Below are positions 1 to 33,499 of a stretch of 33,499 nucleotides of DNA, one piece after another. The translations under genes and the position numbers were made by a program. Where the stretch lies: the NCBI GenBank assembly GCA_903893135.1, contig CAITLA010000011.1:1-33499 (forward strand), read 5' to 3'. The number at the start of each line of letters is the position of its first letter. Position 1 is the stretch's first letter. The notes under the pieces were generated by a model. It was not told where the DNA came from. It saw only the letters and a list, made by a program, of their open reading frames with translations, and made no database searches. This DNA is from an uncultured Syntrophaceae bacterium. Lineage in GTDB: Bacteria > Desulfobacterota > Syntrophia > Syntrophales > UBA2185.

Positions 1-1
1 G

Positions 2-241
2 GATGATACGGAGCGAATGTTGCACGCGCTGAGAAAACTTTTTCTCCCTAACGCAGTTGTCCTTCTCTCTTCCCCGGAGGATGAATCCTCCGATATAGCC
101 GGCATCGCACCCTTTACGAAAGACTTTAAATCCCTGGAGGAGAAGGCCACAGCCTATGTCTGCACCAATTTTGGCTGTCACAGCCCGACAACGGATGTGA
201 CCGAGATACTCAGGTTGTTAGATATTCAGAAGGAACGATAG
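2..241 (+). CDS. DUF255/YyaL-type thioredoxin-domain protein, C-terminal end only
   Basis: Open from the left edge of the window, so only about the last 79 residues are present. The ending, with AYVCTNFGCHSPTTD followed by a leucine-rich helix, matches the C-terminus of the large DUF255 family (YyaL, SPATA20-like), which carries an N-terminal thioredoxin-like domain and a long alpha/alpha barrel and ends with an 'AYVC.N..C..P..D' segment. The true start and the thioredoxin motif lie outside the window. The biochemical role of the family is unsettled. The gene points toward ridA, whose start is 37 bases downstream, so co-transcription is plausible. Family assignment rests on the C-terminal motif alone. 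Confidence 0.75.
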   Translation, partial: DDTERMLHALRKLFLPNAVVLLSSPEDESSDIAGIAPFTKDFKSLEEKATAYVCTNFGCHSPTTDVTEILRLLDIQKER

Positions 242-278
242 AGATATAATAATCGTCTTTGATGGAGGGCGAGTCGAT

Positions 279-677
279 ATGAATACAACATCAGAAAAGA
301 AAATAATAAGCACTCCCAATGCCCCAAAGGCCATCGGTCCCTATGCGCAGGCCATTAGGTACGGCGATCTGCTGTTCGTTTCCGGGATGATTCCCATTGA
401 TCCGAAGACTGGTGAATTATTAACGGGGAATTTCGAGGCGGAGGTTACACTTGTGCTTGAAAATCTCAAGGCTGTGGTTGAGGCAAGCGGCATGAGCCTG
501 AAGAATGTTCTGAAAGCATCAGTCTTCCTTAAAGACCTCGGTCTCTTCGGAAAATTCAATGAGATTTACGGCAGATATTTTGGCGACATCCTCCCTGCCC
601 GGGAGACAGTTCAAGTGGCCCAATTGCCCAGGGGTGCGTCAATTGAGATTTCCGTGATCTGCGGCACCCTCTCGTAA
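279..677 (+). CDS. ridA: RidA family reactive enamine/imine deaminase
   Basis: A 132-residue protein of the usual RidA (YjgF/YER057c/UK114) length. RidA hydrolyses reactive 2-aminoacrylate and related enamine/imine intermediates released by PLP enzymes, giving 2-ketoacids and ammonia; it works as a cytosolic trimer. Visible family features are APKAIGPYAQAI near the N-terminus, LLFVSGMIPIDP, and the C-terminal PARETVQVAQLP block, whose arginine corresponds to the conserved carboxylate-binding arginine, followed by an IEISVI strand. A GGAGG-like ribosome binding site lies about 10 bases before the ATG. It follows the DUF255 tail gene at short distance and precedes the BrkB-type membrane gene on the same strand. 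Confidence 0.95.
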   Translation: MNTTSEKKIISTPNAPKAIGPYAQAIRYGDLLFVSGMIPIDPKTGELLTGNFEAEVTLVLENLKAVVEASGMSLKNVLKASVFLKDLGLFGKFNEIYGRYFGDILPARETVQVAQLPRGASIEISVICGTLS

Positions 678-740
678 CGTTCTTATGAAGCTTGTATGGA
701 GATTAAACGGTAAATATATTTTTTGCGTAACATCTTGCCT

Positions 741-1628
741 ATGGTAAACAAGTTTCAAAACTCTATAAGGGCATTGCCGCGGTTTGCGAGCTTCGTGTTT
801 AAGGTATTGCGCAGTTTCAGACAGAACCAGGGCATACTGCTTTCCGGTGCCATCGCCTATTACACTCTTCTGTCGATCGTTCCCCTGTCGATCCTCACTT
901 TGATTGCCCTGTCGCATTTTATAGAACAGGAACAGTTGTTTCTCACCTTATCTACATACCTGGAAATGGCGATACCGGGATATGCTCCGACTTTGACCGA
1001 ACAGGTGCGGGTATTCATTAGGCACCGCAATGTAATCGGAGTTATCGGCATTCTGATCATGCTGTTTTTCAGCTCTATAGCCTTTACGGTTCTTGAGAAT
1101 GCCATCTCGGTCATCTTTCACCACCGTATTAAAATACAGCGCCGCCACTTTATGATTTCAGCCATTATTCCTTTTGTGTATATTCTTCTGATTGGCCTTG
1201 GTATTTTCTTTGTGTCATTTTTTGCTGGAGCATTGGAGGCCATCGAAAACAGGCAATTCCTGCTCTTGGGCTGGAATTGGAGCTTTGAAGGCACGTCCAG
1301 AATTGCATTTTATTGGTCAGGGTTAATTGGTGAAGTGCTTATGTTCACATCCCTGTATCTCGTCATGCCTGTGGGGCGGATAACATTCCATCATGCGCTG
1401 ATCGGAGGGTTAGCCGCCACGTTTCTCTGGGAGATAACCCGTCGCGTCGTCGTCTGGTATTACACATCCATATCCTTCGTAAATATAATCTACGGTTCCC
1501 TGGCCTCGACGGTAGTATTCCTTCTCGGTGTAGAAGCGGCAGCGATAATACTTCTCTTAGGCGCCCAGGTTATTGCAGAACTTGAAAGCAAGCCTGAAGA
1601 TGCAAGCCAAGAGCATTTCAGGTTTTGA
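741..1628 (+). CDS. YihY/BrkB family inner-membrane protein
   Basis: About 295 residues with six or so hydrophobic segments and the hallmarks of the YihY/virulence factor BrkB family: an N-terminal amphipathic stretch, then GAIAYYTLLSIVPL, LSIL in the first membrane helix, and a GSLASTVVFLLGVEAAAIIL block near the C-terminus. The molecular function is not established; despite older annotation it is not RNase BN. ATG at 741 was chosen over an in-frame TTG at 723 because neither has a strong ribosome binding site and the ATG keeps the usual family N-terminus. The last 20 residues are charged and probably cytoplasmic. It may be co-transcribed with ridA, 63 bases upstream. Confidence 0.88.
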   Translation: MVNKFQNSIRALPRFASFVFKVLRSFRQNQGILLSGAIAYYTLLSIVPLSILTLIALSHFIEQEQLFLTLSTYLEMAIPGYAPTLTEQVRVFIRHRNVIGVIGILIMLFFSSIAFTVLENAISVIFHHRIKIQRRHFMISAIIPFVYILLIGLGIFFVSFFAGALEAIENRQFLLLGWNWSFEGTSRIAFYWSGLIGEVLMFTSLYLVMPVGRITFHHALIGGLAATFLWEITRRVVVWYYTSISFVNIIYGSLASTVVFLLGVEAAAIILLLGAQVIAELESKPEDASQEHFRF

Positions 1629-1846
1629 GGAATCTCTTATCGCAAGATCTATGACAATTGCTTTTTAAACTTCTTGAAGACCTCTATTTGGATCGATACC
1701 TTCCTGAAAGTCTTAAGCACACGATTGCCATCGTCGTAATAGCTTTCTTATCGAAATCGTGATAGCGAAGATCCATATTGATGGGATATTAAAAAAATCC
1801 CATGTCCCTTAAACAGCCCTGAAGATAAAATGAGCTGATCCTGTTG

Positions 1847-3764
1847 ATGACAAAGAAAAAAGCCAAAAAAAGTAAGACAAAAACAAAGTCAATGAAATTT
1901 CTTGGCTGGGATTCAGTTCCATCAGAGCTCCCCAGAAATTCCCGATTAATAATGGTGGACTACTCTCAGAGAATCTTTGTTCTCTTTCATAATGAATATT
2001 GTAATCGTCCAGATTATTTTCGGGGTCCTCATCCTATACGGAATAGATATTGGCAATTTATGCGAGAAGGTAATTATGATCTTTATCAAGCCCGTGCATT
2101 TCTGGAGCAATATTTATCAGTATTAGAAAGGGAATTGTCTGAAATAATCCAGAAACACTCCTTGGCTTATTGGTTACACATTTATAGAAGATTATTTCCC
2201 GGACCAGTTGGACAAGATAAACAGCCCGCTACTATAGGCCTTACAAGAGCGGTTCTGGAAGCTGCAATTCAGAAGTATGCAAAATTTGATTTATGCGGAG
2301 GAATCGCTTTGAGCAAAGATGTCCGCATAGAGGATATCTTCTGCGGCTTGCTCATGGCTCCCGAATTTGAAATGGAAAGAGAACTTATTATGGATGGTCC
2401 AAATCAACTTGTGCTTACAAATTTCTCTACGACTGAGTTTATAGAGTTTTATCAGGTTGAGAAGCTTGCTTATGAAGTATGGCGAACCGCGGCAATGTTG
2501 AGATCTATTGGCAAAGGTGCAAAATTCGTAATTGAAAACAGTTCAACTCGATTTGACGACGAACGGTCTGAGGAACTGAATTCTTTGTTAATCTCGCATG
2601 ATGAAAGGTTGTCAGGAGCATTTTCTGTTTCAGCAATTGGAACTGTATTCGAGAAGATTGGACGGGATAAGACTGGATATATTTTCGTACCGACCTACAA
2701 TGTTGGATCCATGAATATAGACCCTCTTCGAGAGGGCATCAGAAAAATTTATGGGATGAATCTTCCTGAAGGATTTGTACCAAACTTTATTTGGATTCCT
2801 TACAACTTAAAAAATTTTCAAAGAGCACATTTACCGTTAGCGGATGCTTTTCATAAGAAATACGGTGTTGAGTTTGATGCTGTATTATCTGTAATAGTGG
2901 GTATGTGTCATCATGTATTTTACCGCTGGATTAGTAGTCAAGGATTAAGGATGATATACTATTGGCAGCGTGGGTATGAAGGGCCAGAAAAGAGAGAAAC
3001 AATAAGCGAACTAATCAAAAGCAATCTTCCTGCGGTGGCAAGGATTTCAGATATTCCATTGGAGAAACTGCAGAATTTTAATTATGATGCGGCTATCGAC
3101 TTTTGGACTCTTGATACTGCGTGTCGAAACAAAATAGATTTATCATATTCTGGACCTCATTCAATTTTTCTGCCCGTTGGGGAAAATCGCGTATTTATTG
3201 ATTACGCATGGATTATGAGGCGACTATATGATTTGTTTCATGGAGTGAAAATTGACGACCAGAACTTCAAAGGAGAGGCCCTCGAATGCATTATGCGAGA
3301 ATCTCCCTCAGTACTTCCTATTGGCCCTTGCGTATCTCTTTCTGGAATAGAACGCCAAATAGATTATGCCTATGCGAAAGGCGAGTTTCTTATCATAGCA
3401 GAATGCAAAGCTGTTGCGAGATCAATCGGCTATGGGCTATGACAGAGGAGATCCATTAGCAATATCATATAGACGGAAACAGGTTATTGAAAGATCACTC
3501 AATGAAATTGATGAGAAGGCTCTATGGCTTGCCAAAAACCCAATAGGCAGAAACTATGATGTTACAAATTTTAGGTATATTTTGCCTGTGGGTATCAGCC
3601 CTTTTGTCGAATTTATTCCGAGCCTTTCTCCTCGCTATTGGATTTCGGAAAAGATACCGAGAGTCCTTACACCTCCAGAATTCAGTGAATTGTGTAACGA
3701 TTCAAAAATAATTTTCATAACTGACAATATAGTCAGCATTTCCTGTCATAATCAATGCCTGTAA
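1847..3764 (+). pseudogene. Large PDDEXK-nuclease-like protein, frameshifted by a 7-bp tandem duplication
   Basis: Two overlapping frames encode one protein: 1847-3442 gives about 531 residues and the +1 frame continues to 3764. Removing one copy of the GGCTATG repeat at 3428-3441 restores a single 636-residue frame. The junction lies just after a restriction-endonuclease-like signature, D506 (QIDYAY) and then E519-C-K521 (AECKA), a D-x12-E-x-K pattern typical of PDDEXK nucleases; the restored frame continues with an alpha-helical segment (KQVIERSLNEIDEKALWLAK). The N-terminus is very lysine-rich. The roughly 500-residue region before the nuclease-like domain is not recognised. The gene is visibly A/T-richer than its neighbours and has none of their functions, suggesting horizontal acquisition. 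ATG 1847 follows an in-frame TTG at 1844; no clear ribosome binding site is seen. It could be a decayed gene, a phase-variable locus or a sequencing/assembly artefact. Confidence 0.7.
3428..3441 (+). repeat. 7-bp tandem duplication GGCTATG x2 causing a frameshift
   Basis: Two head-to-tail copies of GGCTATG occupy 3428-3434 and 3435-3441. The second copy puts a TGA in frame at 3440-3442 and shifts the reading frame by +1. With one copy deleted the protein reads ECKAVARSIGYDRGDPLAIS without interruption, so the duplication alone explains the break in the PDDEXK-like gene. Confidence 0.9.
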
Positions 3765-3875
3765 TTATTATTTATAGGTGAACAGTAGTAGGTGAGCGAA
3801 GCGCTTTTGATGACGAAGGGGTATGATAATTCTTTGGGAAGGGAGGCAGGCTGCTTCTCTCCTTATTAGGAAAAG

Positions 3876-5051
3876 ATGAAACAGGAAACCTCAAAGCCTG
3901 TGGTCCGGGAGATCATGATGGAATTTGCCCATCTCACCGGACTGTTATCATCACGGGAAAAGCCGCGCCGCTACTTATGGACAGACGCCTTTGCCGTCTG
4001 CAATTTCCTCACCCTTTACCGGCAGACGAGCGATGAGCGTTACAAAGAGCTCGCCCTCCGCCTTGTCGCTCAGGTTCACAACATCCTCGGACGACACCGC
4101 GAAGACAACCCGTGGATAGGCTGGATCAGCGGTCTTCCTGAAGAAGAGGGAAAAGCACACCCCACGAGCGGCGGGTTGAGAATCGGCAAGGGCATGAACG
4201 AGCGCCGATCCCATGAACCCTACGATGAACAGTTGGAATGGGATCGCGATGGACAATACTATCATTACCTGACGAAGTGGATGCACGCCCTCAATCGTGT
4301 AAGCCGGGTTACGGGGGATTCACTTTATAACAGATGGGCTGTTGAGCTTGCGAAGGCGGTACACGCCAGGTTCACCTATGCTATAGCATCGGGCGGCGAG
4401 AAACGCATGTATTGGAAGATGAGCATCGACCTCTCTCATCCCCTCGTGCCATCGATGGGTCATCACGATCCTCTCGATGGACTCATCACCTACCTGGAGC
4501 TTCAGCAGATAGCGGCGAAGGATTCCAAAAAATCCACGCATCTCGACCTCAGCCAAGAGATCGCAGATATGGCCGATATCTGTGAAGGTAAGAACTGGGC
4601 AACAGACGATCCTCTCGGCATGGGCGAACTTTTGGGCACCACGTACAAACTTGCCCAATTGATGATGAGCGAAGATATCGGGCAGGCAGAGCTTCTGAAT
4701 GACCTCCTTGATTCTTCTCTGATGGGCCTGCGATTATTTGAGAGAAGGAATCCTCTCAATCTTCCTGCAAATTACCGCCTCGCATTCCGGGAGCTGGGGA
4801 TGTCTATCGGGTTGCACGCAATTGAAAAACTGCCGGGACTGATTAAGCAGGCTCCGCGCATTTTCAGCATGCTAAATCGCCTGCACTCACAGACGGAAAA
4901 TCTGATGCGCTACACACCGCTCAGTAACATGATTGAGGCGTATTGGCTTGACGACGCAAACAGACAGGCTGAAACCTGGACGGGACATCGTAATATAAAC
5001 ATGGTGATGCTGGCGACCAGCCTTGCCCCTGATGGGTATATCGCCATATGA
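3876..5051 (+). CDS. Conserved hypothetical protein, six-hairpin (alpha/alpha toroid) glycosidase-like
   Basis: A 391-residue soluble protein with no signal peptide. It has repeated helical segments rich in aromatic and acidic residues (RRYLWTDAFAVCNFLTLY, EWDRDGQYYHYLTKWMHAL, SMGHHDPLDGLITYLEL), which resemble the (alpha/alpha)6 barrel of six-hairpin glycosidase-like proteins. I know this as a conserved family of unassigned function in anaerobic bacteria; no catalytic assignment is justified from the sequence. The ATG is preceded by AGGAAAAG. It lies on the plus strand between the broken PDDEXK-like gene and the convergent HIT gene, with only 14 bases to the HIT stop codon. Confidence 0.8.
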   Translation: MKQETSKPVVREIMMEFAHLTGLLSSREKPRRYLWTDAFAVCNFLTLYRQTSDERYKELALRLVAQVHNILGRHREDNPWIGWISGLPEEEGKAHPTSGGLRIGKGMNERRSHEPYDEQLEWDRDGQYYHYLTKWMHALNRVSRVTGDSLYNRWAVELAKAVHARFTYAIASGGEKRMYWKMSIDLSHPLVPSMGHHDPLDGLITYLELQQIAAKDSKKSTHLDLSQEIADMADICEGKNWATDDPLGMGELLGTTYKLAQLMMSEDIGQAELLNDLLDSSLMGLRLFERRNPLNLPANYRLAFRELGMSIGLHAIEKLPGLIKQAPRIFSMLNRLHSQTENLMRYTPLSNMIEAYWLDDANRQAETWTGHRNINMVMLATSLAPDGYIAI

Positions 5052-5065
5052 TGCTCCGCGTTCTT

Positions 5066-5503
5066 CTAACCCTGTCCCAATAATTTTGCGGCTTCAGCCA
5101 TGGCTTGCGGCTCCTTGAGTCTTGCCAGTTCCTGCGGTGATTCCTGAAAATTTTCAAGGGCGTTGAAGAAACGGTCGAGGACATCACCGCTGTGAGTCGG
5201 AATCAATAAGAGATGGGTGTGGGGAATTCTTCTGCCCCGCGCATAGAGAAAAATGAAATCAGGCTCGAATTTGTCCATCATCCGGTTGGCGACGACCTTC
5301 GCCACCTTGAAAAGGCTTGCATTTTCTTCATCGGAGAGCTCGTGCCACCACTGGACATGCCGCTTTGAAATCACCAGGCAGTGACCCTTTGTGTAAGGTT
5401 GGATATCCAGTATGCACACGGACAGCTCATCTTCGTGGATCTTGTAGGCATGCGCCTTCCCCTCTATAATGTCGCAGAATACGCAGCTTTTCTTCTTTTC
5501 CAT
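5066..5503 (-). CDS. HIT-family nucleotide-binding protein with altered histidine triad
   Basis: A 145-residue protein with the HIT fold layout: N-terminal CVFCDIIEGKAHAYKI, then VCILDIQPYTKGHCLVISKRH, and a C-terminal triad region reading RRIPHTHLLLIP. HIT proteins bind nucleoside phosphates and hydrolyse or transfer at the alpha phosphate, using the middle histidine of HxHxH as nucleophile. Here the triad is H-T-H-L-L: the first and the nucleophilic histidines are present but the third is leucine, so activity may be altered. CVFC resembles the metal-binding CxxC of some HIT proteins. AAAAGGGG precedes the ATG. It lies 83 bases downstream of the dynamin-like gene on the same strand and could be read through from it. 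Confidence 0.85.
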   Translation of the reverse strand: MEKKKSCVFCDIIEGKAHAYKIHEDELSVCILDIQPYTKGHCLVISKRHVQWWHELSDEENASLFKVAKVVANRMMDKFEPDFIFLYARGRRIPHTHLLLIPTHSGDVLDRFFNALENFQESPQELARLKEPQAMAEAAKLLGQG

Positions 5504-5586
5504 CTATAATCCCCTTTTCGGCGAATTTTCAAAATTTCCAGAACGACATGATTCCACCTTAATCTCCAATAATCTATTGCGTCAAT

Positions 5587-7266
5587 TTAAGCTATTAAGC
5601 GCTGCAATCCTCCTTGGAGTTTCTTGATGGTCTCATTGATCTCATCTGTTTGACCATGCGTCTTCGATAACAAGGCGTCTATGGTAGAGAGTTCCTCTTT
5701 TACGTAATTAATCGCCTGTTTTCGCATTTCTTCAATAGCCCTGTTGATCCGGTCCTCCCACTGGGCGGCAAGACGGGAAAGATTAGCCTCCACTTCATGG
5801 GGAATCTCGCTAATAAAATGTTTCTCAAAAAGACCCCTGAAGATAATCATAGGAATGAGAAACCAGATGAGATCGAAATGGAAGTCAAATGATCTTATCG
5901 TCTTGATGTCGGGGTGATCGGGTTCTGATACCTCAATTTTCCAGTCTGCGGGAGCAAGCCTCACACCAAGAACCTTTTCGATATTTTTATCCAAGAGATT
6001 CCTGAAGGATTCAATTGATCTGGATAAACTGGCGTGGGCCTTGTTAAGAGTGCCATAGAAATGTCTATGCTCTATTTTGGAAATATGCCTCATCTCCTCC
6101 GTCATGCGGTCTGCAAGCCATTCTTCGTACCTCCGGGTGAGTTTCCAGAGATTCACTTTCCACATGAAAAGCTCCTTTTCCAAATCCAGAGAGAGTTTCC
6201 TCCTAAGAGGTTTCTGAAAATTATCAAGGTAATTCATAATGAGGGTTCGAGTTTGTCTCTGGTTCTCGCGGGCAATGATGGTTAGTTCCTCACGTATGAG
6301 ATCAAAATTGACCTTTTCATCGAAGATTTGTTTATGAAGATTCTCACGGTCAAGGTCAGCCTGCACAGATGTTTTCAGGGCAATATCGAGATAGCCGAGA
6401 CAACCTCTTATCAGGGACTGCATTTTGTACTGGAGGATTTTCCTGAACTCGAAATCACGGTTTAAGGACAACATGGAGAGAAGACCTGTTTCCAATCGAT
6501 CCTTGTATTGTTCCGTATTCACAAGGGTCGAGTATACATAGATCGGTAATCGCCGGTTTAATTCACGCTGAATCGTTCGCTCAAAAAATTCTATGACTTC
6601 GTTCTGCTGTTCCGGGGAGAGAAGATCAGTTTTTGTCAAAAGGAGCACGATATTCGGCGTGTGCCGTGTTAGCTCCCGAATCAGTTGCACATCATTTTCC
6701 GAAAGCGGACGATCGGAGCTTATGGCAAGTAAGGCAGTCCCCACTTGGGGAAGCCAATTTTCAGAGGTTTCCACATGATATTTGAACACACTTCCCAAGC
6801 CAGGGGTATCCACCAACCGCAGACCTGCATAATCCCTGAGAGACGGAAGCTCAATATCCACAACCTCTACGTTTTTTTTATTGGATGGATTTTCGGCTTC
6901 CGAGGTAAAAGCTTCAATATCGTTAATGGCAATCTCCGATGTGTTGCCGTCGAAATACCTGACAACGGCTTGTTCTTTTTCCCCATATTGAAGGCGGGTA
7001 ATGACAGTAGTAACCGGTATGACGCCAACGGGGAGAACGGATTTGCCGATAAGGCTATTGATGAAGGAACTCTTGCCTGCCTTGAACTGACCGAGGATTG
7101 CCACATCAATAGGCTGGCTCTGGATAAGTAGTTTCTCGCAGGCTTCTATCTGGCGGTTCAGAGAAAGAATAGAAAATCTGGCGCAGAGATCAAGAACGTC
7201 TTTCAGCAGCCGCTGTGAAACATCCTGAATACGGGCTTTTGAGCCATTGTTGATTATGTCGGACAT
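5587..7266 (-). CDS. Bacterial dynamin-like GTPase
   Basis: A 559-residue large GTPase of the dynamin superfamily, predicted to bind and remodel or protect membranes in a GTP-dependent manner. Residues 59-67 (GQFKAGKSS) are the G1 P-loop, 85-90 (PVTTVI) hold the G2 threonine, 153-156 (DTPG) are G3 and 211-214 (TKTD) are G4. Residues 250-450 are long charged helices consistent with a stalk. Residues about 464-484 form a hydrophobic stretch (DLIWFLIPMIIFRGLF), a likely membrane-contacting paddle, followed by an amphipathic helical end. The start at 7266 is chosen over upstream codons because GGAGGAG lies 7 bases before it. The leader carries a fluoride riboswitch and terminator hairpin, so expression is likely induced by fluoride. 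The HIT gene follows on the same strand. Bacterial dynamins often come as side-by-side pairs; this one stands alone. Confidence 0.9.
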   Translation of the reverse strand: MSDIINNGSKARIQDVSQRLLKDVLDLCARFSILSLNRQIEACEKLLIQSQPIDVAILGQFKAGKSSFINSLIGKSVLPVGVIPVTTVITRLQYGEKEQAVVRYFDGNTSEIAINDIEAFTSEAENPSNKKNVEVVDIELPSLRDYAGLRLVDTPGLGSVFKYHVETSENWLPQVGTALLAISSDRPLSENDVQLIRELTRHTPNIVLLLTKTDLLSPEQQNEVIEFFERTIQRELNRRLPIYVYSTLVNTEQYKDRLETGLLSMLSLNRDFEFRKILQYKMQSLIRGCLGYLDIALKTSVQADLDRENLHKQIFDEKVNFDLIREELTIIARENQRQTRTLIMNYLDNFQKPLRRKLSLDLEKELFMWKVNLWKLTRRYEEWLADRMTEEMRHISKIEHRHFYGTLNKAHASLSRSIESFRNLLDKNIEKVLGVRLAPADWKIEVSEPDHPDIKTIRSFDFHFDLIWFLIPMIIFRGLFEKHFISEIPHEVEANLSRLAAQWEDRINRAIEEMRKQAINYVKEELSTIDALLSKTHGQTDEINETIKKLQGGLQRLIA

Positions 7267-7271
7267 AAAAA

Positions 7272-7304
7272 AACTCCTCCAGAATAAGCCCACTGGTAGG
7301 AGTT
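7272..7304 (-). terminator. Riboswitch-controlled terminator hairpin overlapping the ribosome binding site
   Basis: On the minus strand AACTCC-TA-CCAG, a 10-base loop and CTGG-A-GGAGTT form a 10-bp stem with a small internal bulge, followed at once by a run of seven T (7273-7267) that abuts the ATG of the dynamin-like gene. The 5' half is also the 3' strand of aptamer helix P1, and the 3' half contains the GGAGGAG Shine-Dalgarno. The hairpin and the fluoride-bound aptamer are therefore mutually exclusive, and the hairpin would both stop transcription and hide the ribosome binding site. Confidence 0.75.
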
Positions 7305-7346
7305 ATCAGCCTTGCGGCGGTTTGTTAGGAGGCGAACTCCATCACC
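7293..7346 (-). promoter_or_regulatory. Fluoride riboswitch aptamer (crcB motif)
   Basis: Read on the minus strand the leader contains GGTGATGGAGTTCGCC, then AAACCGCC, a GCAA tetraloop, GGCTGAT and AACTCCTAC. This is the order and spacing of the crcB/fluoride aptamer. P1 pairs GGAGTT (7340-7335) with AACTCC (7304-7299); P3 is GCC-GCAA-GGC (7318-7309); the pseudoknot can pair GGTG with CGCC. The conserved GATG, the AAAC preceding P3 and CTGAT...CTCCTAC are all present. The family senses free fluoride bound through Mg ions. The controlled gene is the dynamin-like GTPase whose ATG is at 7266. A TTGACA at 7383-7378 could be a -35 box, but no convincing -10 follows it. Confidence 0.9.
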
Positions 7347-7417
7347 TTCTTTGCAGTCAAACAAATTCGAGATTTCTTGTCAAGGAGTTCATGTATTATC
7401 TTGAAGATTGGCGGCTT

Positions 7418-8047
7418 CTATCTCAGGTATGGATTATGCGCCTTTTCATGCCCTATGGTGGACGATGGCATCCTCCCGTAGTTGTGGCCAGGCATCACTT
7501 TCGTATCATCCGGCAGTGTGAAGAGCTTTTCCATTATTGAATGGCGCAGAACCGGCCACGATCCTCCAGGGAAATCGGTTCTCCCCACGGCCTCCACAAA
7601 GAGGGTATCCCCCGTGAAAACATATCCTGGTGAGTGGAGAGAAATTCCACCGAGGGTGTGTCCTGGTGTATGAATAACCTTCAGAGAAATGTTTCCCACC
7701 TTGATGTCATCGCCGTCATTCACAATAATGTCTGGATAGGGAGACTTTTCAGCCCCGTGCATCCTGAAGAGAGGAAGCGGTGTGAACATAACGAGTTCCG
7801 CATCATCCCTGTGGACGATAATCTGCGCGTCCGTCTTGGTTTTCATCTCCGCATTCCCTGTCATGTGGTCCACATGCCCATGTGTATTGACAATGTATTT
7901 GATCCTGATGTCGTTCTCTTTCGCTTTTGCGATTATGCCATCCACATTGGCCGCCGGATCTATAACCAGGCCTTCGCCTGTTTCCGGGTCGCCCACAATA
8001 TAGGCGAATACGGCCATATGACCAACCTCAACCTGGTGCAGATACAT
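7418..8047 (-). CDS. Metallo-beta-lactamase-fold hydrolase (glyoxalase II-like)
   Basis: About 209 residues with the complete metal-binding set of the MBL fold: NTHGHVDH, a middle histidine in HTPGHTLGG, GDTLF with the bridging aspartate, and a final PGHNYG histidine. Size and the GDTLFVEAVGRTDFPGG segment resemble hydroxyacylglutathione hydrolase-like and persulfide dioxygenase-like proteins; substrate cannot be assigned. It is probably cytosolic, as no signal peptide is seen. ATG 8047 is preferred to GTG 8056 because AGGAG sits 8 bases before it. The gene ends 71 bases before the fluoride aptamer of the next gene on the same strand, so some readthrough into the riboswitch leader is possible. 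Confidence 0.88.
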   Translation of the reverse strand: MYLHQVEVGHMAVFAYIVGDPETGEGLVIDPAANVDGIIAKAKENDIRIKYIVNTHGHVDHMTGNAEMKTKTDAQIIVHRDDAELVMFTPLPLFRMHGAEKSPYPDIIVNDGDDIKVGNISLKVIHTPGHTLGGISLHSPGYVFTGDTLFVEAVGRTDFPGGSWPVLRHSIMEKLFTLPDDTKVMPGHNYGRMPSSTIGHEKAHNPYLR

Positions 8048-8163
8048 ACTTGGCACTCCTGAAGATCATTTAACATTTTTGCTTCTTTATCGTCAAGGAA
8101 CCTATTGAGAACGCTGTTATTTATAATGTATTTTCTTGATAGAAGGTGAGAAATTTTATGATG

Positions 8164-8189
8164 GGGAGATGGGGACGTCACCATCTCCC
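8164..8189 (-). terminator. Perfect 9-bp hairpin after the 8200-8766 gene
   Basis: GGGAGATGG (8164-8172) and CCATCTCCC (8181-8189) form an uninterrupted stem with an 8-base loop, 10 bases past the stop codon of the minus-strand gene. No strong T-run follows on either strand, so it may act as a weak terminator or an mRNA-stabilising 3' hairpin. Confidence 0.45.
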
Positions 8190-8199
8190 TTTCTGCCCC

Positions 8200-8766
8200 T
8201 TAGAGGATACTGATGACGGGCTGTGGTTTTGGCGTTAACGTTTCCTCGTTGGCAAAATCACAAAACGAAAGATCAGTCACCGGACTTCCGAAATGAGAAA
8301 ATTTCTCCTTCAGCATATCGATAAACATCTTGACGGTTATCGAAAAGCACAAGCAGTCGGAATAATCATAGGATTTTGTGTGCCTGGAAACATCAATGAC
8401 TATGGCCTCCAGGAGTTGCCTCGAGATCACATCCCTGTTGTGATTCATAATGAGCCCGATCAAGCTGAGGGCGAGCACTTTTATATGAAAGCTGATTGCC
8501 ACATCTCTTTCCCTGCTGTAATCCGGATGATCAATAATGTATGACATGTCTTCGAGAAAGGTGATATTGGGGGGGACATCATGGAGAGACTTTCTTTTAT
8601 AACAGTAATCAAACATGGGTAAAAGAGGCGAATAGACGGCCTTTCCATATCCGCCGAAGCCGGAGATATCGATCCCTGCATAATAGTGCCGGTATTTGAG
8701 ATATCTCTCCTTCATCTTATTGAGGCTTTCATTTTCAAAGTTTGCCGCTATTATCTTTTGTTGCAT
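8200..8766 (-). CDS. Hypothetical protein, no recognised family
   Basis: A 188-residue protein I cannot assign. It is mainly alpha-helical, with an N-terminal charged helix (ENESLNKMKERYLKYRHYY), a glycine-rich turn (GIDISGFGGYGKAVYSPLL), and a central hydrophobic helix (FHIKVLALSLIGLIM) that might contact a membrane but is short and lacks flanking charges typical of a transmembrane anchor. AAGGGG seven bases before the ATG supports translation. It is followed by a perfect hairpin and by the MBL-fold gene on the same strand; function cannot be inferred from this context. Confidence 0.7.
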   Translation of the reverse strand: MQQKIIAANFENESLNKMKERYLKYRHYYAGIDISGFGGYGKAVYSPLLPMFDYCYKRKSLHDVPPNITFLEDMSYIIDHPDYSRERDVAISFHIKVLALSLIGLIMNHNRDVISRQLLEAIVIDVSRHTKSYDYSDCLCFSITVKMFIDMLKEKFSHFGSPVTDLSFCDFANEETLTPKPQPVISIL

Positions 8767-8993
8767 AATACCCCTTGGAAGATATCGGACAGTACAAGGC
8801 CGGCATCGTCAGTCACGAGTATAGAGAACGGTTGTTGCAGCCCAATCCACACTTCTCGTGTCTTGCGCACGCATTTCCTGCAACTGCGCGCAAGTCGCCG
8901 GAACGCTTTTTAATGAGAGGGAATAATTGCCGATGCTGAAATGGCCTCTTTGTGAGGACCTCAATCAGATGCTTATCAGGTAAATCTTCCCAA

Positions 8994-9027
8994 AAGAGAG
9001 CGGTGCAAGAAAAAAACACCGCTCTCT
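8994..9027 (-). terminator. Intrinsic terminator after gctAB
   Basis: On the minus strand, AAGAGAGCGGTG, an A/T-containing 10-base loop and CACCGCTCTCTT form a perfect 12-bp stem, directly followed by a short T-run. It lies 31 bases after the gctB stop codon, the expected place for the end of the gctAB transcript. Confidence 0.85.
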
Positions 9028-9058
9028 TACGTTATTATATGTTTTACTTTCTCTACAA

Positions 9059-9826
9059 CTATCCGAGGTAAAAACCGGTCGGGTCAAGGGCTCTGAGGAT
9101 TTTGAGCTCCTCCGCGGTCGGGATAGTGGTCTCTTTCACTTTAGGCGATACCTTCAAATCCCATGCGCAGTTCGCCTTGATCTTTTCAATTGACTGGCCG
9201 GGGTAGTATTCTGACAGGTACATCTCCTTGGTTTTATCGTCGAACAAATAGACACCCATGGTGCTGACCACACAGTTCGGTCCCCCACCGAGCATGCCGA
9301 GCTTCTCGCGTTGTCCCGGGCCACCCAGGTAGCCGGGAGTGGTAATGTATTCACATTTTTCGACGAACTTCTTTTTATCCTGGGGCATAATGGCAAGGAC
9401 CCTTTTGCCCGAAGTCGCCATGTCGTTCGCGCCACCGCTTCCGGCAAAGTAGGTGAAGCTTTCCTTCTTGGACCAGTCCCCTGCTCCCGTCGAGTTGATG
9501 TTGCCGAATTTATCGATCTGGGCGCCGCCGATGAAGGCAACGTCGACCTCGCCGCGCTGCAATGCCGCCATTGTGGCCAGCATGCCGAATGTTGCATCGG
9601 CCCCGAGGAAAGCAGCAGGGTCATCCACGGTGATCGCAAGGGCCGGAGGCGCCGTCGCCCGGATAGCGCCGCCTTCGGTCATCATAATCATGTTCGGGGC
9701 GTGGGTGGCAAAGGCATATGCGGCCACCATAATTGGCAGTCCCACTCCCACGAAGACAACCTCTCCGTCTGCAATTTCCCTGGCACAGCGGATTGTCATA
9801 AGTTCTGTCAGTTTATAATCAGCCAT
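9059..9826 (-). CDS. gctB: Glutaconate-type CoA-transferase, subunit B
   Basis: A 255-residue beta subunit of a family I CoA-transferase. These enzymes move CoA between a dicarboxylate or other carboxylic acid and an acyl-CoA through a glutamyl-CoA thioester. The likely catalytic glutamate is E51 in MMTEGGAI, preceded by the GVGLPIMVAAYAF helix; later blocks (VDVAFIGGAQIDKFGNINST, GSGGANDMA, TTPGYLGGPGQRE) are typical of GctB. The ribosome binding site lies in the end of gctA, and the two genes are 2 bases apart, so translation is coupled. The presence of the glutamate argues for a true transferase and against the related steroid-ring hydrolases (IpdB type) that lack it. The acid substrate, glutaconate or another, is not determined by sequence. 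Confidence 0.9.
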   Translation of the reverse strand: MADYKLTELMTIRCAREIADGEVVFVGVGLPIMVAAYAFATHAPNMIMMTEGGAIRATAPPALAITVDDPAAFLGADATFGMLATMAALQRGEVDVAFIGGAQIDKFGNINSTGAGDWSKKESFTYFAGSGGANDMATSGKRVLAIMPQDKKKFVEKCEYITTPGYLGGPGQREKLGMLGGGPNCVVSTMGVYLFDDKTKEMYLSEYYPGQSIEKIKANCAWDLKVSPKVKETTIPTAEELKILRALDPTGFYLG

Positions 9827-9828
9827 AG

Positions 9829-10863
9829 TTAGTTACCCCCTTTCTTAGCAGCAATTGCGTCTTCGTAGGCCTTGAGCCGGTCATCAGTGTACATGGGCAC
9901 ACCCTTCCAGCATACCGGATCATGGTACCCATAATCGACACCCAGTTTTGGGCTCGGAGTAAAGCCGAGCTTGGGTTTCAGGCGATCCAGACCGGCCTGG
10001 CCGAATTTCGACTTGTATTTCTCGATGTATGCAGCCTGGTCTTTGCAGCCGTAGACCCATTCATCGAGGAAGGCAGGCAGGAGGTCTGCGTACCGCTCAT
10101 ATCTGCCCTGATACTGGCTGAAGCGGATGTCCAGGCCGTAGTAGCCCCGGCAGGCCGAAGGATGAGCGCCATACGGGCAGTGGACAACGGCCAGGGTCTT
10201 GTAGTAGGGGACAATCACGCGGTCCGGATCAGTTCTGGTTACCTCCGGCTCCACAATCTCCTCGGCCGTAACGATGACGCCCCGCTTTGTTCCCATGGCG
10301 CCGAATTCGTCTGTGACGCCGCGTGTTCCATAGGAGATCACATTGCCGAGACGGTCGGCCTTCTGTGCGTGGATGATCGCAACGTCGGCCCGCCACGCGC
10401 GCACAGCCATTATCTTCTCACCGGTGAAAGGATCTTCAACGAGCTTGAGGTCCATCGGGTTGTTTTTGGGCATATCCGTGCCGATATTCCCCCGAATGGG
10501 GATGAAGGGAATGCCGAGAAAGCCTGCCATCATGGCGCTGGTGGCGCCGAAGTTGGAGATGTCATACCTCTTGAGTTGCCCTTTATTGAATGCCCGGCGA
10601 ATGGCATAGGGGGCCTTCACATACCAGTTCATGATCCAGGCGGTGTGAATTTCCGAAACACAACCGGCGCCCACCATGATATCCAGACCACCCACGTCCG
10701 TTGAGGATTCGATAGTGGTCAGGTTCCTCTTCTTCTGTCTGATGATTTCGTGAGTCAGGGCCATGGGAACGTGAATCTGGAAGCCCCCATAGTAAAGCGT
10801 ATCGCCATCGTGGATGAACTTTGCTACCGCATCCTTGAGCGTCATCCTTTTGTCGAGATCCAT
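9829..10863 (-). CDS. gctA: Glutaconate-type CoA-transferase, subunit A
   Basis: A 344-residue alpha subunit, somewhat longer than the usual 320, partner of the adjacent GctB. Typical features are DGDTLYYGGFQIHVPMALTH near the N-terminus, FGATSAMMAGFLGIPFIPIR, the DPFTGEKIMAVRAWRADVAI block and HAQKADRLGNVISYGTRG. The C-terminal 90 residues, rich in tyrosine and lysine, are typical of anaerobe GctA-like proteins. AAGGAGG sits 7 bases before the ATG, the strongest ribosome binding site in the area. In syntrophic and fermentative anaerobes such enzymes activate dicarboxylates or aromatic-degradation intermediates to CoA esters; which applies here is unknown because no decarboxylase or acyl-CoA dehydrogenase gene is in the window. 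Confidence 0.9.
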   Translation of the reverse strand: MDLDKRMTLKDAVAKFIHDGDTLYYGGFQIHVPMALTHEIIRQKKRNLTTIESSTDVGGLDIMVGAGCVSEIHTAWIMNWYVKAPYAIRRAFNKGQLKRYDISNFGATSAMMAGFLGIPFIPIRGNIGTDMPKNNPMDLKLVEDPFTGEKIMAVRAWRADVAIIHAQKADRLGNVISYGTRGVTDEFGAMGTKRGVIVTAEEIVEPEVTRTDPDRVIVPYYKTLAVVHCPYGAHPSACRGYYGLDIRFSQYQGRYERYADLLPAFLDEWVYGCKDQAAYIEKYKSKFGQAGLDRLKPKLGFTPSPKLGVDYGYHDPVCWKGVPMYTDDRLKAYEDAIAAKKGGN

Positions 10864-10941
10864 GTAATCCTCCTTTTGTTGTTAATAAAGATTAAAGTTA
10901 ATGATGCCAATAATTTCTGGAAAGTCGCCTATACCTCCTTC

Positions 10942-11148
10942 CTAGGGCTCAACAAACCCCCGTGCAATACGTTCCTCATAACATTGGCGGCACAGATAAT
11001 AAACGCGGATATTTCCGCAACCAGTGCCATAGAGCTGTAAAAGAAAAGTGCATTCAGGACAACTCTGCAGCATGCATCTACTTTCACAAAACGTGAATCT
11101 CTCCTCAGGCTGGTAGCATTCATCGCAATCACGGGGAAAGATAGACAT
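10942..11148 (-). CDS. Small cysteine-rich, zinc-ribbon-like protein upstream of gctA
   Basis: A 68-residue ORF with nine cysteines, including CxxC pairs at 8-11 (CDEC), 30-33 (CPEC) and 53-56 (CRQC), plus C21, C25 and C44. The spacing suggests one or two zinc or iron-sulfur binding knuckles, though no family is recognised. Support for coding is the organised cysteine pattern; against it are a weak ribosome binding site and a competing ORF in another frame. It lies 78 bases upstream of gctA on the same strand and downstream of a possible promoter, so it could be the first gene of the gct transcript. Confidence 0.45.
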   Translation of the reverse strand: MSIFPRDCDECYQPEERFTFCESRCMLQSCPECTFLLQLYGTGCGNIRVYYLCRQCYEERIARGFVEP

Positions 11149-11705
11149 GGTTTTTCATTCCGTGAGCTTGTCGTTGTCCTTTAAAGCAACTAATGAAATC
11201 GTAATAAGGTCATGCGGGCAGTAAGAAAACAGCCCGATGTCGAGAAATAGAGCATTTCGCGTAGAGTACATCCCGGCTTTCGACATTCCCCCTAACAATA
11301 ACAGAGCGTCTTTCTACCAAAATATGATTCATGATGTCAACAATTTTCTGAGCGCACAAAAATTTTTTTGATCAAATCTTCCGCTGAGGGTCCGGAATAG
11401 ACAGGAGGGATATATTACAGCTATTACGATAACATCTCCCGTGGGGGCCATGCAAAATAAACAGATGATACCCCTCTCGGCTGTTTGATCGAATACTATG
11501 GCCTGTCTGACCCGGTTTTGTACTTCGTCTATTGCAGTTCTATTAATAGTCCATAATTCGTGAGAGGCATAGCCCCATGGGAGTTGATATATTTTTTCTG
11601 TTTTATTATTATTTTTTTTCAACTAAGATATCTAAAGCGGCCTCCAAATACCGTGGTATTTGATGGAGCAAGGATTTGTTACCCGGTGAGGCAAGAGAAA
11701 AATTC
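11149..11705. other. Intergenic region between the gct unit and the glycosyltransferase pair
   Basis: About 550 bases with no well-supported gene. A minus-strand frame at 11622-11329 (97 residues, TTG start in an A-rich tract, no ribosome binding site) resembles nothing known and was not accepted. The region holds a possible minus-strand promoter at 11340-11311 and an inverted repeat ATGTCGA/TCGACAT (about 11238-11283) enclosing a second imperfect palindrome (CGAGAAAT...ATTTCGCG), which could be an operator for the gct unit. Confidence 0.5.
11311..11340 (-). promoter_or_regulatory. Possible sigma-70 promoter for the cysteine-rich ORF and gctAB
   Basis: On the minus strand TTGACA (11340-11335) is followed after 18 bases by TAGAAA (11316-11311). 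The -35 is perfect but the -10 is only a partial match. It points toward the cysteine-rich ORF and gctA, which would give a leader of roughly 150 bases. Confidence 0.35.
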
Positions 11706-12386
11706 ATGAGTGCGATAGCAGAAGACAGATGCCTGGTCATGTTTGTCAGGTTTCCCGGGCAAGGTCAGGTAAAATCGAGACTTGCAAAAGACCTGGGTGA
11801 GGAGGAGGCGACAAACCTCTACCGCTGCTTCGTTGAAGATTTACTGGAGAGGTTTTCCAAAGAAGCTTACAGGCTCCGCATCGCGTTCTATCCCGCAGAG
11901 AAGGAACGCGAGATGAGAGAGATGCTGGGCGACGAATTCTCTTACATCCCGCAGACGGGTGAGGATCTCGGTGAGAGAATGAAACTCTCCTTTTTGCGAT
12001 GCTTCTCGGAAGGGGCCCGATCCGTTGTTCTAATCGGGAGCGACATTCCCGATTTACCGGCACGGATCGTCGATGAGGCCTTCCTCGCCCTGGACAGAAA
12101 CGAGGCTGTAATCGGCCCTTCTGTCGATGGGGGCTATTATCTGCTTGGATTCAAGCAGGACACTTTTAACGGAGATGTCTTTATGGGGCTTCCTTGGGGT
12201 GCGGAGACGGTTTTTCAAGAGACGATGAAGATTTTACACATGGCCGGTGCTCTGGTGCATGTGCTTCCGGTATGGTGGGACATCGACAAACCTGAGGACA
12301 TAGCGGCCCTTATCAAAAACAGTGAGCATACAGGATTTGCAGACTCTAAAACGATGCTGTATCTTAAGACCATAGGCCTTGCATAA
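11706..12386 (+). CDS. TIGR04282 family (DUF2064) glycosyltransferase-like protein
   Basis: About 226 residues. The start has FVRFPGQGQVKSRLAKDLG, a nucleotide-sugar binding loop like that of GTA-fold nucleotidyltransferases. Further on are YIPQTGEDLGERM, VVLIGSDIPDLP and GPSVDGGYYLLGFK, all characteristic of the TIGR04282 (DUF2064) family. Databases often call this family 'arsenosugar biosynthesis glycosyltransferase', but it is found far beyond that context and the reaction here is unknown. ATG 11706 is preferred to an upstream TTG at 11676 because the family normally begins just before the CLVMFVRFP strand. It is 6 bases from the TIGR04283 gene, and the two commonly travel together. Confidence 0.88.
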   Translation: MSAIAEDRCLVMFVRFPGQGQVKSRLAKDLGEEEATNLYRCFVEDLLERFSKEAYRLRIAFYPAEKEREMREMLGDEFSYIPQTGEDLGERMKLSFLRCFSEGARSVVLIGSDIPDLPARIVDEAFLALDRNEAVIGPSVDGGYYLLGFKQDTFNGDVFMGLPWGAETVFQETMKILHMAGALVHVLPVWWDIDKPEDIAALIKNSEHTGFADSKTMLYLKTIGLA

Positions 12387-12392
12387 TATCTC

Positions 12393-13079
12393 ATGATGCC
12401 GAAATTTTCTTTCATCATCCCCGTGTGGAATGAAGAAGCGATCATCTCCCGGATGATCGAGCATGTCCGGAATCTCAGCGCGTCCGGCGGCGCGGAAATA
12501 ATTGTCGTGGATGGAGACCCAGCGGGAAGAACGATCAAGGTTGCCCGTCATATGGGTGTGAAAACTGCAATCTCGGAGAAGGGGCGCGGGAATCAGATGA
12601 ATATCGGCGCATCTCTTGCTGCCGGTGAGATCCTGATTTTTCTGCACGCCGATACCCTCCTTCCTCCTGATGCCCTGGAACTGATAGAAACGGCAATGGA
12701 GGATAGTTCCTGCATTGCCGGGGCATTCGATTTGGCAATCGATTCAGCGAGGCCCGTATTCAGATTGATAGAGAAGGCGGCCTCTCTCCGTTCCCGCATG
12801 ACGAGGATACCCTACGGAGATCAGACCATCTTTATAAGAAAGAGGGATTTCCGTGATCTCGGCGGTTTCAATAATATTCCCGTCATGGAAGACGTAGAGT
12901 TCATGCAGCGCATCAAGAAGCGGAAGGGGAAAATATGTATCATAGGAAGAGCAGTCCTCACATCCCCTCGACGGTGGGAAAAAGAGGGCATCGTTTATAC
13001 GACTCTCAGAAACTGGCTGCTCATCGCCCTGTATTTCTGCGGTGTTAAACCGGAAAAGCTCATCCGGTTTTACCGTTAA
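12393..13079 (+). CDS. TIGR04283 family 2 glycosyltransferase
   Basis: A 228-residue GT-A fold glycosyltransferase. FSFIIPVWNEEAII is the family 2 N-terminal strand-loop, EIIVVDGDPAGRTIKVA binds the nucleotide-sugar, KGRGNQMNIGA and ILIFLHADTLLP include the metal-binding DxD-like position (HADT), and PYGDQTIFIRKRDFRDLGGF with MEDVEFMQRIKK provides the acceptor-side ED motif. This matches TIGR04283, usually paired with TIGR04282 as here. The acceptor and sugar are unknown; a membrane-associated lipid or prenyl-linked acceptor is conceivable because the C-terminus has a hydrophobic helix (LRNWLLIALYFCGV). Confidence 0.9.
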   Translation: MMPKFSFIIPVWNEEAIISRMIEHVRNLSASGGAEIIVVDGDPAGRTIKVARHMGVKTAISEKGRGNQMNIGASLAAGEILIFLHADTLLPPDALELIETAMEDSSCIAGAFDLAIDSARPVFRLIEKAASLRSRMTRIPYGDQTIFIRKRDFRDLGGFNNIPVMEDVEFMQRIKKRKGKICIIGRAVLTSPRRWEKEGIVYTTLRNWLLIALYFCGVKPEKLIRFYR

Positions 13080-13118
13080 GCCGAAGTCTTCATCTGTTCT
13101 GCCCCTGTCCCCTGCACC

Positions 13119-13703
13119 CTATTCCCTATTCCCGGCGGCGCTCTTGCCGAAGTTTTTTCCAACACTCCACGCCTTACCGGCGTTTCCCCCAATCTTCCAG
13201 TAATTGTTGTCAGGCATGGTTAATGTGAAGGGACTGATTTTTCTGATGTCGGGCTTGCCTTCGGTCAGATAGCGTTCCTCAGAGTATGCGCCCACGATTT
13301 CACCGATGAAGAGGCTGTTAGTAGGCAGATCCACAGCATTGACAAGCCTGCATTCCAGGGAGAGCGGACACTCCCTGATCATGGGGGCGGCGGGCAGTTC
13401 GCCGTAGAAAACATCGAATATCTTAGATTTGTCGGTCTTCTCACCCGATACGATTCCGCAATAATCAACTTTCTCCATCAAGGCGATACCAGGAATATTC
13501 ACGCTAAAGGCCTTGTTCTTGTGAATGCCTGTGTTGGTGTAATGAAATTTGCCCAGGGCCACGGCCATCATGGGAGGATTGAAGTTTACCCGCGACACCC
13601 AGCCCACGGCCATGAAATTGGCCCGTCCATCGCAAACCGCGCCGACGAGAACCATCGGCATGGGATAAAGGAAGGTATTTTTATCCAGCTTAATTTTTTC
13701 CAT
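13119..13703 (-). CDS. Flavin reductase-like FMN-binding protein (flavoredoxin type)
   Basis: A 194-residue split-barrel flavoprotein. LYPMPMVLVGA, NFMAVGWVSRVNFNPPMMAVAL and the NKAFSVNIPG segment follow the pattern of the flavin reductase/flavoredoxin family, which binds FMN non-covalently and transfers electrons in anaerobes; in sulfate reducers a flavoredoxin is linked to thiosulfate metabolism. AGGAGGT lies 10 bases before the ATG. It is followed by the DUF362-ferredoxin gene upstream on the same strand at 76 bases, so a redox association is plausible but unproven. Confidence 0.88.
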   Translation of the reverse strand: MEKIKLDKNTFLYPMPMVLVGAVCDGRANFMAVGWVSRVNFNPPMMAVALGKFHYTNTGIHKNKAFSVNIPGIALMEKVDYCGIVSGEKTDKSKIFDVFYGELPAAPMIRECPLSLECRLVNAVDLPTNSLFIGEIVGAYSEERYLTEGKPDIRKISPFTLTMPDNNYWKIGGNAGKAWSVGKNFGKSAAGNRE

Positions 13704-13779
13704 ACAGGATTACCTCCTGATTCATTTAATCAATGACAAGACAGGCCGGGCGGCTGAGAGACCCGGGCAAGCGCATGAC

Positions 13780-14850
13780 CTATCTTAAGGTAATAGCCTT
13801 CTCAGGGCAAAGCTCCTGGCAGCAGAAACAGCTGATACAGGTATCGGCATCAACTATGGGAAGGTTGTCGTCGCTCATGGACAAAGCCGATACGGCGCAC
13901 TGGTCGATGCAGGTGCCGCAGCCCGTGCATAATTCGCCATCCGCTTGCGGTCGCATGAGTGTTCGATTGCTGATCAGCGTCTGTATAGCGTCATTCTGGA
14001 GCATCACCTGGCCGCCGAACGGAGGAAGCTTGAAATCGCGTATTGGTTTCAGCTCCCCGATGACTTCAATTGTACTCGGGTCGTAATCTCCCAGACCAAG
14101 CTCCTTCGCCTTCTGAAGGAATCGCAGCCGGCCCGGTTCACATCCCATCATCACCGCCACAACGGAGTCCAAGGCTACGGCATTGTCGGACGCCATGATC
14201 ATGCCTATGTCTCTCAAATCCGGCGAGGCCGGGCCGTTGCCCTCCATGCCGACCACGGCGTCCATTATAAAGAGGTCCGGTATGCGAAGGCGGAATACGT
14301 CCACCAGCATTTCCTGGAAGCGTTCGGCGTTTCCCGCCGCCTTGTGGAGCTGTGCCTTCTGGGCGCCGGGAAGGATGCCGTAACTATTTTTGATCGCCCC
14401 CGTAATGACCGTGAGACCATGGGTCTTGAATTTCGGCAGGCTGATCACGATATCGGCATCGAGGACAGCCCTGGAGACGTTGACGGCGGGCATGAACGCA
14501 GGATTGAAATCAACCTTCTGCGAATCTCCGCCGATGTTCTGATAATAGCCCTTCGCTGCTTCCAGCAGTCCCGTCTTTCTGAAGCTTGCCTCGTTTGCCC
14601 CGTAGTCGAAAAGGCCCGGATTGTCGCCCACGACGATTGCTGCGGGCTTCATTGTCTCTACTTTTTCCACGACGGCACGAAGCACCGCAGGATTGGTGAC
14701 GATGCCTTCTTTTGCCTCGGAGGCCCGAAGCACGTTCGGTTTTATCAAAACCCTCTTCCCCCGCAATTTCAGAGGGAAGAGTTCGAACGCCCGGTCCACG
14801 GCCTCTCGGACATTATCATAGTTGGCAGGATGGATCATGACTTTCGGCAT
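13780..14850 (-). CDS. DUF362 protein with C-terminal 2[4Fe-4S] ferredoxin domain
   Basis: A 356-residue protein. Residues 1-290 are the DUF362 domain (KRVLIKPNVL, VGDNPGLFDYGANEASF, DIVISLPKFKTHGLTVITGAIKNSYG, GMEGNGPASPD), a family of unknown reaction. The last 60 residues carry two cluster motifs, CTGCGTCIDQC and CISCFCCQELC, giving two [4Fe-4S] clusters. DUF362-ferredoxin proteins are common in anaerobes and are thought to act in electron transfer or metal-dependent redox chemistry. A strong AGGAGG site precedes the ATG. Confidence 0.9.
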   Translation of the reverse strand: MPKVMIHPANYDNVREAVDRAFELFPLKLRGKRVLIKPNVLRASEAKEGIVTNPAVLRAVVEKVETMKPAAIVVGDNPGLFDYGANEASFRKTGLLEAAKGYYQNIGGDSQKVDFNPAFMPAVNVSRAVLDADIVISLPKFKTHGLTVITGAIKNSYGILPGAQKAQLHKAAGNAERFQEMLVDVFRLRIPDLFIMDAVVGMEGNGPASPDLRDIGMIMASDNAVALDSVVAVMMGCEPGRLRFLQKAKELGLGDYDPSTIEVIGELKPIRDFKLPPFGGQVMLQNDAIQTLISNRTLMRPQADGELCTGCGTCIDQCAVSALSMSDDNLPIVDADTCISCFCCQELCPEKAITLR

Positions 14851-14915
14851 CGTCTCGCACCTCCTTCTCGGTCCTGTCGTGACAAGTAACTTGGCATTTC
14901 AGCCCCTGAAACGGC

Positions 14916-15078
14916 TCATGCATTTTTGTGTTTAATAACTGTACCGTTCTGATATTCCTCGAAGGCGATCCGCAATTCTTCCTTTGTGTTCATTACGATG
15001 GGTCCGTACCACGCAACCGCTTCCCTCAATGGTCGGTTTGCCCCTAATAACTTTGCGGATCTTTCTGCTCTTACCCAT
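14916..15078 (-). pseudogene. Pirin remnant with large internal deletion
   Basis: On the minus strand an ATG at 15078, behind AGAGGAT, begins MGKSRKIRKVIRGKPTIEG, the start of a pirin-family protein. After about 19 codons the next frame continues with REAVAWYGPIVMNTKEEL and EEYQNGTVIKHKNA to a stop at 14916, the family's C-terminus. The roughly 200 residues between, which include the cupin metal-binding histidines, are gone and the two ends are out of frame. The junction lies near GAGGGAAGCGG, where short homology may have guided the deletion. The next gene upstream on the strand, 14 bases away, is an ABM-type monooxygenase; pirin (quercetin dioxygenase-like) and ABM proteins both act on quinone-type compounds, so they may once have worked together. 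Confidence 0.85.
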
Positions 15079-15092
15079 CTCGATCCTCTTTC

Positions 15093-15398
15093 TTACACTT
15101 CCTGCAGTACCTTAATAGAAAGGTCCTCAACCATGTCCTTCACCTTTTCTCTATAGGCCAGCATGTGAGGAGTCTTCAGATGGGCCCTCAAGGCTTCCAC
15201 ACTTTGCCACTTCTCAATGATGGTGACAACGTTCTTATCAAGCTTCTGCACAGGCAAACCAGAATCGATATCGATAGCAGGGAAGTATTCGATGCAGCCC
15301 TTCTCATCTCTGACCTTGGGAACATTGGCCTTAAATATTTCCATAAATTCAGGGAGCCATTCGGCCTTGACACGTACCGATGCAATCACGCTAATCAT
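15093..15398 (-). CDS. ABM-domain monooxygenase (putative quinol monooxygenase)
   Basis: About 101 residues forming a single antibiotic-biosynthesis-monooxygenase (ABM, YgiN-like) domain: ISVIASVRVKAEWLPEFMEI, a conserved DEKGCIEYFPAID strand, VVTIIEKWQSVEALRAHLKT and a terminal helix. These dimeric ferredoxin-like proteins oxidise quinols or act on reactive carbonyl/aromatic compounds without a cofactor. ATG 15398 follows a weak GGGTGG-like site; GTG at 15407 is an alternative. It is in line with the small membrane protein gene (15437-15790) and the pirin remnant, all probably transcribed from the promoter near 15890. Confidence 0.85.
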   Translation of the reverse strand: MISVIASVRVKAEWLPEFMEIFKANVPKVRDEKGCIEYFPAIDIDSGLPVQKLDKNVVTIIEKWQSVEALRAHLKTPHMLAYREKVKDMVEDLSIKVLQEV

Positions 15399-15436
15399 AT
15401 TATCCACCCTTTCTATGATGCACTACTTGACGGGCA

Positions 15437-15790
15437 TCATTCCTTCTCATCTTCCTCATCAATGTGAAATTTATGGAGCAGCCGATGAGTCACCGGTGCA
15501 AGGACAATCCCCAGGACGGCTATGAACATGAGGCCGCTGAAAAGCGCGTATCCTGAAGCGAATAGCTTCGCTCCTTTCGTCGTGAGCTGATTGACAGGCC
15601 CCATTCCCCCGAGAATCATGGATGCCTCTAACAGAGAATCAACCCAACCAAATCCGGCTATCCAGTGGTAACCTGATATGCCGATAGATAAAGCAGCTAA
15701 TATCAGGAGACCCGCCGTAGCGACGGAATTCGCCATCCTTCTTATAAAAACTGACAAAGGCGCCAGTTTCTCCCGCTTCCGCTCAAACAT
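15437..15790 (-). CDS. Small membrane protein resembling a K+ channel pore module without the selectivity filter
   Basis: About 117 residues with three hydrophobic segments: ATAGLLILAALSIGISGYHW, a re-entrant-like DSLLEASMILGGMGPV, and LFASGYALFSGLMFIAVLGI. The last two match the pore helix and inner helix of two-TM potassium channels in order and spacing (SMILGGMGP...TKGAKLFASGYALFSG against TTVGYGD...GR.FA..Y.L.G), but the TVGYG filter reads LGGMGP. The C-terminus, HRLLHKFHIDEEDEKE, is charged and cytoplasmic. I recognise it as a conserved but unnamed family; channel activity is doubtful. ATG 15790 or 15793 are both possible behind GAGG. It is first in the transcript with the ABM gene. Confidence 0.75.
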   Translation of the reverse strand: MFERKREKLAPLSVFIRRMANSVATAGLLILAALSIGISGYHWIAGFGWVDSLLEASMILGGMGPVNQLTTKGAKLFASGYALFSGLMFIAVLGIVLAPVTHRLLHKFHIDEEDEKE

Positions 15791-15875
15791 CATCAACCTC
15801 GCATCAGTGAAAGCCCACGAATTATGAAAACGTAAAATAATTATGGAATCATTACATTTATGATGACTTGATTAA

Positions 15876-15904
15876 ATTATGCTGCGAATGAATAATGATG
15901 TCAA
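15876..15904 (-). promoter_or_regulatory. Sigma-70 promoter for the 15790-13119 direction
   Basis: On the minus strand TTGACA (15904-15899) is followed by exactly 17 bases and CATAAT (15881-15876). It lies about 85 bases before the ATG of the small membrane protein and points toward it, the ABM gene and the pirin remnant. Confidence 0.7.
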
Positions 15905-15930
15905 GAATTTTCGGGATGAAATGCTTTCGC

Positions 15931-15959
15931 TTGATAAAGGGTGACAAATAAACTATATC
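15931..15959 (+). promoter_or_regulatory. Possible sigma-70 promoter for the NAD(P)HX repair gene
   Basis: TTGATA (15931-15936), a 17-base spacer and TATATC (15954-15959) lie about 57 bases upstream of the ATG at 16017. With the minus-strand promoter 27 bases away, this region is a compact divergent promoter. Confidence 0.4.
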
Positions 15960-16016
15960 AGCAGGAATGGCACAATCATTAAACGGACAATGTCATTGAT
16001 CAAAGAGGGATGAGAA

Positions 16017-17591
16017 ATGAAAATCAGCAAGACCAGCGAAATGCGGTTTATGGACCAGTATGCTGTTGAAAAACTCGATATACCGGAAGAGATCCTCATG
16101 GAAAACGCCGGGCAGGCCTCGACATATGTCTTAGCACAGGAGATTGGCATAAAGGATAAGAAGTTTGTTGTGTTCTGCGGCATCGGCAACAATGGCGGTG
16201 ACGGCCTTGTCGTAGCGAGAAAAATTCACAGCAATGGCGGATTGGTCAAGGTATTTGTTGCTGGAGACATGAAGAAGTTTAAAGGGGCGGCTAAAGCCAA
16301 TTGGAATATAATTTCGAAACTTCCCATTGAAGCCCGGAGGATTGAATCTGTGGAAGAGATTAGAAGCGATGTCCTCCACTGTCACGGAATTGTGGATGCC
16401 CTTTTGGGTACGGGCCTGGATAGGGAAGCGACAGGGCTCTATAAGGATGTAATTCAGTTGATCAACTCAAGCGGCAAGAAGGTTCTGAGTCTGGACATTC
16501 CTTCCGGCGTGGATGGAAACACGGGAGAAGTCCTGGGCGTGGCGGTTAAGGCAGATTATACAGTTACATTTGGTCTCCCCAAGATCGGGAACATGTTCTA
16601 TCCCGGATATGACCTGGGCGGAAAACTTTACGTTGCGCATATTTCTTTTCCGCCTTCCCTCTATAACAGCGATGCCCTCAAGGTCCAGATAAACGATTAT
16701 GTGAAGCTTCCACCCCGCGAGAGGGATGTCCACAAAGGACGCATGGGAGAGGTTCTTTTTATTGCCGGCGCTGCATCGTACTTCGGTGCACCCTATTTTT
16801 CGGCATTATCCTTTCTCAAGGCAGGTGGAGGGTATGCCCGTCTTGCTGCGCCTGTATCGATGACGCCGTTTATCGCAACGAAGGGAAGTGAGATTGTCTT
16901 TGTTCCCCAGAAGGAGACGCGGGCGGGAAGCATCGCGCTGGAAAATCGAGACAGCCTGATCGAACTCTCGGAAAAGATGGATATGGTGGTGATCGGACCC
17001 GGCCTTTCTCTGGACGATGAGACACAGCAACTTGTCAGAGAACTCGTGCCGATCATCAAGAAACCTATACTCATCGACGGGGACGGAATTACGGCTATAG
17101 CAGATCAACTGGAGATGATCAGACAAAGAAAGGGAGAGACCATCCTCACCCCCCATCTTGGGGAGATGGCCCGCATTGCGAAGAAGAGTACCGCCGAAAT
17201 CAACAAGCAGAAGATAGACATATTGCAGCTCACGGCCATGTCGCTGCATGCAATCATTGTCCTGAAGGGAGCCCACACATTGATCGGCTACCCGGACGAA
17301 AGGGTTTTTGTCAATCTCAGCGGCAATCCGGGAATGGCAACGGCGGGCTCAGGTGATGTCCTGACAGGGACCATCGCAGCCATGTTCGGCCTCGGCCTGT
17401 CGTTGGAGGATGCGGTGAAAAAGGGTGTCTTTATCCATGGATTCTCCGGAGACCTTGCAGCCGCAGATAAAGGCGAGGACGGCATCACTGCCCAGGACAT
17501 TCTTGATTATCTTCCTCTTGCCATGAGATACGATAGAGAAGGCCCTCTCGACGATTTCAGAGACATATATGAAGGACCTTATGTGGTGTGA
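16017..17591 (+). CDS. nnr: Bifunctional NAD(P)HX epimerase and ADP-dependent NAD(P)HX dehydratase
   Basis: A 524-residue fusion of the two repair enzymes for hydrated NAD(P)H. Residues 1-210 are the YjeF N-terminal epimerase domain (MENAGQAS, FCGIGNNGGDGLVVARKIH, DALLGTGLDREATGLY, SLDIPSGVDGNTGEV), which interconverts R- and S-NAD(P)HX. Residues 230-510 are the ribokinase-like dehydratase domain (KGRMGEVLFIAGAASYFGAP, VVIGPGLS, ILTPHLGEMARI and the ATP/ADP-binding NPGMATAGSGDVLTGTIAAM), which restores NAD(P)H using ADP. GAGGGATGAGAA precedes the ATG. Length is normal for the bacterial fusion. It is convergent with the polyprenyl synthase gene, with 12 bases between stop codons. Confidence 0.95.
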   Translation: MKISKTSEMRFMDQYAVEKLDIPEEILMENAGQASTYVLAQEIGIKDKKFVVFCGIGNNGGDGLVVARKIHSNGGLVKVFVAGDMKKFKGAAKANWNIISKLPIEARRIESVEEIRSDVLHCHGIVDALLGTGLDREATGLYKDVIQLINSSGKKVLSLDIPSGVDGNTGEVLGVAVKADYTVTFGLPKIGNMFYPGYDLGGKLYVAHISFPPSLYNSDALKVQINDYVKLPPRERDVHKGRMGEVLFIAGAASYFGAPYFSALSFLKAGGGYARLAAPVSMTPFIATKGSEIVFVPQKETRAGSIALENRDSLIELSEKMDMVVIGPGLSLDDETQQLVRELVPIIKKPILIDGDGITAIADQLEMIRQRKGETILTPHLGEMARIAKKSTAEINKQKIDILQLTAMSLHAIIVLKGAHTLIGYPDERVFVNLSGNPGMATAGSGDVLTGTIAAMFGLGLSLEDAVKKGVFIHGFSGDLAAADKGEDGITAQDILDYLPLAMRYDREGPLDDFRDIYEGPYVV

Positions 17592-17603
17592 GATCGAGGA
17601 GGT

Positions 17604-18578
17604 CTATATATTTCTTTCAATGATATAGTCTGATATGGCAAGGAGCGCAGCCTTTGGCTTAGAGTTTTCAAATGATTCAAGATACCCTTTTGCCTCGCCA
17701 ATGTATGTCTTTGCCTTGTTGAGGGAATAATTAATGCCGTCGTGACGGTGCATCATAGAGACGATATCCGAGATAGCTTTTTCATCCTGTTCTTTTTCCT
17801 CAACCGCCCTCTTGATCAATTTCTTTTCTTCCGATGAACATTTCTTCAGGGCATGGATAAGAGGCAGGGTTATTTTCCCCTCTTCGAGGTCTTTTCCGAT
17901 AGCTTTTCCAAACACGTCTTCCTCTGCCACATAGTCGAGGGTATCGTCGGTAATCTGAAATGCGGAGCCGAGGCGCATTCCGAAACGGGTGAGGGCCTCG
18001 ACCTGATCGTCTGATGCATTTCCCAGAATACCTCCTACAGCGCAGGCGGCGGATATGAGGGTTGCCGTCTTTTTCTCGATGATGGTGAGATATTCTTTTT
18101 CACTTATATTGATCTCGCCGCACTTGACAAGCTGAAGAACTTCCCCTTCCGACATGGTATTTGTCGTTGTGGAGAGGAGTTTTATAATGGATAAATTGCC
18201 GTACTCAGTCATAAGTTTGAAGGATTTGGAATAGAGAAAATCGCCCACGAGCACGCTGGCCGCATTCCCCCATATATTGTTCGCAGAAATTTTTCCCCTC
18301 CGGGTCGTTGCTTCATCAATTACGTCATCATGGAGCAGTGTGGCTGTATGGATGAATTCAATCACTGCGGACAGGGCGTACTTTTTCTCGCCCTTGTAAC
18401 CGCAAAGTGAAGCGGTGGACAGAAGCAAGAGTGGCCTGAATCTTTTTCCTCCGCTGCCTATGAGATGATGGATGATTTCGGGTATCAGGTGCACCCCGGA
18501 ACGGAGATGCGTTTCCATCTGTTCTTCAACGCGTTTTAAGTCATCCCCATAAGTGCGGAAAACATCCTGTATTTGCAT
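17604..18578 (-). CDS. ispB: Long-chain trans-polyprenyl diphosphate synthase (octaprenyl/heptaprenyl type)
   Basis: About 324 residues. The first aspartate-rich motif is LLHDDVIDEATTRRG and the second is ITDDTLDYVAEED; GSGGKRFRPLLLL is the IPP-binding region. The first motif has DDxxD without insertion and the residue upstream is threonine/alanine (HTATLLHDD), consistent with long-chain products such as C35-C40 used for menaquinone or ubiquinone side chains, as opposed to the farnesyl-type synthase at 31508. Chain length cannot be fixed from sequence. The ATG at 18578 follows AGGGA. The gene overlaps the end of the shortened LUD gene region and is probably transcribed from the promoter at 18908-18936. 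Confidence 0.9.
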   Translation of the reverse strand: MQIQDVFRTYGDDLKRVEEQMETHLRSGVHLIPEIIHHLIGSGGKRFRPLLLLSTASLCGYKGEKKYALSAVIEFIHTATLLHDDVIDEATTRRGKISANNIWGNAASVLVGDFLYSKSFKLMTEYGNLSIIKLLSTTTNTMSEGEVLQLVKCGEINISEKEYLTIIEKKTATLISAACAVGGILGNASDDQVEALTRFGMRLGSAFQITDDTLDYVAEEDVFGKAIGKDLEEGKITLPLIHALKKCSSEEKKLIKRAVEEKEQDEKAISDIVSMMHRHDGINYSLNKAKTYIGEAKGYLESFENSKPKAALLAISDYIIERNI

Positions 18579-18581
18579 CAA

Positions 18582-18866
18582 TCAATCCCTATATGATGAT
18601 AATCTCAAATCTTCGTTTATCAGGATGACTTTCACCCTTATTTTCTTATTGTTCGTGAGTTCATCATAAAGCCCGGTGGCGACGAATGTCATGGAGCCGC
18701 CCCAGGAAATGCTCTTGGGGGCGACGTTGGGAATAATTTTATTAAGCACACTATTTTTTGCTTCGGCAGCATTTTGAGCCACAAACACATCGAAGTTATT
18801 TGCCTCCAGGGATAGTTTAATATCCGCAAGTCTGATCTGCCAGAACCTATCGACAGGACTGTCCAC
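18582..18866 (-). pseudogene. LUD-domain (DUF162) protein with in-frame internal deletion
   Basis: A 94-residue ORF. Residues 1-75 are the normal LUD N-terminus (FWQIRLADIKLSLEANNFDV, VAPKSISWGGSMTFVATGLYDEL) and the last residues, RVKVILINEDLRLS, match the family's C-terminal strand (like R.TVIIV.E.LG). About 110-120 residues of the usual 200-210, including the middle catalytic-looking block and the cysteine cluster, are missing, and the two ends remain in frame. LUD proteins act in lactate utilisation or related redox steps. The GTG start has AGGAGG 6 bases before it and lies behind a strong promoter, so a short protein may still be made and may mainly couple translation to the polyprenyl synthase gene. 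Confidence 0.75.
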
Positions 18867-18907
18867 GTCATACCTCCTGCTTTGATTGGATGCTCCGATT
18901 TTTGGGC

Positions 18908-18936
18908 ATTATGTAGAAATGGGTGTTTCTTGTCAA
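18908..18936 (-). promoter_or_regulatory. Strong sigma-70 promoter for the LUD remnant and polyprenyl synthase
   Basis: On the minus strand TTGACA (18936-18931), 17 bases, CATAAT (18913-18908). It lies 42 bases before the GTG at 18866 and is nearly identical in boxes and spacing to the promoter at 15876-15904. Confidence 0.75.
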
Positions 18937-19065
18937 GCCTGTATATTATTACGGCTTCATGCAAAGGCGCTCCGCCTGCACAGGGACGGTCCTGCTGCAT
19001 TGCGCTCTATCATTCGTCGTGGTAAGACTATATCAATCACTATTTTATTTACTATCGCATTGTTT

Positions 19066-19866
19066 ATGGACGATAATTCCTTCAGGCAGCTCGTGGATTG
19101 GCTCGGTCTCTCCTGGCAGGGTTACGCCAAGGTGAGAAAAGGCGTTAAGAAACGCATTGGCCGTCATATGCGGGAGCTTGGCTTGCCGACTATGGATGAC
19201 TATCTTCAAGCTCTGACCGACCCCGAGATTTTGAAAAAGGTCGAAAGGCTGATGAGCGTTTCCATAAGCCATTTCTTCCGTGATCAAAATCTGTGGCACA
19301 CTCTCGAAGAGGAAATTATCCCGGACATCACAGCCGGACGCAGTGAAAAAATTCATGCATGGTCGGCCGGTTGCGCGCTGGGACAGGAAGCCTACAGCCT
19401 TGCAATAAAATGGGACATGCTGAAAAAAAAGCGCTCCAGTCTGCCTGAACTTCGGATCCGGGCTACCGACATTAATCCCGATTACATAGGCAAAGCCATG
19501 GCAGGGCTTTATGGCAGAAGCAGTCTAAAAGGATTGTCGGACGAAATTAAATCGTTCTATTTCCATGCATGTGAGGACCGGGAGAACTACTGTGTGGCGG
19601 ATTATTTGAAAAAGTATATCGCGTGGGAAGTGCATGATCTGATGAAAGAGCTGCCTCCTGCCGAAAGGTTTCAGATCATTTTTTTAAGAAATAGTCTGTT
19701 CACATATTATCGCCGGGAATGTATGTCTTCCGTCTTTCTCCATGTTTTAGACAGCCTGGATGACGGTGGATTCTTCATTATCGGAAGCCACGAGATCTTG
19801 CCTTCTCAAACACATACACTTTCACCATTTAAAGGCTCTTCGTATATTTTTCAAAAGACATCTTAA
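19066..19866 (+). CDS. CheR-like protein-glutamate methyltransferase, solitary
   Basis: About 266 residues. The N-terminal helical CheR_N-like part ends in LMSVSISHFFRDQNLWHTLE (compare ITTNEThFFR). The SAM-binding domain has IHAWSAGCALGQEAYSLAI (motif I) and a later FQIIFLRNSLFTYYRREC, equivalent to CRNVLIYF. CheR methylates glutamates of chemoreceptors using SAM. ATG 19066 was chosen because the 60 in-frame residues before it do not resemble the family; no strong ribosome binding site is seen. No receptor, CheA or CheB gene is in the window, so its partner is unknown and it may act outside classical chemotaxis. The cysteine of CRN is leucine here. Confidence 0.85.
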   Translation: MDDNSFRQLVDWLGLSWQGYAKVRKGVKKRIGRHMRELGLPTMDDYLQALTDPEILKKVERLMSVSISHFFRDQNLWHTLEEEIIPDITAGRSEKIHAWSAGCALGQEAYSLAIKWDMLKKKRSSLPELRIRATDINPDYIGKAMAGLYGRSSLKGLSDEIKSFYFHACEDRENYCVADYLKKYIAWEVHDLMKELPPAERFQIIFLRNSLFTYYRRECMSSVFLHVLDSLDDGGFFIIGSHEILPSQTHTLSPFKGSSYIFQKTS

Positions 19867-20028
19867 ATATGCAACGCTCCATATCAACTGAAGGCAGGAC
19901 GCCGAAGTGTCGGCATCGACACGCTCTGCATTACTCATATTGTACCGTATCAACTTCTTAACGACAACACTAAAATTGCAAGAATAAAAAAACTCTTTGG
20001 GCAACTGTTTTACTTTCATTTTCGGCAC

Positions 20029-20898
20029 CTAAATGACCTTCTTCATTGCGGCAATGGCTGTTTCAATTTGATCGTCCGTTGGTTCCTTAGTGGTGATCTT
20101 TTGCAACAGTAATCCCGGCCAGCTCAAGATTTGCACCCATTTCAAGTCTCTCTTTCTTCCGGTAAAGCGAATAATCTCATATGAAATTCCGGCAATAACA
20201 GGAAGCAGCAGGAGTTTATAGAAAACTCTGTGCACAAAGTCAGGCCTCCCAAGGAGCGAAAATATCAGGATTGCCGTGATCATAACGACAAGGACAAAAC
20301 TCGTCCCGCAGCGCGGATGGCGCGTAGAGAATTTCCTGATATTGTCCACAGTCAATTCCTGACCATTTTCCCAGGCGAATACCGTCTTATGCTCAGCCCC
20401 ATGATACATGAATACCCTTCTCATGTCTTCCATCAAAAGGGTGGTGCCCAGGAAACACAGGAAAATACCGAGACGAATAAAACCCTCTATTATGTTCAGG
20501 AGAATTGTGCTTGATACGAAACCTTTCAATACTGAAAAGCAGTAAGCGGGGACAACAACGAAAAATAATATGCCCATGCCCAAACCAATTATGACTGAAA
20601 GCGTCATTTCCCATTTTTTGGGCTTCACATCATTTTCCGTCAAGGCCAGCTCGGCAGAATACATAAGGCATTTCATACCGATCACCATCATTTCCAGAAG
20701 GGTGACGGATCCACGCATAACCGGCAGCCCCAGAAATTTATATCTCTTGGTGAGCGGAACATAATACTGTTCCTGGATAGCTATTTCGCGGTCAGGCTTT
20801 CTTACGGCGGCTGCGATCTTGTTCCCATGCCGCATCATAACGCCTTCTATAATAGCCTGGCCACCGGCTATATCTTCTGGATGAGGTTTTTCATTCAT
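20029..20898 (-). CDS. DUF1385 family integral membrane protein (YqhQ-like)
   Basis: A 289-residue membrane protein. Diagnostic motifs are GGQAIIEGVMMRHGN at the N-terminus, MYHGAEHKTVFAWENG and RHPRCGTSFVLVVM, whose histidines, cysteine and acidic residues suggest a metal site facing the membrane. Five or so hydrophobic segments are visible. The role of DUF1385/YqhQ is not established. It lies 54 bases downstream of metG, and near prfA/rpmE in many Firmicutes and Deltaproteobacteria; here it ends the tmk-to-DUF1385 run. Confidence 0.9.
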   Translation of the reverse strand: MNEKPHPEDIAGGQAIIEGVMMRHGNKIAAAVRKPDREIAIQEQYYVPLTKRYKFLGLPVMRGSVTLLEMMVIGMKCLMYSAELALTENDVKPKKWEMTLSVIIGLGMGILFFVVVPAYCFSVLKGFVSSTILLNIIEGFIRLGIFLCFLGTTLLMEDMRRVFMYHGAEHKTVFAWENGQELTVDNIRKFSTRHPRCGTSFVLVVMITAILIFSLLGRPDFVHRVFYKLLLLPVIAGISYEIIRFTGRKRDLKWVQILSWPGLLLQKITTKEPTDDQIETAIAAMKKVI

Positions 20899-20952
20899 TG
20901 CTGTTGAGATAAGGATGTCTTTGATTCATTCTGGCTATGAGGAATCACCCGT

Positions 20953-22857
20953 TTACCGGATTCTTGCCCCCGTGACGGGTTCTCTATCGAAACACAGGAG
21001 CGTCAGGCCATCTTCCGTATCGGCAGCAAGGAGCATAGCCTGGGATTCTATACCCATCATCTTTGTCGGTTTCAGGTTTGCCACAACGACGATTTTTTTC
21101 CCGATGAGGTCTTCCGGCTTGTAATCCTTTGCTATGCCCGCCACAAGAGTCCTTTTTTCACCCATATCGATCGTGAGCTTCAGGAGCTTGCTGGACTTGG
21201 GAACGGCCTCCGCCTCGATGACCTTGGCAACACGAATGTCCACCTTCTCGAAATCCGCATAATCTATCAGCGGCTTTACAGGTTGAATCTCTTTCTCTGT
21301 CACCTCCGGTTTCTCCCTTTCTTTTTCAAATTTAACCCGCGGGAAGAGCGCATCGGATCTCTTGAGGCTGTTTCCGCGCGTGATCCCTCCCCAGCTTCGG
21401 ATACTGTCAAAATCCTGCGAAGCCGCGTTCGTGATGCCCAACTGATCCATAATCTTCTCTGCCGAGCCGGGCATGAAAGGAGAGACCAAGACTGCAATGA
21501 TCCGAAGCGATTCGAGGAGATTGTAGATAACAGTCTCCAGCCGGCTCTCATTTGCCGCATCCTGACCGAGTCTCCACGGCTCCTGCTCGACGATATATTT
21601 ATTCGTCACGTTGATAAAATCCCAGATGGCAATCAAGGCCCTGTGGAGCGTAAGTTCCTGGAAACAGTTCTCCACCTCAGCAACGGCCTTCGCTGCTGCC
21701 GCCACAAGCAGCCTGTCTTCTTCGGTTTGAGTATGCTCTTCAGGCACTTTCCCGGCGCAGTATTTCATAGCCATCGTCATGGTCCTGCTCACCAGATTGC
21801 CAAGATCATTGGCCAGATCCGAGTTGATCCTCTGGACGAAGCTCTCTTCGCTGAAACTGGAATCAAGACCAAAAACCATCTCCCGAAGAAGAAAATAACG
21901 GAAGGGGTCAAGGCCATATGTATCTTTCAAATCCAGGGGCTTGATCACATTGCCGAGACTTTTCGACATCTTGCTCTGGTCGACGACCCAGTAGCCATGG
22001 ACGTTGAGATGCTGGTAAGGCTCAATCCCTGAGGCTTTCAGCATGGTGGGCCAGTAAATGCCGTGCGGCTTGAGGATATCCTTCGCGATAAGATGCTGGG
22101 CCTTTGGCCAGAATACCCTGAACTTTTCGCCGTCCGGATAACCCGGTCCCGTAATATAATTGATGAGGGCATCAAACCAGACATACGTCACGTAGTCTTC
22201 ATCAAAGGGCAGAGTTATTCCCCAGTTCAACCTGCTCTTCGGTCTCGATATGCATAAATCTTCCAGCGGCTCCCTCAAGAAGGCAAGGACCTCATTCTTG
22301 TAACGCTCCGGCCTGATGAAATCTGGGTGATCTTTGATATACTCTATCAGCCAGTCCTTATACTTGCTCATCTTGAAAAAGTAATTGCTCTCTTCCCGAT
22401 ACTCCGGGGCTGCTTTATGATCGGGACAGAGCCCGTTCACCAGCTCTTTCTCCGTGTAGAATCGTTCACAGCCTACGCAGTAGTATCCCTCGTATTTTCC
22501 GAAGTAGATGTCCCCGGCGTCATAGACCTTCTTGAGAATCAGTCTGACCGTGTCGACGTGGTTTGTATCGGTGGTCCTGATGAAACAGTCATTGGTGACG
22601 GCAAGCTGCGGCCATAGGTTCCTGAACTGGGCGCTGATGCGGTCTGCATATTCTTTAGGGGTTGTGTTGGCTCCCCGGGCGGCTTCGACAATCTTGTCAC
22701 CATGCTCATCCGTACCGGTCAGAAAAAATACCCTGTATCCGGAAAGGCGATGATACCTGGCCAGAACATCGGCAACAATAGTCGTATAGGCATGGCCTAT
22801 ATGCGGCGAGGCATTGACGTAATATATCGGCGTTGTAATATAATAAGTTTTCTCCAC
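20953..22857 (-). CDS. metG: Methionine--tRNA ligase
   Basis: About 634 residues. The class I catalytic core has NASPHIGHAYT (HIGH-type motif), a metal-binding knuckle with CVGCERFY and CPDH, and SKMSKSLGNVI (KMSKS loop). After the anticodon-binding helical domain, the last 110 residues form an OB-fold tRNA-binding domain (FEKVDIRVAKVIEAEAVPKS) that promotes dimerisation. The enzyme charges tRNA-Met in the cytosol. GTG 22857 is preferred to TTG 22863 because GAGGGA lies 6 bases before it and the protein then begins MEKTYYITTPIYYV, the usual family start. It follows ricT at 61 bases. Confidence 0.97.
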   Translation of the reverse strand: MEKTYYITTPIYYVNASPHIGHAYTTIVADVLARYHRLSGYRVFFLTGTDEHGDKIVEAARGANTTPKEYADRISAQFRNLWPQLAVTNDCFIRTTDTNHVDTVRLILKKVYDAGDIYFGKYEGYYCVGCERFYTEKELVNGLCPDHKAAPEYREESNYFFKMSKYKDWLIEYIKDHPDFIRPERYKNEVLAFLREPLEDLCISRPKSRLNWGITLPFDEDYVTYVWFDALINYITGPGYPDGEKFRVFWPKAQHLIAKDILKPHGIYWPTMLKASGIEPYQHLNVHGYWVVDQSKMSKSLGNVIKPLDLKDTYGLDPFRYFLLREMVFGLDSSFSEESFVQRINSDLANDLGNLVSRTMTMAMKYCAGKVPEEHTQTEEDRLLVAAAAKAVAEVENCFQELTLHRALIAIWDFINVTNKYIVEQEPWRLGQDAANESRLETVIYNLLESLRIIAVLVSPFMPGSAEKIMDQLGITNAASQDFDSIRSWGGITRGNSLKRSDALFPRVKFEKEREKPEVTEKEIQPVKPLIDYADFEKVDIRVAKVIEAEAVPKSSKLLKLTIDMGEKRTLVAGIAKDYKPEDLIGKKIVVVANLKPTKMMGIESQAMLLAADTEDGLTLLCFDREPVTGARIR

Positions 22858-22918
22858 AAACAATCCCTCTATTTTTAAAAAGCCGCCGGCATCAACAGAG
22901 AGCTGTAAAATCCCACAG

Positions 22919-23707
22919 CTACAAGTCTTTTATATTAACTGTAACCTCTTTACCACTTTCCAGCTCGATAACTATTTCACCCTTGAGGATATTTTGCCTT
23001 ATGACCTTGCCGCGCCCTTCAGGAGCATTTATGACCTTGCCGCACTTTGGTATGTGTTTTTTCATATCCTGATACCCCTCAAATTCAAAGGCCAGGCAAC
23101 ACATCAATCTCCCACAGAGTCCTGAAATTTTTTCCGGATTCAGAGACACACTCTGTTCTTTGGCCATCTTGACGGATACCCGGTCCAGATTGGGGATCGA
23201 ATTTGCACAACATACTTCTCTGCCGCAAATCCCCAGACCCCCTATCATCCGGGCTTCATGACGGGCGCCAATTTGCCTTAACTCAATCCTCATCTTGAAC
23301 TGCTGAACCAGATCCTTTACGAGTTCCCGAAAATCGACCCGGCTTTCCGCTGTAAAATAAAATACTATCTGGCTCTTATCGAAGAGACATTCCACGTCAA
23401 TCAGCTTCATGGGAATATCCCGTGCCTTGATTTTCTCCATGCAGAATTGGCGGGAATCCTGTTCCAGGGTTTCATTCTCTTTCTTGATTCTGAAATCTTC
23501 CTCTGTGACCTTGCGGACGACACTCTTGAGACCATTCGGCAGTTTATTAATCGGCACAGGCATCACTGGAGTAATAACCGTACCCCAAGACATGCCGTTT
23601 TCCGTATTGACAAGAACCTGATCGTTTTTAGCAAGCTGGAGAGCAGCAGCTTCAAAGTTATATATCTTTCCATCTTTTCGAAACTTTATGCCGACAATAT
23701 TTTTCAG
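22919..23707 (-). CDS. ricT: RicT/PSP1-domain protein, apparent CTG start
   Basis: About 262 residues of the PSP1 (YaaT, RicT) family. The cysteine set is complete: GGLGICGREVCCA and SGLCGRLMCCLAFE. In Bacillus RicT acts with RicA and RicF, carries iron-sulfur clusters and affects RNase Y; in Proteobacteria the role is unclear. The first ATG (23593) would remove a conserved N-terminal strand: codons 23707-23594 encode LKNIVGIKFRKDGKIYNFE and VLVNTENG, typical of the family. Upstream in this frame there is a TAA and no ATG, GTG or TTG. CTG at 23707, 8 bases after AGGAGC, is the most likely start. The order tmk-holB-ricT-metG is conserved in many bacteria. Confidence 0.88.
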   Translation of the reverse strand: MKNIVGIKFRKDGKIYNFEAAALQLAKNDQVLVNTENGMSWGTVITPVMPVPINKLPNGLKSVVRKVTEEDFRIKKENETLEQDSRQFCMEKIKARDIPMKLIDVECLFDKSQIVFYFTAESRVDFRELVKDLVQQFKMRIELRQIGARHEARMIGGLGICGREVCCANSIPNLDRVSVKMAKEQSVSLNPEKISGLCGRLMCCLAFEFEGYQDMKKHIPKCGKVINAPEGRGKVIRQNILKGEIVIELESGKEVTVNIKDL

Positions 23708-23809
23708 ATTTATTTGCTCCTTTTCCCGTTACTCAAACTGGTCTTAATCAGCCATTACCCATTTGTCGGTAGGTTGGATGCTGCTACCTGCGTAATGACA
23801 GAAAACCAA

Positions 23810-24799
23810 TTATTCACGATACCTGCCAAGTGTAAACATCATGACCTCTAAAGTCAATTGTTTATTGGCATTCTGACTTAGTGTGTGGAATGCCCGATCC
23901 ACAGCCCTTATGCAGCGCACAATATCGCGGCCCGATTCACTCTCGGCAACAGACTTTATGATATCAATATAATCCTGATTGATAAGACTGTCTCGATCGC
24001 CGGTTTCCTTATACACCAATGCATCCCTGTAACCGGTCATTAAGATGCAGAGCCTTTCCATAATATCTTTTCTTTCCTGTCCAAAATCGTTGAGAGCGGA
24101 TAACAATTTGAGGGGATCTTTCGTTTTGATCCTTGCAATTATATCAAGGACTGTCGCCCTCGTTGTCAGATACGACTCATCATTCATTGCCTGGGCCTTC
24201 CCGATGCTGCCGCCCGACGATAAGGCGATCAGATGGGCCGATTTATGGTCCAGTGATGATTTTTCCTCTAAGAACGAAGCAACAGTTTCCCGCCTAAGTG
24301 GATTAAACCTCAAGTGCTGGCACCTGGATAGAACAGTGGCAGGAAGCTGATGGGGGCGTGAAGTGAGCAATACCAATATATTTGATGCCGAGGGCTCTTC
24401 CAGTGTTTTCAGGATGGCATTAGCAGAAACGATATTCATCCTGTCAGCATCTACGACGATAAAAATTCGCTTTCCTCCTTCAAAAGGGCTGAATTTCATC
24501 TGCTCCTGGAGTTCTCTGATTTCCTGTATTATTATTGATTGTCCTTGAGCTTTTATCGTAATAACATCGGGGTGATTTCCGTGATCTATTTTCAGGCAGG
24601 AAGAACATGCATCGCACGCATCGAGGCTGTCCCGCCCGCTTTTGCAATTCAGTGCCTTGGCAAATGCCTCCGCCACGGTCTTTTTCCCGACACCTTCCGC
24701 GCCGTAAAAAAGATGCGCATGGGGAATACGATCCTTTGCCATCGCCGATTGAAGGACCTTTATCTGTTTTTCATGACCATAAACGTCTTTGAAAGACAT
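23810..24799 (-). CDS. holB: DNA polymerase III delta prime subunit
   Basis: A 329-residue clamp-loader subunit that helps place the sliding clamp on DNA. It has a nucleotide-binding-like P-loop (FYGAEGVGKKTVAEAF), a four-cysteine zinc module (C52, then CDACSSC), FIVVDADRMN for the Walker B region, SANAILKTLEEP and the LLTSRPHQLPATVLSRCQ sensor block with the SRC motif. The P-loop is near intact, as in other bacterial delta prime/tau-like proteins, though true delta prime often lacks ATPase activity. It lies between tmk and ricT as usual. Confidence 0.93.
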   Translation of the reverse strand: MSFKDVYGHEKQIKVLQSAMAKDRIPHAHLFYGAEGVGKKTVAEAFAKALNCKSGRDSLDACDACSSCLKIDHGNHPDVITIKAQGQSIIIQEIRELQEQMKFSPFEGGKRIFIVVDADRMNIVSANAILKTLEEPSASNILVLLTSRPHQLPATVLSRCQHLRFNPLRRETVASFLEEKSSLDHKSAHLIALSSGGSIGKAQAMNDESYLTTRATVLDIIARIKTKDPLKLLSALNDFGQERKDIMERLCILMTGYRDALVYKETGDRDSLINQDYIDIIKSVAESESGRDIVRCIRAVDRAFHTLSQNANKQLTLEVMMFTLGRYRE

Positions 24800-24901
24800 G
24801 CAACCAACCTTTTTTAAAGCCTAAATAATACAGAAATTCTCATATCAAAAATCCAATAGGTTTTACCATTAGAATTTTGGTGCTGTTTTGGGATCTTGTG
24901 C

Positions 24902-25558
24902 TTAGAGTTTCTCGTTTATGAATTGCAACAGATGGACGCAGACTTCGCGATGGACAGATTCGATATCTTTTGAAGCATCGACGATTCGAAATCGGTCAGG
25001 TTCGTTTCCCGCAAGGGACAAATAACCCGCCCTCACTCTACTGTGAAACTCCAACGCCTCTCTTTCAAATCGATCTTCCGCTGGTATCCCCTTATTGCTG
25101 GATATTCTTTCCATGGCCCTTCTTAGACCCGTCTCAACCGGCAGATCAAAAAGAAGGGTGAAGTGCGGTTTCAGACCAGCCGAGGAAAAGTCATTAATGC
25201 GTCTGATAAAGTCGATATCTAAACCCCTGCCGAAACCCTGGTAGGCAATCGTTGCATCATAAAACCGGTCACACAAGACCACCCTTCCCTCCTTCATGGA
25301 GGGCCTAATCACCTCTCTGATATGTTGCGCCCTGGCCGCTGCGAAGAGAAGAAGTTCCGTCTCGGAGGACATGTTCACTGTATCACGCGGGACATTATGG
25401 AGGAGCATCTCTCTGATCTTTCTCCCGATGGATGTTCCTCCCGGCTCTTCTGTAATGATAAAAGGTATACGGTGCTCACTAAGATACCCCCCGGCGAGCT
25501 TAATCTGGGTTGATTTCCCGCAACCTTCGATGCCTTCAAAGGTAATAAATCGTTCCAT
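24902..25558 (-). CDS. tmk: Thymidylate kinase
   Basis: A 218-residue P-loop kinase that phosphorylates dTMP to dTDP in dTTP synthesis. FEGIEGCGKSTQIKLA is the Walker A loop, EEPGGTSIGRKIREMLL is the conserved segment after the second strand, and DRFYDATIAYQGFGRGLD is the DR(Y/F) motif binding dTMP. The lid region reads RAMERISSNKGIPAEDRFE. Length is normal. It is first in the tmk-holB-ricT-metG order. Confidence 0.96.
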   Translation of the reverse strand: MERFITFEGIEGCGKSTQIKLAGGYLSEHRIPFIITEEPGGTSIGRKIREMLLHNVPRDTVNMSSETELLLFAAARAQHIREVIRPSMKEGRVVLCDRFYDATIAYQGFGRGLDIDFIRRINDFSSAGLKPHFTLLFDLPVETGLRRAMERISSNKGIPAEDRFEREALEFHSRVRAGYLSLAGNEPDRFRIVDASKDIESVHREVCVHLLQFINEKL

Positions 25559-25661
25559 AGTGACACTCTCAACCGGAGAATTTTCAATGCAGAGATATGT
25601 ATTTTATGTCAATCCGAGGAGAAAAGCGACGGGAAATACTGCCGGCTATACATGGGTTGCA

Positions 25662-25688
25662 GGATTTCTCCTTTCGGTCGAAATGACA
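25662..25688. repeat. Dispersed palindromic intergenic repeat
   Basis: The 27 bases in the 240-base gap before tmk contain ATTTC-T-CC-TTTC-GG-TC-GAAAT followed by GACA. Its minus-strand form, beginning TGTCATTTCGACC, is a widespread intergenic repeat unit seen in many bacteria. It can form a small imperfect hairpin. Only one copy is visible in this window. The rest of 25559-25799 holds no recognisable gene; a TTGACA at about 25612-25607 on the minus strand may be part of a tmk promoter but its -10 is poor. Confidence 0.5.
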
Positions 25689-25799
25689 AGTGGAAGTCTT
25701 TCAATGGAAGGGCATCAGTAAAAACAGACGCGGGGAAAACACCCGACCTTGACCAATGCGGATGGCTTCCCCTTTTGATCTCCGATGCTGGGTTTGACT

Positions 25800-25991
<192 letters not shown>

Positions 25992-26040
25992 TTATTTTTT
26001 GCTCTACGGGCCTTTTAGATAAAGACCCGTACTGAAAAAT

Positions 26041-26265
26041 TTACGTCACGGAAACGACGTCTTTTACTCCAGGAACTTCCTTCTGCAAGTATTTCTGTAT
26101 CCCCATTTTCAGGGTCATTTGCGACATTGGACAGCCGCGGCAGGCTCCCAGAAGTTTCACCTTGACAATACCTTCATCATTTACATCAACAAGCTCAACG
26201 TCACCGCCGTCCGCCTGCAGATTTGGCCGGATACGCTCTATGGCACTGCGTACTTCTTCTTTCAT
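26041..26265 (-). CDS. NifU C-terminal-domain iron-sulfur scaffold (Nfu)
   Basis: A 74-residue Nfu-type protein. IRPNLQADGGDVELVDV and KVKLLGACRGCPMSQMTLK with the CxxC (CRGC) are the signature of the NifU C-terminal domain, which holds a [4Fe-4S] cluster between two subunits and hands it to apoproteins. ATG 26265 follows GGAGG by 7 bases; upstream in-frame codons would add an unlikely N-terminal extension. It precedes the ferredoxin gene. Confidence 0.93.
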   Translation of the reverse strand: MKEEVRSAIERIRPNLQADGGDVELVDVNDEGIVKVKLLGACRGCPMSQMTLKMGIQKYLQKEVPGVKDVVSVT

Positions 26266-26354
26266 TACATAACCTCCATTTATTAACACCATCAAGGGCA
26301 ACCGGTAGACGATCAAGAAAGTTTACCCCTGGTCTCTTTATAGGTGCCCTCGGA

Positions 26355-26945
26355 TTAATGGGGCATCTCTTTTATCATCCTTTTGACGAGGCTCTTTGCC
26401 ACATCAGAAAGGGCAGGTTTCATAAGTATGTAGGCCGCCACTTCATGATGCCCGGCAATCCACATTATTTTACCGGAAGCTGCATCGATCATTTTGACTC
26501 CCATGACTACTTTGCCTACCTTGTCATCGTTTTCCTTGGTGTAATTCCAGTAGTCAACGTTGACCAACAGGAAGGCATCGACTTTTATCATTTCACCGAG
26601 CTTTCGACTGAGATCAGGATCGGAATAGTTGACAGCTCTGAGTTTGGAGATATAATCGAGGAACACCTTCCGAAGCTCCTCGCTGGATTGCATCTGCTTA
26701 TTTATTACATCTGCAGCAACAACATCAGTAAACCACTTTGTATCAATGAGCACACCGGCGATGATCTGGTCAATTACTCCCCTTGCCTCTTCATATGTCC
26801 CCACATCAGCGGACAGCACACCGATTCTTTTGGGATGGAAATCCTTTGCTTCCGGGGCGACCTGGGAATAGCGGATTCCTCCGCAGCCGAATAGCACAAG
26901 CAGCAGAAGCATCGTTACAGGCAAAAGAAATGTCTTTCTCGTCAC
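26355..26945 (-). CDS. Putative lipoprotein (DUF799/GNA1162-like)
   Basis: A 196-residue secreted lipoprotein. The N-terminus is RKTFLLPVTMLLLLVLFGCG, a signal peptide ending in a lipobox with the cysteine at residue 21. The mature part is an alpha/beta protein (KRIGVLSADVGTYEEARGVI, VDAFLLVNVDYWNY, KMIDAASGKIMW) resembling lipoproteins of the DUF799/GNA1162 group, but the match is by pattern only. It probably sits at the outer membrane; no other envelope gene is next to it. It is 23 bases downstream of the ispH-ubiA fusion and starts with GTG behind AGGGGCGG. Confidence 0.7.
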   Translation of the reverse strand: MTRKTFLLPVTMLLLLVLFGCGGIRYSQVAPEAKDFHPKRIGVLSADVGTYEEARGVIDQIIAGVLIDTKWFTDVVAADVINKQMQSSEELRKVFLDYISKLRAVNYSDPDLSRKLGEMIKVDAFLLVNVDYWNYTKENDDKVGKVVMGVKMIDAASGKIMWIAGHHEVAAYILMKPALSDVAKSLVKRMIKEMPH

Positions 26946-26968
26946 AATAGCCGCCCCTGTGTTATTAT

Positions 26969-28714
26969 TCAGCCCAAATACCTCGTCAGGTGAAGCCAGA
27001 CCAGGGAACTTACACCAGCTATGATATAGCTGGTTTCAAGAATACCCTCCTGTACAACGCCGGAAAATGCCGCCCTTCTACCATAAAGTCTGAAATAAAT
27101 CCATACAAAAAATATGCATACCAGGAGTGCAAAGCTCAGCGAGGAAGTCCACCCCAATGTACAGGATACACTAAGTAAAATGACCAGCAAAACGAGTATT
27201 CCCTTCAACAGAATCTGGGTGGGTTTCTCGCCTATCAGTACAGGTATCGTCTCTCGTCCGATGAGCCTGTCGCTCTGGATGTCCAGGATATCGGACATGG
27301 CAGAACGTACAAAAACAATGCCGAAGGTAAAGAGGAAAGCCACAAGCATGCCGGCGGTAACGGAGATGCTAATTTCGAACTGCGGCAGCACTGCCACAAC
27401 AGCAGCCCAGGCCATGGCCATGAAAATGTTCTTGGAACCTGGCAGGTCTTTAAGACTCCTGAAACGCAGGTTCCCCGGCAGTATTTTCGTATTATAAAGC
27501 ACACCAAAAATGGAAATCAAGAAAAGTAATATAAAGGCATTCAAACCTGCAATGAAGGAAATTGCCAGGGCCAGAACCAGGGACACTATTGCCGCCGATA
27601 CATAAACCTTTTCATGTCTTAGATAAGATTCTTCCCTGAATGATCCTATGATGGTGCTCGCTTTTCTGTTGATGAGGCGGTTGAGTGTATGCATGGCATA
27701 TACATAAAGGGACGTTGTCAGAATATTCAATATATTCACAGGGAGCCTTTGCAAGAGCATGCTTGCAAAAGACAGACATCCTGCTCCAATAGCAGAATAG
27801 ATATCCGTTTTGACTACGAATACCCAGAACTTGAACAGCCTCTTGACCTGCTTCTGTTTCTCGTTCTGATGGCTTGTAACTGCGTCAAAAACCCGGTCAA
27901 TTATCCAGTTGGGCGTCGATGCTCCTGCAGAAATACCGATTTTTTCATACTGGTTTGAGGGAATGTCGTCTAATTCATATGCAGTCTCGATGTGAAACGT
28001 GGTCTTGCACTCACGCTGTGAAATCCTGACCAGCCGTTTGGTGTTCGCACTGTTCCTGCCGCCGACAATAAATACGGCATCCATTTCTGCGGCCAGAGCC
28101 TTGACCTCCGACTGCCTTTTTTCCGTGGAATCACAAATAGTATCGAAAATCACAGCGTCAGGAAACCTTGTCTTGATCCTCTCCACAATGTCAATAAACT
28201 CGTCCGTACTCTGCGTCGTCTGAGCAACTACACACACCTTATCCAGGGGCGGGAGATTCTCAACCTCTTCCGCGCTGCCGATGACGAGGCCTTTGCCGTA
28301 GGCATACCCCAGAAGACCATTGACCTCCGGATGCTCCCGGTCACCGACGATCAGAACCGTATAGTTCGATGATGCGTGTTTCTTAATGATGGCCTGGACA
28401 TGAGCCACTTTAGGACAGGTGGCATCAACGATCTTGATGCCTCTCTCCCTGATCTTATTCCTCTCCTCCGGGGATATGCCGTGAGCTCTGATTATGATCG
28501 TGGAGTCTTTACCGGATGCATCAATTTCGTCGATATGATTTACCGGAATAATCCCCCTCGTCCTCAGGAGTTCAACAGTCTGGGGATTGTGAATCAGTGG
28601 GCCATACGTATAGACATCTTCTTTTCCTTTGCGCTGGGCGATATCAAGAACGAGATCGACGGCCCTTCTCACGCCCATACAAAATCCCGCTGTCTTAGCA
28701 AGTCTAACACCCAT
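26969..28714 (-). CDS. ispH: Fusion of IspH (HMBPP reductase) with a UbiA-like membrane domain
   Basis: About 581 residues. Residues 1-285 are IspH, the [4Fe-4S] enzyme that converts HMBPP to IPP and DMAPP in the last MEP step: AKTAGFCMGVRRAVD (C12), AHGISPEERN, DATCPKVAHV (C100), GDREHPEVNG, AQTTQSTDEF, DTICDST (C194), GGRNSANTKRL and GISAGASTPNWIID are all intact. After a short linker, residues 290-581 are eight or so hydrophobic helices with UbiA-like features: YNTKILPGNL, and SDILDIQSDRLIGRETIPVL, which equals the second aspartate motif (D475, D478, D482). The first motif, normally NxxxDxxxD, reads NRLINRKAS. ATG 28714 follows AGGA; upstream in-frame residues look non-family. It lies between tlyA and the lipoprotein gene. 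Confidence 0.92.
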   Translation of the reverse strand: MGVRLAKTAGFCMGVRRAVDLVLDIAQRKGKEDVYTYGPLIHNPQTVELLRTRGIIPVNHIDEIDASGKDSTIIIRAHGISPEERNKIRERGIKIVDATCPKVAHVQAIIKKHASSNYTVLIVGDREHPEVNGLLGYAYGKGLVIGSAEEVENLPPLDKVCVVAQTTQSTDEFIDIVERIKTRFPDAVIFDTICDSTEKRQSEVKALAAEMDAVFIVGGRNSANTKRLVRISQRECKTTFHIETAYELDDIPSNQYEKIGISAGASTPNWIIDRVFDAVTSHQNEKQKQVKRLFKFWVFVVKTDIYSAIGAGCLSFASMLLQRLPVNILNILTTSLYVYAMHTLNRLINRKASTIIGSFREESYLRHEKVYVSAAIVSLVLALAISFIAGLNAFILLFLISIFGVLYNTKILPGNLRFRSLKDLPGSKNIFMAMAWAAVVAVLPQFEISISVTAGMLVAFLFTFGIVFVRSAMSDILDIQSDRLIGRETIPVLIGEKPTQILLKGILVLLVILLSVSCTLGWTSSLSFALLVCIFFVWIYFRLYGRRAAFSGVVQEGILETSYIIAGVSSLVWLHLTRYLG

Positions 28715-28833
28715 ATGTTTCCTAAGACCTTTACTTTTAGCTCGATGGCAAATATTTTCGGAGAGAAAAACAGGGCGCTGTCTCAAGATTGATCAGCGCA
28801 ATATTTGCCGTTCAATGTCATTTCGGCCGATAA

Positions 28834-29586
28834 CTACGTCCAAGTTTTCAGATAAATAAAAAACTCCCTGTTACCTTTGGGCCCTATGAGAGGGGATTCG
28901 CAGATGCCCATAACTGACAGCCCTAATCCTGCGCAGAATTTCTTTATTCCCTCTATTACCCTTTCATGCACCTCAGGATTTCTTATGACGCCGTGTTTTT
29001 CCACCTCATCGCGCCCTGCCTCAAACTGAGGTTTAATAAGGGCAAGCATGATTGCATCATTCTTTTTCACCAGCCTGAGCACGGCAGGGATGACAAGTCT
29101 GAGCGAAATAAAGGACGCATCTATCGTGGCCATATCAATGGTGTCCTTTATCAGCGAATCTTCGAAGTATCTGATGTTCGTCCTTTCGAGCGTTACTACC
29201 CGTTCATCCGTCCTTAACTTCCACGCCAACTGGCCGTAACCGACATCAATGGCATAGACCTTTCGCGCCCCTTCCTGAAGAAGGCAGTCGGTAAATCCGC
29301 CGGTGGAAGCACCTACATCAAAGGCAACGAGGTCTCTCACATTGATATCGAACGCCGTAAGAGCGCCTTTTAATTTCAATCCCCCCCTGCTGACGTATGG
29401 ATTATCTTCTCCTTCTATCCTGATTTCTGCATCCGGGGAAACGAGTGTACCTGCCTTGTCCATCTTCGTTTCTCCCACAAGCACGGCGCCTGACATAATC
29501 AGCGCCCTGGCTCTTTCGCGGGTCTGGCATGTGCCTCTATCCACCAGCAGCAGGTCCAATCTGATTTTTTTGATTTTCTTGTTCAT
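28834..29586 (-). CDS. tlyA: TlyA-family rRNA 2'-O-methyltransferase
   Basis: A 250-residue protein. Residues 1-65 form an S4 RNA-binding domain (IRLDLLLVDRGTCQTRERARALIMSG), followed by a Rossmann methyltransferase domain: VSRGGLKLKGAL, AFDVGASTGGFTDCLLQEGA (SAM site), YAIDVGYGQLAW, TIDASFISLRL and IKPQFEAG. TlyA methylates ribose 2'-OH of 16S and 23S rRNA; the haemolysin label is historical. It is 12 bases downstream of dxs and part of xseA-xseB-ispA-dxs-tlyA. Confidence 0.93.
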   Translation of the reverse strand: MNKKIKKIRLDLLLVDRGTCQTRERARALIMSGAVLVGETKMDKAGTLVSPDAEIRIEGEDNPYVSRGGLKLKGALTAFDINVRDLVAFDVGASTGGFTDCLLQEGARKVYAIDVGYGQLAWKLRTDERVVTLERTNIRYFEDSLIKDTIDMATIDASFISLRLVIPAVLRLVKKNDAIMLALIKPQFEAGRDEVEKHGVIRNPEVHERVIEGIKKFCAGLGLSVMGICESPLIGPKGNREFFIYLKTWT

Positions 29587-29598
29587 GCGATGAAAAGT

Positions 29599-31497
29599 TT
29601 ACGGCTCCATCACAGACCGCGCCGCTCCCATGATGCCCTCCTCGTCAATGCCGTACATCCTTCTCAATTCCTTCTGCGAGGCATGTTCGACAAATTTATC
29701 CTTGATGCCGAGCCTCTTTACTATGACATCATGAATACCTTTTTCTTCAAACAATTCCAGTACGGCGCTTCCGAACCCGCCCATGAGGACATTTTCTTCG
29801 ACAGTGATTATACTCTTTATGGACTTAGCGGTATCACAAAGCAGCCCTTCATCAAGGGGCTTGACGAAACGGGCATTGATTACCATCGCATTGATTCCTT
29901 CCGCCTTCAGTTTCGCTGCGGCAGCAATGGCAGGATAAACAGTAGAGCCAATGGCTACAATGGCAAGATTCGCGTTTTCGGCGTCATAGACAATTTCGCC
30001 TTTTCCAACTGCAAGAGACACGGGAATATCATCAATTGGCACACCAGCGCCCCTGCCACGAGGATATCTTATTGAAACAGGCCCCCCGCACTCAACTGCT
30101 GTTTTAAGCATGTGCTGGAGTTCATTTTCGTCCTTGGGCGCCATCACGATTATATTCGGAATGGAACGGAGATAGGAAAAATCAAAGAGTCCGTGGTGAG
30201 TCGGTCCATCGGCTCCCACGAAGCCTCCCCGATCAAGAGCGAGCACCACCGGCAGTTTCTGGAGACAGACGTCGTGGAGAATCTGATCATAGGCCCTTTG
30301 CAAGAATGTCGAATATATCGCCACTACCGGAATCAGGGCTTCCGTGGCGAGTCCGGCGGCAAAGGTCACACCGTGCTGTTCAGCCATGCCCACATCATAG
30401 AAACGCCCCGGATATTCCCTGGCAAACTCATCGAGGCCCGTGCCTTCACTCATGGCGGCTGTCACGGCAACAATCCGGGGATTGTCGCGTGCCAGTTTTA
30501 TAATCGTCCTGCCAAATATTTTTGTGTAAGACAAAGGCGCAGCGTCTTCGTCAACAGGCTCGCCTGTATCGATCTTAAATGGAGCAATGCCGTGGAACTT
30601 TGCCGGATCATCTTCGGCGAATTTATAGCCCTGTCCTTTTTTTGTAATGACGTGCACAAGGACGGGACCCGGGAGTTCTCTCACGTTTTTCAGGTTCTTG
30701 ATGAGATTATCCAGGCGATGACCTTCCAGGGGCCCTACATAGGTGAACCCCAGTTCCTCAAACAAGATACCGGGAACAACCAGACCTTTCAGGGATTCCT
30801 CCAACTGTTTTGTAAACTTCACCATCTGTTCCCCGATGGAGGGAATAGACTTCAGGAAGTTCTTAAGCTCTGTCTTGAATCTTGTGACGGTGTGACCCGT
30901 CATGATGCGATTAAGATAGGAGGACATGGCCCCCACATTGGGTGAGATGCACAGCTCATTGTCATTTAATATGATTATGAGATTCTTGTTGCGGTCTCCC
31001 GCCCAATTCAGGGCTTCAAAGGCCATCCCCGCTGATATGGAACCGTCGCCGATGACGGCAACGATTTTAAAGTCTCCCCCGTTGAGGCACCTTGCTTCGG
31101 CCATACCTATCGCGGCAGATATGGACGTGCTGCTGTGTCCCGTGTTGAAGACATCGTACAGACTCTCCTCTCTCCTGGGGAAACCGCTTATTCCACCCTT
31201 TGTCCTTAAGGTGTGGAACAGGTTCTTGCGACCTGTGATGATCTTATGGGCATAGGCCTGATGTCCCACATCCCAGATGACTTTATCCCTGGGTGTATTA
31301 AATACGTAGTGAATAGCAAGCGTCAATTCAACCGTCCCCAGAGATGAAGCAAGATGGCCGCCATTTCTGGAGACGATGTCGATAATCTTTTCCCTTATCT
31401 CTCCGGCAAGTCTGTTCAACTGGGCAAGATCGAGCCTCCTGATATCTTCAGGAAAATTGACTGCAGAAAGGATGCTGCTCTTGTCTTCTCCACTCAT
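29599..31497 (-). CDS. dxs: 1-deoxy-D-xylulose-5-phosphate synthase
   Basis: A 632-residue thiamine diphosphate enzyme joining pyruvate and glyceraldehyde 3-phosphate, the first MEP pathway step. Key segments are NGGHLASSLGTVELTLAIHY with the substrate-contacting histidines, DVGHQAYAHKIITGR, the GDGSISAGMAFEALN cofactor motif, MAEQHGVTFAAGLA with the cofactor-activating glutamate, and DRGGFVGADGPTHHG. Length is typical. AAAGGA sits before the ATG. It is 10 bases from ispA and 12 from tlyA. Confidence 0.97.
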   Translation of the reverse strand: MSGEDKSSILSAVNFPEDIRRLDLAQLNRLAGEIREKIIDIVSRNGGHLASSLGTVELTLAIHYVFNTPRDKVIWDVGHQAYAHKIITGRKNLFHTLRTKGGISGFPRREESLYDVFNTGHSSTSISAAIGMAEARCLNGGDFKIVAVIGDGSISAGMAFEALNWAGDRNKNLIIILNDNELCISPNVGAMSSYLNRIMTGHTVTRFKTELKNFLKSIPSIGEQMVKFTKQLEESLKGLVVPGILFEELGFTYVGPLEGHRLDNLIKNLKNVRELPGPVLVHVITKKGQGYKFAEDDPAKFHGIAPFKIDTGEPVDEDAAPLSYTKIFGRTIIKLARDNPRIVAVTAAMSEGTGLDEFAREYPGRFYDVGMAEQHGVTFAAGLATEALIPVVAIYSTFLQRAYDQILHDVCLQKLPVVLALDRGGFVGADGPTHHGLFDFSYLRSIPNIIVMAPKDENELQHMLKTAVECGGPVSIRYPRGRGAGVPIDDIPVSLAVGKGEIVYDAENANLAIVAIGSTVYPAIAAAAKLKAEGINAMVINARFVKPLDEGLLCDTAKSIKSIITVEENVLMGGFGSAVLELFEEKGIHDVIVKRLGIKDKFVEHASQKELRRMYGIDEEGIMGAARSVMEP

Positions 31498-31507
31498 TAT
31501 TTTTCCT

Positions 31508-32416
31508 TTACGCTTTTCGCTCTATGATATACGCGGCAATCATCCTTAATGGTTCTGCCCTGTGATCAAAGTTCTTTATCGCCGAGAGTGCACCTTCTAC
31601 AAGATCTCCCGCCTTTTTCCGGGACGCATCCATACCCACGAGGGCAGGGTAAGTTACCTTGCCCCGTTTGGTGTCGCTTCCCGTACCTTTTCCCATTAAT
31701 TTTTGGTCCCCCTCGACGTTAAGGATATCGTCGGCTATCTGAAATGCAAGGCCTACATGCCGCCCGTATGATGTAAGGGCGTTGAGCTCAACTTCACCGG
31801 CATTTGCCAGTACGGCCCCTGCCTTCACAGCGGCAGTAATCATTGCTCCCGTTTTACGTGTGTGGATAAAGTTCAGGACTTCGGTGTCAACCGCTTCTCC
31901 CTCCGACTGGACATCAACTACCTGACCTCCTACCATGCCGAAGTATCCTGCCGCCGCGGCAATGTCGTGGATCACGGAAATCAATTTTTCCGGCGCGATC
32001 TTTTCCGTCAGGCCTCTGTCCGACATCAGATGAAAAGCCTTCGTCAAGAGGGCGTCGCCGGCGAGAATGGCCATATTTTCACCGAAAACCTTGTGGCTTG
32101 TAAGTCTTCCCCTCCTGTAGTCATCGTCGTCCATGGCGGGAAGGTCGTCATGGATAAGAGAATATGTATGGATAAGCTCCAAAGCGCAGGCCACCGGAAG
32201 AATCGATTCGATATTGCCGCCCACTGCCTCCGCCGAGGCCAGGCATAAGATAGGCCTGATTCTTTTCCCGCCTGCAAACAGGCTGTACCGAAGGGCTTTG
32301 AAAATTACAGGTGGATAGTTGTCCTCTCCGGGTATGTATCTCTCAAGGGCCTCATCGATTATCTTCTTCCTGGTATCCAAATATGTGCCGAGTGGCACAT
32401 TAAGATTCGGACTCAT
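31508..32416 (-). CDS. ispA: Farnesyl/geranylgeranyl diphosphate synthase type
   Basis: A 302-residue short-chain prenyl transferase. The first aspartate motif is LIHDDLPAMDDDDYRRG (DDxxxxD, typical of bacterial farnesyl-type enzymes) and the second is FQIADDILNVEGD; FAGGKRIRPILCL binds IPP. It makes C15 (or C20) diphosphate from IPP and DMAPP for undecaprenol, quinone and hopanoid-type products. It overlaps xseB by 17 bases, so translation is probably coupled. The longer-chain enzyme is at 17604-18578. Confidence 0.95.
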   Translation of the reverse strand: MSPNLNVPLGTYLDTRKKIIDEALERYIPGEDNYPPVIFKALRYSLFAGGKRIRPILCLASAEAVGGNIESILPVACALELIHTYSLIHDDLPAMDDDDYRRGRLTSHKVFGENMAILAGDALLTKAFHLMSDRGLTEKIAPEKLISVIHDIAAAAGYFGMVGGQVVDVQSEGEAVDTEVLNFIHTRKTGAMITAAVKAGAVLANAGEVELNALTSYGRHVGLAFQIADDILNVEGDQKLMGKGTGSDTKRGKVTYPALVGMDASRKKAGDLVEGALSAIKNFDHRAEPLRMIAAYIIERKA

Positions 32417-32639
32417 TCTCTTTCACCATAAACGGCCTGATGACCAGCTCCTCTTCCTGCTTAAGCAATATTTCCACCCGTCGTTCCGCCTCGTCCAGCT
32501 TCCGGGAACATAGACGGGCAAGCTTAATTCCCTCTTCAAAAGCCTTGAGGGATTCTTCCAGGGTCATGTCACCTGCCTCCATTCTCTTTACTGTGTCTTC
32601 CAATCGCCCCAGCGCTTCTTCGAATTTTTCCTTTGCCAT
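32400..32639 (-). CDS. xseB: Exodeoxyribonuclease VII small subunit
   Basis: A 79-residue helical protein. FEEALGRLEDTVKRMEAGDM, LEESLKAFEEGIKLAR and CSRKLDEAERRVEILL follow the two-helix pattern of XseB, several copies of which surround XseA in exonuclease VII. ATG 32639 has AGGAG 7 bases before it, better than an upstream start. It lies 4 bases after the xseA stop codon and overlaps ispA. Confidence 0.95.
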   Translation of the reverse strand: MAKEKFEEALGRLEDTVKRMEAGDMTLEESLKAFEEGIKLARLCSRKLDEAERRVEILLKQEEELVIRPFMVKENESES

Positions 32640-32643
32640 GTTC

Positions 32644-33499
32644 TTACTCCTCTTTGACATCCGTTACTTTCGCCTGAAAGCTACCCGACGAAACCTTGAC
32701 GTCCACGGTGCTCCCCACTGCTACCGATGCCGCCTCCTTCACGATAAAACCTTCAGGAAGCTTTTTCACAATACTGTAGCCCCTTCCCAGGACAGCGAGA
32801 GGGCTTAAAGTGTCCAGCACAGCGAGGTTTGTTCCCACCTGCGCCTTGAGGCGCTCCGCCACATCATGCCACCCGGCTATCACATTCTTTCTGAAATTTT
32901 CAAGGATAAACCTATGATCCCGGATCTTCAAAAGGGGATTTGCATGGCCAAGGCGAAGTTCAAGATTAAGCAGTTTAGGCCTCTCCCCGGCCCGCTTGCG
33001 GTCAAGGCTCTTTTTAAGCCTTTCCAGACGGTCATCAACGAGCATGCGAAGATCATTAATCCTTCTCTTAGGATCTTTCAGCCGCCCTCGCAGCAGAATC
33101 ACCTGTTCGCCAATCCTGACTGTCAGGCGACGCTCGTGATTGATCAGTCTCGCATGCAGTGCCTCGATTGACCTAATAAGTTCCCTTCTCACAGGAACAA
33201 CCAGTTCCGCCGCCGCCGAAGGAGTTGGGGCTCTGAGATCCGCCACAAAATCAGCGATAGTAAAATCAATCTCATGCCCGACAGCGGAGATTATGGGAAT
33301 CCGGGAACGATAGATCTCTCTTGCCACCGCCTCATCATTGAAAGGCGCCAGGTCCTCGAGTGATCCCCCTCCCCTCGCTATGATAATGACATCAATATTT
33401 CCCACCGCTTGCATATCGGTGATGGCCCTTATGATTTCCGGGGGCGCCTCCATGCCCTGCACCCTTACGGGAACAACAAGAATATCCACTGAAGGAAAC
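32644..33499 (-). CDS. xseA: Exodeoxyribonuclease VII large subunit, 5' end outside window
   Basis: The C-terminal 284 or so residues of XseA; the frame is open through the right edge, and the N-terminal OB-fold is missing from the window. LVVPVRVQGMEAPPEIIRAI, IIARGGGSLEDLAPFNDEAVAREIY and SAVGHEIDFTIADFVADLRAPTPSAAAEL are the catalytic-domain blocks; the long coiled helices and the LSPLAVLGRGYSIV end follow. With XseB it forms exonuclease VII, which cuts single-stranded DNA from both ends to oligonucleotides. It heads the xseA-xseB-ispA-dxs-tlyA order. Confidence 0.95.
   Translation of the reverse strand, partial: FPSVDILVVPVRVQGMEAPPEIIRAITDMQAVGNIDVIIIARGGGSLEDLAPFNDEAVAREIYRSRIPIISAVGHEIDFTIADFVADLRAPTPSAAAELVVPVRRELIRSIEALHARLINHERRLTVRIGEQVILLRGRLKDPKRRINDLRMLVDDRLERLKKSLDRKRAGERPKLLNLELRLGHANPLLKIRDHRFILENFRKNVIAGWHDVAERLKAQVGTNLAVLDTLSPLAVLGRGYSIVKKLPEGFIVKEAASVAVGSTVDVKVSSGSFQAKVTDVKEE

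Follow-up and report, generated by a model that had tools for sequence, protein, structure and literature searches.

Bacterial dynamins are widespread, and to our knowledge few of them have a known trigger. Those described include BDLP of Nostoc, IniA of mycobacteria, Cj-DLP1/2 of Campylobacter and DynA of Bacillus, which share GTPase motifs, a helical neck and trunk and a hydrophobic tip with the protein reported here. The known targets of fluoride riboswitches (RF01734), going by the portions of the published descriptions available, include exporters, mutS, K+/Cl− transport and formate hydrogen lyase, as well as Na+/H+ antiporters, enolase, pyrophosphatase and HAD proteins. Dynamins are absent from the same portions of those target descriptions. 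A literature search returned no paper linking a fluoride riboswitch with a dynamin, the tables of Baker et al. 2012 being a place where an entry may exist; judged by title and abstract, publications that mention both ‘fluoride’ and ‘dynamin family protein’ deal with other matters.

The window, a 33,499 nt stretch of DNA from an uncultured Syntrophaceae bacterium, carries a fluoride riboswitch aptamer at 7290–7355 on the minus strand. A full crcB-type aptamer with P1, P3 and a pseudoknot had been described here in the first-pass annotation, and the Rfam covariance model bears this out: the match to RF01734 reaches 53.4 bits (E 2.8e-12) vs a cut-off of 34 bits and covers the full model (1–64) in a cmscan of the window. 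It is the only RF01734 match in the 2.96-Mb source genome. P3 is capped by a GCAA loop, and the pseudoknot joins GGAGTT of the P1 loop to AACTCC of the 3′ strand; across 32 aptamers 99.4 % of the cells in the pseudoknot pairs are paired, and the majority of pairs are invariant. The leader reads, on the minus strand, GGTGATGGAGTTCGCC...CCGCCGCAAGGCTGATAACTCCTACCAG...CTGGAGGAGTTTTTTTATG. In aptamer sequence and structure, pseudoknot, a terminator overlapping the 3′ end and the expected ON logic the element resembles the described class (PMC2864571), from which it differs in that its target gene is a dynamin.

Direct folding of the leader revealed an 11 bp terminator hairpin at 7272–7304 on the minus strand (−14.2 kcal/mol, z −2.9), whose 5′ arm, AACTCC, is shared with the aptamer, where it forms the 3′ side of the pseudoknot. 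AACTCC has two alternative partners, GGAGTT in the P1 loop and the hairpin's own 3′ arm; the expression platform is coupled to the aptamer through this shared strand, and the same arrangement is found in many homologous leaders. By sequence and fold, a ribosome-binding site, GGAGGAG (7274–7280, minus strand), lies inside the 3′ arm of the hairpin and is followed by a tract of seven U residues (7267–7273, minus strand) directly 5′ of the start codon. The open reading frame had previously been started at a GTG at 7293, within the riboswitch itself. The first ATG, 27 bases further on at 7266, is the likelier start, given the GGAGGAG and seven T's ahead of it and its agreement with the homologue alignment, and yields 559 aa. 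A terminator scan of the window leader called no terminator, the loop of the hairpin being longer than the limit of the scan. No clear same-strand promoter was found just upstream of the aptamer in a promoter scan, so that transcription may read through from the MBL gene. Some of the other leaders (L136, L137, L111, L143, L120, L130, L100 and L151) show a two-hairpin relay, in which pairing with the aptamer strand takes up a GGAG element that could otherwise pair with the terminator 5′ arm, an unusual fluoride expression platform.

The gene that follows (5587–7266, minus strand) encodes a dynamin-like GTPase, as the first-pass annotation had it (Pfam Dynamin_N, E 8.8e-24, 84.8 bits). The GTPase motifs are the P-loop GQFKAGKSS (residues 59–67), PVTT (84–87), DTPG (153–156) and TKTD (211–214); in 32 order-level homologues these motifs (G1–G4, the last as TKxD) are invariant or nearly so. 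In an AlphaFold2 model (mean pLDDT 80) the GTPase domain is followed by a helical neck and trunk, giving a BDLP-like fold. The best structure matches are IniA, BDLP, the Campylobacter DLP pair and mitofusins, with which a profile search of PDB sequences concurs; IniA is matched at Z 17.6–18 over 470–479 residues, with a large rmsd (12 Å) that perhaps reflects a domain hinge, and BDLP at Z 14. Between the trunk helices lies a hydrophobic tip (462–485), with a hydropathy peak at residues 462–480 and a WF(L/I)IPM motif conserved in the 32 homologues; on homology and hydropathy it is a candidate membrane-binding segment. It is a bacterial dynamin-like protein of the BDLP/IniA/mitofusin class and presumably an active GTPase. 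However, it differs from BDLP, IniA, Cj-DLP and DynA in its low identity to them (about 15 % in the structure alignments), in its length of only 559 aa, and in its predicted fluoride-riboswitch control and the membership of its family in fluoride gene clusters.

Directly 3′ of the dynamin gene, at 5066–5503 on the minus strand, is a gene for a HIT-domain protein (Pfam HIT, 1e-14), probably the second gene of a dynamin operon. Among 48 loci counted, 6 have a HIT gene directly 3′ of the dynamin, and so, in addition, does the spirochaete locus L155. Their recurrence behind fluoride-linked dynamins (also L155:5995–6420 and L060:309–734) raises the possibility that the HIT-domain protein is a further fluoride-response gene.

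The pairing of riboswitch and dynamin is not confined to the source genome, as the wording of the first-pass annotation implied, but recurs in many lineages. A protein-only scan of 84,980 species genomes yielded 80 loci, on all of which a covariance model built from order-level aptamers was run; 78 of them were informative. A same-strand aptamer was found within 320 nt upstream of the gene in 68 of the 78 informative loci, and in 64 of the 65 close homologues (at least 53 % identity); the single exception, L127, lacks the aptamer and has kept a terminator ahead of the ATG. Chance juxtaposition is rejected, because the pairing recurs in these 64 close homologues. Of 100 genomes sampled from the order, 50 carry the riboswitch and 41 the dynamin or its sister form; all 41 dynamin genomes also carry the riboswitch (Fisher p 2.5e-19, with kinship ignored).

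The picture extends to the phylum, from which 395 genomes were sampled evenly. The riboswitch is present in 158 (about 250 copies as a sum of matches), and dynamins of the core or the sister family are present in 80; a FastTree tree with long branches served as the basis only for this overall split into two dynamin families. With two core-family gene fragments left out, 86 dynamin genes were counted, 62 of them directly behind an aptamer (core family 27/35, sister family 35/51). Simple regular expressions missed sister-family riboswitches, and Rfam results were taken as labels, the 35 being made up of 22 from the first aptamer assignment and 13 by Rfam. Approximately one quarter of the fluoride riboswitches found in this sample directly precede a dynamin of either family. 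Six more core genes have a same-strand aptamer 0.6–2.3 kb upstream, and in five of these a homologue of an Na+/H+ exchanger, CrcB or enolase belongs to the cluster. Of the sister-family dynamins that have no riboswitch, several adjoin H+-pyrophosphatase, enolase or CrcB: H+-pyrophosphatase follows directly in L170, L172, L175, L176 and L179, and two further genes lie near enolase. L185 has only an MFS gene and a weak DUF6062-like match as neighbours, and L190–L193 have no fluoride-linked neighbour among the families tested. The sister dynamin with H+-pyrophosphatase constitutes a second kind of pairing between a dynamin and a fluoride-related gene. A 16-kb island (L200, G274:C1:1-16000) holds four fluoride riboswitches and a dynamin from each of the two families, together with enolase, Na+/H+ exchanger and CrcB homologues, and one genome of the phylum (G368) has 11 fluoride riboswitch matches.

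At more distant loci (37–42 % identity) the fluoride riboswitch is found in 11 of 13. Fluoride clusters in Spirochaetes, Ignavibacteria and Bacillota include the dynamin alongside CrcB, enolase and Na+/H+ exchangers. The order is riboswitch, Na+/H+ exchanger, enolase, dynamin and HIT in spirochaete L155; riboswitch, CrcB, CrcB, DUF190, dynamin and Na+/H+ exchanger in clostridial L159; and riboswitch, Na+/H+ exchanger, MFS and dynamin in ignavibacterial L157. The cultured Syntrophomonas palmitatica (L166) has two riboswitches, the dynamin and an enolase, the last assigned by sequence similarity only. Enolase follows the dynamin in 12 of the 48 loci counted. A second enolase is encoded elsewhere in most of the genomes with a dynamin–enolase cluster that were examined (G011, G030, G031, G034, G043, G053, and in the same check G059, G078, G081, G092 and G095), suggesting that the enolase linked to the riboswitch is an isozyme specific to fluoride. 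Other genes recurrent in fluoride clusters encode an alpha/alpha-toroid protein (L079:7990–8868), a small AAA/STAND ATPase (L048:8997–9689) and a DUF6062 protein (L158:841–1698). Within the order, fluoride riboswitches also lie about 0.8 kb upstream of a formate–tetrahydrofolate ligase gene (L070:1165–2949) and about 0.3 kb upstream of an H+-pyrophosphatase gene (L035:9565–11643).

In common regulation and neighbours these loci resemble described fluoride-resistance operons (crcB/CLC-F, eno, ppaC, Na+/H+ antiporter), from which they differ in having a dynamin as a member and in that many of the genomes, including the source, lack CrcB and CLC. Searches for CrcB and CLC family genes found none in the source genome, a fragmented MAG of 313 contigs, none in its three relatives of the same genus and none in 27 of the 41 order genomes with a dynamin (of the 100 genomes sampled, 4 have CrcB and 37 have CLC). 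Given the fragmentation, assembly gaps could account for the missing exporters, and exporters of another type are possible, yet four genomes of one genus agree. That the riboswitch serves a neighbouring exporter is rejected, because CrcB and CLC were found nowhere in the source genome.

From the sequence and the logic of the known class, fluoride would bind the aptamer and lock the pseudoknot, making AACTCC unavailable for the terminator hairpin, which would also mask the ribosome-binding site. Transcription and translation of the dynamin gene would then follow, probably together with those of the downstream HIT gene, the element acting as an ON switch on termination and probably on translation too. 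The earlier proposal that fluoride stress induces the GTPase stands in its regulatory part, to which the aptamer, the expression platform and the near-obligate association in many lineages all point: the dynamin is almost certainly under fluoride regulation. Comparative genomics further suggests that the product is very probably a dedicated fluoride-response GTPase. The membrane part of the proposal is more evenly balanced, action at that level having about an even chance of being correct. HF crosses membranes as a weak acid. Weak-acid accumulation is discussed in a review (PMC11139923), and DynA and IniA are described as accumulating at lesions of the membrane (PMC8844932). By its fold and the behaviour of these two proteins, the dynamin would probably use its hydrophobic tip to bind the inner membrane, which it would protect or reshape during HF/F− stress. 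Taken as a whole, a fluoride-ON switch inducing a dedicated membrane dynamin for fluoride defence is the likely, and best, explanation of the locus.

Compensation had also been suggested, whereby a fluoride-sensitive, Mg-dependent GTPase is raised to offset inhibition by fluoride–metal complexes, as proposed for enolase and pyrophosphatase. The operons with enolase and the proximity to H+-pyrophosphatase and MutS-like genes are in keeping with this, and the review gives extra enolase as an answer to enolase inhibition (PMC11139923). However, there is no housekeeping copy of the dynamin: most genomes have a single such gene, and close homologues occur almost solely behind a fluoride aptamer, while the riboswitch-linked enolase is itself usually a second isozyme. 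The dynamin gene thus appears to serve the fluoride response above all, which makes compensation unlikely. Of the two mechanisms first put forward, a protector acting at the membrane is a better fit than a housekeeping GTPase whose inhibition is made good, since outside riboswitch control and fluoride gene clusters close homologues are scarcely seen.

It is less likely still that the dynamin organizes or assists membrane transporters (an unknown exporter, H+-pyrophosphatase or antiporters) instead of protecting the bilayer. Although Na+/H+ exchangers, H+-pyrophosphatase and CrcB are frequent neighbours, no one transporter is constant across the loci, and the source genome, besides lacking CrcB and CLC, has no transporter directly beside the dynamin gene. 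Nor is it at all probable that the riboswitch truly serves the downstream gene, be it HIT as in the window or enolase as in the 12 loci above, with the dynamin as a passenger; the downstream gene changes while the dynamin is constant and usually first after the aptamer, a habit common to two dynamin families.

The near-universal pairing across many bacteria suggests that the dynamin is a dedicated and undescribed part of fluoride survival. More tentatively, a fluoride-induced membrane dynamin could form a third, exporter-independent line of defence, and the main line where CrcB/Fluc and CLC-F are lacking, though the chances of this fall somewhat short of even. Since its inducer would be a defined chemical, fluoride, and the genetic link is tight, the role of this dynamin family is directly testable. 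If the explanation is true, fluoride defence would have a further arm besides export, pH balance and enzyme replacement, and the fluoride tolerance of exporter-less anaerobes may be explained.

Follow-up and report, generated by a model that had tools for sequence, protein, structure and literature searches.

The stretch of DNA analysed here, referred to as the window, is 33,499 nt long and is part of a 2.96-Mb draft genome of an uncultured Syntrophaceae bacterium (313 contigs, 99.99% complete, 5.86% contaminated). Its minus strand encodes a dynamin-like GTPase of 559 amino acids (5587..7266, stop codon included), which starts at the ATG at 7266-7264. The protein contains a Dynamin_N GTPase domain (PF00350, E 8.8e-24, 84.8 bits with a cut-off of 27), whose G1, G3 and G4 motifs read GQFKAGKS, DTPG and TKTD, and, as the one feature that might belong to a helical trunk or membrane tip, a hydrophobic stretch at residues 462-480. 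Likeness to known bacterial dynamin-like proteins is confined to the GTPase domain, stretches of which match IniA (6j72), a GTP-binding protein (5owv) and a bacterial dynamin-like protein (2j68) with E-values of 1e-14 to 1e-11. A structure model built from a four-sequence alignment reached a pLDDT of 34.7 and a pTM of 0.21, values too low for reading the fold. The closest named relatives stem from Syntrophaceae metagenome bins and share 93, 89 and 89% protein identity. Two more dynamin-like frames lie close together in the same genome (G000:C208:10814-12605), in which the only fluoride riboswitch match is that of the window. A metallo-beta-lactamase-fold gene precedes the GTPase gene, and the next gene on the same strand encodes a HIT-domain protein (5066..5503, PF01230, E 1e-14) that is possibly co-transcribed with it. 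A fixed co-operon role of the HIT gene was dropped, as it does not adjoin the GTPase gene in two related genomes (G077 and G081).

Upstream of the GTPase gene, positions 7355-7290 of the minus strand were identified by cmscan as a fluoride riboswitch aptamer (crcB motif, RF01734) with 53.4 bits, an E-value of 2.8e-12 and a gathering threshold of 34. The match covers the full model from 1 to 64, end to end, and is the sole RF01734 match in the genome. By its sequence the aptamer is a canonical fluoride riboswitch and would be expected to respond to fluoride. According to the structure line of the Rfam alignment, P1 is formed by GGUG (7346-7343) and CGCC (7334-7331). These strands enclose a loop that holds GGAGUU (7340-7335), the 5' strand of the pseudoknot, a role assigned following an excerpt of PMC11077080. 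GGAGUU is complementary at six of six positions to AACUCC (7304-7299), the pseudoknot 3' strand. The original prediction had rightly proposed that AACUCC can pair with either of two GGAGUU strands; it placed the first of them within P1, and the alignment reassigns that pairing to the pseudoknot.

The second partner of AACUCC is GGAGUU 7277-7272, an equally complementary sequence in the strand of the ribosome binding site. Pairing of the two forms the base of a predicted intrinsic terminator and SD-sequestering hairpin (7304-7272), in which AACUCC also acts as the anti-SD. Its 5' side consists of AACUCCU (7304-7298), a bulged A (7297) and CCAG (7296-7293). A 10-nt loop is followed by CUGG (7282-7279) and AGGAGUU (7278-7272), which results in 11 base pairs with one bulge. 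The hairpin has a calculated energy of -14.2 kcal/mol, equalled by one of 200 dinucleotide shuffles (z -2.9, RNAfold). The ribosome binding site GGAGGAG (7280-7274) lies within the 3' arm (7282-7272) at a distance of 7 nt from the ATG, and a run of seven U (7273-7267) touches the start codon. Two of these seven U are paired in the hairpin, and a five-U tail remains. The positions of AACTCC, of GGAGTT in the aptamer and of GGAGGAG, the T-run and the ATG downstream were all confirmed, and sequence and 11-bp hairpin agree with the proposal that the terminator's 3' strand is itself the ribosome site. A simple terminator scan limited to loops of 3-8 nt did not list the hairpin, whose loop has 10 nt. 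The pattern GGAGNTTTTTTN{0,4}ATG has two matches in the 2.96-Mb genome, one of which is the window leader, and the reversed control has one match. Hairpin and T7 are preserved in the four genus and family relatives that carry the GTPase gene, namely three congeners and one genome of the same family (G077, G078, G079 and G081), even as loop length and upper-stem bases differ among them.

The energies of the two states were compared at 37 °C by nested folding, the pseudoknot being entered as a plain duplex of -6.3 kcal/mol without a loop penalty. The pseudoknot form is favoured up to about nucleotide 80 of the RNA, the two forms nearly tie at nucleotide 81, and the hairpin form is favoured from about nucleotide 82. 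In the full-length RNA the hairpin form reaches -27.9 kcal/mol versus -21.8 kcal/mol for the pseudoknot form, a gap of about 6 kcal/mol before any pseudoknot penalty. Without ligand the hairpin should therefore win, and rescue must be co-transcriptional. This switch-over at about nucleotides 80-82, together with sequence and conservation, supports the earlier proposal that pseudoknot and terminator/SD hairpin are mutually exclusive.

The locus is best read as a fluoride-activated (ON) riboswitch that controls the dynamin-like GTPase via a dual expression platform, a reading to which we assign a probability of roughly 75%. Without fluoride, AACUCC would leave the pseudoknot and pair with GGAGUU of the ribosome-binding strand, and the hairpin with its U-run would terminate transcription just ahead of the ATG. 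In any read-through RNA, the ribosome site would be masked from the outset. With fluoride bound together with Mg2+, the pseudoknot would keep AACUCC and the hairpin would be unable to close, so that RNA polymerase would go on and the SD would be free. The decision would be taken co-transcriptionally, over the roughly 18 nt that are made from the moment AACUCC emerges until the U-run is complete, if the polymerase is assumed to cover about 14 nt. As far as its sequence allows a judgement, one helix can serve both termination and start-site masking.

To place this switch in context, RF01734 was searched in 155 genomes of the class and is present in 73 of them. After the four weakest rows (22.8-23.5 bits) were left out, 115 riboswitch sites were analysed, of which 52 precede a GTPase homologue and 32 an antiporter-like gene. 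The PF00999 label of the antiporters was checked on two proteins, one belonging to the class and the other from elsewhere. Searched from the other side, the GTPase was found at 56 places in 52 of the 155 genomes (E <= 1e-60), and 50 of these places have a same-strand riboswitch no more than 400 nt upstream. Four of the six misses are contig-end or broken-gene pieces (G131, G076 and twice G092), and one place (G150:C130) is without a riboswitch. At the last one, a degenerate aptamer with 22.8 bits and a broken pseudoknot strand (L135, G046:C1 490-561) lies upstream of an intact dynamin gene, which is a possible loss of the switch. Dynamin-linked and antiporter-linked switches occur together in 15 class genomes, in 12 of them within 15 kb. 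Other first genes behind class riboswitches encode a MutS_V-domain protein, an AAA/STAND-like ATPase, a HEAT-repeat protein and a 245-aa protein without a Pfam match (L050, L081, L051 and L047).

The linkage extends beyond the class. A search of 395 genomes of the phylum yielded 39 further GTPase places (E <= 1e-40), and 33 of them have a same-strand upstream riboswitch, down to about 25% identity (15/17 at >=53%, 9/10 at 37-40% and 9/12 at 25-36%). Three of the misses lie at a contig end (G187, G327:C32 and G504), and in G225, G258 and one of two places in G511 no riboswitch was found in the stretch scanned. Most of these riboswitches adjoin the gene; the distance to it is 0.6-2.3 kb in G341, G474, G305, G452, G469 and G329. 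One such locus (L138, G474:C245, 93-4108, minus strand) has the order riboswitch, CrcB, enolase and dynamin-like GTPase on one strand. The order in G305, G452 and G469 is riboswitch, antiporter, universal stress protein (Usp) and dynamin, and in G430 riboswitch, dynamin and enolase. Pfam was run on the G474 genes, the G305 antiporter and the G469 stress protein, and the other intervening genes were assigned by sequence likeness. In G341:C243 (L104) a frame of 267 aa stands between aptamer and dynamin gene. The linkage and the loci shared with CrcB, enolase and antiporters place the GTPase in the fluoride regulon many times over by position, and by gene position it is thus a predicted member of that regulon.

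What the GTPase does there can be approached by analogy. It would make cells more tolerant of fluoride, and the simplest way would be to remodel or protect the membrane, as other bacterial dynamins do. Some bacterial dynamins are described as drug-induced or membrane-guarding in excerpts of PMC6715688 and PMC8844932, while no fluoride control of bacterial dynamins is reported in the literature searched, unlike the control predicted for the window GTPase. Membrane defence is a first guess. Its main rival is that the dynamin is controlled like enolase, as a fluoride-sensitive enzyme that is overproduced when inhibited and not as a defence protein. Fluoride complexes bind to GTPases as mimics of phosphate, and the G1, G3 and G4 motif patterns are intact in all 56 family members. 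In addition, the sections seen of a 2024 review (PMC11139923) name enolase and pyrophosphatase as frequent riboswitch targets and state that fluoride inhibits enolase. A housekeeping target would not be expected to be missing from so many genomes, however; 103 of the 155 class genomes gave no hit for it at E <= 1e-60. Moreover, the GTPase can be the sole riboswitch gene, since 24 of the 49 class genomes with a dynamin-linked switch have no second fluoride riboswitch among the analysed sites. Enolase-like control is accordingly considered rather improbable. The wider proposal, that the dynamin-like GTPase family across the phylum is an unrecognised, directly fluoride-switched effector of fluoride defence, is put forward tentatively, with slightly less than even odds.

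Dynamin and antiporter genes of the class share the aptamer and appear to differ in what follows it. A T-run, defined as a stretch of five or more T within the 16 nt that precede the start, was scored in 62 dynamin leaders (49 from the class and 13 from outside) and 32 antiporter leaders. Four of 66 dynamin leaders had been excluded, three that got no start (G037, G053 and G070) and one that belongs to a C-terminal fragment (G149). The T-run is present in 41/62 dynamin versus 0/32 antiporter leaders (Fisher 3.9e-11, without a correction for common ancestry). The 21 dynamin leaders scored without it, which include G092 because of a misplaced start, mean that the terminator is not universal among them. 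Inspected by eye, G037, G053, G070 and G092 have GGAG and T6-T7, and none of them is counted among the 41. Short dynamin leaders make up 39 of the 62; 28 of these have a T-run, with a mean hairpin energy of -14.9 kcal/mol and a mean z of -4.3. Dynamins thus seem to be controlled mostly via hairpin and U-run, antiporters via SD pairing without a U-run.

As an anti-Shine-Dalgarno sequence in its own right, ACUCC pairs with any SD over four to five positions for free. The stem beyond these positions and the T-run are, by sequence, in excess of what such pairing supplies. Pure chance pairing was rejected since the stem reaches well past the SD and since the T-run is present in dynamin and absent from antiporter leaders. 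The best sign of selection on both pseudoknot and hairpin is the co-variation of all three strands (pseudoknot, shared strand and hairpin) in two leaders. They read GGGGUU / GACCCC / GGGGUU in G109 and GAAGUU / AACUUC / GAAGUU in G341 (L104), where GAAG/CUUC replaces GGAG/CUCC.

The dual control foreseen in the original prediction fares differently at its two levels. At the level of transcription it has good in-silico support from the distribution of the T-run. At the level of translation the case is weaker, as the unpaired probability of the window SD rises just from 0.0003 in the hairpin form to 0.285 with AACUCC withheld (equilibrium folding). In the same type of calculation, the SD opens by more than 0.3 in just 14 of 28 direct dual leaders. 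The translational half is plausible, with weak support from this calculated opening. It might be argued that the platform acts by termination only, with the SD placed in the hairpin for lack of space and masking adding nothing, since nearly all non-switching RNAs are already terminated. The strong hairpin and the U-run are in keeping with this, and the portion seen of PMC5435934 describes pT181, which has AGGAG in its terminator, as initially reported to be mainly transcriptional. Yet all 32 antiporter leaders and about one third of the dynamin leaders are without a T-run. Folding calculations with the pseudoknot strand left free show a paired SD in the 27 short-spacer antiporter leaders (mean 0.05 unpaired). 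The group thus evidently makes use of SD masking on its own, and many antiporter leaders extend this pairing, e.g. GATAACTCC ... GGAGTTATC. Termination only is for these reasons regarded as unlikely.

The opposite view, in which only translation is controlled and the U-run is an A/T-rich spacer with no real termination so near the ribosome site, is much less probable still. A coupled ribosome could hinder termination, and the antiporter leaders share the pairing without having a T-run. Against this stand the textbook hairpin with its U-run, at the frequencies given above for the two leader types, and the fact that aptamer-overlapping terminators are the described fluoride mechanism in the parts consulted of PMC11077080 and PMC2864571. 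A dual platform is hence preferred for the window. Some longer dynamin leaders, such as L067 (G016:C135), L069 (G003:C136) and L061 (G015:C19), repeat the pseudoknot strand in the pattern AACTCCTGC ... GCAGGAG ... ACTCCTGC ... GGAGGAGTTTTTT. A relay reading, in which the duplicated AACTCCTGC strand would hand the signal on to the terminator/SD hairpin, found no support, as the SD opened by more than 0.3 in just one of the 13 long dual leaders (equilibrium folding).

The layout had been considered unusually dense, a claim of novelty that finds no support. It occurs in most relatives, and Barrick and Breaker (2007) described, in the part seen of PMC2258182, terminators so near the ORF that their 3' side holds the RBS as dual expression platforms. 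Those examples are TPP, AdoCbl, FMN and lysine switches, whereas the switch in the window belongs to the fluoride class and would be an ON switch. An overlap between terminators and crcB RNAs was pointed out in 2010 (excerpt of PMC2864571). The fluoride switches of B. cereus and Thermotoga petrophila have the same aptamer, and their pseudoknot 3' strand likewise forms the terminator base (excerpt of PMC11077080). Compared with these transcriptional switches, the other terminator strand is here the ribosome site, the U-run touches the ATG and the target is a dynamin-like GTPase. The pT181 repC attenuator is controlled by antisense RNA (excerpt of PMC5435934), unlike the predicted ligand control in the window. 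The layout would add a clean natural ON switch to the dual-attenuation category, with the antiporter leaders as a built-in comparison.

The dynamin target, which the original prediction did not mention, is more surprising than the leader. The seen parts of the 2024 review (PMC11139923) name exporters, Na+/H+ antiporters, pyrophosphatase, haloacid-dehalogenase-like proteins, enolase and formate hydrogen lyase as targets, and contain neither 'dynamin' nor 'GTPase'. A full-text literature search returned no paper linking a fluoride riboswitch with dynamin, the gene list of Baker et al. 2012 aside, so the link looks new as far as this search reaches. The gene linkage matters more than the layout, as riboswitch regulons are reliable guides to fluoride biology. 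In some genomes, that of the window included, no gene but the GTPase was found behind a fluoride riboswitch, and if the proposal is true, fluoride stress gains a membrane-remodelling arm beside export and enzyme replacement. CrcB is present in 5 of the 155 class genomes and was not found in that of the window; PF00999 and CLC were found neither there nor in its three congeners, and G081 of the same family has a CLC. A fluoride exporter of another kind may exist in the window's genome. This raises the testable question of whether a fluoride-induced dynamin protects cells without a known fluoride exporter.

Two further arrangements of fluoride riboswitches were observed. One genome of the phylum sample (G423) has eleven matches, several of them on contig C58. 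Back-to-back divergent pairs, about 100-270 nt apart, occur at G148:C78:10799-11193, in L162 (G362, 164-414) and in L160 (G421, 125-457).
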